Origin: Parasporobacterium sp.
Lineage (GTDB): Bacteria > Bacillota > Clostridia > Lachnospirales > Lachnospiraceae
Reading direction: 5' to 3'
Assembly: GCA_017459985.1 (NCBI GenBank)
Contig: JAFUBX010000028.1
Location: 52,601-116,600, forward strand
Length of the DNA: 64,000 nt
The position numbers and the translations under genes are program-made. Below the pieces are notes generated by a model. That model saw only the letters and a list, made by a program, of their open reading frames with translations. It did no database searches and was not told the DNA's origin. Of the stretch, positions 1 to 64,000 are shown one piece after another; within the stretch, counting starts at the first letter, position 1; every line of letters begins with the position of its first letter.

Positions 1-1
1 C

Positions 2-202
2 AAAACGGCGGACAACGATCTTTATTACCAACTGAGCTTTTTTACTGACCAGCGGCAGCAGGAGAAGGAGCGCAGGCTTCGGCTCGCCATGCTGCAGATC
101 CGGCGGCGCTTCGGCCCGAACGCGATATTTAAGGGAATGAATCTGCTGAAGGGCGGAACTGCCCTGGAACGAAGCCGCCAGATCGGCGGCCACAAGGCAT
201 GA
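2..202 (+). CDS. Y-family DNA polymerase (DinB/UmuC-like), 3' end only
   Basis: Reading from base 2 gives 66 codons to a TGA at 200-202. The gene is cut by the window edge, so the catalytic palm is not visible. The end reads RRRFGPNAIFKGMNLLKG and closes with RSRQIGGHKA. This tail is typical of the little-finger end of UmuC/UvrX-type translesion polymerases of Firmicutes, which bypass damaged bases. Only the C-terminal end can be judged, so the exact subfamily is open. Confidence 0.75.
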   Translation, partial: KTADNDLYYQLSFFTDQRQQEKERRLRLAMLQIRRRFGPNAIFKGMNLLKGGTALERSRQIGGHKA

Positions 203-244
203 AAAATGGCGCGGCCTGTTGGTTTTCCGACAGCCTAACCACCA

Positions 245-325
245 ACAGCCTCCGGCAGCTTCTGCCGCAATGCTGCATTTTTTTTGCATTGTTGGCAGCC
301 TCTGCCGCAATGCTGCATTTTTTGG
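245..325. repeat. GCAATGCTGCATTTTTT palindromic repeat, two copies
   Basis: Two copies of CTGCCGCAATGCTGCATTTTTT lie about 38 bp apart just after the polymerase gene. The same core recurs four times at 46924-47110. Neighbouring GGCAG/CTGCC segments allow hairpins with a T-rich arm. No coding role is apparent. Confidence 0.6.
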
Positions 326-424
326 CGCTTCTATATCCTGATGGGTGATCATCGTCCGCAATCTACGCCGGAAATCTCTTTTAATTGCCTCCGGATATCT
401 CATATATTCCGAATGCCTCATTTA

Positions 425-611
425 AGGATAGAGAATATCCTCTATTTGAAAATTCAAAAAGTTGAGATATCGTTAGATATCCTCAAAATGTCAGCTTGCC
501 CCGATTGAGGATAAAAACCATCCGCAGATATCCAAGGCCCCGGATCTGAGAATATTGTCGGCTGTCTCATTTTACGAAGAACCTCCGTATGAGGATATTT
601 GATATCCTCAG
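425..611. repeat. AT-rich GATATCCTC repeats and palindrome
   Basis: The motif ATATCCTC or its complement GAGGATAT recurs several times, ending in the palindrome GAGGATATTTGATATCCTC at 591-609. No credible gene overlaps the stretch 203-1273; the open frames here are short and lack ribosome-binding sites. Confidence 0.45.
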
Positions 612-683
612 AACAACCGATTTTTGTAATAGCGGAGATTCGGATCAAGCTGTTTGCAACTGCCACTGTCTGGCGTATATTTT

Positions 684-804
684 GGAAGGTAAATTCAGCA
701 AAAGCTTATAAACTCCATATGCTGCCTTCCGTTTTCCGGGCAAATCACCGGAAATCCGGAAGGTAAATTCTGAAAAAAGCCTGAAAATCCATATCCGACC
801 TTCC
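684..804 (-). repeat. 74-bp repeat (47-bp palindromic unit), two copies
   Basis: Two 47-bp units, 684-730 and 758-804, each begin GGAAGGT and end CCTTCC, with starts exactly 74 bp apart. Read on the minus strand each has the core ATGGA(G/T)TTT...GAATTTACCTTCC shared with the copies at 29383-29577 and 48974-49094. The spacer between the units is also conserved. Confidence 0.85.
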
Positions 805-924
805 GCCGTCCACACGGGCAGAAGCATTTGCCACAGCGAATTCCGGATTTGAGAGCATGCGGATGCTTTTTTCAGAAATACAAATACAGGAATTTGTGCA
901 GTCCGAAGGCCTTGGGGTGATCAG

Positions 925-1115
925 CGTAATAATTGCCAATTACTATCCCTGCGCTGATCCGGAAAACAGGGATAGTAATTGGCAGTTTTTTTATATACAG
1001 TCCGAATTGCGAGGTAAAAGAGGGCCCGGACTGGACTAGATATGAAATTATTGGGAAATCATATCCCTGTTTTCGCAAAAATGACAGGGATAGTAAATGA
1101 CGATTATTTTCAGGA
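925..1115 (+). repeat. Multi-hairpin intergenic element, copy A
   Basis: A perfect 17-bp stem is formed by 935-951 (GCCAATTACTATCCCTG) and 967-983, followed by T7 at 986-992, so it resembles a strong terminator on the plus strand. A second hairpin follows, CAGTCCG near 998 pairing with CGGACTG near 1030. A third is TATCCCTGT (1062-1070) with ACAGGGATA (1084-1092). Copy B with the same order lies at 63645-63835. Confidence 0.7.
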
Positions 1116-1273
1116 TGGACCAAATGGCTTGATGGAAGCTAGTATAGATGAAGTCAACGGCGGCATAGGAATGCTTCAAACACGAAAAAGCAGAGCTGCT
1201 GAAGTGAACACAGCCCGATCGCTTTTTATTGTTCTGTGATTTCAGAATCCGTGCAGGATTTCAATACAGAAGG

Positions 1274-1587
1274 TCATTCGAAGCCGTACACACCGTTTTC
1301 GGTAATATCAAGATCCCGGATCTCTATTTTTCCGGTATCCGGATTCCTGACCTCTTTTTTCAGGATAAGACCCGTGAAGGTGTCTGCTGCCTTTTTTCTT
1401 CACCGATCAGGATCTCCACATCCACCTGAATGCTTTTTTCGACAGAACTTAGGGTAAATACGTAGAAGTCGATCCTGTCCTCGAACGGAATATCATCGGC
1501 ATTGGGATCTTCTTCCACAGTGAACCAGTCAGACGTGATTTCTTTCAGATCGATTTCCAACATAACATCGTCCCGTTGGAAGACCAC
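1274..1587 (-). pseudogene. Small acidic protein gene with a frameshift
   Basis: From a GTG at 1587 (or ATG at 1563) the frame encodes an acidic protein that runs into a stop just after IGEEKRQQ. Shifting by one base at the A6 run near 1397 continues the reading as KKAADTFTGLILKKEV and ends NGVYGFE at a TGA at 1274-1276. The continuation has normal protein-like composition, so the ancestral gene was probably about 105 codons. I do not recognise the family. A sequencing error at the A run is an alternative. Confidence 0.5.
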
Positions 1588-1644
1588 CGTGCTGATTCCT
1601 TCCCGCAGCCATTGCTATCATTGTAAGCGCCATTGCCGGATAAT

Positions 1645-1671
1645 ACAAAAAGAGTAGCTGAATTCAGCTAC
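1645..1671 (-). terminator. Intrinsic terminator, minus strand
   Basis: The perfect palindrome GTAGCTGAATTCAGCTAC at 1654-1671 is followed on the minus strand by TCTTTTTG. It lies directly at the end of the remnant described next and could end transcripts coming from the tmRNA gene. Confidence 0.65.
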
Positions 1672-1962
1672 CCTTCAATCATTCCATAAAATCGGAACGC
1701 CTCCATCACCATGGCCTCTTTGTTTGCTCGCCGTTCAGGTGTCTGGTATTTGCCCGAGGCTTGACTGTCGTTATAATCGGTCTGTGCAAAACCGACCGCT
1801 TTCTTACACCGTGATATTAGTCACGGTTTCGCCATAGGTTTCTTTGACCCATGACCTAATCATGCCATATGTCGCACATTTCGGCTCGCCCAAACGAACC
1901 GAAATATACACATATGTGCCGTTCACTGTAATTTGACGTGGGTTCGTCAACTTACACTCAAA
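1668..1962 (-). pseudogene. Remnant resembling the C-terminal extension of clostridial 23S rRNA uracil methyltransferases
   Basis: One frame reads through CATYGMIRSWVKETYGETV from the tmRNA end. After a one-base shift near 1809 a second frame reads CKKAVGFAQTDYNDSQ and ends EAFRFYGMIEG at a TAG at 1668-1670. The pattern ATY-x(2)-I-x(2)-hydrophobic, then K-x(3)-G, then TPE and EA-x(3)-GMI matches, from memory, the C-terminal extension seen after RlmD/RumA-type methyltransferases in Clostridia. The catalytic part is absent. The fragment abuts the tmRNA 3' end. Family assignment is an inference; the frameshift is directly visible. Confidence 0.5.
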
Positions 1963-2312
1963 TGGAGATGAGGGGAATCGAACCCCTGTCCGAAATTCTG
2001 TCCCCAGGACTTTCTTCCACTATAGTCATTGAAATTTTGATTCCCTCACACAGATCCCCAATGACAGACTTCTGCGCAAGGTAGCTTCATGAATGTTCTG
2101 CAGCTGCAAAGCTTAGGCTGCAGAGTTCCCCGCAAAGATGACGCCGGGACAGACGGCAGCGGGCCTCCGTCCGCCGACGAGCTGCTGTAATTAAGCAGCT
2201 AAAGCTAATTTATTATCTTTAGCGTTTAGATTTAATTGGATCTTTTAAGGTAGTGACCCGCTACCAGTGGCTTATCCTGCTTCTAAAACCCCGTCGAAAC
2301 CTGTACATCCCC
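1963..2312 (-). ncRNA. ssrA: tmRNA (SsrA)
   Basis: The RNA starts GGGGATG at 2312 and ends CATCTCC plus discriminator A at 1963. These form a 7-bp acceptor stem with one G-U pair. The 3' part has the T-arm GGTTCGATTCC, and the 5' part has the conserved run near TTTCGACGGG. The internal reading frame at 2191-2223 encodes the tag AKDNKLALAA followed by TAA. CCA is not encoded. tmRNA rescues stalled ribosomes together with SmpB, whose gene lies about 100 bp upstream on the same strand. Confidence 0.96.
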
Positions 2313-2320
2313 TTTCTGAA

Positions 2321-2430
2321 TCATTCCCAGAGAAATAAATCATGCTCTGAGATTGAATCATGTCCTAAGAAGTAATTGTGTCCTTAGAATGAATCCTGTT
2401 ATAAAAATTAAATCATGCCCTGAGGTTACG
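2321..2430. repeat. Six tandem 18-19-bp repeats spanning the smpB stop codon
   Basis: Units start at 2321, 2340, 2358, 2376, 2394 and 2413 with consensus TCATGYCCTRAGAAWKAA. The last unit contains the final codons and TGA (2413-2415) of smpB, so the array looks like repeated duplication of the smpB 3' end toward the tmRNA gene. Confidence 0.8.
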
Positions 2431-2883
2431 GACTTTGTAGTCCCTTTCCGCTTCCCGTTTCTGATCCTTCTTGGCAATGTCCTGACGCTTGTCGTAGAGT
2501 TTCTTGCCCTTGCACAGGCCCACCTCTACTTTGCAGAGACTTCCCTTGAAATACACCTGCAGCGGGATCAGGGTCATGCCCTGTTCCATGATCTTCTGGT
2601 TCAGCTTGCGGATCTCGGACCGGTGCAGAAGGAGCTTACGGGTACGTAAAGGATCCCGGTTAAAGATGTTGCCCTTTTCGTAAGGGGAAATATTCATACC
2701 GTAGATCACGGCTTCCCCGTCCCGGATCCGGATGAAGGATTCCTTGATGCTGCATTTGCCCATACGCAGAGACTTGACTTCGGTTCCGACGAGCTCGATG
2801 CCGGCCTCATAGGTCTCCTCCACGAAATAATCATGGTAGGCTTTCTTATTATTGGCAACTAACTTAAATAACTCTTTTCCCAT
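2413..2883 (-). CDS. smpB: SsrA-binding protein SmpB
   Basis: SmpB binds the tRNA-like domain of tmRNA and brings it to stalled ribosomes for trans-translation. The 156-residue product starts [20 protein letters not shown] and contains GTEVKSLR, the [14 protein letters not shown] core, the KLNQK and LYFKG-like segments, and a basic tail ([10 protein letters not shown]). Length is normal for the family. ATG at 2883 is chosen because it matches the family N-terminus; a GTG at 2907 would add eight residues. The start lies immediately after a terminator hairpin and has no well-spaced ribosome-binding site. Confidence 0.95.
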
Positions 2884-2892
2884 GGGCTGAAA

Positions 2893-2918
2893 AAAACACT
2901 CTCTCACGAGAGTGTTTT
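2893..2918 (-). terminator. Terminator hairpin between secG and smpB
   Basis: AAAACACTCTC (2893-2903) pairs perfectly with 2908-2918 around a four-base loop. On the minus strand it is followed by seven Ts. It ends the secG transcript but also occupies the translation initiation region of smpB, whose ATG is 10 bases beyond the stem. Confidence 0.8.
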
Positions 2919-2925
2919 ATCTTTC

Positions 2926-3168
2926 TTATTTTACAAGTGCTCCTATATTCAGGAGGATTGCTAAAACAAAGAATACAATTCCCGCTATCGTCGTGATCCG
3001 CTCCAGCTTGCCTTCCTTGGATCTGGATTTGTTCTTGGCCCAGTAGGTCTCAGAAGAACCTGCAAGAGAACTGGAAAGACCTGCGCTCTTGCCTTGCTGA
3101 AGAACAATGGCCACGATCAGGATCACACTTATGATAGAAATGATGATGGTTGCGATTGTGTAAATCAA
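2926..3168 (-). CDS. secG: Preprotein translocase subunit SecG
   Basis: SecG is the small integral membrane partner of SecYE. The 80-residue product has a first membrane helix at about 1-23, the conserved LQQGKSAGLSSSLAG loop, and a second helix at about 59-78. The start is TTG at 3168, eight bases after AGGAGG. It has its own promoter and terminator. In many Clostridia rnr lies between secG and smpB; it is absent here. Confidence 0.93.
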   Translation of the reverse strand: MIYTIATIIISIISVILIVAIVLQQGKSAGLSSSLAGSSETYWAKNKSRSKEGKLERITTIAGIVFFVLAILLNIGALVK

Positions 3169-3203
3169 AACGATTACCTCCTAAACATAAATCAACAGAT
3201 GCT

Positions 3204-3232
3204 ATACTAACACAAAGCCATTTGCTTGGCAA
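3204..3232 (-). promoter_or_regulatory. secG promoter
   Basis: Minus-strand TTGCCA (3227-3232) and TAGTAT (3204-3209) are separated by 17 bases and lie about 36 bases upstream of the secG start. Confidence 0.6.
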
Positions 3233-3261
3233 GCAGTATTTTCAATCAGATCGCTCTTTTA

Positions 3262-4800
3262 TCAGCCTTTAATCAGCAGGCTGTGGCCGGTCATCTCCGC
3301 GGGCTGTTCAAGGCCCAGAAGTTCCAAAAGTGTCGGGGCAATGTCACAGAGCCTTCCGTCCTCCATGAGGCGGTATTCCTCCGGCGCATTGATCAGGATA
3401 AACGGAACCGGATTGGTGGTGTGGGCGGTCCAGGGCTCGCCGGTCTCATAATCGATGAGTTCCTCCGCATTGCCGTGATCGGCGCAGAGGAAGATCACGC
3501 CGTCCACCTCTTTAATGGCTTCCACAGCTCTTCCGACCATCACGTCCACGGTTTCGATGGCTTTGATCACCGCATCCATCACGCCGGTATGTCCGACCAT
3601 ATCCGGATTGGCAAAATTGATGATGATCACGTCATATTCCCCGGAGCGGATCTTTTCCACCAGAGTATCGCACACCGCCGGGGCGCTCATCTCCGGTTGC
3701 AGATCGTAGGTTGCCACCTTCGGGGACGGGATCAGGAACCGATCCTCCCCTGCATTCGGCGTTTCTACGCCGCCGTTGAAGAAGAAGGTGACATGGGCGT
3801 ATTTCTCGGTCTCGGCGATACGGGCCTGCCGGAGGCCGCATTTGGCCAGATATTCTCCCAGGGTGTTTTCGATCTCCTCCTCTTTGAACACCACGGATTT
3901 ATTGGGGATCGTGCCGTCATATTCCGTGAAGCACACATATTTGGTGCAGATCCTCGGGCCCCGGTCAAATCCGTCAAACTCCTCCATGCAGAAGGTCCGG
4001 GAGATCTCCCGCGCCCGGTCGGGACGGAAATTGAAGAATATAATGGAATCCTGGTCCTTCACCACCGCCAGTGGTTTGTCATCCGGCGTGCAGATCACCG
4101 TCGGCTCAATGAATTCATCCGTCACATCCCGGTCATAGGAATGCTGCATGGCCTCCACGGGATCCGTCTCATGAATGCCTTCCCCTCTGGTCAGTGCGAA
4201 ATATGCTCTGGAGACCCGCTCCCAGCGGTTGTCCCGGTCCATGGCGTAGTATCTTCCCGTAATGGACGCGATCTTTCCGGTTTCCCGGCCCATCACCTCC
4301 ACCAGTTCCCGGATATAACCGATCCCGGAGGTCGGAGAGGTATCCCGGCCGTCCATGAAGGCATGCACGTAGACCCGGTCCAGCCCCTTCTGCTTACACA
4401 ATTTCAGAAGGGCGTATAAATGCCGGATATCGCTGTGAACGCCGCCGTCGGACATCAGACCGTAAATATGAAGGTCCGATCCGTGGGTCAGGCAGTTGTC
4501 AATGGCAGCCAACAGTTCCGGCTTTTCAAAGAAATCCCCGTCCTCGATGGATTTTGTGATACGGGTCAGATCCTGATAGACCACCCTTCCGGCGCCCATA
4601 TTCAGATGGCCCACCTCCGAGTTGCCCATCTGTCCGTCCGGCAGACCTACGGCCAGTCCGGAGGCGTAACCCTTTACAAAGGGGTATTCCTTCATCAGCC
4701 GCTCCATCACTGGGCGGTTGGCCTTCGTGATCGCATTTCCCTCATAATCCTTTCCCAGTCCGTATCCATCCAGTATCATAAGTACAACGGGTTTCTTCAT
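3262..4800 (-). CDS. gpmI: Phosphoglycerate mutase, 2,3-bisphosphoglycerate-independent
   Basis: This enzyme interconverts 3- and 2-phosphoglycerate in glycolysis and uses two Mn ions and a phosphoserine intermediate. The 512-residue product has the metal site VLMILDGYG at the start and the nucleophile in MGNSEVGHLNMG (Ser61). HAFMDGRDTSP and the C-terminal metal motif LCADHGNAEE are also present. ATG at 4800 is chosen because GGAGG lies eight bases upstream. It is followed about 90 bp later by secG and is not part of a gap-pgk-tpi cluster in this window. Confidence 0.96.
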   Translation of the reverse strand: MKKPVVLMILDGYGLGKDYEGNAITKANRPVMERLMKEYPFVKGYASGLAVGLPDGQMGNSEVGHLNMGAGRVVYQDLTRITKSIEDGDFFEKPELLAAIDNCLTHGSDLHIYGLMSDGGVHSDIRHLYALLKLCKQKGLDRVYVHAFMDGRDTSPTSGIGYIRELVEVMGRETGKIASITGRYYAMDRDNRWERVSRAYFALTRGEGIHETDPVEAMQHSYDRDVTDEFIEPTVICTPDDKPLAVVKDQDSIIFFNFRPDRAREISRTFCMEEFDGFDRGPRICTKYVCFTEYDGTIPNKSVVFKEEEIENTLGEYLAKCGLRQARIAETEKYAHVTFFFNGGVETPNAGEDRFLIPSPKVATYDLQPEMSAPAVCDTLVEKIRSGEYDVIIINFANPDMVGHTGVMDAVIKAIETVDVMVGRAVEAIKEVDGVIFLCADHGNAEELIDYETGEPWTAHTTNPVPFILINAPEEYRLMEDGRLCDIAPTLLELLGLEQPAEMTGHSLLIKG

Positions 4801-4825
4801 TCTGCTTTCCTCCATCTCTTTGATT

Positions 4826-5686
4826 TTATCTCATTTTCCGTCCCAGATGCTCGACAAAGCTCATCTTGTCCAGCCTCAGGTTCAGAAGCTTTTTATCTGA
4901 TTTAACAACCCGGACCACATCCTCATTTTCCAGAACGATCTCGTTGTTTCCGTCAAAGGAAATGGCCTTGATCTGATTTCCTTCCTCCTCCTTTTCCCGG
5001 ACGATCACGTCGATCTGGGCGTCCGCGGAAAACACCACACTCCGGGAATTCAGGGAATGTTCGCAGACCGGCGTGGTGATGATGACCTCCGAAACCGGAT
5101 GCGCCACAGGACCGCCGGCGGACAGGTTGTATCCGGTGGAACCGGTGGGAGTGCAGATAATGTATCCGTCCGCACTGTAGGAATTCAGGAACCGGGAATT
5201 GATCATCACATCAAAATTGATGATCTTCATGCTGCCCAGACGGTTCAGGACAATATCATTGACCGCAATGTCCCGGATCAGCTCTTCCCCATTCCGCAGG
5301 ATCCTTCCTTCCAGAATCATCCGTTCCTCGATATGGTACTCTCCCTGCCGGATATGACGGAACTCTTCGGCAAATCCGTCCAGATCCATTTCGGTCAGAT
5401 AGCCCAAAGTCCCGATATTGACTCCCACGATCGGGATCCGCAGATCCACCAGATCCTTCGCGGTATGCAGGAAGGATCCGTCTCCGCCCAGAGAAATGAT
5501 CAGCTCCGTCCCTTCCGGGATACTCTCCGGCTCCACCCGTCCGTAGAGTCCGGAACTGTCCTTTCCCTTAAACAGGCAGGCGGTGACTTCCCCCTGGCTG
5601 GCTTCTATAATCTGACGGATCCGTCCGGTCAGCTCTCCGGTGGGGTCTTTGGTTGAATTGGTAACTAATGCAATCTGTTTCATCAT
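4826..5686 (-). CDS. nadK: NAD kinase
   Basis: NadK phosphorylates NAD to NADP. The 286-residue product has the diagnostic GGDGS at 67-71 and the nucleotide-binding motif CTPTGSTGYNLSAGGP. Two adjacent ATG codons (5686, 5683) are possible starts and neither has a strong ribosome-binding site. It begins 14 bases after tlyA and is the last gene of the nusB-ispA-dxs-tlyA-nadK run. In related genomes argR and recN usually follow; here gpmI does. Confidence 0.95.
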   Translation of the reverse strand: MMKQIALVTNSTKDPTGELTGRIRQIIEASQGEVTACLFKGKDSSGLYGRVEPESIPEGTELIISLGGDGSFLHTAKDLVDLRIPIVGVNIGTLGYLTEMDLDGFAEEFRHIRQGEYHIEERMILEGRILRNGEELIRDIAVNDIVLNRLGSMKIINFDVMINSRFLNSYSADGYIICTPTGSTGYNLSAGGPVAHPVSEVIITTPVCEHSLNSRSVVFSADAQIDVIVREKEEEGNQIKAISFDGNNEIVLENEDVVRVVKSDKKLLNLRLDKMSFVEHLGRKMR

Positions 5687-5700
5687 GTTTTGTAATCCGA

Positions 5701-6573
5701 TTAATCAAGACTCTCATGGGCGGCCGCCACCACTTCGCGGATCTTCCGGGCCGCACTCTCCTGCCATGTCTGCTCCGGATCCTCCGGAGCCGGCGCTGTG
5801 CCATCCTGCAGCTGTTTTGGACCGTCCGCTGCCGTTTCAGATCCCTCCCGTTTCACATGGATCAGATATTCGATATTGCCCTCCGGCCCCTTGACCGGCG
5901 AATACTCCAGTCCCTGTACCGAAAGTCCCTGGGACAGGACGAATCTCCAGATCTTTTCGATGACCTCTTCATGGACCGCCGGATCCCGGACGACGCCCTT
6001 CTTTCCCACCTTTTCCTTGCCGGCTTCAAACTGGGGCTTGATCAGCATTACCAGCTCCTTCTGGTCATCCAGCACTGAAAGGGCGGCAGGGATCACCAGT
6101 GTCAGAGAGATGAAGGACACGTCCACACTGGCAAATCCGATCCGGTCCGGAACCAGCTGCGGATCCAGATAACGGACGTTGGTCTTCTCCATCACCACCA
6201 CCCGGGGGTCATTGCGGAGTTTATAATGCAGCAGTCCCTTTCCCACATCCACACAATATACCCGGGAAGCACCGTTCTGCAGCATGCAGTCCGTAAATCC
6301 TCCGGTGGAGGATCCGATATCCATGCAGATCTTTCCTTCCAGACTAATGGGGAAACACTGCATGGCCTTTTCCAGCTTCAGTCCGCCCCGGCTGACGTAG
6401 CGCAGGGTCTCTCCCCGGATTTCCACCAAGGTGTCCTCCGGGAACATGGAACCGGCCTTCAGTTCCTTCTGTCCGTTCACATAGACCGTGCCGCTCATGA
6501 TCTCCGCCTGGGCCCGGGATCTGGTCATTTCAGGATATTGTTCCGTCAGCAGAACATCTAATCGTTTCTTCAC
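5701..6573 (-). CDS. tlyA: TlyA family 2'-O-methyltransferase of rRNA / hemolysin-like
   Basis: Residues 1-60 form an S4 RNA-binding domain (RLDVLLTEQYPEMTRSRAQA). The rest is an FtsJ-like SAM methyltransferase with DIGSSTGGFTD at 85-95. TlyA proteins methylate ribose in 16S and/or 23S rRNA. The Pro/Glu-rich C-terminal tail of about 45 residues is longer than usual. The start is GTG at 6573, which overlaps the dxs stop codon as GTGA, implying translational coupling with dxs. Confidence 0.92.
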   Translation of the reverse strand: MKKRLDVLLTEQYPEMTRSRAQAEIMSGTVYVNGQKELKAGSMFPEDTLVEIRGETLRYVSRGGLKLEKAMQCFPISLEGKICMDIGSSTGGFTDCMLQNGASRVYCVDVGKGLLHYKLRNDPRVVVMEKTNVRYLDPQLVPDRIGFASVDVSFISLTLVIPAALSVLDDQKELVMLIKPQFEAGKEKVGKKGVVRDPAVHEEVIEKIWRFVLSQGLSVQGLEYSPVKGPEGNIEYLIHVKREGSETAADGPKQLQDGTAPAPEDPEQTWQESAARKIREVVAAAHESLD

Positions 6574-8438
6574 AGCAGTTCCTTTTCCAGTCTCTCACAG
6601 ATCGAATCCACATCGATCCGGCATTCCCGTTTCTGGATCGACACCTCGCCCTGCTCCACATACAGATTCGGGATGGCGATGGGAATCACCCGCACATCCG
6701 CGGAAACATTGTTGATATGCCGCAGAACCTCCATGCCGTACCCACCGCTGATCACATTCTCTTCCATGGTGATGATATATTTGTGGGAGACCAGCAGATC
6801 ATCGATCAGCTTCTCATCAAAGGGTTTGACGAACCGGGCATTGATCAATGTCACATTCAGCCCCTTCTCCTTCAGCCGGTGCCGCACCAGGATCGCGGTA
6901 TTGATCATGGTTCCGACGGAGATGATCGCGATATCCTTCTCCAGGAAAATCCCCTCGCTCTTTCCGAACACAAAGGGTTCCCTGAATTCTGTGGCCACAT
7001 CATCGGCGCTGCCCCTGGGATAACGGATCGCCAATGGGGCATTGAAATCCGCCGCGAACCGGATCGCATCCTGCAGTTCGATGCTGTTCTTCGGAGCAAT
7101 GATATTCATATTTGGGATCAGATTCAGATAGGAAATATCAAAAATTCCCTGATGAGTTTCCCCGTCCTGTCCCACAAGACCCGCCCGGTCAATGCAGAAG
7201 ACCACCGGAAGATTCTGGATACAGACATCATGCATGACTTCGTCAAAGGCCCGCTGCAGAAAGGAGGAATAAATCGCCACAAAGGGCTTATATCCCGCTG
7301 CAGCCAGCCCGGCGGCAAAGGTCACCGCATGCTCCTCTGCGATCCCTACATCGAAGAACCGGTCCGGGAACCGGTCCCGGAACTGACTCAGTCCTGTCCC
7401 GTCCGGCATGGCCGCTGTAATGGCCACCACCTTCGGATCCGTTTCTCCCACCTGAATCAGAGCCTGGGAGAAATGCTGGGTATAACTCATCTTCGGACTC
7501 TTCCGAAGCACCTCACCGGTGGCGGGATCGAAGGGTCCGATGCCATGGAACTTCTCCGGGTCCTTCTCCGCCGGCTTGTAGCCCTTTCCCTTCTTGGTCT
7601 TGACGTGGATCACCACCGGATGATCCATGTTTTTGGCTTCATTGATGATCTTGACCAGGGATTCCGTATCATGCCCGTCGAAGGGGCCCAGATAGGTGAT
7701 CCCGATATTTTCAAAGAACATTCCCGGAATGATCAGCTGTTTCAGGGAGCTCTTGGTCTTCTTGATCTGGCGGATCAGCTTCTCCCCGATTACCGGAACC
7801 TTGCTCAGCTTGCCCGCGACACCGGTCTTCATATCGTTGTAAAGCTCCCCGGCCCGCATCCCGGACAGGTAGGAGGACAGTCCCCCCACGTTCTTCGCGA
7901 TGGACATATTATTGTCATTCAGGATGATAATGAAATTGCGCTTCAGATTGGACGCGTAATTCAAAGCCTCCAATGCCAGTCCCCCGGTCAGGGAACCGTC
8001 TCCGATCACCGCGATCACGGTACGGTCATTGCCCTCCAGCTGGCTGGCCATGGCAAGACCCAGTCCTGCGGATAAGGAGGTGGAGGAATGGCCGGTATTA
8101 AAGGCGTCATATTCAGACTCCCTCCTCTTCGGAAAGCCGCTCAGTCCGCCGTATTCCCGCAGGTGATCAAACTGATCTGCCCGCCCGGTCAGCATCTTGT
8201 AAACATAGGACTGATGTCCCACATCCCAGATAATCTTGTCCTCCGGCAGATTGGTACACTGAAGAAGCGCCAGAGTCAGCTCCACGGCCCCCAGATTTGA
8301 CGCCAGATGGCCGCCGCTTTTTCCCACCTTCAGCACCAGGAATTTACGGATCTCCTTGGCAAGGGTAGCCAGCTGCTCCTTCGACAGGCCCTTGACATCC
8401 TCCGGTGATTTAATTGATTCTAATAATGGAAATTCCAT
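6570..8438 (-). CDS. dxs: 1-deoxy-D-xylulose-5-phosphate synthase
   Basis: Dxs condenses pyruvate and glyceraldehyde 3-phosphate using thiamine diphosphate, the first step of the MEP isoprenoid pathway. The 622-residue product has the full transketolase-like layout: the cofactor motif GDGSLTGG with NDNNMSI, the GHSSTSLSAGLG segment, and the central IAEEHAVTFAAGLA region carrying the catalytic Glu. It follows ispA by 12 bases and overlaps tlyA by four, so isoprenoid genes and an rRNA methylase are coexpressed. Confidence 0.97.
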   Translation of the reverse strand: MEFPLLESIKSPEDVKGLSKEQLATLAKEIRKFLVLKVGKSGGHLASNLGAVELTLALLQCTNLPEDKIIWDVGHQSYVYKMLTGRADQFDHLREYGGLSGFPKRRESEYDAFNTGHSSTSLSAGLGLAMASQLEGNDRTVIAVIGDGSLTGGLALEALNYASNLKRNFIIILNDNNMSIAKNVGGLSSYLSGMRAGELYNDMKTGVAGKLSKVPVIGEKLIRQIKKTKSSLKQLIIPGMFFENIGITYLGPFDGHDTESLVKIINEAKNMDHPVVIHVKTKKGKGYKPAEKDPEKFHGIGPFDPATGEVLRKSPKMSYTQHFSQALIQVGETDPKVVAITAAMPDGTGLSQFRDRFPDRFFDVGIAEEHAVTFAAGLAAAGYKPFVAIYSSFLQRAFDEVMHDVCIQNLPVVFCIDRAGLVGQDGETHQGIFDISYLNLIPNMNIIAPKNSIELQDAIRFAADFNAPLAIRYPRGSADDVATEFREPFVFGKSEGIFLEKDIAIISVGTMINTAILVRHRLKEKGLNVTLINARFVKPFDEKLIDDLLVSHKYIITMEENVISGGYGMEVLRHINNVSADVRVIPIAIPNLYVEQGEVSIQKRECRIDVDSICERLEKELL

Positions 8439-8450
8439 AATGTATCCGAT

Positions 8451-9362
8451 TTATTTTTCCCTGTTGATCAGCAGTTCGATCAGTTCCCGGAGGAACGGAT
8501 TGCGGCATCTCAGACTGTCAAAGATCTGAAGAGCCCTGTCGGTATACGCCTGCACTGCCTCATCTGCCTTTTCCAGACCATAGAGGGAAACATAGGTCTG
8601 CTTCTGATTTTTCTCATCGCTTCCGACGGGTTTTCCGAGCACGTCCTTGTCCCCCGTCACATCCAGGATATCATCCCGGATCTGAAATGCCATGCCGATA
8701 TCTCCCGCCATCTGCTCCACCAGATCGATCTCCAGATCTGAGGCTCCCGCCAGGATCGCGCCGGTCATCATAGACGCCTGCAGAAGGGCGGATGTTTTAT
8801 TTCTGTAAATATAGTTAAGGCACTCTTCATCCACAGAAAAGTCCGGATGCTGATCCGCGTAAACATCAAGATACTGGCCGCCCACCATGCCGTACATGCC
8901 GGCTTTGGCGGAAAGCACCCGGGCTGCGCTGATGCCGCCCATATAATCGTCCGGTTCCTCGCTGCCTTCAATGGCGTCGAATATGATCTCATAGGCCCGG
9001 TTCAGGAGCGCATCCCCGGCAAGGATCCCGGGAGCCTCTCCGTATCTGGCATGGGTCGTCAGCTGCCCCCTGCGGTATTCGTCATTATCCATGGCCGGCA
9101 GATCATCATGGATCAGGGAGTAGGTGTGGATAAACTCGATGGCAGCCATAAAGGCAAACAAAATCTCCGGCTCTTCCCTGCCGTTAGCAAACATCCGGTA
9201 GGTCTCCAGCATGAACATGGGCCGAAGCCGCTTGCCGCCGGCCTTGACACTGTATTCCATCGCTTCCGCCAGTTCCTGATTGTATGCATCCTCCCGGGGA
9301 AGATAATCATAGATCAGGTCATTGATCTCTTCCACATGATCGGTCAGTACTTTTTTATCCAT
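8451..9362 (-). CDS. ispA: Farnesyl/geranyl diphosphate synthase (polyprenyl synthetase)
   Basis: The enzyme builds C10-C15 prenyl diphosphates from IPP and DMAPP. The 303-residue product carries the first aspartate-rich motif DDLPAMDND (from residue 86) and the second as DDILD near 230. GGKRLRP is also present. ATG at 9362 is favoured because GGAGG lies four bases upstream; a GTG three bases earlier is possible. The ATG shares one base with the nusB TGA. Two small or aromatic residues before the first motif (HTYSLIHDD) fit a short-chain product. Confidence 0.94.
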   Translation of the reverse strand: MDKKVLTDHVEEINDLIYDYLPREDAYNQELAEAMEYSVKAGGKRLRPMFMLETYRMFANGREEPEILFAFMAAIEFIHTYSLIHDDLPAMDNDEYRRGQLTTHARYGEAPGILAGDALLNRAYEIIFDAIEGSEEPDDYMGGISAARVLSAKAGMYGMVGGQYLDVYADQHPDFSVDEECLNYIYRNKTSALLQASMMTGAILAGASDLEIDLVEQMAGDIGMAFQIRDDILDVTGDKDVLGKPVGSDEKNQKQTYVSLYGLEKADEAVQAYTDRALQIFDSLRCRNPFLRELIELLINREK

Positions 9363-9835
9363 CACGCCTCCTTCTCCGCCGGTTCCTGAGGCTGCGCTGA
9401 AGGAGCGTCAGGACTCTTCTTCTCCGAGAGATTGGCGACCTTGGCCAGTATGCCGTTTACGAAGGACCCGGAATTGTCCGTCCCGTAGTTTTTGGCCAGC
9501 TCCACCGCATCATTGATGGCCGCGCCCAGCGGAACTTTCTCGTCATACATAATCTCATAATATGCAAGACGAAGTGCCGTCAGGTCCGCGTGATTCATCC
9601 GCCTCACCTTCCAGCCCACGCTGATCCGGTCCAGGGCTTCATCGATCTCCGGGATCTTTTCGCATACGTTCAGCACCCGCTCGGAAACAAACTGTTTCTC
9701 CCGGTCATTGAACTCTTCTTCATCTGCGAAAAAGCTCTTGATCTGTCCGGGCATTTCCGCAAGGTCGTAATAATCCGCCCGGAACAGGATGATAAATGCA
9801 GCTTCCCTAAGCTCTGTCTTTCTTGTAATCTTCAT
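9362..9835 (-). CDS. nusB: Transcription antitermination factor NusB
   Basis: NusB acts with NusE/S10 on rRNA operon leader RNA. The product starts MKITRKTELREAAFIILFRADYY and contains LDRISVGW and the C-terminal core EVPLGAAINDAVELAKNYG-like segment. A Ser/Pro/Glu-rich tail of about 20 residues follows. ATG at 9835 is chosen with AAAGG eight bases upstream. xseA and xseB, often located between nusB and ispA, are absent. Confidence 0.94.
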   Translation of the reverse strand: MKITRKTELREAAFIILFRADYYDLAEMPGQIKSFFADEEEFNDREKQFVSERVLNVCEKIPEIDEALDRISVGWKVRRMNHADLTALRLAYYEIMYDEKVPLGAAINDAVELAKNYGTDNSGSFVNGILAKVANLSEKKSPDAPSAQPQEPAEKEA

Positions 9836-9850
9836 TTCCGTACCTTTCAT

Positions 9851-9877
9851 AACAAAAGGGTGCCTTAAAGACACCCT
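9851..9877 (-). terminator. Terminator after rlmH
   Basis: AGGGTG (9857-9862) pairs with CACCCT (9872-9877) and is followed on the minus strand by TTTTG. It separates the rlmH operon from nusB. Confidence 0.6.
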
Positions 9878-9886
9878 CCATATCGA

Positions 9887-10366
9887 TCATTTATGGTATG
9901 GCTCATGTCTGGCAATTTTAAAGGATCTGTAAATTTGTTCCAATAATATGATTCTCATAAGCTGATGGGGAAATGTCATGTCGGAAAAACTCAGTTTCAG
10001 ATCCGCCCGATCCGATACTTCCGGTGACAGTCCCACCGATCCTCCGATAACAAACGTAATATCCGGTCTCCCTGTTGTCCGCAGTTCCTCCAGGTGTCCG
10101 GCAAATGCTTCCGAGGTCATCCTCTTTCCTTTGATTTCCAGTGTGATCACATACTCTCTGTCAGATAAATTATCAAGGATCTTTCTGCCTTCTTTTTCTT
10201 TCACCTGTCTGATGAGGCTTTCCGGCGCGCCCTCCGGGCATTTCTCATCCGGAATCTGGATCATCTCCAGCCTGGTATAGGGCCCGAGACGTTTGATGTA
10301 TTCCTGTGCCGCTTCGGTTAAATAGGATTCCTTCAGTTTCCCGACGGCAATGATCCGGGTTACCAT
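9887..10366 (-). CDS. rlmH: 23S rRNA pseudouridine-1915 N3-methyltransferase RlmH
   Basis: RlmH is a SPOUT-class homodimeric methylase acting on helix 69 of the 70S ribosome. The 159-residue product has the typical VGKLKE start, the knot motif FVIGGSVGLSPEV and the end FPHQLMRIILLEQIYRSFKI. The length is exactly that of the family. The start ATG overlaps the last seven bases of the upstream zinc-ribbon gene. Confidence 0.97.
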   Translation of the reverse strand: MVTRIIAVGKLKESYLTEAAQEYIKRLGPYTRLEMIQIPDEKCPEGAPESLIRQVKEKEGRKILDNLSDREYVITLEIKGKRMTSEAFAGHLEELRTTGRPDITFVIGGSVGLSPEVSDRADLKLSFSDMTFPHQLMRIILLEQIYRSFKIARHEPYHK

Positions 10367-11784
10367 GTCACGTAATAATTGCTGTTGTCCACATCAATCC
10401 CGTAGACTCCGCCGTAGTTGACGCCGACGCCCCGGTAGATGGAATGGTCAAAGGCTCCGTTGGACGTGTAGAAATCCACCCGGATAATATAATAAGTGTA
10501 TCCGCCGATGTCGTAAACGCCCTCATGACTGAGCTGCGCGTATCCGTCGTTGGTGTACAGATCATAATCGATGATAAATCCGTCCCACAAAAGCTCATCC
10601 CTGACACTGTTTAAGGCTTCGCTGCTGCTGACCCAGTAGTTATACTCCAGCGTATAGGTGTTGGAGGTGACCATACTGGAAACCCCGTCTTTGATGCACA
10701 TCGCGGAGAAGGTCCCCGTTCCCGGCCGCATCTTTACCGGTCCCGTATACATTGCGGATCCGGAATTCGGAACGGTGCCGTCATAGGTATAATAAATGGC
10801 AGCGCCTTCCGGCGAGGAGACTACGATATCCGTATCGGAGGAATACTCTCCCGAGATCGGCGTCACGGATGGTGCAGACAGCACGACTTCCGCTGTAGTC
10901 ACCGGTTCCGGCACCGTCGTTGTCACGACCTCCGCGATCCTGGCGGCATCGGCTTCATTGTACTCCAGGAAGAATTCCATATTGATCTCGCCGGTCTTCT
11001 CTGAATTCTCATCATAGGAAGCGGCGCGGAAATGCACGTTCGGATAGGTATTCGGCACATCCATCGCGGCCACTTCAAAGGGACCGGAGTAAATCCTGGA
11101 ATTGAAATTCGGTTCTGTTCCATCCAGGGTATAGAAGATATTTCCCTGGATCTGGCTGGACAGGGTCACTGTCACCGGCGCTTCATAGGTCTCGCCGGCA
11201 GTCAGGCTGCTGCTCAGGGTCGGCTGATTCTGCACGGAATCCACCCCGGTCTGATTCTCCTGATTGTTGTTGAACACGCCCAGGATGGCCATGACACCCA
11301 CGGCCGCCGCCACAATGATCACAAAGATAATCAGCACCGTAATGATCCGGGCCGTGGTCTGGTCCTTCTTCTTATAAAGACGTCTCCTTACAGGCCTTGC
11401 ATTCTCCCGGCGCCGCCCAGCGGAACGTTCCCGTTCCTCTTCTTCATAGGGCTCCTCCGGATCATAGTCATCGGAATCATAGAGATCGTCCGCAAAAATA
11501 CTGTCGGACCCGTAGATATTCCGGGTCTTTGCCATGGATTCCCCGTTCCGTCCGTAGTCGTCATAGTCCGGATCGTCGGTTCCGTCTTCTTCCTCATAGA
11601 TCTCGTCCGGATCCGCCGGCTCATAGTCCTGCTGCGGATTCTCATCATTAAAAAACCGGTCCACCTTATTGGCGATCTCGGCCTGTATATATTCATAATC
11701 GGCCGTCACCTTCATCGGTGCCCCGCAAACAGGACAAAACGCTCTGTCGTTATCAACTTCCAGTCCGCATTCTCTACATCGCAT
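10360..11784 (-). CDS. Zinc-ribbon membrane protein with chitobiase-type C-terminal repeats
   Basis: The 474-residue protein starts with a zinc ribbon (CRECGLEV...CPVCG, residues 3-21). A very acidic cytoplasmic linker with Asp/Glu/Tyr repeats and a basic stretch (RPVRRRLYKKKD) follow. One membrane helix lies at about 146-168. Outside are two beta-sandwich repeats of the chitobiase/hexosaminidase C-terminal type (IFYTLDGTEPN and IYYTYDGTVPN, each followed by YTGP or YSGP). A unique Tyr-rich C-terminal domain ends the protein. ATG at 11784 has GAGGA eight bases upstream. The role is unknown; the topology suggests a sensor or envelope-binding protein. Confidence 0.85.
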   Translation of the reverse strand: MRCRECGLEVDNDRAFCPVCGAPMKVTADYEYIQAEIANKVDRFFNDENPQQDYEPADPDEIYEEEDGTDDPDYDDYGRNGESMAKTRNIYGSDSIFADDLYDSDDYDPEEPYEEEERERSAGRRRENARPVRRRLYKKKDQTTARIITVLIIFVIIVAAAVGVMAILGVFNNNQENQTGVDSVQNQPTLSSSLTAGETYEAPVTVTLSSQIQGNIFYTLDGTEPNFNSRIYSGPFEVAAMDVPNTYPNVHFRAASYDENSEKTGEINMEFFLEYNEADAARIAEVVTTTVPEPVTTAEVVLSAPSVTPISGEYSSDTDIVVSSPEGAAIYYTYDGTVPNSGSAMYTGPVKMRPGTGTFSAMCIKDGVSSMVTSNTYTLEYNYWVSSSEALNSVRDELLWDGFIIDYDLYTNDGYAQLSHEGVYDIGGYTYYIIRVDFYTSNGAFDHSIYRGVGVNYGGVYGIDVDNSNYYVTW

Positions 11785-11859
11785 GTTGTTTCCTCACAGG
11801 GGGATATTCTGGATTATTGTAGCAAATCATCGGCTCTTTTTAAACCTTATTCCGCAAAA

Positions 11860-12867
11860 TCACCGGATTTCGTCACTGACCCGGATCCGGTAAAGGCTCG
11901 TGCACCGTTTCCGCTGCCCTTTCTTTACCAGGCAGGAAGGAAATTCCGGGAAATTCGGCGCGCAGGGATACATCTGCGGCTCCACCGCCACGCCGGCGCT
12001 GTTGCCGGAATAGATCTGGACCGAAGGCTCGCTGGTGCGGATCTCCAGAGTGATCCCCCGTCCCGGCGCATGCAGCACCACATCCGGCTGTTCCGGAATC
12101 CTTAACGGAGCCTGCGGATCAAATTCCGTATCCCGGTTCAGGATAAAGCAGTGATCAAAGCATCCTGAATCCGGACAGGACAGTTCCACATCCTTGCCCT
12201 CCCGAAGATCCATGACCTCCGGATCTTCCACGCTGAGGATCCGTCCGGTGGGGATCACGGCGCTGTCCGTCTCCAGATACCGGTCCGCGTTGACCTGTAC
12301 CGTCTGTCCCGCCCCCAGGTGAAAATAGCTGTGGTTGGTCAGATTCATGACGGTATCCTGATCAGGTACGGCTTCATAATCCATATGAAGCACGTTCTCA
12401 TCATCCAGCACATAGGTCACCTTCACATCCACGCCGCCGGGAAATCCGTCTTCCCCGTCAGGACTGTGATAGGTAAATACGATCCCTTTGGAAGATTCCT
12501 CCAGGGTCTTTGCCGGAAGCGGGGCTGCGTCAAAGATCTTTTTGCACCAGACTCCATGCAGGTGATTCGGCCCGTCATTGGGCGTCAGGCGGATCCTCTG
12601 ATCCCCCAGCAAAAACTCGGAATCCTTGATCCGGTTGGCAAACCGTCCGACAAATGCGCCAAAACAGCAGGTATCTGCCTCATACTCCGCCACACTGTCC
12701 AGTCCGTGGACAATATTGACGTAGGAATCATCCGCCTTGGGCACCCAGAACTGCCGCAGTATGCAGCCGAAGTCCAAAAATTCAACGCGTATACCGTTGA
12801 TATTTTCAATGATATACGCGTTAACAGTTCTCCCATCCGATGTTTTGCCGAATTCGTAACTGTTCAT
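11860..12867 (-). CDS. galM: Aldose 1-epimerase (mutarotase)
   Basis: GalM interconverts alpha and beta anomers of hexoses. The 335-residue product has GRFANRI, the substrate-binding NHLHG, the catalytic His in NLTNHSYFHLG, and a C-terminal VAVEPQ holding the catalytic Glu. Length is normal. It follows alaS after a short stop-codon-spanning repeat. AGGAG lies a few bases before its ATG. No other galactose gene is nearby, so it probably serves general sugar metabolism. Confidence 0.94.
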   Translation of the reverse strand: MNSYEFGKTSDGRTVNAYIIENINGIRVEFLDFGCILRQFWVPKADDSYVNIVHGLDSVAEYEADTCCFGAFVGRFANRIKDSEFLLGDQRIRLTPNDGPNHLHGVWCKKIFDAAPLPAKTLEESSKGIVFTYHSPDGEDGFPGGVDVKVTYVLDDENVLHMDYEAVPDQDTVMNLTNHSYFHLGAGQTVQVNADRYLETDSAVIPTGRILSVEDPEVMDLREGKDVELSCPDSGCFDHCFILNRDTEFDPQAPLRIPEQPDVVLHAPGRGITLEIRTSEPSVQIYSGNSAGVAVEPQMYPCAPNFPEFPSCLVKKGQRKRCTSLYRIRVSDEIR

Positions 12868-12878
12868 AGATTCTCCTT

Positions 12879-12919
12879 TAATCAGCTCTTTTAAATCAGT
12901 TCCCTTAAATCAGTTCCCT
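12879..12919. repeat. 14-bp tandem repeat spanning the alaS stop codon
   Basis: TAAATCAGTTCCCT occurs at 12892-12905 and 12906-12919, with a degenerate third copy at 12879-12891. The alaS TAA (12905-12907) lies at the junction of the two exact copies. Confidence 0.75.
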
Positions 12920-15526
12920 GACTTTCTCCATCAGGGCGTCAATTCCGGAAGGATTCTTGCCGCCGGCCTGGGCCATATTGGGACGTCCGCCGCCCCCGCC
13001 GCCAATCAGCGGTGCGATGGCCTTTACGATATTGCCGGCATGCACACCCTGGCTGACCGCGCCGTCCGTGGCTGTTACGATCAGATTGACCTTGCCGTCC
13101 GATTCGGAGACCAGAACCACCAGGCCTTCTCCAATCTGGTTCTTGATGGAATCTCCCAGATCCCGCAGCTGATTCATATCCACGTTGGAGAGCTTCTGTG
13201 TCACCAGCTTCACGCCGTGGATCTCCTGTACCTCGATATCTCCCAGGGACTGTTTGGCAGCTTCCTGTTTCATCTTCTCGATCTCTGCCTGCAGCTCCCT
13301 GATCTGGGCCTGCAGATCCCCGATCCTGGCGGTCAGGGTCTGGGGCGTGGCCTTGGCCTTTGCGGCTGCTTCGTTCAGGATCGTTTCCAGACCCTGATAA
13401 TAATCCAGCACTGCCTGGCCGGTGATGGCCTCGATTCTGCGGACGCCGGACGCTACGGATCCTTCGGAAATGATCTTGAAGGGACCGATGGCCTCGGTGT
13501 TGCTGACATGGGTACCGCCGCACAGCTCGATGGAATAATCACCCATATTGACGACCCGGACCTTATCACCGTATTTCTCGCCGAACAGGGCCATAGCACC
13601 TGTTTTTCTGGCATCCTCCAGGGACATGACATCCGTCCTGACCGGAAGTGACTGGGCGATCTTCTCATTCACAATGGATTCCACTTTCCGGATCTCCGGG
13701 GTGGAAAGTCCGGTAAAATGCGTAAAGTCGAACCTGAGTCTCTGGGCATTGACGCTGGATCCGGCCTGTTCCACATGTTCTCCCAGCACCTCTCTCAGGG
13801 CTGCCTGAAGCAGATGGGTGGCGCTGTGGTTCCTTGCGATCATGGCCCGTTCCTGATCTTTAACTTCCAGATGGACCGGATCTCCCAGCACAAACTGGCC
13901 TTTGGTCACAACGCCGATATGGCCCACCACGCCGTTGGCCAGACCGATCACATCCTTCACTTCAAAGACTGCCGTTTGTGTAGTGATCACACCGTGATCT
14001 GCCTCCTGGCCTCCCTTGGTGGCGTAGAAGGGGGTCTTCTCCACGATCAGCGTTCCCACATCGCCTTCCGCCAGGGTTTCCACCACGGATTCTTCCGTGG
14101 TCAGCGCTGTGATCACGGATTCTCCCTTAAGCGTTTCATATCCGGTAAATTCCGTGGTCAGCTCAGACGGCAGCTGTTCATACACCGTGGCATCCGCACC
14201 CATGTAATTGGTGGTCTTTCGGGCTTTCCGGGCGGTCTCCCGCTGCTTCTGCATTTCCTGGTTGAATCCTTCTTCATCCACGGTCATTCCGTGCTCCTCC
14301 AGCACATCGCCGGTCAGATCCAGCGGGAATCCGTAGGTGTCATACAGTTTGAAGGCGTCGCTTCCGGACAGAACTGTAAGATTCTGTTCTTTGCAGGCCG
14401 AGAGCATTTCGTCCAGTTTCTTCATGCCCTGGTCCAGCGTCTTGTAGAATTTGTCTTCCTCGTTGGTCAGGGTATTCAATATCATGGCCTTTTTGTCTTC
14501 CAGCTCCGGATAGGCGTCTTTGGAGCATTCGATCACGGTCTCTGCCAGCACCGGCATGAAATGATCCGGGATCTGAAGCATCCGGATATGACGGGCTGCC
14601 CGGCGGATCAGACGCCGCAGCACATAGCCCCTGCCTTCGTTGGAGGCGTTGATGCCATCGGAGATCATGAAGGTGGCGGAACGGATGTGGTCTGTAATCA
14701 GACGAACCGAGATATCCTTCTTCTCATCGGTATGATACTCGATTCCGGCTGCCTCGCAGACCTTGTCCCGGATGGCGCAGATGGTATCCACGTCAAAAAT
14801 GGAATCCACGTTCTGGGAGACAACTGCCAGACGTTCCAGTCCCATGCCGGTATCTATATTCTTGGTCTCCAGCTCGGTATAGCCTCCCTTGCCGTCTCCG
14901 TCGAACTGGGTAAAGACGTCATTCCAGACCTCCATGTACCGGTCGCAGTCACAGCCGACGGTGCAGGTGGGCTTGCCGCAGCCGTATTTCTCGCCGCGGT
15001 CATAATACACTTCGGAACAGGGGCCGCAGGGACCTGCGCCGTGCTCCCAGAAATTGTCTTCCTTGCCGAAGCGGAAAATCCGCTCCTGCGGAATGCCAAT
15101 CACCTTGTTCCAGATATCAAAGGCCTCGTCATCGTCCAGATAAACAGAGGGATAAAGCCGGTCCGGTTCCAGGCCCACATGCTCCGTCAGGAACTCCCAG
15201 GTCCATTTCAGGGCATCCAGTTTGAAATAATCCCCGAAGGAGAAGTTGCCCAGCATCTCAAAGAAGGTGCCGTGACGGGCGGTCTTTCCCACATTCTCAA
15301 TGTCGCCGGTACGGATACATTTCTGGCAGGTGGTGACCCGTTTGCGGGGCGGGATCTCCTGCCCGGTAAAATACGGTTTCAGCGGAGCCATTCCTGCATT
15401 GATCAGCAGCAGACTCTTATCATTATGCGGAACCAGGGAAAAGCTTTTCATGACCAGATGGTCCTTGCTTTCAAAAAAGTTCAGGAACATGGTCCGCAGT
15501 TCATTTACTCCATATGACTTGTGCAT
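12905..15526 (-). CDS. alaS: Alanyl-tRNA synthetase
   Basis: AlaS charges tRNA-Ala and edits mischarged Ser/Gly. The 873-residue product has the class II aminoacylation domain (FFESKDHLVM and the RRLIRRAARH segment). The editing domain has the zinc motif HSATHLLQAAL and CGGTHVSNT. A coiled-coil follows, then the Gly-rich DHHA1-like end (GGGGGGRPNMAQAGG). ATG at 15526 has GGAGG ten bases upstream. It lies 19 bases after tyrS, so the two synthetases share a transcript. No T-box leader is visible. Confidence 0.98.
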   Translation of the reverse strand: MHKSYGVNELRTMFLNFFESKDHLVMKSFSLVPHNDKSLLLINAGMAPLKPYFTGQEIPPRKRVTTCQKCIRTGDIENVGKTARHGTFFEMLGNFSFGDYFKLDALKWTWEFLTEHVGLEPDRLYPSVYLDDDEAFDIWNKVIGIPQERIFRFGKEDNFWEHGAGPCGPCSEVYYDRGEKYGCGKPTCTVGCDCDRYMEVWNDVFTQFDGDGKGGYTELETKNIDTGMGLERLAVVSQNVDSIFDVDTICAIRDKVCEAAGIEYHTDEKKDISVRLITDHIRSATFMISDGINASNEGRGYVLRRLIRRAARHIRMLQIPDHFMPVLAETVIECSKDAYPELEDKKAMILNTLTNEEDKFYKTLDQGMKKLDEMLSACKEQNLTVLSGSDAFKLYDTYGFPLDLTGDVLEEHGMTVDEEGFNQEMQKQRETARKARKTTNYMGADATVYEQLPSELTTEFTGYETLKGESVITALTTEESVVETLAEGDVGTLIVEKTPFYATKGGQEADHGVITTQTAVFEVKDVIGLANGVVGHIGVVTKGQFVLGDPVHLEVKDQERAMIARNHSATHLLQAALREVLGEHVEQAGSSVNAQRLRFDFTHFTGLSTPEIRKVESIVNEKIAQSLPVRTDVMSLEDARKTGAMALFGEKYGDKVRVVNMGDYSIELCGGTHVSNTEAIGPFKIISEGSVASGVRRIEAITGQAVLDYYQGLETILNEAAAKAKATPQTLTARIGDLQAQIRELQAEIEKMKQEAAKQSLGDIEVQEIHGVKLVTQKLSNVDMNQLRDLGDSIKNQIGEGLVVLVSESDGKVNLIVTATDGAVSQGVHAGNIVKAIAPLIGGGGGGRPNMAQAGGKNPSGIDALMEKVRELI

Positions 15527-15545
15527 GGTTTGATTGCCTCCAAAA

Positions 15546-16778
15546 TTATTTCAGGATCAGTTTTACGGATTTTTTCTTGCCCTTGCGAAGGACCAGCGCG
15601 CCGTCTGTCAGCGGATAATCCGTCAGTTTGCTCTTAATGTCGGTGACCTTGTCATCTCCGATCAGGACTCCGCCGCCGTCGATCAGGCGCCGTCCTTCGG
15701 AACGGGTCGCAGCAAGTCCGGCGTCCACCAGTGCCTGGATCACGTCGGCGGCCTCAAAGCTGTCCTTCTCATATTCATAGGTCGGCATATGCTCGCTCAT
15801 GCCGGATCCGGCAAATACTTCCCGGGCGGCCTTCTGGGCCTTCCCGGCTTCTTCCTCGCCGTGAACGATCTTGGTGATCTCATAAGCCAGTACTTCCTTG
15901 GCCTTGTTGATCTCGGCGCCTTCCAGAGCGCCCAGTCTCCGGACTTCGTCCATCGGAAGGAAGGTCAGAAGTCCGAGGCACTGCTCCACCTTGACGTCCT
16001 CGATATTTCTCCAGTACTGATAGAACTCGTAGGGAGAGGTCTTCAGCGGATCCAGCCATAAAGCTCCCTTGACGGTCTTGCCCATCTTGGTGCCGTCTGA
16101 AGTGGTCAGCAGTGTGAAGGTCAGGCCGTATGCGGGCTTCTGCTCTTTCCGGCGGATCAGCTCCACGCCGCCGATGATATTGCTCCACTGATCGTCGCCG
16201 CCCATTTCCAGAACCACATCATCCATCTGGTTCAGCTTCAGGAAATCATAGGACTGCATGATCATATAGTTGAACTCAAAGAAGGTCAGTCCCCGTTCCA
16301 TTCTCTGCTTATAGCACTCGGCTGCCAGCATCCGGTTTACGGAGAAATGCACGCCCACTTCTCTTAAGAATTCCACATAATTAAGACTTAAAAGCCAGTC
16401 CGCGTTATTTTCAAAGATCATCTTGCCTTCGGACGTATCCAGAAAGCGGCTGATCTGCTCTTTGAAACATTCCACATTGTGGTCGATGGTCTCCTTGGTC
16501 ATCATCTTCCGCATATCACTCTTGCCGGAGGGATCTCCCACCATGGTGGTGCCGCCTCCCATTAAGGCTACCGGAACATGGCCGGCCTTCTGCATATGCA
16601 TCATGGCCATAATCGTAAGGAAATGCCCCGCTGTCAGGGAATCTGCCGTTGCGTCAAACCCGATATAGAATTTGATCTTCTCTTTTCCGAGAAGCTCCCG
16701 GAGCTCCTCCGGATGGGTACACTGGGCAATAAATCCTCTTTCTTCCAGTATGTCATATACATTTGCCGACATTTTCAT
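15546..16778 (-). CDS. tyrS: Tyrosyl-tRNA synthetase
   Basis: TyrS is a class I synthetase for tRNA-Tyr. The 410-residue product has [16 protein letters not shown] (HIGH-type motif), the tyrosine-site QSYDFLKLN and GGDDQW, and the KMSKS-like loop as GTKMGKT. It ends with an S4 RNA-binding domain. AGGAGG lies three bases before ATG 16778 and nine before the in-frame ATG 16772, so the true start may be the latter. Confidence 0.97.
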
Positions 16779-16875
16779 AATCCTCCTAAACCAAATCTTT
16801 TATTGCAAGCAAAGCTTATTGTACTTAAATTAAATGGTTTTTCCTGTACGGGCAGCCTTATTGTCTTATCAGGCC

Positions 16876-17316
16876 TTATTGTTCGAATAAATCCTTTACG
16901 TCCGGGTGCTCGATATGATACCGGTCGTTCATCCAGTTCATGATCGACTTCCGGGTAATAATCCCGATAAAATTATAATCATCATCCACCACAGGCACAA
17001 AGTTCTGATCCAATGCCACCGTGACAATCTCCTCCATGGTGGTGATCCCGCCATTAACCGGTTTGTACTCCCGGATCCGTTTTACATTGCGGACCGGAAA
17101 ATCCGCCGACTCCTTGACGGAAAGGTCAAAGTTTTCTTTAATGCAGCCCAGCAGGTCGCTGGTCGTGATCGTTCCCACATACCGCCCCTTCTTGTTGATC
17201 AGCGGCAGTGCGAAAAAGTTGTGTCTGTCAAATATCTGCATCGCCTTAAACAAAGATGCGTCGTCATACACGAAGTCCACCTCACTTTTAGGCGTGAGAA
17301 AAAAAAGTATGTTCAA
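16876..17316 (-). CDS. Stand-alone CBS-pair protein
   Basis: Two CBS motifs fill the 146-residue protein: FDRHNFFALPLINKKGRYVG at about 30-49 and a second with FVPVVDDDYNFIGIITRKS near 105-125. CBS pairs usually bind adenine nucleotides and regulate partner proteins. The start is TTG at 17316, seven bases after GGAGG. No partner domain is present, so the target cannot be inferred. A promoter is visible directly upstream. Confidence 0.88.
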   Translation of the reverse strand: MNILFFLTPKSEVDFVYDDASLFKAMQIFDRHNFFALPLINKKGRYVGTITTSDLLGCIKENFDLSVKESADFPVRNVKRIREYKPVNGGITTMEEIVTVALDQNFVPVVDDDYNFIGIITRKSIMNWMNDRYHIEHPDVKDLFEQ

Positions 17317-17371
17317 TGAATTACCTCCTTCTGAAATGCAATTAAAGCCCCCAACTTTATTGCATCGATTT

Positions 17372-17400
17372 ATTATATTATATAACCCGTTTTTTCACAA
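17372..17400 (-). promoter_or_regulatory. Promoter of the CBS-pair gene
   Basis: Minus-strand TTGTGA (17395-17400) and TATAAT (17372-17377) have 17-base spacing. A second overlapping TATAAT lies at 17377-17382. Confidence 0.7.
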
Positions 17401-17466
17401 CGATAAAATCTTATGAATTGGAAATGAAAATCCCGTGAAAGGATAGTGAAAAACGCATGAAGCAGG

Positions 17467-18636
17467 TCAGTGCGCCTGGATATAATGAAGCACCGCCCGG
17501 GCGAAGGAATCCATTCGTTTCTGTGCGGATCCGCAGGCTTCGTCCTCCGTGCTGTTCAAGCTGTCCAGCAGGGCGTCCCAGTCGGCGAAGGGAATCTTTC
17601 CGCAGTCTTCCAGATAGAACTCCGGATCAGAAATATGCGAGATATGCGGGATAAAACGGCCTTCCTTTTTCAGGAAGCAGTTTTTCCGGGTTGCCCGCAC
17701 TTTGCGGGATCTGTCCAGAAACTGGGCCAGGTCTTTATGAATCACCCGATCCTCAGCCGGAAGGTAATAATAGTCCGCTACATTTTCCAGGGGAACCCGT
17801 CCGGTCGTTTCCTGAATTGGCAGCAGGATCTGCAGATTATCTCCGGTCAGCCGTACAACGATCCCCGGTGTTTCACAAAGCTTCCCGTCTTCTTCCGCCG
17901 TAAGACAGAGGCTTATGGATTTCATTTTTATCCGGAAGGTCCGGGTGACTGAACGGGGAACCCTGTGAAGCAGACGGTATGACAGAACCGCGGTTCCGGA
18001 AGTCTCCTCCAGATGATCGAATTGAACATTCGTCTGAAAGAGATCGCCGTAGGCGAGGGCCGGCAGGATCTTCAGCATTCCCAGCAGATCATCATGATTA
18101 TGCAGCAGAAGAAGGGCTTCTTTCTGCGGATCCCAGGTCTTTTCATAATCATAGTAAACAGGGATCAGAAGGCCGCCCTGCAGCTGATCCTCCCGGCTGA
18201 CTCCCAGAAAGACCTCCAGCGACTTCTGGGACAGACTGTTTAAACCCAGGAGGTTACGGGCGGAACGGACATATTTGTAAATGTCAAAGCTCTCGAATCC
18301 GGACAGATCCGAATCCGTTTCGTAGTATTCGCATTTATACTGGAGATACGGGATGTCGAACCCGTCCCCGTTGAAATGCAGCAGAACCCGATAGTCTTTG
18401 GCAAAATCCAGAAACTGTTCCAGCGCCTCCGCCTCATCCCGGACATTTTCCGTCAGATACTGGCGGTAATGAAAGGCGCCCTCTTCATAATAAGCGCAGC
18501 CGATCAGATACAGCTGGGTCGTCTCCTTTTTCAGGCCCGTCGTTTCTATATCAAAAAGAAGCATTTCTTCCAGAGGACAAATGCTTCTCAGATCATATTC
18601 CGGTATAAAATCAAACTGTCCGGTAATTACCTTCAT
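17467..18636 (-). CDS. YprB-type ribonuclease H-like 3'-5' exonuclease
   Basis: The N-terminal half has the DEDD-nuclease signature: LLFDIETTG near 27-35, HFNGDGFDIP near 91-100 and HNHDDLLGM near 180. These supply the expected acidic residues. The C-terminal half (to residue 389) is family-specific and carries many basic residues. YprB-like proteins are common in Firmicutes, but their substrate is not firmly known. It lies 54 bases upstream of nothing else on its strand and directly after murF, perhaps cotranscribed with it. Confidence 0.82.
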   Translation of the reverse strand: MKVITGQFDFIPEYDLRSICPLEEMLLFDIETTGLKKETTQLYLIGCAYYEEGAFHYRQYLTENVRDEAEALEQFLDFAKDYRVLLHFNGDGFDIPYLQYKCEYYETDSDLSGFESFDIYKYVRSARNLLGLNSLSQKSLEVFLGVSREDQLQGGLLIPVYYDYEKTWDPQKEALLLLHNHDDLLGMLKILPALAYGDLFQTNVQFDHLEETSGTAVLSYRLLHRVPRSVTRTFRIKMKSISLCLTAEEDGKLCETPGIVVRLTGDNLQILLPIQETTGRVPLENVADYYYLPAEDRVIHKDLAQFLDRSRKVRATRKNCFLKKEGRFIPHISHISDPEFYLEDCGKIPFADWDALLDSLNSTEDEACGSAQKRMDSFARAVLHYIQAH

Positions 18637-18690
18637 ACAGATTCCATTTCCTGCAGCTTGCGCAGCGCTTATCTCCTGCAGCAGTGCCGT

Positions 18691-20070
18691 TTACATTTCC
18701 TTCAGCTCATCCACGATGGCGGAGAATTTCATGGCATTGGAGGCTTTGACCAGAATGGAATCGCCCGGCTCCAGAATGTCCGGAAGCGCGTCGATGCACT
18801 CGTCCTTGTTCTGGAACAGCTCCACCTGATTGTCGGTGCTCATCCGGGCAGCCATATAGGTCTTTTCGCTGTGGCTTCCGACGCAGATGATCACATCCAC
18901 ACCGGCTTTGGCTGCGTATTTTCCGACCCGGAAATGCAGCTTGTCGGACATCTCGCCCAGTTCCTTCATATCCCCCAGGATCGCCACCTTTCTTCCCGGC
19001 ATCTTAAGGAGCATGTCAATGGAAGATTCCATGGACTTCGGGGAGGCATTGTAGCAGTCATCCAGGATCATGAAGTTCTCTGTTTTAATGATGTTGCCTC
19101 TGCCGTCAGCATTTTTCACGCCGGCCAGGGCGGCTTTGATCTGCATCGGAGAGATTCCCATCTTGAGACCCACATCCGCGGCTGCCAGGGCATTGTAAAT
19201 ATTCTGGACGCCGGGAACCGGAAGCGTGATATGAATCGACATCTTGCCGCCGCCGTCCCGCATGATCATATCAAATTCGGTGCCTTCCAGGCCCTTGTCC
19301 ACCACCTTTTCCGCACTCAGGGCACAGCCCGGATCCATTCCGAAGAAGGAGGGCTTGATCCCTCTGGCGCTCAGAATCGTGGAAAGCTTGTCATCATCGC
19401 CGTTCAGCACGATCTCGCAGGAGGAATCCATATAGTTGAAGATCTCGGATTTGGCCTGCAGGATCCCCTCCCGGGTGCCGAAAAATTCCAGATGGCTCTC
19501 TCCGATATTGGTGATGACCGCGATATTCGGCCTTGCCATCCGGGCCAGCTCATCCATTTCTCCGTGATCCGAGATTCCCATCTCGATGACCGCCACCTCG
19601 GCGCGCTCGTCAATGCCGAAGATCGTAAAGGGAACGCCCCACTGGTTGTTGAAATTTCCCTTTGTCTTATGAACTCTGTATTTCTTAGAAAGGACCGCTG
19701 CAATAAATTCCTTGGTGCTGGTCTTTCCGACACTTCCCGTGACGCCCACCACCTTCACGCCGGTCACCCTGCGGTAGTATTCGGCAATCTGCTGAGTTGC
19801 CTGCAGCACCGATTCCACCAGAAGATAGGGCCCCGTCAGTTCCGGAAGCCTGCGCTCGCTGATCACAGCCAGCGCACCGTTATCGATCACCTGCTGCGCA
19901 AACCTGTGTCCGTCGGTATGTTCCCCTTTAATGCACAGGAACACACTGTTGTCGGAGACCTTCCGGCTGTCGCTGATGATGGCGGAGACTTCCTCGTCCA
20001 TCACGTCCCGGGCATTATAAAGCTTGCCGCCGGTCACTTCCTGCATGATTCTTAATGTCATGTTTTTCAT
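18691..20070 (-). CDS. murF: UDP-MurNAc-tripeptide:D-Ala-D-Ala ligase MurF
   Basis: MurF adds D-Ala-D-Ala to the peptidoglycan precursor in the cytoplasm. The 459-residue product has the Mur ligase P-loop GVTGSVGKTST at 109-119, the carbamylated-Lys region with KGNFNNQWGVP, and LDDCYNASPKSM near 330. AGGGG lies seven bases before ATG 20070. The D-Ala-D-Ala ligase gene ddl is 55 bases upstream, so the two consecutive steps are coexpressed. Confidence 0.97.
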   Translation of the reverse strand: MKNMTLRIMQEVTGGKLYNARDVMDEEVSAIISDSRKVSDNSVFLCIKGEHTDGHRFAQQVIDNGALAVISERRLPELTGPYLLVESVLQATQQIAEYYRRVTGVKVVGVTGSVGKTSTKEFIAAVLSKKYRVHKTKGNFNNQWGVPFTIFGIDERAEVAVIEMGISDHGEMDELARMARPNIAVITNIGESHLEFFGTREGILQAKSEIFNYMDSSCEIVLNGDDDKLSTILSARGIKPSFFGMDPGCALSAEKVVDKGLEGTEFDMIMRDGGGKMSIHITLPVPGVQNIYNALAAADVGLKMGISPMQIKAALAGVKNADGRGNIIKTENFMILDDCYNASPKSMESSIDMLLKMPGRKVAILGDMKELGEMSDKLHFRVGKYAAKAGVDVIICVGSHSEKTYMAARMSTDNQVELFQNKDECIDALPDILEPGDSILVKASNAMKFSAIVDELKEM

Positions 20071-20125
20071 GTCTTATCCCCTGAAACCCTTTCTGTTGAT
20101 ACGATCCGATTCTTTCAGAATAATA

Positions 20126-21136
20126 TTATTTTCTTAAGGAAATATCAATTATTTTCTCACACAGTTCCGGATAGCTGATCCCGACGGCGGCTGCCTCCTG
20201 GGGTACGAGGGAGGTATCCGTCATGCCCGGAAGGGAATTGGCCTCCAGTGCATAAAGCCTTCCGTCTTTGGTCAGCAGATAGTCGATGCGGTAATACACA
20301 GACAATCCGACCAGTTCCCCGAACCGCACGGAGATCTCCGACATCCGGGCAAGGGCCTCCGGATCAATGGGTGCCGGACAGACCTCCCGGGTCTTTCCGC
20401 TGTATTTGTTGGTGTAATCATACCAGGCGCCTTCGTCCGGACAGATCTCCACCGGCGGCAGGGCCTTTCCGTCCAGGACACCCTGGGTCAGTTCCCGTCC
20501 TTCAATAAATTCCTCCATAAGAATGGTATCGTCATACTGAAAACATTGCTCCAGCGCCCCTTCGAAATCCTTTTCGTCCCGGATAATCATGACTCCGACG
20601 GAGGAACCGCCGTTGCTGGGTTTTAAGATAAAGGGAACCTTGATCCGGATAGGATCCGGCAGCGGCTCTCCTCTTCTCAGTATGATTCCGTCCGGCATCA
20701 GGATATGGGGTGCAACGATTTTCTTGGTCTCCTCCTTGCTCATGGCAATGGCGGAACCGGCCGGATCCGATCCGGTATAGGGGATCTTCTCTGCCTCAAA
20801 GGCAGACTGTACCTTGCCGTCCTCGCCATTCTCCCCGTGCAGGCCGATAAATACGACATCCGCCTTCCGGCACAGGTCCAGAACCCCGGGACCGAACAGA
20901 CCCGTTTCCCGGATCCGTTCCGGTGTGATCAAGTGGTTTTTCGTTCGCAATTCATCCGCAGTCCGGGCGAAATCCTGATCCTCCTCAAAGGACATCTCCC
21001 GGTCAGTGCCGAAAAACACATCCACCATCAGGACCTGATGCCCCCGGCTCTTCAGAGCTGTGGCCACCTTGGTCGAAGATCTGAGGGAAATCTCCCGCTC
21101 GGAACTGACGCCTCCGCATAATACAACGATTTTCAT
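20126..21136 (-). CDS. ddl: D-alanine--D-alanine ligase
   Basis: Ddl is an ATP-grasp enzyme that makes the D-Ala-D-Ala dipeptide used by MurF. The 336-residue product starts VVLCGGVSSEREISLRSS and has GLHGENGEDG, KPSNGGSSVGV and the metal/substrate end YRIDYLL...LEANSLPGMTDTS-type segment. The ribosome-binding site is weak (AGCAGG about ten bases upstream). Confidence 0.95.
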   Translation of the reverse strand: MKIVVLCGGVSSEREISLRSSTKVATALKSRGHQVLMVDVFFGTDREMSFEEDQDFARTADELRTKNHLITPERIRETGLFGPGVLDLCRKADVVFIGLHGENGEDGKVQSAFEAEKIPYTGSDPAGSAIAMSKEETKKIVAPHILMPDGIILRRGEPLPDPIRIKVPFILKPSNGGSSVGVMIIRDEKDFEGALEQCFQYDDTILMEEFIEGRELTQGVLDGKALPPVEICPDEGAWYDYTNKYSGKTREVCPAPIDPEALARMSEISVRFGELVGLSVYYRIDYLLTKDGRLYALEANSLPGMTDTSLVPQEAAAVGISYPELCEKIIDISLRK

Positions 21137-21295
21137 ATTTTAAAACCTGCTTTCATACATAATATAAAACTGCTGCCGTAAGCCTGCGCTTCGCAGCGGA
21201 AACGCCGGAACTCACCGCTTTTCCGGTAAATTGTCCGGCCCGCTCTCCGGCAGCGCAGTTCAGCATAGCATACTTTCCTGCAATATGCAAAAATC

Positions 21296-23344
21296 CTACA
21301 AAAGGATCGTATTTCGGGAGGATTCGCACTGCTGCTGAAGCGCATCCTTCTCCCACTGTGTCAGGGGAAGGGATCCGGACAGTATCCGATCCACCGCCTC
21401 CGCCGCTTCGGAGGCGATCTGTCCGTCCCGGTACAGATCAAAATTCGCGAAGGACAATGCGCCGCTTTGCTTCACGCCCATAAGTTCCCCGGGGCCCCGC
21501 ATTTCCAAATCCTTCGCAGCGATCTCAAACCCATTGTTGGAAGATTTCAGGATCCCGAGGCGCTCCATGGCCTCCGGGGACCGGTTGTTGGAAACGAAAA
21601 TGCAGTAGCTCTGATCCGCTCCCCTTCCGACCCGGCCCCGCAGCTGATGCAGGGTGGCCAGTCCGAACCGGTTGGCGTCCTCCACCATCATGACCGTGGC
21701 ATTGGGCACATCCACGCCGACTTCCACCACGGTGGTGGAAACCAGCACATCGATCTCTCCATTGGAAAACTTCGTCATGATCTCATTCTTTTTTGCCGGG
21801 GGCATGGGACCGGTGAGTTTGCCGATCCGGATCGAAGGATCCAGAGCCTGCCGCAGCATTTCCGTATAATCCTCCACATTGGCCGCATCCAGTCCCTCCG
21901 AGTATTCCACCAGGGGACAGATGATATAGGCCTGATGGCCTGCCTTCACCTGATTAGTAATGAACCGATAGGCATTTTCGTGGAAAGAATCATCCACCAC
22001 CGCATTTTTGATGGGAAGTCTTCTGGCCGGAAGCTCATCGATCACGCTGACATCCATATCCCCATACAGGATCAGGGCCAGCGTCCGGGGAATCGGTGTG
22101 GCACTCATGACGATCATATGGGGCGTACTGCCGCCCTTCGCCGCCAGGGCTTCCCGCTGCCGGATCCCGAACCTGTGCTGCTCATCGGTGACCACTAAAG
22201 CCAGGTTGGAGAAATGCACCTTTTCCTGGATCAGGGCATGGGTGCCGATGAGGATGTCGATCCGCCCGTCTTCCAATGCATTATAGACCGCCTTTTTCTC
22301 CAGGGCCGTCATGGACCCCGTCAGAAGGGCGGCATTCAGACCGGTCTTCTGTTCCCGGAACAGCTTTTGAATGGTCTCATAATGCTGGGCAGCCAGCACC
22401 TCCGTCGGCGCCATAAGGGCAGTCTGATATCCCGCAAAGGCCGCATCCATCAGGGACGCCAAAGCCACCAGGGTCTTGCCGGATCCCACGTCCCCCTGGA
22501 TCAGACGGCTCGTCACATGGCCGGAGTCCAGATCCGTCTGAAGCTCTTTGATCACCTTCTTCTGGGCATCGGTCAGTTCAAAGGGCAGCCCCTTCAGGAA
22601 GGCCCTGGTCCGCGGATCCGCCGGAATCCGCAGCGTTGTCTGCTCCTTTGTATGGGTCCCGGACCGTTTCATCAGATAGATGAACAGGAAGATCTCTTCA
22701 AAGGACATGCGCTGAACCGCCTTTTGGTAAGCCTCCTTATCCTCCGGGAAATGCAGATTCCGGACCGCGCTGCTGCGCAGCATCAGGCCGTATTCCCGCC
22801 GGACAGACTCCGGGATGAAATCCTGTTCGTCGATCCGGGCAAACGCCTCCGTCTGAAGCGCCTGCCGGACGCATTTGGTGATCAGCTGATTGGAGACGCC
22901 TTTGGTCAGGGGATAAATGGGCTGGAGATTGCCCTCCAGAAGATCGTATTCCGCCAGGGAATAGAGCCTTGGCTGATCGATCTGCCGTGCCTGGTATTTG
23001 CGGCTGACCCGGCCCCGCAGGACATAGGGGACCCCGGTTTTTACGGTATTTTTGATAAAGGGTGCATTGAACCACACCACCCGGACCGAACCGCCCGCCT
23101 CATCCTGGAACACGCCCTGGGAAATGCTGAGTTTCTTCACACGCCGTTCGGTGATCTCCTGGGTGAACACGCCCCGGATCGTGGCGAAGGTTTTGTATCC
23201 GATCTCGCCGATGGTCAGGGGCGGATAGAAGACCTCGTAATCCCTGGGAAACAAAAACAGGAGATCCATAACATCATGGATCCCTGCCTTTTCCAGCAAT
23301 TCTTCTGTTTTCTTTCCGATTCCCTTTAACTGTGTCAGCTGCAT
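21296..23344 (-). CDS. recG: ATP-dependent DNA helicase RecG
   Basis: RecG remodels stalled replication forks and Holliday junctions. The 682-residue product has the N-terminal wedge/OB domain (LKGIGKKTEELLEKAGI, then TIRGVFTQE). The superfamily 2 helicase core follows with Walker A GDVGSGKT, the DEQH box (TDEQHRFGIRQRE), MSATPIPRT and the C-terminal QLRGRVGRG. The start is three bases after the fakA stop, with its GGAG inside that gene's end. Confidence 0.97.
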   Translation of the reverse strand: MQLTQLKGIGKKTEELLEKAGIHDVMDLLFLFPRDYEVFYPPLTIGEIGYKTFATIRGVFTQEITERRVKKLSISQGVFQDEAGGSVRVVWFNAPFIKNTVKTGVPYVLRGRVSRKYQARQIDQPRLYSLAEYDLLEGNLQPIYPLTKGVSNQLITKCVRQALQTEAFARIDEQDFIPESVRREYGLMLRSSAVRNLHFPEDKEAYQKAVQRMSFEEIFLFIYLMKRSGTHTKEQTTLRIPADPRTRAFLKGLPFELTDAQKKVIKELQTDLDSGHVTSRLIQGDVGSGKTLVALASLMDAAFAGYQTALMAPTEVLAAQHYETIQKLFREQKTGLNAALLTGSMTALEKKAVYNALEDGRIDILIGTHALIQEKVHFSNLALVVTDEQHRFGIRQREALAAKGGSTPHMIVMSATPIPRTLALILYGDMDVSVIDELPARRLPIKNAVVDDSFHENAYRFITNQVKAGHQAYIICPLVEYSEGLDAANVEDYTEMLRQALDPSIRIGKLTGPMPPAKKNEIMTKFSNGEIDVLVSTTVVEVGVDVPNATVMMVEDANRFGLATLHQLRGRVGRGADQSYCIFVSNNRSPEAMERLGILKSSNNGFEIAAKDLEMRGPGELMGVKQSGALSFANFDLYRDGQIASEAAEAVDRILSGSLPLTQWEKDALQQQCESSRNTILL

Positions 23345-23346
23345 CG

Positions 23347-25041
23347 TTACTCCACAGAAATAATATAACGGTAGACGCTTTGTCCTCCCCAGGCGACCTC
23401 AATGTCCGCCTCCGGCAGGTCCTCCTGCACCAGATCCGCCACCTTCCGGGCATCCTCTTCGGAGCCGTCCGCGCCGTAATAGATGGTGATCAGCTCCGTA
23501 TCCTCCTCTGCCATTGCCCGGATCAGGCCGCAGGCGGTCAGGTCCGGATCTTCCGAAACGGCCAGGATCTCCTTGCCGCAGATGCCCATATAATCCCCCT
23601 CCCGGATCTTCGTATCCGAAATGGTGGTGGAACGGATCGCGTAGGTCACTTCCCCGCATTTCACCTGCTGTCCGGCTTCTTCCATCAGATGGGCGTTCTC
23701 TTCCGGGCTCCCGGATGGATCATATCCGATCATGGCGCTGATCCCTTCGCAGATATTCCGGGTAGGAACCACATAGACCTTCTTATCCTGACAGATGGAG
23801 GCTGCCTGGCTGGCCGCTAAGATGACGTTGCTGTTATTCGGAAGCAGGATCACGCTGCGGGCGGGAACGCTGCGGATGGCCTCCAGGAAATCCTCCGTGC
23901 TGGGGTTCATGGTCTGGCCTCCCTCAATGATCCGGTCCACCTGAAGTCCCCGGAACACTTCCGCAATGCCCTCGCCGGTACAGACAGCCACAAATCCCAG
24001 TTCATTGACAGGTTCGGCGCTGCCGGAGACCAAGGATTCCGACTGCTGCGCCCGTTCCGCTTCCCGGATCACCTTCTCGTGATGCTCGTACCGCATATTG
24101 TCGATCTTGAGACTGGTCAGCTGTCCGTAGGCAAGGCCCCGTTCGATGACCTGTCCCGGGTGGTTGGTATGGACATGCACCTTGACGATCCGGTCCATGC
24201 TGACGCATACCAGAGAATCCCCGACGGAGGATAAAAATTCCTTGAACCGCTCCTCTTCCTGACCGGACATCGGCTTCTCCAGCTCGATGATAAACTCCGT
24301 ACAATAGACAAACCGGATCTCGGAGGTGGTCAGCTGGGATGTATCTACTCGGACCCCAGGCACATCCGGTTTCCCGGAAGTCACTGGTTCCGGAGCCGAC
24401 TCTGTGAAAGACAAATCCATTTCCTTCTCCAGGAACGCATCAAAGGCTCCCCGCAGAAATTCCACCAGGCCCTGTCCGCCGGAATCCACCACGCCGGCTT
24501 CCTTCAGCACCGGCAGCAGTTCCGGGGTATGCTGCAGCACATCCCGGGCATAGGTCAGGATCCGGGAAAAATATTCCTCTAAAGACAGCTCTCCGAAGGA
24601 AAGCTCATAGGCCTTGGCCGCCACCTCCCGGGCGACGGTCAGGATGGTGCCCTCCTGGGGCTTCATCACGGCTTTGTAGGCGGCGCCCACCGCCTGATCG
24701 CAGGCCTGGGCGATCCGGCTGCGGTCAAGAATCCCGGCCCCTTCGATCCCCTTGGAAAATCCCCGGCAAAGCTGGGACATGATCACGCCGGAATTGCCCC
24801 GGGCGCCCCTTAAGGTACCGGAGGCGATCCTGGCTGCCACCTCATCCATGGTGGCCTCCTCCGGAAGTTCCGAAAGTTCCCTGACCGCATTCATCAGCGT
24901 CAGGGTCATGTTGGTCCCCGTGTCTCCGTCCGGCACGGGAAATACATTCAGTTCGTTGATAATGTCTTTGCTGTTGTCGAGATACCTGGTCCCTCCCAGA
25001 AACATCCGCTTCAGTTTCCGGGAATCAATATAATCGTTCAT
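23347..25041 (-). CDS. fakA: FakA/YloV-like DAK2-domain protein (fatty acid kinase)
   Basis: The N-terminal DAK2 domain has VPDGDTGTNMTLTL, the ARGNSGVIMSQL segment and AGVVDSGGQGL, the pattern of an ATP-binding kinase subunit. The C-terminal half is the FakA-specific domain with a final YYGADGSEEDA segment. In Firmicutes this protein phosphorylates fatty acids held by FakB partners; no FakB is in the window. ATG at 25041 is favoured because AGGA lies six bases upstream. The Asp23/YloU gene that commonly precedes it next to rpmB is absent. Confidence 0.88.
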   Translation of the reverse strand: MNDYIDSRKLKRMFLGGTRYLDNSKDIINELNVFPVPDGDTGTNMTLTLMNAVRELSELPEEATMDEVAARIASGTLRGARGNSGVIMSQLCRGFSKGIEGAGILDRSRIAQACDQAVGAAYKAVMKPQEGTILTVAREVAAKAYELSFGELSLEEYFSRILTYARDVLQHTPELLPVLKEAGVVDSGGQGLVEFLRGAFDAFLEKEMDLSFTESAPEPVTSGKPDVPGVRVDTSQLTTSEIRFVYCTEFIIELEKPMSGQEEERFKEFLSSVGDSLVCVSMDRIVKVHVHTNHPGQVIERGLAYGQLTSLKIDNMRYEHHEKVIREAERAQQSESLVSGSAEPVNELGFVAVCTGEGIAEVFRGLQVDRIIEGGQTMNPSTEDFLEAIRSVPARSVILLPNNSNVILAASQAASICQDKKVYVVPTRNICEGISAMIGYDPSGSPEENAHLMEEAGQQVKCGEVTYAIRSTTISDTKIREGDYMGICGKEILAVSEDPDLTACGLIRAMAEEDTELITIYYGADGSEEDARKVADLVQEDLPEADIEVAWGGQSVYRYIISVE

Positions 25042-25196
25042 GTTCATTCCTGAGAAGCTCCCGGATGGACTTTGAAGTCCGGGCTCCCGGAGCATTTGGC
25101 AGGATGCGGGGCATCCTGAAAACCATGGATTCTGTTGTGCTGCTGATCTGCAGTTTCCTGCCGTGCATCAACAGCGTTAATTTTATCAAATTATGC

Positions 25197-25225
25197 TTGC
25201 AATTACTATAGCAATCTGTTAAAAT
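25197..25225 (+). promoter_or_regulatory. rpmB promoter
   Basis: TTGCAA (25197-25202) and TAAAAT (25220-25225) are 17 bases apart, 52 bases upstream of the rpmB ATG. Confidence 0.75.
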
Positions 25226-25276
25226 ACATCCCGTGCGTGAAACACGTAGTAACTCTGTAAAGGAGGTGCAAAAGCA

Positions 25277-25462
25277 ATGGCAAAATGTGATATTTGTGGC
25301 AAGGGCGTGCATTTCGGTAATGCTGTCAGCCATTCCCACAGAAGATCAAATAAAATCTGGAAGTCCAACATTAAGTCTGTCAGGATCAAAACTGCAGGCG
25401 GCAACAAGACTGTACATGTATGTACTTCCTGCTTAAGAAGCGGCAAAGTCGAAAGAGCTTAA
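25277..25462 (+). CDS. rpmB: 50S ribosomal protein L28
   Basis: The 61-residue protein starts MAKCDICGKGVHFGNAVSHS and contains RSNKIWKSNIKSVRIK. The two Cys pairs (CDIC and CTSC) make it the zinc-binding form of L28. AAAGGAGG lies eight bases before ATG. It is divergent from the fakA-recG run, as is usual in Firmicutes, and has its own promoter and terminator. Confidence 0.98.
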   Translation: MAKCDICGKGVHFGNAVSHSHRRSNKIWKSNIKSVRIKTAGGNKTVHVCTSCLRSGKVERA

Positions 25463-25487
25463 TTCCGATATTCTTAATTCCGATATG
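25458..25487. repeat. 15-bp tandem repeat spanning the rpmB stop codon
   Basis: CTTAATTCCGATATT at 25458-25472 is followed by CTTAATTCCGATATG at 25473-25487. The rpmB TAA is at 25460-25462 inside the first copy. Confidence 0.7.
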
Positions 25488-25513
25488 AAAGAGGTCTGAA
25501 GGCCTCTTTTTTA
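25488..25513 (+). terminator. Terminator after rpmB
   Basis: AAAGAGG (25488-25494) pairs with CCTCTTT (25503-25509), followed by more Ts. It may also act weakly on the opposite strand. Confidence 0.75.
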
Positions 25514-25531
25514 TTATGCTCTTCCCGTCTT

Positions 25532-25588
25532 CTCTCTCATCGGAGCAGATGTCTCTCACCGAAGCAGAGGTCTCTCACCGAAGCAAAT
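25532..25588. repeat. 19-bp repeat, three copies, spanning the flippase stop codon
   Basis: Units at 25532-25550, 25551-25569 and 25570-25588 share GTCTCTCACCGAAGCAGAG. The stop codon of the flippase gene (25575-25577, complement) lies in the third unit, which is the first one met by transcription. Confidence 0.75.
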
Positions 25589-27233
25589 GGAGCTTCCTGA
25601 GGATCGGGATGGCTCTTCGGCCTCCCGGGATCATCATCAGTTTCTTCGCCGTCAGGATCCGCATGACAAATAAAAGGATCACATAAACGATCACGGCGAA
25701 AATAATGGTAATGACCACATCGAAGGAATGCCCGCTCACCCGGTTCAGCAGTTCCTGGAAAAAGAACGCCAGGACGCCCATAATGATGGAGGCTTCCACC
25801 GGTTTTATAAAAGTATTGCGGATTTCCTGCCGGTAGCGGAGATATTTCTTCAGGGATCTGGCGTTTAAGATACACATCAGAAGCGCAAAGACCATATCCG
25901 CAATGATCCACCCGAATACATCCATATCAAACAGCCACAAAAGAAGCGCCAGCAAAGCGCAGTTCACCGCCAGAGAGATCGCGGAATGGAACACCGGGAT
26001 CCGCATTTTATCGATGCCCTGCAGAATGGAATTGGTGATGGTGGACAGGCAGTAAAATACCACAGTCAGGCACCCCACCGACAGCATCAGCGCGATCTTG
26101 TCCGGATCCTCACTTGAGGGGAACAGCAGATTGATGATGGGTCTGGATAAAAATCCGATACCTGCCGCGCAGGGAAATGCCACCAGTGTAATCAGCTGGA
26201 TCGCCGAGCGGACTTTGCTGATGACGTCCCGGCGGCTCCGTCTGGCCTTCGAGGTCACGATGGAGGGGATCAGGGCGGATGCCAGCGCGCTGGAAAGGGC
26301 GATGGGGATATTGACGATCAGCCAGTATTTTCCGGAATACATGCCGATCAGGCTGTCCCGGACATCCGGACTCATGCCTTTGGCCACCATGATATTGCTG
26401 AAAATAAACTTATCCACAACGGAGCTCAGGTTATAAATCGCGGTATTCAGTATGACAGGAACAATGGTCATGATCAGGATCAGGATGATCTCGGAGGTGC
26501 TCTCTTCCTCCGACGCATCCTGTTTCAGGAGATACCGGTTCTTTTTATTATAGCGTACCATCCAGAAAATCAGGATCAGCATGGCCAGAAATGCGCCCGC
26601 CACGGTTCCCATGGTGCCTCCGGCGGCCCCAAAGGCTTCCGGAGCATTGGAATAATCATATCCTCCGCCGGCGGCGACGGTGCTTCCGTATCCGAACAAA
26701 GCTCCCGCAGCCACCACACTGACGATGGCATTCAGGATCTGCTCGGCAATGTTGGAAACGGCTGTGGGCACCATATTGCCAAGGCCCTGGAAATATCCTC
26801 TCAGGACACCGAGAACTGCAAGAATGATCAGGGCGAAGGCCAAAACCTTCAGCGCTACAGCGCTCTGGGGTACCTTCATCACGGTCCCGGCGAAGAAATC
26901 TGCCAGCAGGAAGGTGATCAGAAAGGCACAGATCCCCACGATGCCCGCAAAGATCAGGGCGTTGACCAGGATCTTTCTGCTGCGCCTATACTGCCCGAGG
27001 GCGACTCTGGCGGAAACCATTTTGGAAACGGCCAGGGGAAGACTGTAGGACGACAAAAGCAGCAGGATCTGATAAATATCAAATGCCACGCTGTAATAAC
27101 CGATCCCTTTGTCACCGATAATATTGGTCAATGGGATCCTGTATACGACGCCGATCAGTCTGACAATGATGGAAGAGATTCCCAGGATCGCGCCCTGCAC
27201 CATGAAGTTCCGTTTTGCTGTTTTCTGATTCAT
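25575..27233 (-). CDS. SpoVB/MurJ-type lipid-linked polysaccharide flippase (MOP superfamily)
   Basis: The 552-residue protein is almost entirely membrane helices (about 14), starting NFMVQGAILGISSIIVRLIGVVYRIPLTNIIGDKGIGYYS-type sequence, which is the classic Polysacc_synt/SpoVB N-terminus. Such proteins move lipid-linked cell-wall or polysaccharide precursors across the membrane. A Gly/Tyr-rich loop near 190-215 is extracellular or linker-like. Whether it serves vegetative wall synthesis or sporulation cannot be told. It starts 23 bases after ybeY with only a weak AGGA site. Confidence 0.87.
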   Translation of the reverse strand: MNQKTAKRNFMVQGAILGISSIIVRLIGVVYRIPLTNIIGDKGIGYYSVAFDIYQILLLLSSYSLPLAVSKMVSARVALGQYRRSRKILVNALIFAGIVGICAFLITFLLADFFAGTVMKVPQSAVALKVLAFALIILAVLGVLRGYFQGLGNMVPTAVSNIAEQILNAIVSVVAAGALFGYGSTVAAGGGYDYSNAPEAFGAAGGTMGTVAGAFLAMLILIFWMVRYNKKNRYLLKQDASEEESTSEIILILIMTIVPVILNTAIYNLSSVVDKFIFSNIMVAKGMSPDVRDSLIGMYSGKYWLIVNIPIALSSALASALIPSIVTSKARRSRRDVISKVRSAIQLITLVAFPCAAGIGFLSRPIINLLFPSSEDPDKIALMLSVGCLTVVFYCLSTITNSILQGIDKMRIPVFHSAISLAVNCALLALLLWLFDMDVFGWIIADMVFALLMCILNARSLKKYLRYRQEIRNTFIKPVEASIIMGVLAFFFQELLNRVSGHSFDVVITIIFAVIVYVILLFVMRILTAKKLMMIPGGRRAIPILRKLHLLR

Positions 27234-27256
27234 ATCCTGCCGGATCCGCAGATCTG

Positions 27257-27733
27257 TTACCGGGAGATCCCGATCAGTTCCATAATCCGTTTCTGCTCCT
27301 CTTCCATGATTTTCTCATCGTTTTTCGTCATGTGGTCATAGCCCGTCAGATGCAGCATGCTGTGGACCACCAGAAAGGCCAGCTCTCTTCGGGGGCTGTG
27401 GCCGTATTCCTCTGCCTGGGAAAGGATCTTTTCCCCGCAGATCACAATGTCTCCGAGAATATCTCCTTCGGAATGGGGATTGACTTCCTCATCGAACATC
27501 CCCGGCGTTTCGAATTCAAAATACGGGAAGGACAGCACGTCCGTGACCTTATCGATCTCCCGGGTGTCCCGGTTGATCTCCCGGATCTCTTCCGGGGTTA
27601 CGATCATCACATTCACATCCAGATCCGTGGGGATCTGTTTGTCTTCCATGACGGCCTGCACAGCCTTCTGAATGGTTACTTTATAATGAAAATCGAATCT
27701 GCACTTTGCCTTGTTTTCAATATAGATCGACAT
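27257..27733 (-). CDS. ybeY: Endoribonuclease YbeY
   Basis: YbeY is a zinc-dependent RNase needed for 16S rRNA 3' maturation and ribosome quality control. The 158-residue product contains INRDTREIDKVTDVLSFP and the metal motif HSMLHLTGYDH near 135-145 (H-x(3)-H-x(5)-H). GGAGA precedes ATG 27733. It follows phoH, its usual neighbour, by about 140 bp. Confidence 0.97.
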   Translation of the reverse strand: MSIYIENKAKCRFDFHYKVTIQKAVQAVMEDKQIPTDLDVNVMIVTPEEIREINRDTREIDKVTDVLSFPYFEFETPGMFDEEVNPHSEGDILGDIVICGEKILSQAEEYGHSPRRELAFLVVHSMLHLTGYDHMTKNDEKIMEEEQKRIMELIGISR

Positions 27734-27793
27734 GATTTCTCCTGATTCTGATTTGTTCCGGCGGATGCCTCACCGGCCTGTTTCCGGGGCTGC

Positions 27794-27891
27794 CCTGTTA
27801 TTTCCCTGAGGCTCTTTTGGGATCATTTCCGCGGGGCTCTGTCCTGTTATTTCCCTGAGGCTCTTTTGGGATCATTTCCGCAGGGCTCTGT
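27794..27891. repeat. 49-bp direct tandem repeat spanning the phoH stop codon
   Basis: Two copies (27794-27842, 27843-27891) differ by one base. The copy nearer phoH contains its last codons and TGA (27872-27874); the second is a noncoding duplicate. Confidence 0.9.
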
Positions 27892-28879
27892 CCTTCGGAC
27901 CGGATCCTGCTGCGTGTTTCTTCTCATACTCTTCATAGGCCTGTACGATCTTCTGCACCACCGGATGACGCACCACATCCTGACTGGTCAGATTGATGAT
28001 CGCGATCTCATCCTCCACGGATTCCAGAACCCGGATCGCCACATCCAGTCCGGAGACCTGCCCGGCCGGAAGGTCCTTCTGGGTCCGGTCGCCGGTGACC
28101 ACCACCTTGGATCCGAATCCGATTCTGGTCAGAAACATCTTCATCTGCGCAGGGGTGGTATTCTGAGCTTCATCCAGAATAATAAAGGCATTATCCAGGG
28201 TCCGGCCCCTCATGTATGCCAGCGGCGCCACTTCGATCAGGCCCTTTTCGCAGTTGGACAAATAACTTTCCGCCCCCATGATCTGATAGATCGCGTCATA
28301 CAGCGGCCGCAGATAGGGATCCACTTTCTGCTGCAGGTCTCCCGGCAAAAACCCGAGATTTTCCCCTGCCTCAATTGCCGGTCTGGTCAGGATGATGCGG
28401 CTGACATCTCCCTGTTTGAAGGCATCGATCGCCATGGCCATGGCGAGATAGGTCTTTCCGGTTCCCGCAGGACCCAGTCCGAACACGATCATGTTGTCAC
28501 GGATCGCGTCGACATATGTCTTTTGATTAAAGGTTTTGGGTTTGATGGGTTTGCCGTTCACGGTCCGGCAGATGATGTCGCTGTCCAGCTCCGCCACGGT
28601 GTGCTCGCTTCCTTCTTTGACAAGCGAAAGGGCGTAATCCACATTCTGGGCGGTGATCGGACTGCCCTTTCCTGCGACCTGGGCCAGGTCCTTTATGACC
28701 TTTTCCGCCTTCTTCGCCTGCGGACCGGAGCCAATGATCCGGATCGTTCCGTCTCTGGCAAGGATTTTCACATAAAGAGATTTCTCGATCTTCTTGATAT
28801 TCTCATCAAGATTTCCAAATACTTCCTTGATCGTATCTACTGACAGATCCACGATGGTTTCTATTTCGCTCAAGTTCAT
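27872..28879 (-). CDS. phoH: PhoH-family ATPase
   Basis: The 335-residue product has an N-terminal KH-like segment (RIIGSGPQAKKAEK), Walker A GPAGTGKT at 136-143 and Walker B FIILDEAQN. The GDRTQKDLP motif follows. PhoH/YbeZ proteins work with YbeY in RNA metabolism. The AAGGGG site lies only one base before ATG 28879 but seven before an in-frame TTG at 28873, so the TTG may be used. Confidence 0.94.
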   Translation of the reverse strand: MNLSEIETIVDLSVDTIKEVFGNLDENIKKIEKSLYVKILARDGTIRIIGSGPQAKKAEKVIKDLAQVAGKGSPITAQNVDYALSLVKEGSEHTVAELDSDIICRTVNGKPIKPKTFNQKTYVDAIRDNMIVFGLGPAGTGKTYLAMAMAIDAFKQGDVSRIILTRPAIEAGENLGFLPGDLQQKVDPYLRPLYDAIYQIMGAESYLSNCEKGLIEVAPLAYMRGRTLDNAFIILDEAQNTTPAQMKMFLTRIGFGSKVVVTGDRTQKDLPAGQVSGLDVAIRVLESVEDEIAIINLTSQDVVRHPVVQKIVQAYEEYEKKHAAGSGPKDRALRK

Positions 28880-29001
28880 TCCCCTTGGATGTTTATTGTC
28901 GTACCAACATTGCGGATTATATCATCCGGCCGGTTTTAATACAACAGAATAAGTGCAGATGTTGTGATTGGTTGTTGTAGTTGCAGTCCTCGAAGGGCAA
29001 C

Positions 29002-29027
29002 AAAAAAGGCAATCTTCCGATTGCCTT
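29002..29027 (-). terminator. rpsU terminator
   Basis: AAGGCAATC (29006-29014) pairs perfectly with GATTGCCTT (29019-29027) around a four-base loop. Six Ts follow on the minus strand. Confidence 0.88.
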
Positions 29028-29041
29028 CAGATACTGCCTGA

Positions 29042-29219
29042 TTAGTTATATTTACGCTTACGAGCAGCTTCAGACTTTTTCTTGCGTCTTACGCTCGGCT
29101 TCTCGTAATGCTCACGTTTGCGAATCTCCTGCTGAATGCCTGCCTTCGCGCAATTTCTCTTAAAACGTCTGAGAGCGCTGTCGATGGATTCGCCTTCTTT
29201 AACGATAACATTTGACATA
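29042..29219 (-). pseudogene. rpsU: 30S ribosomal protein S21 gene with a +1 frameshift
   Basis: From ATG 29217-29219 the frame reads [20 protein letters not shown] and then departs from S21. One base further along, the next frame continues [20 protein letters not shown] and ends KRKYN at a TAA at 29042-29044. The distance is 178 bases, one more than the 177 needed for an intact 58-residue S21. The extra A lies in TTTTAAAGAG near 29163. Promoter-like TTGACG (29297-29302), a GGAGGGAGG site and a terminator are all intact. Either the base is a sequence error, or S21 is inactive or made by frameshifting. Confidence 0.85.
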
Positions 29220-29382
29220 AGCTAAAAACTAACCTCCCTCCAATCGTGGATTCTCCGCTTACGCGCATGAAGCTATTATAGCATAATTTGTCCGTTCGTC
29301 AACCAGAAAATACTGGGTTTTCCCGGGATTTCCGAGGAAAAATGCATCGGTCATCCGGGAATCTCCGACCTTCCGGTGACTT

Positions 29383-29577
29383 GGAAGGTCGGGTATGGAG
29401 TTTACAGGTTTTTTCTGAATTTACCTTCCGGATTTTCAACGATTTACCTGGCAAACGGAAGGTCAGGTATGGAGTTTACAGGGTTTTTCCGAATTTACCT
29501 TCCGGATTTTCAACGATTTACCTGGAAAACGGAAGGTCAGGTATGGAGTTTACAGGTTTTTTCCGAATTTACCTTCC
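29383..29577 (+). repeat. 74-bp repeat (47-bp palindromic unit), three copies
   Basis: Units at 29383-29429, 29457-29503 and 29531-29577 run GGAAGGTC(A/G)GGTATGGAGTTT to GAATTTACCTTCC with exactly 74-bp spacing and a conserved TTTTCAACGATTTACC spacer. They fill the 480-bp gap between rpsU and yraN, which holds no gene. Confidence 0.9.
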
Positions 29578-29699
29578 GGACAGTATTCCCCTCCCTGTGT
29601 CACCTTGAGCGCTTCGGTTGCAAATAGCACAGCCTGATCTTATACTCTGAGGATCACCGGAAATATATCCACTCTTTAGTTTTCATATTGGGGATGTTA

Positions 29700-30044
29700 T
29701 TACTGCCACGCGTTTTTGATATGAAGTACCTCGTCGGCGTCAATCAGGATCGCATCAAATCTGCAGAATGCATCCATACGGATCTTCTGCTCCGCCATAT
29801 ACCACTGGGCGACCCGCCGGATCTTCTGCTGCTTCTGCCGGGAAATAGCATACTCTGCGCCGCCGTATTCCGTGCTGCTCCGATATTTGACCTCCACAAA
29901 GACCAGTTCCTCCCGGTCCTTTGCAATAATGTCAATTTCGCCGATCCGGACCCGGTAATTGCGTGCCAGAATCTGCATCCCTTCATTTTCCAGTCTTTCG
30001 CAGGCCAGATCTTCATAGGACGCGCCAATGCTCCGTTTATTCAT
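29700..30044 (-). CDS. yraN: YraN family protein (UPF0102), endonuclease-like
   Basis: The 114-residue product has the restriction-endonuclease-like core GEIDIIAKDREELVFVEVKYR near 40-60, which supplies the E-x-D...E-x-K pattern. The start GASYEDLACERLENEGM matches the family. Function is not well established; it often lies next to rnhB, as here (rnhB is upstream on the same strand beyond a 51-bp repeat array). Confidence 0.92.
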   Translation of the reverse strand: MNKRSIGASYEDLACERLENEGMQILARNYRVRIGEIDIIAKDREELVFVEVKYRSSTEYGGAEYAISRQKQQKIRRVAQWYMAEQKIRMDAFCRFDAILIDADEVLHIKNAWQ

Positions 30045-30199
30045 TTATTCTTTCTTCTTTCATGATTTTGTTCAACGGGTTGAAATACACGAGTCGCAGG
30101 GCATCCGCATTACCTGAAAAGTTTGTGTATGTCTCTCTGTAGTATTGTTGTTACTCCCATGAAAGCAGATTAATGAGTCATCCTCATATTCAGGAGATT

Positions 30200-30445
30200 T
30201 TCTCACGAAATGCCCCTGAAATGCTGCTTTCGTGAGAAACCCGGGAACATTTCTCACGAAATACTCCTGAAATGCTGCTTTCGTGAGAAAACCGGGAGTA
30301 ATTCTCACGAATTGCCCCTAAAATGCTGTTTCCGTGAGAAACCCGGGAACATTTCTCACGAAATGTCCCTAAAATGCTGCTTTCGTGAGAAAACCAGGAA
30401 CATTTCTCACGAAATGCTCCTGAAATGCTGCTTTCGTGAGAAAAG
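30200..30445. repeat. 51-bp tandem hairpin repeat, five copies
   Basis: Copies start at 30200, 30251, 30302, 30353 and 30404. Each contains TTCTCACGAAA ... TTTCGTGAGAA, an 11-bp inverted repeat around about 18 bases. The 51-bp length keeps frames open, so long spurious frames appear here. The array fills the yraN-rnhB gap. Confidence 0.93.
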
Positions 30446-30507
30446 TGCGGTGTTCCAATGCCTCTGTTCGTTTCTCATGGGATTATAGCTATTTCATTGA
30501 GGAGACT

Positions 30508-31473
30508 TCAGTGGATGAAGCTGCGGCGATGGATGCTGAGCATGCCGTATTGGCGGATTGCTTCGCGGTGGGCCGCGGTTCCGTATCCTTTATGGGAGGC
30601 AAATCCGTACTGCGGGTACAGTTTGTCGTATTCGTACATGATATGATCTCTGGTGACTTTGGCGATGATGCTGCCGGCCGCGATGCTGACGCTTTTGGCG
30701 TCTCCCTTGATGATACCGGTTTGCGGGATCCGGATGTCCGGGATATGGACAGCGTCTGCCAGGATATAGTCCGGCACGATCGCCGCGGATTCCGATGACT
30801 CGTTATCTTTGAATTTCTCCGGCACAACCGCTGCGGAACTCTCTGACGCTTCCCCGCCGGAGCTTGCGGAATCCGGAAGTTCAAATAAGACGAGCCTGCG
30901 AACCAGATCGTGAACATCAATGCTGCCATCCTCATGGCGGGCGGCTTTATCTGTCAGAAAAGCGGTATTTCTCAGATTGGCAATCGCCATACGCATGGCG
31001 CGGTAGGTGGCCTGCAGAATATTGATCTGATCGATCGTCCCTGCGCCGGAATAGCCGATTCCAACGGCGATCGCTTTCTGCAGGATCTCAATATAAAGGG
31101 ACTCCCGCCGTTTCTCGGAAAGTTTTTTGGAGTCGTTGAGATACAGGATCTCTTTCTCCGGATCCGAAAGATTCAGAATCACGGCACCGGCAACCACCGG
31201 CCCTGCGAAGGGTCCCCGGCCTGCTTCATCGATTCCGCAGATCAGCACCCCGGCACCGCCTTGCTGTAATCCGGCAGAGCTTTGCTGTACCCCGGCACCG
31301 CCTTGCTGTAATCCGGCAGAGCTTTGCTGTACCCCGGATCCGCCTTGCTGCAATCCGGCAGCGCTTTGCTGCGCGCAGATTTCCCGCTCAAAGGACTGCA
31401 TCTGAAAGGTTCGTTCTTTCTCCGCCTCCAGCCTGGCGGCTTTTCTGGCGAGAGCTTCTTCTTTCCTGGTCAT
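30508..31473 (-). CDS. rnhB: Ribonuclease HII with low-complexity insertions
   Basis: RNase HII cuts RNA in RNA-DNA hybrids and at single ribonucleotides. The catalytic motifs are [39 protein letters not shown] and the basic [21 protein letters not shown]. About 321 residues is far longer than the usual 200-260. The extra length is an N-terminal extension holding three exact-length 14-residue repeats, plus a Ser/Glu-rich insertion of about 35 residues between ELPDS and PDYIL. ATG 31473 is chosen with GGAGG six bases upstream. Catalytic residues appear intact. Confidence 0.93.
31246..31371. repeat. Three 42-bp coding repeats in rnhB
   Basis: The unit encodes [14 protein letters not shown]. 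The first copy has two changes (SA for SS, GS for GA); the other two are identical in protein. The array is in frame just before the catalytic domain. Confidence 0.9.
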
Positions 31474-31569
31474 GATTTCCTCCATGAGTGGGTCCCGGTC
31501 TTCTCTACCGGTTCCGTTATCTGATATGCAGCTGCCGGAGTTACTTCCGGCGGCAGGGTCCCGGCGTTC

Positions 31570-34500
31570 TTACCCGACCTGCTCTGTCTCGTCCTCCACA
31601 TCCGCCAGGTTGACGGAGATCAGGGTGGAAACACCCCGCTCCTGCATGGTGATACCGTAGAGACGGTCGGCCGCTTCCATAGTCCCCTTGCGGTGAGTGA
31701 TCACGATAAACTGGGTGTCTTTGGTCAACTTATGCAGATAGTTCGCGTAACGGATGATATTGGAATCGTCCAGCGCGGCCTCGATCTCGTCCAGGATACA
31801 GAAGGGGGAAGGCTTCAGGTTCTGGATCGCGAATAACAGGGCGATGGCGGTGAGGGCCTTCTCGCCTCCGGAAAGCTGCATCATATTCTGCAGCTTCTTG
31901 CCCGGCGGCTGGGCGATGACCGTGATCCCGGCCTCCAGCACATCCACATCCTCTTCCAGCTCGATGGTTCCGAATCCGCCGCCGAACATTTCCTTGAAGA
32001 CCCGGGAGAACTCGGAGCGGATTTTGCGGAATTCGGTATTGAACTGGCTGCGCATTTCCCGGTCCAGATCCCGGATAATGCGGACCAGATCCTTCTCTGC
32101 CTTTACCAGATCCTCATGCTGGGAGGACAGGAACTCATAACGTTCCCGGACTTCCTTGTATTCTTCGATGGCACCCACATTGATGGTGCCCAGCGAGCGG
32201 ATACTGCTCTTCAGTTCCGCGATCCTTTCCCGCATGACTTTCGCGTCCTGCAGTTCCTCATCCCTGAGGTCCAGGGCGTTGTTGTAGGTCAGCTGATACT
32301 CTTCCCAGATGTAATTGGATTTGCTCTCGAACCGTTCCTCCAGCTTCTCCCGCAGGGAGGTCAGGCGGAACAGTTCCTTATCCAGATTGGTGGTGCGCTG
32401 GGCAAATGCTTCCCTCTGCTCGATGAAATCCTTATGGGTCAGGGAGTTTTCTTCCTTCTGCTTTTCCAGATCTGCCAGGGAGGTTTCCTGCAGCGCGATT
32501 TCTTCATCCGCACGGGTAATGGAGACTCGGATCTCCTCGATCTCCTTCTGCTTGCCGATGATCACGGAATCCAGGTTCTCGTGGCTGGTATTCAGTTCCT
32601 CCAGCTCTGACTGCAAGCGGGAGATCACCTGATCGGATCTTGCGGCAGATTCGCTCAGGAAATTGATCTGCTCCGAGATCCGGGAGGTTTCCACCTTCAT
32701 GGTCTGGGCCAGAAGCATTTCCCTGCTTTCCAGCTCTTTATTTTCCTCCAACTCCGTCTCCAGACGAAGGATCTCCTCCTTGACGGAATCATTCTGCTGC
32801 TCATTCTCTTCCAGCATTTCATGGATGGAGGAATTCTCATCGGTGATCGTACCGGTCTGCTCTTCGATGGACCGGCTCTCCTGATCGGCGTCCTTCACCC
32901 GGCCTTCCAGTTCCTCTTCCCGGCGGATCGCCGCCTGCAGATTGACCTGCACCGTATTATGATAAATCCGGTGCTCGGAAAGCTCACTGCGCAGAAGCTC
33001 GATGGCGGAAGTCAGATCCCTGCGGCCTGACACCGCTTCCTCCAGAGAATGGGAGATTTCCTTTTCCTGCTGCGAGGCCTGGCGGATCATCTTTTCCAGA
33101 TCCTCCATTTCCCGGCGCCGGCCCAGCAGATTGGATTTGTTCTTAAATGCACCGCCGGTAAGGGATCCGCCCCTGTTTAAAAGCTCCCCTTCCAACGTCA
33201 CGATGATCAGGGAATATTTATATTTCCGGGCAATTACCAGTGCGTGGTCAATGGTATCTGCCACAACGATCTTGCCCAGCAGATACTCGGCGACCCCTTT
33301 ATATCTGTCTTCCACCTGCACCAGGGAGCTGGCCAGTCCCAGAACACCTTCCTCCTCCAGCGCTTCGCTCTGGCGGAATTCGCCCCGGCCGGTCACTGCC
33401 TTCAGAGGCAGGAAGGTCGCCCGTCCCAGTTTGTTCTTTTTCAGATATTCAATGACCTCCTTGGCGGTGGCTTCCGTGTCCGTGACCACATTCTGAATGC
33501 TGCCGCCGAGAGCTGTTTCAATGGCGGTTTCGTACTTTTTCTCGGTCCGGATGATATCCGCCACAACGCCGTGAATTCCGGGGGTCTTGTCCTTCAGCTT
33601 CATGATCTCCCGGATGGTATTTCCGTAGCCTTCATAGCGTTCTGTGATGTTGCGCAGACTCTCCAGCGCGGCCTGGCCCTTCATGCGCTTTTCCCTCGTT
33701 AAGGAAAGCTCCCTTTCCAGGGTCCGGATCCGCTCTTCCGCCTCCTTCTGGGCTTTTAGCTGCTCCTGTACCTTCTCTTCCGCTTCCCGGACCTGTCCGG
33801 CCGCTTCCTCCAGGGCTTCCTGCAGCGTCTTCGTTTCCTGCTCCCGGTCCGCCTTATCTGAAGAGAACTTCTGAAGATTTGCGCTCAGTTCCTCCCGGCG
33901 CCGCTTCATCTCCTCCATCCGGGTGTTGAGGCGTTCCATCCGGGCATTTAACCGGCCCTTCTCCGCCACGAGCTCAATCAGCTGTTCCTTGCGGGATTCA
34001 ATCTGCTGCCGCAGATGCTCCCCCTTTTCCTGAATATCCAGAACCAGACTGTCCTTCCGTCCGGAATCGGTGACTGCTTTGGACAGCTTCTTCTGGGTCT
34101 CTTCTTTGTCAGTCAGGAGCTGTTCTTTCTCCCTGCGGCTGGCATCGATCTGTTCCTGCAGGGACTCGACCCGCTCCAGATAGGTACTCTCCGCCTCCCC
34201 GGCGGAACGGATCTGCTCGGAAAGCACATTGATCCGGCCCTTCAGATTCTCCCGGATGATATTGCTCCGGGAAATCTCCGTGCGCACCCGGCTGATCTTC
34301 TCCTCCATCAGGGTCAGTTCCTCACTGAGGCGCTGGTATTCCTTCCGGGTCTCTTCAAATTCGGCAGCGGCGGCTTCCAGTTCCTTCCGGGTGATCTCCT
34401 CCTTGCGCTGGGTATCCCGGATCCGGGTCCTGATGTCTCCGTTTTCAAACAAAAACAGATTGATATCGTATTTCTTCAAATCATTTTTATAGACGACAAA

Positions 34501-35142
34501 CTGCTCCGCCGCCTCGCTCTGGCGTTTCAGCGGACCCACCTGACGTTTCAGTTCATTTAAAATATCGCTGACCCGGGCCAGATTCTGCCGCTCGTTCTCC
34601 AGTTTGCGCAGAGCCAGGGTCTTGCGTTTTTTGAATTTGACGATGCCGACGGCCTCATCGAAGATCTCCCGGCGTTCCTCCGGTTTTCCCTGCAGGATCT
34701 TGTCGATCTGCCCCTGTCCGATGATGGAATAGCCTTCCTTGCCGATACCGGTATCATAGAACATCTCCTGCACATCCCGCAGCCGGCACACGGATCCGTT
34801 GATCATGTATTCACTTTCTCCGGAACGGTAAACCCGGCGGGAGATGGTGACCTCATTAAAATCCACCTTCAGCTTGTGGTCCGAATTGTCCAGGGTAATG
34901 GCCACAAAGGCATAGCTCTGGGGTCTTCGGGTGGAGGTGCCGGCAAAAATGACATCCTCCATCTTAGAGCCCCGCAGCTGCTTGATCTTCTGCTCGCCGA
35001 GAACCCAGCGGACCGCGTCCGCCACATTGCTCTTGCCGGACCCGTTCGGACCCACGATCCCCGTGATCCCCTCCGGAAATTCGAAGATGATCTTATTGGC
35101 AAAGCTCTTAAATCCGTGTATTTCAATACTTTTCAGGTACAT
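31570..35142 (-). CDS. smc: Chromosome segregation protein SMC
   Basis: SMC is the ATPase arm of the condensin-like complex that organises the chromosome. The 1190-residue product has the N-terminal MYLKSIEIHGFKSFANK with Walker A GPNGSGKSN. Long coiled-coils flank a hinge near 510-650 (GIHGVVADIIRTEKKYETAI). The C-terminal signature is LSGGEKALTAIALLFAI and Walker B is FCILDEIEAALDD. It starts 25 bases after the hip kinase gene with a poor ribosome-binding site. rnc and ftsY, the usual neighbours, are displaced. Confidence 0.98.
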   Translation of the reverse strand: MYLKSIEIHGFKSFANKIIFEFPEGITGIVGPNGSGKSNVADAVRWVLGEQKIKQLRGSKMEDVIFAGTSTRRPQSYAFVAITLDNSDHKLKVDFNEVTISRRVYRSGESEYMINGSVCRLRDVQEMFYDTGIGKEGYSIIGQGQIDKILQGKPEERREIFDEAVGIVKFKKRKTLALRKLENERQNLARVSDILNELKRQVGPLKRQSEAAEQFVVYKNDLKKYDINLFLFENGDIRTRIRDTQRKEEITRKELEAAAAEFEETRKEYQRLSEELTLMEEKISRVRTEISRSNIIRENLKGRINVLSEQIRSAGEAESTYLERVESLQEQIDASRREKEQLLTDKEETQKKLSKAVTDSGRKDSLVLDIQEKGEHLRQQIESRKEQLIELVAEKGRLNARMERLNTRMEEMKRRREELSANLQKFSSDKADREQETKTLQEALEEAAGQVREAEEKVQEQLKAQKEAEERIRTLERELSLTREKRMKGQAALESLRNITERYEGYGNTIREIMKLKDKTPGIHGVVADIIRTEKKYETAIETALGGSIQNVVTDTEATAKEVIEYLKKNKLGRATFLPLKAVTGRGEFRQSEALEEEGVLGLASSLVQVEDRYKGVAEYLLGKIVVADTIDHALVIARKYKYSLIIVTLEGELLNRGGSLTGGAFKNKSNLLGRRREMEDLEKMIRQASQQEKEISHSLEEAVSGRRDLTSAIELLRSELSEHRIYHNTVQVNLQAAIRREEELEGRVKDADQESRSIEEQTGTITDENSSIHEMLEENEQQNDSVKEEILRLETELEENKELESREMLLAQTMKVETSRISEQINFLSESAARSDQVISRLQSELEELNTSHENLDSVIIGKQKEIEEIRVSITRADEEIALQETSLADLEKQKEENSLTHKDFIEQREAFAQRTTNLDKELFRLTSLREKLEERFESKSNYIWEEYQLTYNNALDLRDEELQDAKVMRERIAELKSSIRSLGTINVGAIEEYKEVRERYEFLSSQHEDLVKAEKDLVRIIRDLDREMRSQFNTEFRKIRSEFSRVFKEMFGGGFGTIELEEDVDVLEAGITVIAQPPGKKLQNMMQLSGGEKALTAIALLFAIQNLKPSPFCILDEIEAALDDSNIIRYANYLHKLTKDTQFIVITHRKGTMEAADRLYGITMQERGVSTLISVNLADVEDETEQVG

Positions 35143-35159
35143 AGATGTTTTTCTCTTTC

Positions 35160-35171
35160 CTAAAACGTCAT
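35160..35171. repeat. 12-bp direct repeat, left flank of hip module
   Basis: CTAAAACGTCAT here and at 36782-36793 exactly bracket the hip genes. The hip kinase TGA stop (35168-35170 complement) lies within this copy. Confidence 0.85.
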
Positions 35172-36136
35172 TTTAACGATTCTATCCGCTGATCCATCAG
35201 TTCGATAAATGCCGTCTGCATATCCTCCGGCAGCCAGGAATCCCTGCAAAGAGTATGATAGCGATCCTGCATTTTTATTACCTTCGCGATGAGATTATCG
35301 GCCGCTTTTTCATTGATCCCGCTGGTATGGGCAAATTTCAGAAAATCATTTTTATGAAGATTCCGTTTTTTTCCATTTATCGTAAGCGCAGTCTGTTCCT
35401 GATCCTCCGGAAGGATCAGATTGACCGGAAGAAGATCATACGCAGGCGACAGACCATATTGTCGGCTTCCGGAAACGGTTTCGAACAGGGAAAAGTTTTT
35501 CAGGTGCATATCAGAATTTCCGGTCACAAAGGAAAAAACCAGCCGCAGATATAATTCTGAAAGATCCAGTCCGGGGTTCCGGGAATAACGAAGAACGATC
35601 TTTGCACACCGTTCGTAGGAACCGTGATATTTATCCGCTGTGAGTTTCCCGTCAAGCTGACAGAAATCTTCCATCGCAATTTTTTGTACAGACTGTTTCT
35701 TCTTTCCAGTGATGCTGCGGTCGATTCGTCTGGTAATATAGGAAAATGATTTCTGATCCTCTGATCGCAGCAGCCCAAAGGGCACAACCCTGATTCCTGT
35801 CTTCTCTGCCATACGCATCACCAGATGTTCCGCTTCAGGCAGTGAAGGATAATCTTCTGACTGTGGTTTTAAAATATATCCATTCGGATAATCCACAACG
35901 GTAAGGCGGGGCAATCCGCTGGATTCCAGATGCAGAGACAGTTTTTTCTGAACTCCGGGGATCGTATAGCCTCTGCCGGCTGCTTCTGTTACAATCCGGT
36001 TTAATCCCTCGTCCGAAATATCCAGTTCCGGTAATTCCTCCGTTGCGAAAAATTTCCGTATACAGCTTTTGTGCCAGAGATTTGTCTGCTCTGAAGCAGA
36101 TTCTTTCAGAGGACGTCCGCAGCATAAGCAGTTCAT
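35168..36136 (-). CDS. hipT: HipA/HipT-type serine/threonine kinase toxin with N-terminal zinc finger
   Basis: The 322-residue kinase starts with a zinc-finger-like CLCCGRPL...WHKSCIRKFF (Cys3, Cys6, His22, Cys25). The Gly-rich loop reads GYTIPGVQKKLSL (56-68), Lys90 lies in YILKP, the catalytic loop is GNSDMHLKN (206-214) and the metal motif is PAYDLLPV (231-238). It lacks the HipA N-terminal subdomain, which is encoded by the upstream gene overlapping by ATGA. This layout matches HipBST systems, where the kinase phosphorylates a tRNA synthetase (TrpS in E. coli O127). GGGAGGA before ATG 36136 fixes the start. Confidence 0.85.
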   Translation of the reverse strand: MNCLCCGRPLKESASEQTNLWHKSCIRKFFATEELPELDISDEGLNRIVTEAAGRGYTIPGVQKKLSLHLESSGLPRLTVVDYPNGYILKPQSEDYPSLPEAEHLVMRMAEKTGIRVVPFGLLRSEDQKSFSYITRRIDRSITGKKKQSVQKIAMEDFCQLDGKLTADKYHGSYERCAKIVLRYSRNPGLDLSELYLRLVFSFVTGNSDMHLKNFSLFETVSGSRQYGLSPAYDLLPVNLILPEDQEQTALTINGKKRNLHKNDFLKFAHTSGINEKAADNLIAKVIKMQDRYHTLCRDSWLPEDMQTAFIELMDQRIESLK

Positions 36137-36468
36137 TTTGGTTCCTCCCTGATACTCACGGCTCCGATACAATCTCTGCACGCTGCAAGCAGCAGCCCAA
36201 ATCTGTCCTGCAGATTGATTTTCCAGTTTTTTGAAACGATGAGGAGCATCCACCCCTCCGGGATAAGTCCATCAAAAAAAGGGAACAGTATATTTGAACG
36301 ATACTCCTCCTGCGTTTTCGGTAATGTCAGACTGACGGCCGGGGCATCCGGATCTGCAAAATACTCCTTCGTATACGAAAAGCAATATCCTTCTTCCGTT
36401 TCTTTTAATACTCCGGCATACCGATCATAAACATAGACGAATGCGGTTCTGTATTCTGATTCCATCAT
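36133..36468 (-). CDS. hipS: HipS-like small protein (HipA N-terminal subdomain 1)
   Basis: The 111-residue protein has the couple_hipA features VYVYDRYAGVLKE, FSYTKEYFAD, VSLTLPKTQEEY and FPFFDGLIPEGW. In full-length HipA this is the N-terminal subdomain; as a separate gene it is the HipS antitoxin of HipBST modules. Its ATG overlaps the hipB stop by four bases and its stop overlaps the kinase start by four, so all three are translationally coupled. Confidence 0.82.
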   Translation of the reverse strand: MMESEYRTAFVYVYDRYAGVLKETEEGYCFSYTKEYFADPDAPAVSLTLPKTQEEYRSNILFPFFDGLIPEGWMLLIVSKNWKINLQDRFGLLLAACRDCIGAVSIREEPK

Positions 36469-36668
36469 TGATCCTTCGTGCATCCGGGAACAGCCTGCAT
36501 CCCGAACATCGCCAGTGCCTGATTGACCTTGTCCATACGCACGGTTTCCTTCCCTTGTTCCAAATCCCGGACAAAGCGCAATCCCAGCCCGGCACGAAGA
36601 GCAAACTCTTCCTGCGTCATTCCGGATTCTCTTCTTTTCGATTTAATAAAAACAGCGATCGGATTCAT
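36465..36668 (-). CDS. hipB: HipB-like XRE-family DNA-binding protein
   Basis: The 67-residue protein is a single helix-turn-helix domain (MTQEEFALRAGLGLRFVRDLEQGK). HipB proteins repress their own operon by binding palindromic operators, and three such palindromes lie immediately upstream. The ATG is only eight bases from a TATAAT box with no ribosome-binding site, so the mRNA is probably leaderless. Confidence 0.85.
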   Translation of the reverse strand: MNPIAVFIKSKRRESGMTQEEFALRAGLGLRFVRDLEQGKETVRMDKVNQALAMFGMQAVPGCTKDQ

Positions 36669-36676
36669 ATCAAAAC

Positions 36677-36776
36677 ATTATACCCGAAATGGTATATTGT
36701 CAATCAAATCTGCGTTATTATACCCTTTAAGGTATACTATTCATTCAAATCGACATTTTATATCCTTCCGGGTATA
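36677..36776 (-). promoter_or_regulatory. hip promoter with three phased operators
   Basis: Three 18-bp palindromes lie at 36679-36696 (TATACCCGAAATGGTATA), 36719-36736 and 36759-36776, with starts exactly 40 bp apart and consensus TATAYCC-N5-GGTATA (third copy GGGTATA). The first overlaps the minus-strand -10 TATAAT (36677-36682). TTGACA lies 15 bases further upstream of that box. Confidence 0.85.
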
Positions 36777-36781
36777 CTTAT

Positions 36782-36793
36782 CTAAAACGTCAT
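36782..36793. repeat. 12-bp direct repeat, right flank of hip module
   Basis: CTAAAACGTCAT is the partner of 35160-35171. It overlaps the first base of the atpC stop codon complement. Confidence 0.85.
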
Positions 36794-37194
36794 CAGTGCC
36801 CCTTCTTCACCCGGAGGCGGTTCAGGGCACGGGAAAGGGCTACCTGGGACTGGCGGTATTCCAGTCCGCTCATCCTGCGGCGCAGCCGGGCGCGGGCCCG
36901 TTCCGCAGCCTCCCGGGCACGGTTTTCGTCGATTTCATTCGGCCGTTCCGCGGAATATGCCAGGATGGTGACCTCGCCATTTTTGATCTCCAGCAGGCCG
37001 TCCGACACCGCGTAGATCTCCTGTCTTTCGCCGGTATCAAAGGTCAGCTCTCCGTTCACCAGAGCCGCCACCATATTGGCGTGATCCGCCAGGATCCCGG
37101 CGGATCCGTCACTCAGGGGGACCTTCAGACTGACGCAGGGGCCTTCGTATTCTTTTTCATCCGCGCACAGAAAGCGCAGGGTAAATGTCTTCAT
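36793..37194 (-). CDS. atpC: ATP synthase epsilon subunit
   Basis: This is the F1 central-stalk subunit that regulates ATP hydrolysis. The 133-residue product has the beta-sandwich features VPLSDGSAGILADHANMVAAL and the two-helix C-terminal domain rich in Arg/Ala (ENRAREAAERARARLRRR). It is the last gene of the atp operon, 19 bases after atpD. Confidence 0.95.
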   Translation of the reverse strand: MKTFTLRFLCADEKEYEGPCVSLKVPLSDGSAGILADHANMVAALVNGELTFDTGERQEIYAVSDGLLEIKNGEVTILAYSAERPNEIDENRAREAAERARARLRRRMSGLEYRQSQVALSRALNRLRVKKGH

Positions 37195-37213
37195 AATCTC
37201 TTAATCGGCCGGT

Positions 37214-38623
<1,410 letters not shown>

Positions 38624-39511
38624 TCACTGATTCTTTTCTCGTTTGCCGGCTTTGACGCTGGCGGAGATCTCGGTGATCTCCTGGGTAATGCTGCCCTGCC
38701 GCAGACGGTTGTACTGAACCGTCAGAGTGCTGATCAAGTCGTCCGCATTCTTGTTGGCGGCATCCATGGCTATCATCCGGTCGTTCTGCTCGCAGCAGAA
38801 GGAATACACCATGATGGAATAGATCACGCCGATGCAGTACACCGGGATGCATTTTTCCATCACTTCCATGGGGGACGGGACGTACTCGAATTCCACCTCT
38901 TCCTCCTCCAGGGATTCCGTAAAATGGCTGATCTTAAAGGGCAGCAGCCGGTAGGTCACGGCCTCGGAGGCCAGGGCGTTCCTGAAATCTGTATAGATCA
39001 CATACACACTGTCGATCTCGCCCCGGTCGTACCGGTCCATGATATTGCCCGCCATCATCCGGGCCTGATACAAGGACGGTTCGATATCCGCGAAGTTGAA
39101 ATGCTCGTCCACAGGAATATGATGGGAAGCGAAATAATGCTTGCCGTATTCTCCCATGACAAACAGAACATAGTCTGGATGCCGTCCCATGATCCGCAGG
39201 GCTTCCTTGATCACGTCCTGATTATAGGCGCCTGCCAGGCCTTTGTCCGCCGTCATCACCAGGATGCCGGTCCTGCCCTCGTAGACCACCGGGTCGTCAT
39301 CATAGACCAGATAGCGGCTGTCCTTCACATCGATCTTCCGGACAATATTGCCGATCTGCTCCCGCAGCTTTGCAAAGAAGGGTCTGATATCCTCCAGGCT
39401 CTTCCGGGCCTTTCTCAGCTTGGTGGAGGAGATCAGATACATGGCATTGGTGATCTTCTTCGTGTCCTTTATGCTGTTTATTCGGTTTGCGATTGCTTTT
39501 GTGTCAGCCAT
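38624..39511 (-). CDS. atpG: ATP synthase gamma subunit
   Basis: The central-stalk rotor subunit has the N-terminal helix [18 protein letters not shown] and the C-terminal helix [18 protein letters not shown] with [22 protein letters not shown] is the conserved middle motif. It begins 34 bases inside the end of atpA in another frame, so translation is tightly coupled. Confidence 0.96.
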
Positions 39512-41229
39512 TCTTCCTTTGCGGCAAATGCCTGGGCAATAATCTGTTCCTTATCTTCTGCCGTCAGATCCCCGGTTTCATCGATCCGGCTGCAGATGTC
39601 CGGATGAAGCTGTCTGAAATCCCCGGTGATACGGGTCAGAAACCGGGGGATCTCCTCCGGCTCAATGCCCTCCAGGGTGTGGGCCAGAGCCGCGGACAGG
39701 ATAATCACCTTATCCACATGGGCATAGGGATGATTCAGGTTCTGCCGGAGCATCCGCATCAGCCCCTGGCCATAGGCCAATTGCCTTCTGGTTTCGTCAT
39801 CCAGATCGCTGGCGAACTGGGTAAATACTTCCATCTCCCGGTATTGCGCCAGATCCAGACGCAGCGTGCCGCCCGCCTTCTTGACCGCTTTGGTCTGGGC
39901 ATCGCCGCCCACACGGGAAACGGAAAGTCCCACATTAACAGCGGGCCGCTGACCCGCGAAAAACAGGCTGCTCTCCAGAAAGATCTGTCCGTCGGTGATG
40001 GAAATGATATTGGTGGGAATATAGGCGGAGACATCCCCTGCCTGGGTCTCCACGATGGGAAGAGCGGTAATGCTGCCGCCTCCCAGCTCCGGACTCAGCC
40101 TTGCGCTTCGTTCCAGCAGTCTGGAATGAAGATAAAACACATCTCCCGGGTAAGCTTCCCGTCCGGGGGGCCGGTCCAGCAGAAGGCTCAGGGTCCGGTA
40201 GGCCACCGCGTGTTTGGACAGATCATCATAAATGATCAGCACATCCTTTCCCTGGTACATGAAATATTCCGCCATGGCGCAGCCGGCGTAGGGGGCGATG
40301 TACAGCAGCGGATCCGCATCCGAAGCGGTGGCAGCCACCACAATGGTATAATCCATGGCCTTCTGCCTGCGCAGATTTTCCACCAGCTGGGCAACGGAAG
40401 AAGCCTTCTGTCCGATGGCTACATAGATACAGATGCAGTTTTTCCCACGCTGATTGATGATGGTATCGGTGGCAATGGTCGTCTTGCCGGTCTGGCGGTC
40501 ACCGATGATCAATTCTCTCTGTCCCCTTCCGATGGGGAACATGGCGTCAATGGACAGGATGCCGGTCTCCAGCGGGGTATTCACAGGGCTTCGGTCAATG
40601 ATCCCGGGGGCTTTGGATTCGATGGGACGGTATCCCTCCGACGGGATCTCGCCTCTGCCGTCGATGGGCATCCCCAGGGGGTTGACCACCCGGCCCAGAA
40701 ATCCCGGTCCCACCGGGACGCCGGCGCTTTTGCCGGTTCTTCGCACCCGGTCTCCGGCGCTGATCTCATTGTCCGTATCGAACAGGACGCATCCCACCTG
40801 CTCTTCGGTCAGGTTCAGGACCATGCCCCGGACGCCATTGTCAAAGACCAGGATCTCCCCATAGGCAGCGCCTCCGAGTCCGCTGATCCGGGCGATGCCG
40901 TCACCCACCATTTCCACGGTTCCGGTTTCTTCCGGAAGAGCGGACAGCTCAAACTCCTCCAGGGACCGTTTCAGCAGCGGGATAATATTGCCGGCGGGAT
41001 AACGGTTCTTCCGGAGAGCTTCCTTGAACTGCTGCAGCAGTCCTTCCGGGCTCCAGTCATAGAGGTCATTTCCCACTTCCAGACGGAATCCCCGGCTCAG
41101 CTCCGGTTCACTGACCCAGACAAGCTCCACCGGCTCATGGTAGGTCTGCTCCAGAAAGGCCGCAAATCCTTCCTCCTGCCGCGCATCCGGTTTGAGGGAT
41201 GAATATAAAAATGCTTGTTTCTTATCCAT
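39478..41229 (-). CDS. atpA: ATP synthase alpha subunit with a delta-like N-terminal extension
   Basis: Residues from about 81 to 583 form a complete alpha subunit: [14 protein letters not shown] start helix, [16 protein letters not shown], and the noncatalytic P-loop GDRQTGKT at 243-250. The remaining 503 residues match the usual length of about 502. Residues 1-80 are extra. They contain an [17 protein letters not shown] helix-strand, [20 protein letters not shown] and a final helix, which resembles the C-terminal domain of the delta subunit (VDPSLIGG-x-V-x-GDKVID pattern). No separate atpH exists: atpF ends 26 bases upstream. The delta N-terminal helix bundle is missing. Confidence 0.93.
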
Positions 41230-41255
41230 AGATCTGTTCTTTCGTGAATTCCCCG

Positions 41256-41747
41256 CTAGCGGGATTCTCCTTCCGAGGCGGCCTTCAGGAAGCTGTCATA
41301 GGCCTCCGAGGGGTTCCCGAACAGGGCCTTCGAAGCCGCCTGAGCTGCCAGTTCCTTCACCTGCTCGCTGGTGCTTCCGAGAATCTTTTCTTTCTCCCTC
41401 TCCGCCTGGGTCCTGGCAGCAGCAAGGATCTGCTCCGCCTCCTGACGGGCCTTCTCCTGGGCGGAGCGGGTCTCGGAATCGACCCTGGCCGCGGCTTCGC
41501 TCTTCATGGCCCGGATCTCTTCTTCGGCGGCGGAGAGTCTGGCTTCGTAGGATTCCTTCAGTTCCTGGGCTTCCTTCACTTTATCGGCGGCCTGCGCATC
41601 CATGTCTTCATATTCCTTCTTCCGTTTGTCCATGAAATTCTTCACAGGCTTGTAGATCAGGAAATACAGGATCGCAAACAGGATCACCACATTGAACAGA
41701 TGCAGAAGGACCTGACTGAAATCAATATTTAACGGTAACTGACTCAT
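41256..41747 (-). CDS. atpF: ATP synthase b subunit
   Basis: The peripheral-stalk subunit has one membrane helix ([19 protein letters not shown]) at about 19-37, then a long charged coiled-coil rich in Ala/Glu/Lys to residue 163. Length is normal. It lies between atpE and atpA, leaving no room for atpH. Confidence 0.95.
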
Positions 41748-41761
41748 TGTTCACACCTCGA

Positions 41762-42229
41762 TTACAGTACAAACACGATCAAAATGGCAACGATCAGCGC
41801 ATAGATGATGGCGGTCTCGATAAACACCAGGCCCAGCATCAGCATGGTCTGGATCCGTCCGCCGGCCTCGGGCTGACGGGCAACGCCTTCGACGGATTTG
41901 GAGATGGCAAGGGCCATTCCCAGAGCACCCGCTACGGCGGCGATTCCGACGGCAATGGCGGCTGCGATGGCTTTGCTGGTCTTGGTCTGTGCCTCGGCCT
42001 GGGAAGTGAGAGCAGCATCCGCTGTTGTCTGCACGGCCTCGGCGTCCATAAGGGCGGCTTCTTCCAGAGCCGCCTCCGCTGCCGGATCTACGGCTTCCTG
42101 AGTAGTTTCTGCGGCCTGGGTACCTTCTTTGGCATCGCCGGAAGCGGACGCCAGGATCGGAATGGCAGCCCCTGTGAGTACGATCACAGCTGCAAGGGCG
42201 ATCACGATCATTTTCAGATATTTATTCAT
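41762..42229 (-). CDS. atpE: ATP synthase c subunit with signal-peptide-like N-terminal extension
   Basis: The last 70 residues are a typical c hairpin: helix 1 near 88-110, polar loop VARQPEAGG (116-124) and helix 2 with the ion-binding Glu138 in FIETAIIY. Before it lie about 85 extra residues. Residues 1-30 are signal-peptide-like (MNKYLKMIVIALAAVIVLTG, possible cleavage after ILASA). Residues 31-85 are an Ala/Glu/Thr-rich acidic linker. At 155 residues it is about twice the usual 75-90. Glu-Thr-x(3)-Tyr on helix 2 resembles sodium-binding c subunits, but the helix 1 Gln position is Met105, so the coupling ion is uncertain. Confidence 0.92.
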   Translation of the reverse strand: MNKYLKMIVIALAAVIVLTGAAIPILASASGDAKEGTQAAETTQEAVDPAAEAALEEAALMDAEAVQTTADAALTSQAEAQTKTSKAIAAAIAVGIAAVAGALGMALAISKSVEGVARQPEAGGRIQTMLMLGLVFIETAIIYALIVAILIVFVL

Positions 42230-42273
42230 AACAATACCTCCTGTGAAATCTTTTTATCTGGGCAGACTTCAGG

Positions 42274-43122
42274 CTACGCCTGAGTCTGTACTTTTGCTTT
42301 CTGTCTGATCTTCTTCGGTTTCTTCGGGGTCTTCTCCGTAACCTCTCCATAAAAGACAGAGGTCAGGGTGGTCAGCACATAGGCCTGGATCAGGGCGTGC
42401 AGCAAAGTAAAAAGCACGCCGACGATGATGGGGAATCCATACCTTGTAAGGGGATAGAAATACACCAGTTCCGTAACCAGTGCTCCGGAAAGGAGCGCAC
42501 CGAACAGACGGAAGCTCATGGAAATAGGAAGGGAAAAGTCCTTCAGCGTTTTTCCGACCCCCTTCAGCCCGTTGGCGATCAGACCTCCGGACATGATGAC
42601 CAGGTAAGAAAGGCACCCCATACAGATGGCTCCGTTGATATCCGCCAGCGGCGCCGGCAGGGATATGGAGGTCCCTTCGGTGGTCACCGCCTGCACGCCG
42701 AACAGTTCAAAGATGGTTCCGACAAAGATATAGGCGCCGGCCATGAAGATGTAGGCGCCCAGGAACCGGTTCATATGGGGACTGTTGGTCCGGGCCATAT
42801 TATCGAAAAGTCCCACCACCAGTTCCAGAACCATCTGGAGCTTTCCGGGAATCTTCCGGAACCGTGGCACCAGCACAAACCGGATCAGAAGTCCCAGCAC
42901 CAGAAAAATCCCGGTTACGCAGAAGGCGGAGATCAGCCCCGGATTCACCTCCATGCCCAGGAAGCGGATCTTGTTGGACTCATGGAGTACCGCGTCCTTC
43001 ATGGCGGTCTGGATACTCTCCCCGGTTCCCGGGCCGGAACGTATCAGATTGATCACCACCAGAATGACCGCGATCACAATTCCGATCACGATGAAAAAAC
43101 TGAGTTTCTGTTTTTTTGTCAT
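42274..43122 (-). CDS. atpB: ATP synthase a subunit
   Basis: The stator channel subunit has several membrane helices and the essential Arg in MSFRLFGALLSGALV. The C-terminal helix reads HALIQAYVLTTLTSVFYGE. The 282-residue length is normal. Its ATG overlaps the rnc stop codon as ATGA. No atpI gene precedes it. Confidence 0.96.
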   Translation of the reverse strand: MTKKQKLSFFIVIGIVIAVILVVINLIRSGPGTGESIQTAMKDAVLHESNKIRFLGMEVNPGLISAFCVTGIFLVLGLLIRFVLVPRFRKIPGKLQMVLELVVGLFDNMARTNSPHMNRFLGAYIFMAGAYIFVGTIFELFGVQAVTTEGTSISLPAPLADINGAICMGCLSYLVIMSGGLIANGLKGVGKTLKDFSLPISMSFRLFGALLSGALVTELVYFYPLTRYGFPIIVGVLFTLLHALIQAYVLTTLTSVFYGEVTEKTPKKPKKIRQKAKVQTQA

Positions 43123-43820
43123 TTCCTTGTTCCTTCCTCTTCCAGCGCCTGAATGGCATGCACCGCCGCATCCTGCTGGGAGGTTTTCTTGGAATGGCCC
43201 ACACCCCGGCCAATCTCCGTTCCGTTCCGGAAGACCGCGGTAACAAAGACCTTGTTATGGCTGGGGCCTTCCTCCGACACCAGTTCGTAGGTCAGTCTGG
43301 CGTTCGGGTCCTGCTGGACGATCTCCTGAAGCCTTGTCTTGGCGTCAAAAAACAGGGTCTGATGTTCCAGGGTATGGATCAGATGCCGGTAGATAAACTG
43401 CTCCGCCGTTTCCCGTCCGGCATCCAGATAAATTGCTGCTGTCAGAGCCTCGAAGGCATCGGACGTAATGGAGGGACGTTCCCTTCCGCCGGTGGCCTCC
43501 TCGCCCTTCCCCATCCGCAGATAGTTCCCCAGATCGATCTGACGGCTGCACACCGCCAGGCTCTGCTCGCAGACCATGGAGGCCCGCAGCTTGGTCATAT
43601 CCCCCTCCGGGGTATCCGCGTATTTGCTGAACAGGTATTCACTGACAACGAATTCGATGATGGCATCCCCGAAAAACTCGAGCCGCTCATTATCTTCGGG
43701 TACAGAACCCCGGCCCTTGCTCTCGTTCAGATAGGAACTGTGGGTAAGGGCTGTAACAAGAAGCTCCTGATCGTTGAAGTGATACCCGATAATGCGTTGT
43801 AATTCTTCGATATCCTTCAT
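43119..43820 (-). CDS. rnc: Ribonuclease III
   Basis: RNase III cleaves double-stranded RNA, including rRNA precursors. The 233-residue product has the signature NERLEFFGDAIIEF, the second acidic cluster DAFEALTAAIYLD, and a double-stranded RNA-binding domain ending HSKKTSQQDAAVHAI. It follows acpP by about 20 bases and overlaps atpB, so it is part of plsX-acpP-rnc-atp. Confidence 0.97.
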   Translation of the reverse strand: MKDIEELQRIIGYHFNDQELLVTALTHSSYLNESKGRGSVPEDNERLEFFGDAIIEFVVSEYLFSKYADTPEGDMTKLRASMVCEQSLAVCSRQIDLGNYLRMGKGEEATGGRERPSITSDAFEALTAAIYLDAGRETAEQFIYRHLIHTLEHQTLFFDAKTRLQEIVQQDPNARLTYELVSEEGPSHNKVFVTAVFRNGTEIGRGVGHSKKTSQQDAAVHAIQALEEEGTRK

Positions 43821-43840
43821 AATACTTACTCGGTGCAGGT

Positions 43841-44071
43841 TTATTTCATTGAATTGTGGATCTCCTGGGCGGCATCCTCCACCGTCTGGATCTTCTCGGC
43901 CTGGAAATCCTCAATGGTGATCTCAAAATAGTTCTCGATCCCCATGATGATCTGAAATACATCCAGGGAATCCGCACCCAGATCCTCCACGAACCGGGTC
44001 TTCGGGGTAATGGACGCCGGGTCCACATTCAAGACATCTGCAATGATCTCTTTTAATTTTTCAAATTCCAT
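43841..44071 (-). CDS. acpP: Acyl carrier protein
   Basis: The 76-residue acidic protein has the phosphopantetheine site GADSLDVFQIIMGIE with Ser35. Its ATG overlaps the end of plsX by 11 bases. It carries fatty acyl chains for lipid synthesis, consistent with its neighbour. Confidence 0.97.
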   Translation of the reverse strand: MEFEKLKEIIADVLNVDPASITPKTRFVEDLGADSLDVFQIIMGIENYFEITIEDFQAEKIQTVEDAAQEIHNSMK

Positions 44072-45083
44072 AAAATGTCCTTTCTATCTTACCGGTCAGA
44101 TCTTCTCTGACCGCCTTGCTGCACTGCAGAATGGTGTTGCGGATCTCCGCAGCTTTGGAATTGCCGTGGGTCTTAACCACGAGTTTCTTAATGCCCAGCA
44201 GCGGAGCGCCGCCGTATTCCTCCACGGAGAACTGCTTCATGGACTGTTTCAGCTCGCTCTTCATCAGCAGGGCGCCGGCCTTCGTTTTGGCATTCTTCAT
44301 CATGGCGCCTTTGATGACCTGGAGCATATTGGCGGCCACGCCTTCGTAGGTTTTGAGAATGATATTGCCGACAAATCCGTCGCAGACGGCCACATCCACC
44401 TGGCCCTCCGTCAGTCCCCGGGTCTCCACGCTGCCGGTAAAGTTGATGGTTGTGCATTCCTGAAGAAGGGGGAAGCTTTCATGAACCAGCTTGTTTCCCT
44501 TCTCCTTCTCTTCGCCGATATTGATCAGGCCGACTCTGGGATTTGGAACGCCCAGGACCGACTCCATATAGATGGATCCCATCTGGGCAAACTGCAGGAT
44601 CATCTCCGGTTTCACGTCCACATTGGCGCCGCTGTCCAGCAGAAGAACGGGGCTCTTTGCAGAGGGCAGCAAAAACGCCAGGCCTGCCCGGTCCACGCCT
44701 TTGATCCTTCCCACGATGGTCTGTCCGCCCACCAGGATGGCTCCGGTGTTGCCGCAGGAGATAAAGGCCTGGGCTTCCTCATTTCTCAGGGCGTACAATC
44801 CCATCACCATGGAGGAATCCTTCTTTTTCCGGATCGCGACGGTGGGGACTTCACAGTTCTCCACCACGCTGCCGCAGGGAACGATCTCAATCCTTTCCTT
44901 ATTATATTGGTATCTGGAAAGCTCGGCAGCCAGTCTTTCCTGATCACCGAACAGCTTCAGGATAAATCCCTCCTCCCGGGCTGCGGCTTCGACGGCGCCT
45001 TTTACATGCTCCTGCGGGGCGAAATCTCCGCCCATGGCATCCAATGCAATTATGACGTTTCCGGCACTTCTGTTCTCCGACAT
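44061..45083 (-). CDS. plsX: Phosphate acyltransferase PlsX
   Basis: PlsX converts acyl-ACP to acyl-phosphate for phospholipid synthesis. The product has IALDAMGGDFAPQEHVKGA at its start, the ISCGNTGAILVGG segment and a KLVVKTHGNSKAAEI end. ATG 45083 is chosen from family alignment with AGAGGG five bases upstream; an in-frame ATG at 45161 would add 26 atypical residues. rpmF, a frequent upstream neighbour, is absent. Confidence 0.94.
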   Translation of the reverse strand: MSENRSAGNVIIALDAMGGDFAPQEHVKGAVEAAAREEGFILKLFGDQERLAAELSRYQYNKERIEIVPCGSVVENCEVPTVAIRKKKDSSMVMGLYALRNEEAQAFISCGNTGAILVGGQTIVGRIKGVDRAGLAFLLPSAKSPVLLLDSGANVDVKPEMILQFAQMGSIYMESVLGVPNPRVGLINIGEEKEKGNKLVHESFPLLQECTTINFTGSVETRGLTEGQVDVAVCDGFVGNIILKTYEGVAANMLQVIKGAMMKNAKTKAGALLMKSELKQSMKQFSVEEYGGAPLLGIKKLVVKTHGNSKAAEIRNTILQCSKAVREDLTGKIERTFYGI

Positions 45084-45211
45084 AAGGACCCTCTTTTCAG
45101 CATTTGCAAAACCAATTACATACAAAAAGCAGGACTCGCAGGGTACATCCTCCTTGTCCATATATAAGACGCATTTTACTAAAGTTTCCCCTGAAATTCA
45201 ATAACTTTTTC

Positions 45212-45240
45212 TTGCATATCCGGGAGTATAGTTATACAAT
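45212..45240 (+). promoter_or_regulatory. gdhA promoter
   Basis: TTGCAT (45212-45217) and TACAAT (45235-45240) are 17 bases apart, 56 bases upstream of the gdhA ATG. Confidence 0.75.
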
Positions 45241-45274
45241 ATTTTCCGTATATTATTCCGCTTTAACGCGTTAA

Positions 45275-46639
<1,365 letters not shown>

Positions 46640-46738
46640 TCCGGGGGGTTCTCGGAGGACCTGTACCGGCTAGTATGCTGTGCCGGCGGGGTCCCGGTTC
46701 TCGGCCCGGGCTCCTGTTTCCGTATAATTGCAAAATTA

Positions 46739-46765
46739 GGGCTGTCATTTTGACAGCCCTGTTTT
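46739..46765 (+). terminator. gdhA terminator
   Basis: GGGCTGTC (46739-46746) pairs with GACAGCCC (46752-46759), followed by TGTTTT. Confidence 0.88.
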
Positions 46766-46923
46766 AATGCAGTAGTCATATATTATTTAGAATTTTCCTT
46801 TTCCGCTTCCGCATGATCAATGCAGAGTCTGCTATCATGGAGTCTGGCAACATGGCCGGATGAGTCTTGTAACACGGAGGCTGCCAACACGGCCGAATGG
46901 ATCTGTCACCAATTAAGATTTAC

Positions 46924-47185
46924 CGCAATGCTGCATTTTTTCGGCAGGCGCTGTCAAAAAACTCATGCATTGCTGCAATTTTTCGTCAAAGAGGCTCGCT
47001 GGGAGCTGTTTCTGCCAAAAAACTCACGCATTGCTGCATTTTTTCGGCAAAAGTCAGGACTTTGAAGGTTGTCTGCCGAAAATCTCACGCAATGCTGCAT
47101 TTTTTCGGCAGCAGTTGTCAAAAACATCGAGCATTGCGGTAGTCAGGCACTGGCATTGTGGTAGTCAGGAGCCGAGCATTGCGGC
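46924..47185. repeat. GCAATGCTGCATTTTTT hairpin repeats, four copies plus degenerate tail
   Basis: Copies begin near 46924, 46964, 47025 and 47087. The fuller copies can fold as TGCCGAAAA ... TTTTTCGGCA around the core. Shorter GCATTGCGG(T/C) pieces follow to 47185. The 46766-47192 interval has no credible gene. Confidence 0.75.
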
Positions 47186-47192
47186 GCTCTGA

Positions 47193-47825
47193 TTATGATT
47201 CCAGTGAGTCCCTGACAGCCGCAAACACCTGATCTGCCCGTGCGCCATAGGCCTGCAGCATTTCATTTGCCTGGCGGTTGATCCTGTCTGCAAAAACGCG
47301 GTCATTCATTCCCTTTGTGTTTATGAAAATATTCAGGGAAGCGGCCTGCAGTGCGCCTTTCAGGATCGATGCCCCGCAGCCGGCATCGGAAACGGCCAGT
47401 CGGGAGCCCTTCTGTGCAAATGTTTCCACCAGTTCAATGGCTTCGCAGCATTTCTGCATGATCTCCAGGGGGACCTGGCAGGCAGCCTTGCTGCATTCTT
47501 CCAGACGAGCGGCTTTGAATTGCTTCTGCTCTTCAGTTCCCGTCGGAAGCGCATAGGCCTGAGAAAGGGGCTCAAATACTTCGGCGTCCTGATTGGCCAG
47601 TTCGAGCAGTTCTGACTGCAGCCTGCTGCACTTCTCTTTCATCGTCAGAATCTCTGCTTCCACATCGGCGTACTTTTTCTTGCCGACGGTGAGAGATCCC
47701 ACCATATTCCCCAGAGCTGTTCCGACCGCCCCGCAAAGGGCTGCCGCTCCGCCGCCGCCGGGAACCGGCGCCTTGGATGCCAGAACTTCAATAAATTCGC
47801 TGCAGTTGTATTCGTGAATATTCAT
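47193..47825 (-). CDS. fchA: Cyclodeaminase/cyclohydrolase family protein (FchA-like)
   Basis: The 210-residue protein matches formimidoyl-THF cyclodeaminase / methenyl-THF cyclohydrolase: VPGGGGAAALCGAVGTALGNMVGSLT at the start, then a helical bundle and SDAGCGASILKGALQAASLN. FchA-type enzymes make formyl-THF from methenyl-THF. AAAGGA precedes the ATG. A corrinoid protein gene lies just upstream on the same strand, but a strong hairpin separates them. Confidence 0.9.
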   Translation of the reverse strand: MNIHEYNCSEFIEVLASKAPVPGGGGAAALCGAVGTALGNMVGSLTVGKKKYADVEAEILTMKEKCSRLQSELLELANQDAEVFEPLSQAYALPTGTEEQKQFKAARLEECSKAACQVPLEIMQKCCEAIELVETFAQKGSRLAVSDAGCGASILKGALQAASLNIFINTKGMNDRVFADRINRQANEMLQAYGARADQVFAAVRDSLES

Positions 47826-47916
47826 GTTGTTTCCTTTCCCGGTAATTCATATTACGCGTCTTTCTTCCACAAGGAACGTTTTTAAATGCCGCTGCCAGAT
47901 CACTTATGTTATATCT

Positions 47917-47976
47917 ATAAAAACAGGAGCAGCGCGGAATGCAGATCTTCTGCATGTCACATCCCACTGCTCCTGT
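47917..47976 (-). terminator. Long branched terminator after the corrinoid protein gene
   Basis: ACAGGAGCAG (47923-47932) pairs with CTGCTCCTGT (47967-47976). Inside it ATGCAGA and TCTGCAT (47939-47955) form a second stem. Minus-strand Ts follow. Confidence 0.75.
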
Positions 47977-48021
47977 CTCCTCTGAATCAGTAATAAACGG
48001 ATCCGCTGTAATCGTCCTCGA

Positions 48022-48654
48022 TTATGCTACGGCGGCCTTCGCAGCCTCAGCTGCAGCAGCGGCATCCTCTGTATAGATATCAGCGCCGATCTCATCCGCA
48101 AATTCCTGGGTCACCGGTGCGCCTCCGACCATGATCTTGAACTGTGAACGGTTCGGGAGCTGGTTGAGAGCTTCCACAGTCTCGCGAAGTGCGGGCATCG
48201 TCGTGGTCAGAAGTGCGGATAATCCAACCAGTTTCACATCCGGATCCGAAACGCCTTCGATGTATTTCTCCTTCGGCACATCCACCCCGAGATCGATCAT
48301 CTCAAATCCTGCGGATTCGATCATCATGCTGACGAGGTTTTTGCCGATGTCATGAAGGTCACCCTGAACGGTTCCGATGATCATCTTGCCCTTCACTGCG
48401 GCACTGCTGTCACCCAGATGCGGTTTGACAACCTCAACGCCCTTTTTCATGGCACGTGCTGCAACAAGCATTTCGGGAACGAAGATCTCGTTGTTTTTGA
48501 ACTTCTCACCGATGACGCCCATTGCATCGATCAGGCCCTGATTCAGAATATCCATCGGAGCGAATCCCTCGTCCAACGCTTCCTGTACCAGGCCCGGTAC
48601 AACCTTTGCTTTGCCGGATTCAACGGCCTGTGCAATTTCCTGAAGTTTTGACAT
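48022..48654 (-). CDS. Cobalamin-binding corrinoid protein (MtbC/MttC-like)
   Basis: The 210-residue protein has an N-terminal helical cap (QEALDEGFAPMDILNQGLI) and a B12-binding domain with GDLHDIGKN, the DxHxxG cobalt-ligand loop near 105. The SALLTTTM and GGAPVT motifs follow. Such proteins carry methyl groups from methylamines, methanol or methoxy compounds to a second methyltransferase. ATG 48654 follows AGGAGG. No methyltransferase or activating protein is in the window, so the substrate is unknown. Confidence 0.9.
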   Translation of the reverse strand: MSKLQEIAQAVESGKAKVVPGLVQEALDEGFAPMDILNQGLIDAMGVIGEKFKNNEIFVPEMLVAARAMKKGVEVVKPHLGDSSAAVKGKMIIGTVQGDLHDIGKNLVSMMIESAGFEMIDLGVDVPKEKYIEGVSDPDVKLVGLSALLTTTMPALRETVEALNQLPNRSQFKIMVGGAPVTQEFADEIGADIYTEDAAAAAEAAKAAVA

Positions 48655-48729
48655 AATTTTTTCCTCCTGTGAAAAAATAATATTATTTAAAGGCAAACAA
48701 TTTGCCCTTATGAACTTATTCGGGGGCTG

Positions 48730-48819
48730 ACCTGGTCAGCGCATAATTATCTGAAGCAGATCTGCTCAGCATATAGTTATTGTGAAGTAACCTGCTCAGC
48801 GTTTAATTCTTATAATTCA
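48730..48819. repeat. Three 30-bp tandem repeats
   Basis: Units start at 48730, 48760 and 48790 and share (A)CCTGCTCAGCG followed by TAATTAT. They lie upstream of the corrinoid gene, possibly in its 5' region. No Shine-Dalgarno or reading frame is evident within. Confidence 0.7.
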
Positions 48820-48973
48820 TGTGCATTATAGAATATTATTGTTCATATTACTATGTAAAAATATGTGAATTTTATAAATTTATTTCAAATGCATCATTTG
48901 AGGAAAGGTTGAGAATCCGCTGATGATTCTCAGAATGTAAGACTGTTTCAATTAAAGCAGGGAAAAATCATTC

Positions 48974-49094
48974 GGAAGGTAATTTTTGAAAAAAACTGGG
49001 AACTCCATATGTTACCTTCCATTTTCCGGGCAAATCACCGAAAACCCGGAAGGTAAATTTTGAGAAAGCCCATAAACTCCATACCCGGCCTTCC
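48974..49094 (-). repeat. 74-bp repeat (47-bp palindromic unit), two copies
   Basis: Units 48974-49020 and 49048-49094 again start 74 bp apart and begin GGAAGGT and end CCTTCC. Orientation is the same as at 684-804 and opposite to 29383-29577. Confidence 0.88.
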
Positions 49095-49393
49095 GCACAT
49101 CTGTTAAATATCCGGGATTGCTTCGTGGCGGACGTGTATTTTCTCATAAAAGCATTGAAAATCAGGAATTATTTCAGAAAACTCCGGTAAATGCATCTTC
49201 CACAGCGATTTCTGGATTTAAGATGCATTTTAAGTGTTCTTAAAAAGGCACTTTTCTGTAGAAGATGCAGCAGGAAGTCTGTCACCAAATCGACTACCGT
49301 TCAAGCGTATATGCATCCCCGATACCATTCGCAGGCTCAGTTTTTCTGTATCACCCAGAGCAGTAAGACACCCGCCCAAAGTGCAGAAGATCC

Positions 49394-49459
49394 TGAAATC
49401 GCAGCATTGCGGGAATCGCAGCATTGCGGGAATTGCAACATTTCGGGAATTGCAGCATG
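49394..49459. repeat. 17-bp tandem repeat, about four copies
   Basis: GGAATCGCAGCATTGCG and close variants repeat directly downstream of the adhesin gene end. No function is apparent. It shares GCAGCATTGCGG with the pieces at 47130-47185. Confidence 0.6.
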
Positions 49460-49470
49460 ATCACCTGATA

Positions 49471-52400
49471 CTACCTTTCCCGGCGCCGGGGGTGATGCCG
49501 CAGGCGGAGGCCGGCGAACAGAATGCCTGCCAGAGCGATCAGGATTCCGCCGAGGATGGTGAATAGACGGGTTCCGGTCCCGCCGGTGAAGGGCAGCTCG
49601 TAGCCGCAGTTATTTTCTACTTCGATCAGATAGCTGCCGTCATCAGACGCTGTGATCTGCTGCGCCTCCCCGTGTTCAGTGATGCTTACGATCAGCTTGT
49701 CGTCCTGTTCTTCGATGGTCAGCTGAAGATCACTCCTCTGATTATACCCTTCCGGGGCTTCGGTCTCATGCAGGTAGTAAGTCCCATGCTGCAGAATTCC
49801 GCTAAAGAAGATGCCGTCTTCATACGAAGACACCAGATCCTCCAGCTCTATTTCCGTCTTTGTGCCGGAGGACGGGTCATTTACGAATCCTTTCGCAACC
49901 GTCGTGTGATCACTTTCGTAGACCGTAAATGCAGCGCCTCCCAGATGTTCATCGACGATTTCCCCGGTTTCTTTGTTGACGCCAATCTTTTTCAGAGTGA
50001 TCGTGACCGGCGAATAATTTCGCACTGTCAGTGTATAAACGACCGGGCCAGCCTCAGCAGTCCCTTCCTCATCCTCTTCAGACAGGGTCACGCCCTCGGG
50101 AGCTTTGACGAGGGTGATTTCATTCAGCGCACTGACGTTAAAATAAATATGCGAGGGCAGTTTTTCATAATTACCGGGAGCTGTTTTTTCCCGAAGCTCG
50201 TAAACCCCGGCCGGCAGCGTCTGATCAATCTTCGGAATCGTTCCATCCGCGGCTGTCACCAGGTCTTCATATCCCGGCATTGGATTCACATCAAATGCAG
50301 TTACGCCATCTACGGTCACCTGCCGGTGCAGCGCAAAATGCGCTCCGGCCAGATTACTGCCGGTATCGCCGTCGATCTTAACCGCACAGAAGCTGAGCTG
50401 CCGGTTTTTGATCGTGATCATCGGAGGAGTCTGGGTCTGTTCCTCCCCCTGAGTCAGAATATAATAGGCTTCATTCACGCCGGAAACATGGACCTCGCCA
50501 TCCTGATCCAGACGGATGTTCATCGTCTGTCCAAGACCGTGATATTCCGCCGGAGCTTTGGTTTCCTTCAGCTGATAAGTGACCTCTTCCCGCAGGTAGG
50601 CAACGGTGATCAGACCAGCTGCATCCGAGGTAAATGTGCCGATGATCGTTCCGGTGTCATCGGTCAGGGTAAAGACCGCTCCGGACAGAGCTGTTTCGCC
50701 GTCCCATTGGGTCTTACGCAGTAGAAGGCCCGGACGGTCATTGGTCACCGTATCCACCCGGACATTGGAACCTTCAGAGAGGCTTCCTTCCTCATAATGC
50801 ACGGTGTATGGGAATGAAGGGGAATCATCCCCGCTTCTTTGCTCGCCTTTCTGCAGCCCGGAAAGATCGGTGCGTCCGCCCTCTTCAATCGGCGTCACCG
50901 TCCCATAGTCCGTCACAACGCCATCGGCATCCACCGTCGGATTTGCTGCGGAGATGGTCACCTCCCGGATTACATAATCATCGATCGTGGTATTTGCCAC
51001 CGGAAGATGCTCAAAATACCAGTACAGCGACTGGGGATTGGCTTCATAGGGCATCTGCCGGACGGTCCCTTCCACCAGGGTCAGCACCGGGGCGGCCTCC
51101 TGCTCCTGGTCGGCTTCCTGATCCGGATCGGCTTCGGAATCCGGATCCGGGGCGGCCTCCTTTACAAACACGGCAAAGTAGACAGGCTCCCGCTCCTCCA
51201 TGTAGTCCGCGTCGGTCCAGACTTTGTTGACCCGCAGCCCCCAGCCCTTCAGGTTGCGGACAATCACATTGGAGTCCTGCCCGGAAGTGATCGTATCAGA
51301 TACACCGTCCTCGGCATTATTATCAGAGTCCTCGCCATTATACTGATATTTCTGGAAGGAAAATCCGTCCGGGATCTCCCAGGGGCGCTCCACCACCCGG
51401 AACTTTGTTCCGGCCAGAATCTGCCGGACCTCAATGGTATACTCCGCCGGGATCCTGGAAATCTGCCCGTTGATGGAGGTAGCAAAGCTGACAGCTTCCT
51501 TTTCCGCGTCAGTCAGAGTGGTATAATCCGTTTTTCCGATGGACACAAATTTCGGATTCAGCGGATCGCTGGCATCCCATCTGCAGTAATTGCCCGCCGG
51601 ATCCTTCACATGATAGGTGTACATATTGGCCAGTGCCAGCTCCGAGTCGGATTCCGTACCGAAATACAGACGGAAATTGAAGGTTGCCGAGGGATCGGTA
51701 ATCTTATTTTCTCCGGACTCGTCGTAGAGCTCTTTCTTAATGGTCAGAGTACGAAGGGCCTCCGGATCCACCTGGTTTACATAGTTCACCCGGGGGCGGT
51801 CCGCAGTCGTCGCCGGATCAATTCCATAATCCTTTCGGCCCGGATGTTCTTCCTGCGAAGTATCCACGATCGGGGTTCCTTCAATCTCCGAACCATTCAC
51901 ATAGACGCTGCTGTAAACCTCCGTATTGACGCCGCATTCTATGATCCGATAGGTATCGACGCCCTCCTTATTATCTCCGAAAATCGGGAAATTGATCACA
52001 GTCTTATCTCCGGGTTTCAGAATGAAGACATCTTCATAAGTAATGCCGTCGATTTCAATCGATTCCAGGAAAGTCACCGGGGTCGTTGTATCTTTATAGA
52101 ACACGTAATCAGTATCCTTATCCAGTGTATGTGGGACCGCATTGGTCAGCGAGTATTCTGTGCCATTCTTTTTATATTTAATCTGATAAGCAAATTCCGC
52201 CAGGGGCGATTCGGAGGAATCTACCCCGGAAAGCTCCTTGGTCAGCTCCACCGTTCCCGGTTTGACAGAGGCCAGGTTGAACCGCATATGAAGATTCGAG
52301 GCACCGGCTCCCCGCTCCATGTAGAAGATCCGCATGGTGTGAGTGGTATAATCCGGAAAAACAGTCCCCGGCCCGCCGAAGATCTCATTCAGATACGCCT

Positions 52401-55400
52401 GCACCTCTTCGTCGGTAGCGCTGTCATTTCGGGCGCGGTAATTCCCCTTCATGAGTTCCCGCAGCGTCGTCGGATTTCCGTTTACATTCACCGCTCCGGT
52501 CCGGAAATTGACCGATCCCGGCACCGCGCTGTGGATACCGCCCAGATCGATGATCAGCTCATCGTCTACATAAAGCCAGAAATCATCGTCCCCGGTAAAC
52601 TCAAAGATAATGTCGTGGCCCCAGTCATCCAGGCCGCTGGGGGTCTGGGTAAAGCTGGCCTCCAGTTCCACGCCGAAATAGCAGTCCGGGTTTTTGATCA
52701 GATACAGCTGTTCATTTTTCCGCGGATCGCTGTCCGGCAGCAGCTGGGCCGTCGTGGAATACAGGTTTTTCCCATTGATGGAGGCATAGATTCCTGCCTC
52801 GATGTCATTGAACGGGAAGAACTGGCCATGCTTCAGGGTCGGTTTATTACCGCCGGAATCATAGGATCCCAGTTCCTTATATACGACAAACTCATCACCA
52901 ACCAGATGGGCGAAGTTCTGGGAACTGTCAAACTCATAATATCCGGAAGCCCGGAAGGTGCTGTCAATAAACAGATGATTGACTTCCGCTGCTCCGTTGT
53001 AAAGTGTACCCAGGGAACCACCGGCCGCTGTCGGATACCCATCCGCGCCAAGATCCGTGGACAGCAGTCCCTGATGCAGCGTACTTCCTACACCGCCCTC
53101 GTCATTTCCCAGGAAATTACTCATCTCCGTCCGGGTTTCAAAATCAATGATCTTCATGGTGATGCCGTACTGGGTATGATCCACCGTTGCCACGGTATGA
53201 AGCACATCATCCACCGGAGCGTCTTCCAGCACTGCGAAGTAGAAGTCCATGGCCTCGGATCTCGGGCAGGATACGATCTGACCATTCTCCACCTTCAGGC
53301 CGGCATAGGCATAGTTCGCATCGTCCCAGGCCAGTATTGTGGAATAATACTGGCCGTAGCGGCGTCCGTTCATATTGATGCCGATAGGATCCCCGGCGAC
53401 GATCTGTCCGCCGGTGACCTGGGGAGCCAGGTAATGGTCGGAATAGGGATTATACAGCTCATAGTAATAATTTACCGAACCGTCGTCATTGGTATATTCC
53501 GTAAACTGCCACAGCATGGTATTGATGATACTGCCGACCCATTCAATGGAATCTCCGCTCTCAAAGCAGCGCTGCAGCGTGCCGTCATGATTGATGGCAT
53601 AAAACTCATATTTTTTTGTGGAATCATTCCAGCTCCGGGTATAGACGATAACCTTTGATCCTGTGGTGACGCCGGGATCAGCCACGCTGACCTTGCTGGC
53701 GGAATAGGTCATATAGTAATCGCTGGTCAGTTCTGAGAAATCCACCAGATTCAGCCACTCGCTGCCGGCGCCGCCTCCAACATTGAATCCATCATCCGTC
53801 ACCCCGCTGAAGGTCAGCGTGGTGGAGCCGGACTTCAGTGAAATCTCTCCGGCATGAATCCCGGTTCCCGGGGTCACCTGGATCAGGCAGGCATCATCCG
53901 GGGTACTGACCAGACGGAGTCCGTCTGCACCGATCCGCAGATATTTCGTGCTTCCGTCCTCCACAGTCGTCAGATAATAGGTATCTGTTCCCTGCCAGTG
54001 GAAGCTCCACTGCGAGATTTCACTGTCCTTGGGAACAAACAGCTTGTCTTCCTCATTCCCGGATCTGGTCAGGACCGTCAGAGGCAGGGCTGTGAGGGTG
54101 GATCCCGTGTTGGCCTGTGCCATCAGGGCCTTTCCGGCCACGCCGCCGTTCCAGTTCATCAGACCGTAGGTTTTGCCAAATGTATCTGCGTCGAGTTCAT
54201 AGGGATCGCTGTCCAGACCGGTATAGTACCAGAGTTCCACATTATTGTTGTTGTCATTGGCGCTGTTATAGGCACAGAACCGTGCCCCGCTGGCCCCGCC
54301 CTGCATATTCCAGTACCAGGCACCATTGCTGAACTTGAAGGTGCCGTTGCTGTTCTGCGTCACCGTGAAGGCGGTTTTTTCATTTTCATCTGAGGTCAGG
54401 TAGAGGCTGTTGGTCTGTTTATTATTCACGTACAGTTTCTGACCGTTGGAGTCATAGCAATAGGCATAGACCTGGGTCCCGTCTTCATCCGCCTGTTCGA
54501 AATAGTATTTGGCCGCGCTGGTCGGCGGAGAACTCTGGGCGGGTTTGGTCTTGGTGATTCCCATCCTGGTGTTGTCGCCGGTCATCGTATTCATATAGAA
54601 ATAACCGTCGGGATGGCCGATGCTGAGACCATATAAAGCATGATCGAGCAGATCCTGAATGGATTCGACCTTCTGCCAGCCGAGGGGAACGGGGTCCGGC
54701 CCCTCCACAATAGCATAGGCGGAAAAACCATCTGCCTGGAATTTTACGGTATCGCCTTCGACGGCCAGATCTGCCACCACGTCGCCTTCTATGGCATCGT
54801 CGGCAAAATGCACCACGAGGGTATTTTCCGCCTGCTCTTCTCCCTCTTCCTTATCCGCCAGTTCGATCTTCACGTTTACCGGCGCTTCGATCTGAACCTT
54901 ATTTCCGTCAGCGTCCAGGATGCTGATGTCAAAGAAGCGGGCGTAGGAAAATGCGCCGGACTCCAGTTCCAGTGCCCTTCGGGTCCGTTCCAGATATTCT
55001 TCATATTCGGTGGGCTGATCAGAAGCTTCCTCGGACTGCAGGATCTCTTCGGCTTTCAGGGAGGCTCCCTCGGGCACTCCTGCATCCGGCCCATAGCTGA
55101 CGCTGATCCTGTAGGCTCTGCCCTGTGCTGTGATCACAGTGGTCTCAATGGTTGTAATGATACCGTAAACGGAGAAGGAGCTGGCCTCGAATGTCACCGC
55201 GGTATCGGTATTTCCGGTCTCCACCAGGGTGGTATCCAGCGCCTCTACTTCCTCTCCGAAGTGAAGGGCCTGCACGTCCCCGGAAAGCTCCTCCGCCAGT
55301 TCAATCTTTACCTTGACACTGCTTCCCTGGACGGGCTGCACTTCGTTGCCCTCCGGATCGACGATGGTAATATCAAAGAACCGGGCAGACCGGACGTTTT

Positions 55401-58400
55401 CGGATTCGATGCCCAAAGCGTTCATGGTCTCCGCCACGTACTGATCGTATTCGGTGCTGGCGGCGGGCTGCGGAACGTTGATCGGATCAAAACCGTTGGT
55501 TGCGGAAGGCCCGGTGCTGCCGGTGGTCTGCGACTTATTCGAGGTCTGCGGCTCCGGGAGGATCTCCCGCACTACCAGGTCGGATCCTTCCGGTATCCCG
55601 GCGCTGTCATCATAAGTCACGGTAATCTCATAGGTTTCGCCGCTGGCGCTGATGACGGTTTTCCTGATCTGAGTGTTCTTCACCCGGATGGCGAACTCTT
55701 CCCCATCTTTCATGTTAACCGTCAGGACTTCTTCGCTGTTAAAGGGCTGGATGCTGATCAGCGCCCAGTCGCCGTTATCCACGACAGTGCTGTTGATCTG
55801 CTCGAGCTGCGCTTCTTCCAGCTCTTCGTTATATTCGTTTTCCAGACCGTTGGCATCCTTCAGGCTGTCCACGGTGGTATCTTCCTCTACTTTGCCGACC
55901 CAGACAAGGCTCGGGTCGGAGAACTCCACAGTCTCTACTTCCGCCACGAAATCTCTTGTGGCTTCGCTGATCTCAATGTTGTCGAGTAGCAGCGGAACGT
56001 CGGCCTGGCCCTCAGCGGATGCGGAGCCATCGGTCGCTGCGGCGTCTGTTGCTGTCGGGAATGCACCCGGGAAAGCGGTCTGTCCTGCGATCAGTTCCGC
56101 TGCAGAGGCCTGCGCTTCTTCCGCAATCCCAAGGACCTCCACGATGCTCTGCAGGCTGACATAGCCTCCCTCCGGCAGGCTGAAATCATAGGTATTTCCG
56201 TCAATAGAATAGGAGAATTCGCCCTTGAAAAAGACGCCGATTGTCAGATCCGGCTCTGCTTCCATCTGAATCTGATTATCAATGATGACAAACTCCATCA
56301 AAACAGGCATTCCCGGATCGGAATCACCTGGTTCTAGTGCGCCGGTGTCTCCTGCTTCTCCTGTTTCTTTTGTTTCTCTTGCGGTTCCGGCTGTCGGATC
56401 CATTCCAGCTGATCCTGTGCTTCCGCCAAAACAGACGACCTTCGGATCAAGGGCTGCAAGCGGCCGGGCGGATCCATTTTCCAGAAGCTGAAGCTGAATG
56501 ATGGTCGGAGCGTTGGCTATCTGCACACCAGCCGATGGTTCTTCAGAGGCAGATGTGGAGTTTGGCAGTTCTCCCGGCACCACGTGGAGTTTATAGAAAT
56601 GCGCTTCCGTGATCAGCTCATAGTCCGACAGGTAACTTTCCGAAATCGCGGAAAGATACTGCTGATATTCCGCACTTCCGGCAGTTATTTCTGCAACATG
56701 CAGTTCTGCATTCTCTGTCATTTTGGATCCCGGTCCGTAAGACACAGCGATCTGATAGGTTTGCCCATCCGTGGAAGTCAGGATGACAGGCTGCCTGATG
56801 ACAGAAGGCTCGCTTGTAGTTTCTTCCTCAGTGGTTTCTTCTTCGGTGGTTTCTGTCTCCGGTTCTTCCGTTGTGACAATCTCCGAAGTTTCCTCCTCTG
56901 TCACTTCTTCGGTGGTCGCTTCGTCTGCGGCTTCCTCTTCTGTGGTTTCTTCTTCAATATTCTCTGTCTGAGTCTGCTCCTCCTCTTCATCCGGATCGAT
57001 CAGATAATAAATAATGCGTTCTTCGGTTGTGGGTTCTTCCTCTACAGATTCCTGCTCGAAGGTCTCTTCAGGTAACTCCGGCTCATTTTCGCCGGTTTCT
57101 TCCTCCCGGGATTCTTCTTCCGCTGCTTCTAAATAAGACTCTTTCTCTGATGCTTCCTCTGTAGTCTCCGGTTCGCCGGATTCAGATTCTTCTTCCGTCT
57201 GCTCTTCGGAAACCGTCTCTTCAGAAGACTCAGGTTCGCCGGTTTCCGATGATTCTTCCTGAGTTTCCCCAATCAATTCTTCGACCAGCTCTTCCGAAAC
57301 CAGCTGCGTATCTCCGCTGGTCATATCTTCCGGAGTTTCCGGTTCTTCCTGAATAATTTCGTCCAGAATCTCGTCCAGCTGCGACTCCCCGGTTTCAGAC
57401 TCCGGTTCTGTTTCCTCGGAAGTTATTTCCTCGCTCTCTGAACTCTCCTGCCCGGTAGTGTCCGGTTCCTCCGCTGAAACTGCTGGAGCTTCGGTCTCGG
57501 TAGTGTCCAGCACCTCGATAAGTTCCGAAGTATCGGTCTCGTTGGTACTCGGTTCCTCTGCTGAAACTTCTGGAGTTTCTGTTTCCGGCTCCTCGGGAAT
57601 CTCTGTCTCCGTCGGGACTTCCGGAGTTTCAGATTCTGATTCTTCCCGACTCTCTGTCTCCTCCGGAACTACTGAAGTTTCTGTCTCCGGCTCTGCCGGG
57701 ATCTCCGTCACTTCAGGTTCTTCAAGGATTTCCGTCAATTCGGTTTCTTCCGGAATCTCCGTCAATTCGGTTTCTTCCGGAATCTCCGTCATTTCTGTTT
57801 CGGGTTCTTCGGGTGTTGTCTGGCCTTCCGGTTCCGTCACTTCACTCTCCGGATCGTCCAGCATATAGATCTGCCGGTCGGATTCGGTTGTTTCCTCCTC
57901 AATTTCTTCCGCACAGCAGAAAACACAAAGAGGATATCCATACTCTGTAACCTTATATGTTGCCTTTTCGATCCGTCCGGATTCATTTAACTCAATCCAG
58001 GGTTCTATTACGTTGACAGCCTGGGTTTCTCCGTAGATATCCTCCAGCTTCAGAATTTTTACATTTCCATAGGATGCTTTCGGATCAACATTCTTCGATT
58101 CTTTATAGTTAAAGTAAAAGGCGATTCTCCCGGACGGGATGGTATAGACGCCGTCTGTCTCAAACCAGACGCGATAGATGACCGGACTGAAAACCCGGAG
58201 TTCATTACGATAGCCATAGGTATCAAGCAGGTAGCTGACCCAATTATAAACGTCCCGGGCTTCCTGCTCTTCGCTGTCTTTTTTGATCTCTTCCACATGA
58301 AGTCTGGTTCCTGCCAGGAGCGCATGCTCCGCCTCCAGATAGGCCGTCACTGTGACTTCGTGGTTATCAAAAACGACCTCTGTCGTCATCTCCGGTTCAG

Positions 58401-58683
58401 GGGAGGATTCTTCTTCGAATTCTTCTTCCGGCTCCTGTTCGGGTTCTTCCTCTTCTGCTTCTGCAGACGGTTCCTCTTCCTCGAAATATGTCTCAAACGC
58501 AGCCAAAGATTCCTCTGTGTTTTCCAGAGATTCGGTCAGTTCCTGTTCTAATACATCAATTCCGGTTTCCCAATTTTCCGATATTTCCCCGGAGGGCTCT
58601 CCCCAGGCAATTCCGGAAATATTGCTCAGGCAAAATGTGAGAAGCAGTAATATGATTAAATTCTTTTCAACTAATCTTTTCAC
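49471..58683 (-). CDS. Giant LPxTG-anchored Cna-B/SpaA adhesin with fibro-slime domain
   Basis: The product is about 3070 residues. A signal peptide (NLIILLLLTFCLSNISG) is followed by an N-terminal domain and a Glu/Thr/Pro/Ser-rich stalk at about 280-630 (repeats of PEETELTEI). Three related modules near 635, 1015 and 1190 start with a (T/S)xxGxxYxIxVxY strand. A unique region spans 1330-1830. A fibro-slime domain at about 1845-2140 has FTGDDDFWLYVDDELIIDLG and IFYMERGAGASNLHMRF. Then come about six Cna-B/SpaA repeats with E-box motifs (KETKAPAEY, REKTAPGNY, HETEAPEGY). LPFTG is near 3030, with a membrane helix and an Arg-rich tail. GTG 58683 is preferred, six bases after GGAGAG; TTG 58689 is possible. 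No sortase is in the window. Confidence 0.93.
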   Translation of the reverse strand: MKRLVEKNLIILLLLTFCLSNISGIAWGEPSGEISENWETGIDVLEQELTESLENTEESLAAFETYFEEEEPSAEAEEEEPEQEPEEEFEEESSPEPEMTTEVVFDNHEVTVTAYLEAEHALLAGTRLHVEEIKKDSEEQEARDVYNWVSYLLDTYGYRNELRVFSPVIYRVWFETDGVYTIPSGRIAFYFNYKESKNVDPKASYGNVKILKLEDIYGETQAVNVIEPWIELNESGRIEKATYKVTEYGYPLCVFCCAEEIEEETTESDRQIYMLDDPESEVTEPEGQTTPEEPETEMTEIPEETELTEIPEETELTEILEEPEVTEIPAEPETETSVVPEETESREESESETPEVPTETEIPEEPETETPEVSAEEPSTNETDTSELIEVLDTTETEAPAVSAEEPDTTGQESSESEEITSEETEPESETGESQLDEILDEIIQEEPETPEDMTSGDTQLVSEELVEELIGETQEESSETGEPESSEETVSEEQTEEESESGEPETTEEASEKESYLEAAEEESREEETGENEPELPEETFEQESVEEEPTTEERIIYYLIDPDEEEEQTQTENIEEETTEEEAADEATTEEVTEEETSEIVTTEEPETETTEEETTEEETTSEPSVIRQPVILTSTDGQTYQIAVSYGPGSKMTENAELHVAEITAGSAEYQQYLSAISESYLSDYELITEAHFYKLHVVPGELPNSTSASEEPSAGVQIANAPTIIQLQLLENGSARPLAALDPKVVCFGGSTGSAGMDPTAGTARETKETGEAGDTGALEPGDSDPGMPVLMEFVIIDNQIQMEAEPDLTIGVFFKGEFSYSIDGNTYDFSLPEGGYVSLQSIVEVLGIAEEAQASAAELIAGQTAFPGAFPTATDAAATDGSASAEGQADVPLLLDNIEISEATRDFVAEVETVEFSDPSLVWVGKVEEDTTVDSLKDANGLENEYNEELEEAQLEQINSTVVDNGDWALISIQPFNSEEVLTVNMKDGEEFAIRVKNTQIRKTVISASGETYEITVTYDDSAGIPEGSDLVVREILPEPQTSNKSQTTGSTGPSATNGFDPINVPQPAASTEYDQYVAETMNALGIESENVRSARFFDITIVDPEGNEVQPVQGSSVKVKIELAEELSGDVQALHFGEEVEALDTTLVETGNTDTAVTFEASSFSVYGIITTIETTVITAQGRAYRISVSYGPDAGVPEGASLKAEEILQSEEASDQPTEYEEYLERTRRALELESGAFSYARFFDISILDADGNKVQIEAPVNVKIELADKEEGEEQAENTLVVHFADDAIEGDVVADLAVEGDTVKFQADGFSAYAIVEGPDPVPLGWQKVESIQDLLDHALYGLSIGHPDGYFYMNTMTGDNTRMGITKTKPAQSSPPTSAAKYYFEQADEDGTQVYAYCYDSNGQKLYVNNKQTNSLYLTSDENEKTAFTVTQNSNGTFKFSNGAWYWNMQGGASGARFCAYNSANDNNNNVELWYYTGLDSDPYELDADTFGKTYGLMNWNGGVAGKALMAQANTGSTLTALPLTVLTRSGNEEDKLFVPKDSEISQWSFHWQGTDTYYLTTVEDGSTKYLRIGADGLRLVSTPDDACLIQVTPGTGIHAGEISLKSGSTTLTFSGVTDDGFNVGGGAGSEWLNLVDFSELTSDYYMTYSASKVSVADPGVTTGSKVIVYTRSWNDSTKKYEFYAINHDGTLQRCFESGDSIEWVGSIINTMLWQFTEYTNDDGSVNYYYELYNPYSDHYLAPQVTGGQIVAGDPIGINMNGRRYGQYYSTILAWDDANYAYAGLKVENGQIVSCPRSEAMDFYFAVLEDAPVDDVLHTVATVDHTQYGITMKIIDFETRTEMSNFLGNDEGGVGSTLHQGLLSTDLGADGYPTAAGGSLGTLYNGAAEVNHLFIDSTFRASGYYEFDSSQNFAHLVGDEFVVYKELGSYDSGGNKPTLKHGQFFPFNDIEAGIYASINGKNLYSTTAQLLPDSDPRKNEQLYLIKNPDCYFGVELEASFTQTPSGLDDWGHDIIFEFTGDDDFWLYVDDELIIDLGGIHSAVPGSVNFRTGAVNVNGNPTTLRELMKGNYRARNDSATDEEVQAYLNEIFGGPGTVFPDYTTHTMRIFYMERGAGASNLHMRFNLASVKPGTVELTKELSGVDSSESPLAEFAYQIKYKKNGTEYSLTNAVPHTLDKDTDYVFYKDTTTPVTFLESIEIDGITYEDVFILKPGDKTVINFPIFGDNKEGVDTYRIIECGVNTEVYSSVYVNGSEIEGTPIVDTSQEEHPGRKDYGIDPATTADRPRVNYVNQVDPEALRTLTIKKELYDESGENKITDPSATFNFRLYFGTESDSELALANMYTYHVKDPAGNYCRWDASDPLNPKFVSIGKTDYTTLTDAEKEAVSFATSINGQISRIPAEYTIEVRQILAGTKFRVVERPWEIPDGFSFQKYQYNGEDSDNNAEDGVSDTITSGQDSNVIVRNLKGWGLRVNKVWTDADYMEEREPVYFAVFVKEAAPDPDSEADPDQEADQEQEAAPVLTLVEGTVRQMPYEANPQSLYWYFEHLPVANTTIDDYVIREVTISAANPTVDADGVVTDYGTVTPIEEGGRTDLSGLQKGEQRSGDDSPSFPYTVHYEEGSLSEGSNVRVDTVTNDRPGLLLRKTQWDGETALSGAVFTLTDDTGTIIGTFTSDAAGLITVAYLREEVTYQLKETKAPAEYHGLGQTMNIRLDQDGEVHVSGVNEAYYILTQGEEQTQTPPMITIKNRQLSFCAVKIDGDTGSNLAGAHFALHRQVTVDGVTAFDVNPMPGYEDLVTAADGTIPKIDQTLPAGVYELREKTAPGNYEKLPSHIYFNVSALNEITLVKAPEGVTLSEEDEEGTAEAGPVVYTLTVRNYSPVTITLKKIGVNKETGEIVDEHLGGAAFTVYESDHTTVAKGFVNDPSSGTKTEIELEDLVSSYEDGIFFSGILQHGTYYLHETEAPEGYNQRSDLQLTIEEQDDKLIVSITEHGEAQQITASDDGSYLIEVENNCGYELPFTGGTGTRLFTILGGILIALAGILFAGLRLRHHPRRRER

Positions 58684-59129
58684 GCTCAACTCTCCGTCAG
58701 TATTTCTCGATCAGTTTCATTATGGAATGATTATAATCAGTCAGGAGTCTAAAAACCCATCAAAGCACTGCCCGACAATGTATTATTAGAAGATATTATA
58801 ATACCTTTCTTCTTTGAATAAAAGTCATTGGATGCTTATTTTAGCATGAATTTGCAACAAATTTGCCACAAGCTGATGTTGCAATGGTTGTTTCTCAGTA
58901 ATCCCGTTTTTGTTCGCTGCTGTTAAAAATGGTTTGTACCTTTATTTTCTATATAGCTACCGCCCACGCATGCAGATGTCCGTGGGCGGTAAAATTACAA
59001 AAATACTGAAACTACGATACATTACCCGCCAATGATGATCCGGGGGCCTCTGCATCATATGAATATATGGTTTACGGAAATCGCAAAACCTGCGATCATT
59101 GAGCTGATGAGTAAATTCCTTTGTTCTAT
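58684..59129. other. Noncoding gap between adhesin and toxin gene, with an 11-bp inverted repeat
   Basis: TACCGCCCACG (58958-58968) and CGTGGGCGGTA (58981-58991) form a perfect hairpin without a T tract. AT-rich sequence with TATAAT boxes near 58730 and 58795 may hold the adhesin promoter. TTACCCGCCAATGATGA at 59022-59038 is the left copy of a direct repeat that recurs beyond the RelBE pair. No gene is seen. Confidence 0.5.
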
Positions 59130-59432
59130 TTACTTCAGCCCACTTATTTTCTTGTAAACATCTCCCCTGTTTCCTGCAATCAACATGATGATTACTACTA
59201 TCATGCCGTTTATGATGGTATATACCACACGGTAACTGCCAATCCTGATCCTGTAGTAGTCATTTTTCTTTCCTTTGATCCTCTTTACATCTACTTTTTC
59301 AGGATGGTCTTCTGTAAGAAGACTCCTGATATCATCCTCATACTGCGTACGGACATCTTCATGTTCTCTCAGAAATTTGTCCGCTGCTTTTGTATAATGG
59401 ATATCATAGTTAAGCTGTAATCTTCCCGCCAT
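59130..59432 (-). CDS. relE: RelE/ParE-family toxin
   Basis: The 100-residue protein has the compact RelE fold pattern: YDIHYTKAADKFLREH, then a basic KVDVKRIKGKKNDYYRIRIGSYRVVYTI core and a C-terminal strand with GNRGDVYKKI. RelE proteins cut mRNA on the ribosome; ParE relatives target gyrase. AGGAGG precedes ATG 59432. It follows its antitoxin by 11 bases. Confidence 0.9.
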   Translation of the reverse strand: MAGRLQLNYDIHYTKAADKFLREHEDVRTQYEDDIRSLLTEDHPEKVDVKRIKGKKNDYYRIRIGSYRVVYTIINGMIVVIIMLIAGNRGDVYKKISGLK

Positions 59433-59443
59433 AGCACCTCCTG

Positions 59444-59713
59444 TTACAGTGAAAAATGCTTCACAGAGGATATGGACAGGTCATCATCAGACATTCCTTC
59501 AATCTCACTAAGGATCTCTGCTGTTTCTTCAGCCGATGCTTCCTCAACATTTACTGTGAGCCGGTAAAAAGGATCCCTTTTCATCTTGTCGACATATTCC
59601 CTTACAGCTTCTTTAACCACATCTGTAACGGTCATGTTGAAAACGGAAGCCACCTGTTTCATTTCAAGTATATCGGATTCCTCCATTTTGAAGTTCATCG
59701 CCCTTGTTGCCAT
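59444..59713 (-). CDS. RelB-like ribbon-helix-helix antitoxin
   Basis: The 89-residue acidic protein begins with an RHH-type segment (RAMNFKMEESDILEMKQVASVFNMTVTDVVKEA). Its acidic C-terminal half (EEASAEETAEILSEIE) fits a toxin-wrapping region. AAGGAGG precedes ATG 59713. Antitoxin before toxin is the common order, with the RHH part probably repressing the pair. Confidence 0.85.
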   Translation of the reverse strand: MATRAMNFKMEESDILEMKQVASVFNMTVTDVVKEAVREYVDKMKRDPFYRLTVNVEEASAEETAEILSEIEGMSDDDLSISSVKHFSL

Positions 59714-60135
59714 ATGACCACCTCCTTGTGCGGAGTATATATCGTAAAGTTGATGTAGTCAAGTAAATAACATAAAGCTTTCTATATCCGAATCCGGTGT
59801 GCTACAGAGTCCACTAGTTCAGTGTGATCCTTAAGTTTCCAGAAATCCGGGTGCGGTATACAGTATTGAGGTTAAGTGGCTGTGGGGGATAATGCTCCAG
59901 GAATATAAGGATTTTTTGAGATTTACCCGCCAATGGTGAGGATCCTAGGCTGCCCGCCTGCGTTGAGGGGACGCAGGTTTTGCCGCTTTATGCACAAAAA
60001 CCGCGGTTACGGTTAAATGCAGTCAAACGTAACCGCAAAAAATGTGTCGCAAACCTGGGACAATGTGTCAAATCCCCTGTATATCCGGCAAGAATGTTCT
60101 TAGAATTTTCTTTTGTCCCCGCCTTGTCCGGTTCC
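59714..60135. other. Noncoding gap with direct repeat and hairpin
   Basis: TTACCCGCCAATGGTGA at 59923-59939 matches the repeat at 59022-59038 with one change. GCGGTTACG (60003-60011) pairs with CGTAACCGC (60028-60036), followed by an A7 run. No gene is evident in this stretch. Confidence 0.5.
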
Positions 60136-61449
60136 TCACACAGTCATCACCGCCTGTTCGATTTTTTCAATCTGACTGCTCAGCTCCGTCAGGCTTCTGT
60201 GGCCGTATACTCCATTTGTCACGTCACCTTTCAGGCTATGCCCCATCATCCGTTTCCGGTCTGCTTCCTTTACATCATAACTTTCACATAATCTGGAAAA
60301 CGTGTGCCGGGTACTATGGGGTGTATGATATCTCGTTTCCGCCTTCGTATCCGGCACATCTTCAGAGGGCTTTTCTCCATAGCACTTCCTGTGGCAGACG
60401 GCTTCTTCATCCACGCCAATTTCTACAAGCACTTTCTTCATATCCCGGCGAAACTGGCCGTTTTTCTTGCCGCAAAGAAATATGCCGCTGATCTCCCGGA
60501 CAAGTGGAAGGATCCTGGAATGCACCGGTACTACTCTGTTTTTTCCGGCATCCGTTTTCAGACCTCCCCGGAAATGCGGTACCTCCCCATCAAGAAAATC
60601 CAGCGTTTCATACTCCCTGATCCGGAAGCCGCTGTAGCACATGATCAGGATCATCCGGACGGTATCTTTTACAAACTTATCTGTACTTGTCCGGTACGCC
60701 TCCCACATTTTTTTCAGTTCCTCATCCGTGAAATCCTGATGATGGACCTCCTCCTTCGCTGATGGCATCTGGACATACAATCCACGGGATTTTTCACAAT
60801 AACCTCTCGCCAGGGCAAATTGGTACAGCTGATGGATCAGTGTTACGACTCTTGTGACAGTCGTCTTGCTATATCCTGAATCAGCCACATCGTATACGAT
60901 CTCCTCCAGGTCATCAATGTTCACTTCATCCAATGACAGATCATACAGAGCTTCCAGCTTCATCCATGCGGAATTGTACCCATTCTTTGTGCTTTTCTTT
61001 AACTCTTTCGCTGCATGAGGGCCGAATTTGTGTTCGAGAAAGGACTCGTAGACAGATGTAAATGTGTGGAACGGCGCTGATTCCCTGCTTGCACCGAATC
61101 TTTCGCTGTTACTGCAGCTGCCGTTGATACCGCCTCCGCTGCAGCCCTTGCTACTGATGCTTTTGCTGTAAATGCGGCCAGTGCTACTTCCACAGCTCCT
61201 GCTGTCAAAACCGCCATTGCTGCTATTGCCACAGCTGTCGCCGCTGCCGGCCGCAAGGATACTTTCCGGTCCCGGTTTATACCTGCCTTCGTGATACAAT
61301 TTCAGAACGGCAATTCCTGTAGCTCGGTCCGGCACGTAACAGATCGCCTTCGGCCGCTTCCCGTCTTTGGTCGGCGGATGCACCGCATAGGGATTCGTGC
61401 GGGCCTTGTCAATCAGTCTGACAGTTCCAAAACCTGGGCTTAGTCTCAT
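60136..61449 (-). CDS. Tyrosine recombinase (phage-type integrase) with Gly/Ser-rich insertion
   Basis: The 437-residue protein has the catalytic set Arg276 (SGFRIREYE), Lys298, His378 and Arg381 (HSTRHTF), His404 (MMGHSL) and Tyr415 (NGVYGH). A core-binding domain lies at about 128-235. Residues 65-122 are a Gly/Ser/Cys-rich low-complexity stretch between the N-terminal domain and the core-binding domain, unusual for this family. ATG 61449 is chosen with GGAGG upstream. It sits between a toxin-antitoxin pair and a pilin gene; no excisionase or att pair was identified. Confidence 0.9.
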   Translation of the reverse strand: MRLSPGFGTVRLIDKARTNPYAVHPPTKDGKRPKAICYVPDRATGIAVLKLYHEGRYKPGPESILAAGSGDSCGNSSNGGFDSRSCGSSTGRIYSKSISSKGCSGGGINGSCSNSERFGASRESAPFHTFTSVYESFLEHKFGPHAAKELKKSTKNGYNSAWMKLEALYDLSLDEVNIDDLEEIVYDVADSGYSKTTVTRVVTLIHQLYQFALARGYCEKSRGLYVQMPSAKEEVHHQDFTDEELKKMWEAYRTSTDKFVKDTVRMILIMCYSGFRIREYETLDFLDGEVPHFRGGLKTDAGKNRVVPVHSRILPLVREISGIFLCGKKNGQFRRDMKKVLVEIGVDEEAVCHRKCYGEKPSEDVPDTKAETRYHTPHSTRHTFSRLCESYDVKEADRKRMMGHSLKGDVTNGVYGHRSLTELSSQIEKIEQAVMTV

Positions 61450-61883
61450 ATAAATTCCTCCTGTCATGGCCGCGTATATGTTAATCTCCCGGCTTTCGCT
61501 GAGAATTATAGCGGTTTCACTTATATCAATCCTTCTCCATCCAGGGCTTTCCAGGATGTCCGTATCTGCAAAAGAAAGAATGATAATTACTGTCGTCATT
61601 ATGCTCGATGCGATTGTTGAATTCAACAAAATAACCCCTTTTCCACTGCACCTCGTGGCGCCAATCCATTATACTCTTCCTGAGATTTGAGGTCACATGA
61701 TGCCACGAAGGACACGACGGACACAGAAAGCCATAACGGCCGGCAGCATTCTTCCGCCTGCATAAATGCTGATCTTTTCACAGCGATTGGCGCAGGATCA
61801 TGCGTGATCTGAAAGACACGAAAGACACAGAATAATCAGGATCCGGAAGCGGGAAGTATCACAATCACTGAATTCTTTGGTTA
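61450..61883. other. Divergent intergenic region between recombinase and pilin genes
   Basis: It holds the perfect 16-bp palindrome TTGTTGAATTCAACAA (61614-61629), which could be an operator. GCGCCAATC near 61655 and GATTGGCGC near 61785 are inverted copies. GACACGAA(A/G)GACACAGAA-type direct repeats lie near 61710 and 61820. No gene is seen. Confidence 0.5.
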
Positions 61884-63419
61884 ATGTCTATGATGGCTTT
61901 AGTCATTGCCGCAGTCATGATCCTGGCAATGGGAGTTACGGTGTTTGCACAGACTGAAGGTGAAGCTGCAGAAGGTAAAGGATCCATTACGATTGAAAAT
62001 GCAGCCAAGGGTGAGACCTACAGCGTAGTAAAAATCTTTGGAGCAACAATTACAGGAGATGCTACAGCAACTACAGATGCTACAGGTATTGCTTACACAG
62101 GTACTATTCCGGATGCTCTTGAAGATTATTTTGAGTATGACACAGTAGGAAATATTATTGAAAAAACTGATGTGGAGGAGAGTGCTCTTGTGTCTGCTGT
62201 TCAGGCTTATGCTAAAACAATTGATGCCGCTGCCTCTGCAACAAGTGATGGCAGCACACTCACTTTTCAGGGACTTGATTATGGCTATTATGCTGTTATC
62301 TCTACTCAGGGCGCCACAGTAACTGTTGATTCTCTGAGGCCAAATGCCACAGTATATGATAAGAATACTAAAGATATCACTGTTGAAAAAACAGTCGGTA
62401 AAACGTCTTATTCCATCGGTGATACTGTGACCTACACAGCAACTTTCGACACTGTAAACTTCTATGGTTCTGGCGCTACTGCAAAGCAGGTCATCAAGTA
62501 TACCATCACAGATACACTGCCTGAATTCCTGTCAGGTGTTGCTATTGACAGCATTACCATCACAAAGAAGGATGGATCAACCACAGATACGACTATAACT
62601 GGCAAGAGCTTCACGAATGGGTCATTTGATATTGATTGGGCTGATGAAGTTGCAGGTAGCGATCCAAAGGAATATACCAGTAAATATGATAACGGTGCGA
62701 AGATTATTGTCACCTATCATGGTACCTTAACATCTGTTACCAACATTAATACTGCTGACACCAATACTGTTAAGATTCAGCCAACAGTTGTTAAGCCAGA
62801 CGGAACGACGGAACAGCCTTGGGATGATAATTGGCAGGATGATGCTGAGATCAAGACATATGGCGCAGCTCTGAAGAAGACAGACGGAACTAACGCTCTG
62901 GCAGGAGCAGAATTTACTATCACTGGTCTTACTGTAACTGATGGTGATGCAGCTGGTGAATACATCGTTGTCTCCTATGATCCGGATAGTAAGGAAGAAA
63001 GCGATACTCTTGTAACCAATAGCGATGGCAAGCTTTACATTGTAGGTCTTGCTTCTGATACTGAGTTGTCTGTTACTGAGACAAAGGCCCCGGATGGCTA
63101 TAACAAGCTTACGCAGTCCATTACTCTTACTCCGCAGGTAATGACAGAGGCTATTTATACAGAGTCTGGTACAATTTACTATGATGCTAAAGGTAATGTG
63201 GTTTCTGAAGAATCCAGTTCGAGTTCCAGTGAAACAGTCGTAAAGAACCTTACAGACCTCGATGAAAATGCAGTAGCAGTTATCAACAACAAGGGCACTG
63301 AGCTTCCTTCCACCGGTGGTATCGGTACAACCATCTTTTACATCGTTGGCGGTGTGCTGGTTGTTGCAGCTGTGATCTTCCTGGCATTACGGAAAAGAAG
63401 TTCTAGCAAAGCTAAATAA
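61884..63419 (+). CDS. Isopeptide-forming fimbrial major pilin (SpaA/FimA type), LPSTG-anchored
   Basis: The 511-residue protein has a secretion signal core (ALVIAAVMILAMGVTVFAQ) and a pilin-motif-like NATVYDKNTKD near 155. Isopeptide-type Ig domains include ITVEKTVGKTSYSIGDTVTYT and ALKKTDGTNALAGAEFTITG. An E-box TETKAPDGY follows, then LPSTG at 474-478, a membrane helix and a basic tail. Such pilins are polymerised by class C sortases; none is in the window. The signal lacks a basic N-terminal region and no ribosome-binding site precedes ATG 61884, so the 5' end may be damaged. Codons are more AT-rich than in the neighbouring genes. Confidence 0.88.
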   Translation: MSMMALVIAAVMILAMGVTVFAQTEGEAAEGKGSITIENAAKGETYSVVKIFGATITGDATATTDATGIAYTGTIPDALEDYFEYDTVGNIIEKTDVEESALVSAVQAYAKTIDAAASATSDGSTLTFQGLDYGYYAVISTQGATVTVDSLRPNATVYDKNTKDITVEKTVGKTSYSIGDTVTYTATFDTVNFYGSGATAKQVIKYTITDTLPEFLSGVAIDSITITKKDGSTTDTTITGKSFTNGSFDIDWADEVAGSDPKEYTSKYDNGAKIIVTYHGTLTSVTNINTADTNTVKIQPTVVKPDGTTEQPWDDNWQDDAEIKTYGAALKKTDGTNALAGAEFTITGLTVTDGDAAGEYIVVSYDPDSKEESDTLVTNSDGKLYIVGLASDTELSVTETKAPDGYNKLTQSITLTPQVMTEAIYTESGTIYYDAKGNVVSEESSSSSSETVVKNLTDLDENAVAVINNKGTELPSTGGIGTTIFYIVGGVLVVAAVIFLALRKRSSSKAK

Positions 63420-63455
63420 TTAACTGGAATTTTAATTCCAAGTAACATACAACTT

Positions 63456-63489
63456 CAAGGAGGCTGATCCGAAAGGGTCAGCCTCCTTG
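63456..63489 (+). terminator. Hairpin after the pilin gene
   Basis: CAAGGAGGCTGATCC (63456-63470) pairs over 15 bp with 63475-63489 around a GAAA loop. There is no clear T tract, so it may be a terminator or an mRNA-stabilising 3' hairpin. Confidence 0.7.
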
Positions 63490-63644
63490 GATATTTGGAA
63501 CAAACGAATGATCGTAGATTACGATAGGAATATTTACCAGCAGAAAATCCATATATGCATTTGCTCCCACCTCAGAGGAGATTTCTTAAATAAGGTTCTT
63601 TATGGCTATGAAAATTTTCATGAGAATTTAAGATTGGGTGATCT

Positions 63645-63835
63645 GAAGTATAATTGCCAATTGCTATCCCTGTGCAAATCCGGGAAACAGGGATAGTAGA
63701 TGGCGATTTTTTCTTCTATAGTCCAATTTGCAGGGCAGGAGAGAGACCGAACTGGACCATGTGTGAAATAATTGAAAACTCGTATCCCTGTTTCAATGTT
63801 AAAAAGTGGGATAGTAAATGACGTTTTCTCAATAT
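63645..63835 (+). repeat. Multi-hairpin intergenic element, copy B
   Basis: GCCAATTGCTATCCCTG (63656-63672) pairs mostly with CAGGGATAGTAGATGGC (63688-63704), followed by GATTTTTT. Then come GTCC/GGAC segments near 63721-63757 and a TATCCC/GGGATA hairpin at 63783-63813 with TAGTAAATGACG after it. The order and spacing match copy A at 925-1115. No gene is seen from 63490 to the window end. Confidence 0.7.
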
Positions 63836-64000
63836 ATGGTCAAAAATGAAGGTTGTGAGGTAAGCGGTTTATAACCGCACGTCTTGACAGTAAGTGGAAC
63901 TGAATGGTGATAGTAAACCGCTCTCACTTTTTCGGTTCCATTACTTTTTCCACTTTATTGACCTTTGTACATCTCTCCTGCATAAACTCTGACCATGGCA

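Follow-up and report, generated by a model that had tools for sequence, protein, structure and literature searches.

A natural fusion of the δ C-terminal domain to ATP synthase subunit α in a Parasporobacterium species, a candidate multi-stalk enzyme

We found that a Parasporobacterium sp., a gut bacterium, encodes an F-type ATP synthase whose α subunit carries the C-terminal domain of subunit δ at its N terminus, and no separate δ gene was found in the draft genome. The best reading of this operon is that it encodes a natural multi-stalk FoF1; we put the probability of this at roughly 0.64. The operon lies in the window (the whole 64,000-nucleotide stretch of contig JAFUBX010000028.1 that was analyzed) and is ordered a-c-b-(δCTD-α)-γ-β-ε, without atpH.

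All of its genes are on the minus strand. Upstream of the fused gene lie atpB (subunit a, 282 aa; 42274..43122; PF00119), atpE (subunit c, 155 aa with a signal-like N-terminal extension; 41762..42229; PF00137 on residues 88 to 151), and atpF (subunit b, 163 aa; 41256..41747; PF00430). atpB is the sole PF00119 match in its own genome (E ≤ 0.01), and atpF is the sole PF00430 match above the cut-off of 28 bits, the second scoring 20.8. Only 26 bases (41230..41255) separate atpF from the fused atpA (583 aa; 39478..41229); atpH is missing from its usual place there, just as the first-pass annotation had claimed. Downstream are atpG (subunit γ, 295 aa; 38624..39511; PF00231), atpD (subunit β, 465 aa; 37214..38611; TIGR01039, 794.9 bits), and atpC (subunit ε, 133 aa; 36793..37194), in which both domains are matched (PF02823 and PF00401).

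Two subunits of the membrane sector are unusually long. In subunit c, the signal-like hydrophobic N-terminal stretch is followed by an acidic Ala/Thr-rich linker and then by the usual hairpin. Subunit a is ∼50 aa longer than in fusions that retain full-length δ (282 versus 228 to 231 aa); by inspection rather than alignment, the extra length appears to be N-terminal and to include one additional hydrophobic segment. We rejected the idea that the fusion caused these extensions, because extended a and c track the window's clade. Wherever it was identified, subunit c is at least 106 aa in S-type loci outside S2 (two exceptions, of 51 and 62 aa, were taken as contig cuts), 72 to 83 aa in S2, and 74 to 81 aa in full-length fusions.

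The fused α is ∼80 residues longer than usual, and all of the extra length is N-terminal. Residues 81 to 563 match the F-type α family TIGR00962 at 720.6 bits (cut-off, 484.45); the barrel, nucleotide-binding, and C-terminal domains (PF02874, PF00006, and PF00306) occupy residues 100 to 583 plus the stop codon (39478..40932). The extension, residues 1 to 74 (41008..41229), had been proposed to be the δ C-terminal domain, and both profile and predicted fold confirm that it is. The OSCP profile (PF00213) matches residues 5 to 72, and the first profile position that it aligns is 104 when the protein is searched and 96 when the genome is; that is, the δ N-terminal helix bundle is absent, again in agreement with the earlier proposal. 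AlphaFold predicts an E-H-E-E-E-H topology for the extension, and a structure search with this model returned δ/OSCP folds, b-δ chains among them. Residues 24 to 70 align with residues 128 to 174 of Bacillus PS3 δ, which places residue 1 near δ 105 and residue 74 at the δ C terminus (178); residue 82 aligns with α residue 8, so that α starts at about residue 75. The α N-terminal helix (residues 82 to 92; 40954..40986) is kept, as judged from the full-length AlphaFold model and from alignment to α. When this full-length model was compared with the PDB by Foldseek, ranks 1 to 3 were chains I, J, and K of the engineered PS3 enzyme 9jc1 (562 to 573 alignment columns), and rank 4 was an ordinary α covering 472 columns; 9jc1 was absent from the best 50 rows of a VIA-align search. 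The catalytic domain of the model is poor, with pLDDT below 50 at residues 227 to 247 and 395 to 444, and we used only its N-terminal part and overall layout.

The closest precedent is an enzyme made by design. In the PS3 δΔN-α FoF1, δ residues 105 to 178 are joined to α (Ueno et al. 2025, PMC12229609; PDB 9jc1). The window protein has the same boundaries and nearly the same length (583 versus 580 aa): it carries the δ C-terminal domain (∼105 to 178) on the α N terminus, lacks the δ N-terminal domain, and comes from a genome in which no separate δ was found. It is thus a further natural case of the architecture proposed in 2025 (PMC12229609). The two differ in that the PS3 enzyme was engineered and had its ε C-terminal domain removed, whereas the window operon is natural, retains both ε domains, and encodes an elongated a together with a long c whose N terminus is signal-like. 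ATP synthases described hitherto have one a subunit per complex, and the reasoning of the PS3 study is that the δ N-terminal domain, sitting on the pseudo-threefold axis, restricts the enzyme to one stalk (PMC12229609). In the engineered enzyme as many as three stalks form, every one accompanied by an a subunit: cryo-EM found 0, 1, 2, and 3 stalks in 15, 51, 26, and 8% of particles (mean, 1.26), and gels showed 2.2 times as much a and 1.8 times as much b (PMC12229609). Its H+/ATP ratio was 5.8 versus 3.0, and the study gives the general formula H+/ATP = Na × Nc/3 for Na a subunits and Nc c subunits; it made ATP at a weaker proton gradient and showed weaker ATP-driven pumping (PMC12229609). The authors note that Acidaminococcus fermentans has a natural δ-α fusion from which the N-terminal domain is missing, and they note similar features in UniProt entries G4Q3K6 and A0A1I2C5T3, all of which, by their description, resemble the window protein; they consider a multi-stalk structure in A. 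fermentans "highly likely," although unverified (PMC12229609). The literature searched by title and abstract yielded no report of a natural multi-stalk enzyme or δ-α fusion beyond that paper.

Other known arrangements fit less well. Canonical bacterial FoF1 shares the remaining subunits and the order a-c-b-(δ)-α-γ-β-ε (as in loci L147 to L155) but has a separate two-domain δ, one per enzyme. The mycobacterial b-δ fusion is also present once per enzyme and keeps both δ domains. There δ is likewise joined to a neighboring subunit, but to b, according to a 2017 survey (PMC5709465); the window b is not of this type, being 163 aa long with PF00430 as its only match over cut-off. The N-ATPase was rejected on gene order, which that survey gives as β-ε-(extra)-a-c-b-α-γ, versus a-c-b-α-γ-β-ε in the window. 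The survey also describes a δ-less unit, ε-β-γ-α-b-c-a, in Clostridia and makes no mention alongside it of a δ domain within α (PMC5709465).

The fusion is widespread. A profile of the N terminus and junction (A1, 30 rows) was searched against 393 genomes of the window organism's class, each at least 90% complete and its own genome included. At least 27 of these 393 have a stop-free frame of 584 to 650 aa across the junction, which we call the short fusion; one more, G518, was counted apart because its 509-aa frame seems to be truncated where the contig ends. Junction frames of 671 to 691 aa were found in at least 11 class genomes; four that were read (L174, L175, L182, and L183) contain most of δ, and the other seven were classed by length alone. 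Among 398 genomes of the phylum, at least nine matches outside the class have a short frame: eight are confirmed fusions of the C-terminal domain alone (CTD-only), and one (G452, locus L190) gave no α by motif. PF00213 hits over cut-off in these phylum genomes (n = 338) were left out of the fusion counts, and the δ profile was built from 50 separate δs, earlier α and δ profiles having been discarded because the fusions mixed them. In the window's genus, 10 of 13 other genomes have the fused α and three have no α match; one genome of the genus also contains a second fused α fragment at a contig end (G001:C75:5-583), 49% identical to the window protein over residues 3 to 195. Named strains with the short fusion include Faecalibacterium gallinarum JCM 17207 (L107), Anaeromassilibacillus senegalensis An867 (L052), and Neglectibacter sp. 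X58 (L111).

A search of the window organism's own genome, a draft 94.75% complete, with the OSCP profile at E ≤ 10 returned a single match, the fusion itself; the suggested search for another atpH thus found none. Among the 27 class genomes listed with the short fusion, a PF00213 search found a complete δ in none of the 17 with a single α match and one complete δ in each of the 10 with a second α match (α counts are matches to the junction profile, and large lists were scored for part of the candidates only). By our own arithmetic, the chance of this 17/10 split is ∼1 in 8 million, which argues that complete δ genes belong with a second, ordinary enzyme. A strongly diverged separate δ could escape the profile, because the profile misses some diverged C-terminal domains: it returned nothing at E ≤ 0.1 for G003, G006, G007, and G012 although fused α is present, left the fused copy of G463 unmatched at E ≤ 0.05, and matched those of G263, G642, and G492 below threshold. 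G456 and G669 had additional OSCP matches at chance level (14.7 to 14.9 bits, in 909-aa frames). Putative fossils of the δ N-terminal domain upstream of the fusion in G630 and G795, each an OSCP stretch running through stops, were rejected when three frames were read, because the stretch is the b gene in another frame.

An artifact, either a complete δ in sequence absent from the draft or a misassembled fusion, is very improbable: the genome is only a draft, but those 17 single-α genomes also show no complete δ, and the same architecture occurs in 77 of 80 named loci (two of the others are cut 5′ by a contig end and L081 gave no α by motif). Not quite so remote, but still improbable, is a mixed head in which internal restart or proteolysis provides two unfused αs beside one fused copy, leaving one δ domain per enzyme. 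Some relatives do have an in-frame junction ATG with a strong ribosome-binding site (after removal of near copies, 4 of 94 window-type loci, 1 of 9 S2, and 3 of 8 out-of-class, but 0 of 8 full-length fusions). The window junction, however, contains no ATG, GTG, or TTG. In the same set, these codons are missing from the junction in 27 of 94 window-type loci (a count that takes in the window itself) and in 3 of 8 fusions with full-length δ (L156, L158, and L183), versus 0 of 9 S2 and 0 of 8 out-of-class loci. Judging from the sequence, unfused α could be made in this organism only by proteolysis or from an unusual start codon. Because the junction has no start codon, three δ domains per head seem nearly forced, and the earlier claim of three δ-like domains emerges strengthened; three stalks are not forced.

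In a multi-stalk enzyme, every α would carry the δ C-terminal domain, the binder of the b2 stalk, and the δ N-terminal domain, which normally would hold the enzyme to one stalk from its place on the threefold axis, would be gone. With three C-terminal domains and no N-terminal domain, the head would offer three equivalent stalk sockets; the likeliest assembly would have two or three b2 stalks around one c-ring, with an a subunit for every stalk. Protons per turn would equal Na × Nc, and H+/ATP could rise from about 3 to 4 to as much as ∼10 with a c10 ring and three a subunits. Such an enzyme might synthesize ATP at a low proton gradient (roughly 50 mV for 50 kJ/mol); run in reverse, it might move many protons for each ATP, although only up to a low ceiling. 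We infer the number of stalks and a subunits, the H+/ATP ratio, and the role in the cell. The putative rebuilt peripheral stalk that the first-pass annotation suggested has a direct engineered precedent with a structure (PMC12229609). Alternatively, a single stalk may form, with one δ C-terminal domain binding b2 and a, the other two idle, and the fusion merely anchoring the stalk; we regard this as unlikely, albeit a serious possibility. Half of the engineered particles (51%) are one-stalked (PMC12229609), and the window has one atpB and one atpF gene whose translation signals are no stronger than canonical ones. Relative to a taxonomically mixed set of canonical operons (86 window-type versus 13 canonical loci for atpB), the Shine-Dalgarno sequence is not stronger for atpB (p = 0.49), weaker for b and c (p = 7e-13 and 2e-13), and stronger for α (p = 8e-7); boosted translation of atpB and atpF, considered as a mark of extra a and b, was not seen. 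Against a single stalk stand the surplus of a and b on the engineered enzyme's gels and its doubled H+/ATP ratio (PMC12229609), and we found no obstacle to the other two sockets.

Full-length δ-α fusions of 669 to 690 aa with a nearly complete δ also exist (L156 to L159, L174, L175, L182, and L183) and would place three whole δs on each head unless processed. A tree of 67 α cores without the extension (45 fused rows, 3 from operons with a divergent separate δ, and 19 canonical αs) placed the fused forms and the three separate-δ operons on one side of the canonical αs (99/93*). The 28 window-type rows formed one group (93/83, unstarred; 96% of 200 bootstrap trees). A single clade of all CTD-only forms was rejected (AU test, p = 3e-36); CTD-only L165 is nested in the full-length fusions (99/92*, 99/88*, and 100/93*), and CTD-only L164 groups with two others (96/85*). 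Five changes of the δ N-terminal domain are required on the quick tree and six on the careful tree, counts that cannot separate gain from loss. Since regaining a lost homologous domain is implausible, the natural reading is that this domain was lost repeatedly, after fusion; by a symmetry argument, repeated loss would be expected if three δ N-terminal domains clash on the axis. One origin of all fusions was likewise rejected (p = 6e-6). Operons L160 to L162, each with a separate complete δ, nest inside the fused clade (98/98*), which implies that a fusion was split or that fusion occurred more than once. Eight out-of-class rows, added to the quick tree only, formed a separate group (98*).

Some relatives show further oddities. 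In L172 and L173, which also carry the short fusion, γ and β form one open frame of 794 and 786 aa (coding-strand positions 7614-9996 and 7595-9953); the γ profile covers residues 1 to 294 and 1 to 301, respectively, and β retains an ATG with a strong ribosome-binding site. Translation through these frames would join a subunit of the rotor to a catalytic subunit of the stator. In the canonical second enzymes L147 and L148, subunit c has a helix-1 Gln and a helix-2 Glu-Thr, which we take to be a Na+-binding signature; the Gln is absent in the fused L000, L156, and L164, a difference suggesting that Na+ and H+ enzymes coexist. The window organism's own genome has an rnfC match above cut-off (466 bits) and a match to the V/A-type ATPase B subunit (768 bits) that falls under the model cut-off of 844.65.

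On balance we favor, with somewhat less confidence than the reading of the window operon itself, the broader view that multi-stalk ATP synthases, with two to three a subunits per c-ring, are common in nature among anaerobic Bacillota and arose when δ fused to α and the δ N-terminal domain was then lost several times over. H+/ATP would then be set by stator number rather than by c-ring size, and fermenters could make ATP from gradients that do not suffice for ordinary enzymes. If several a subunits are present, the proton cost of ATP would be tunable far beyond the known range of 2.7 to 5 (PMC12229609). The natural series of separate δ, full δ-α fusion, and CTD-only fusion provides material for testing what sets stalk number, and because named strains carry the short fusion, this can be addressed at the bench.
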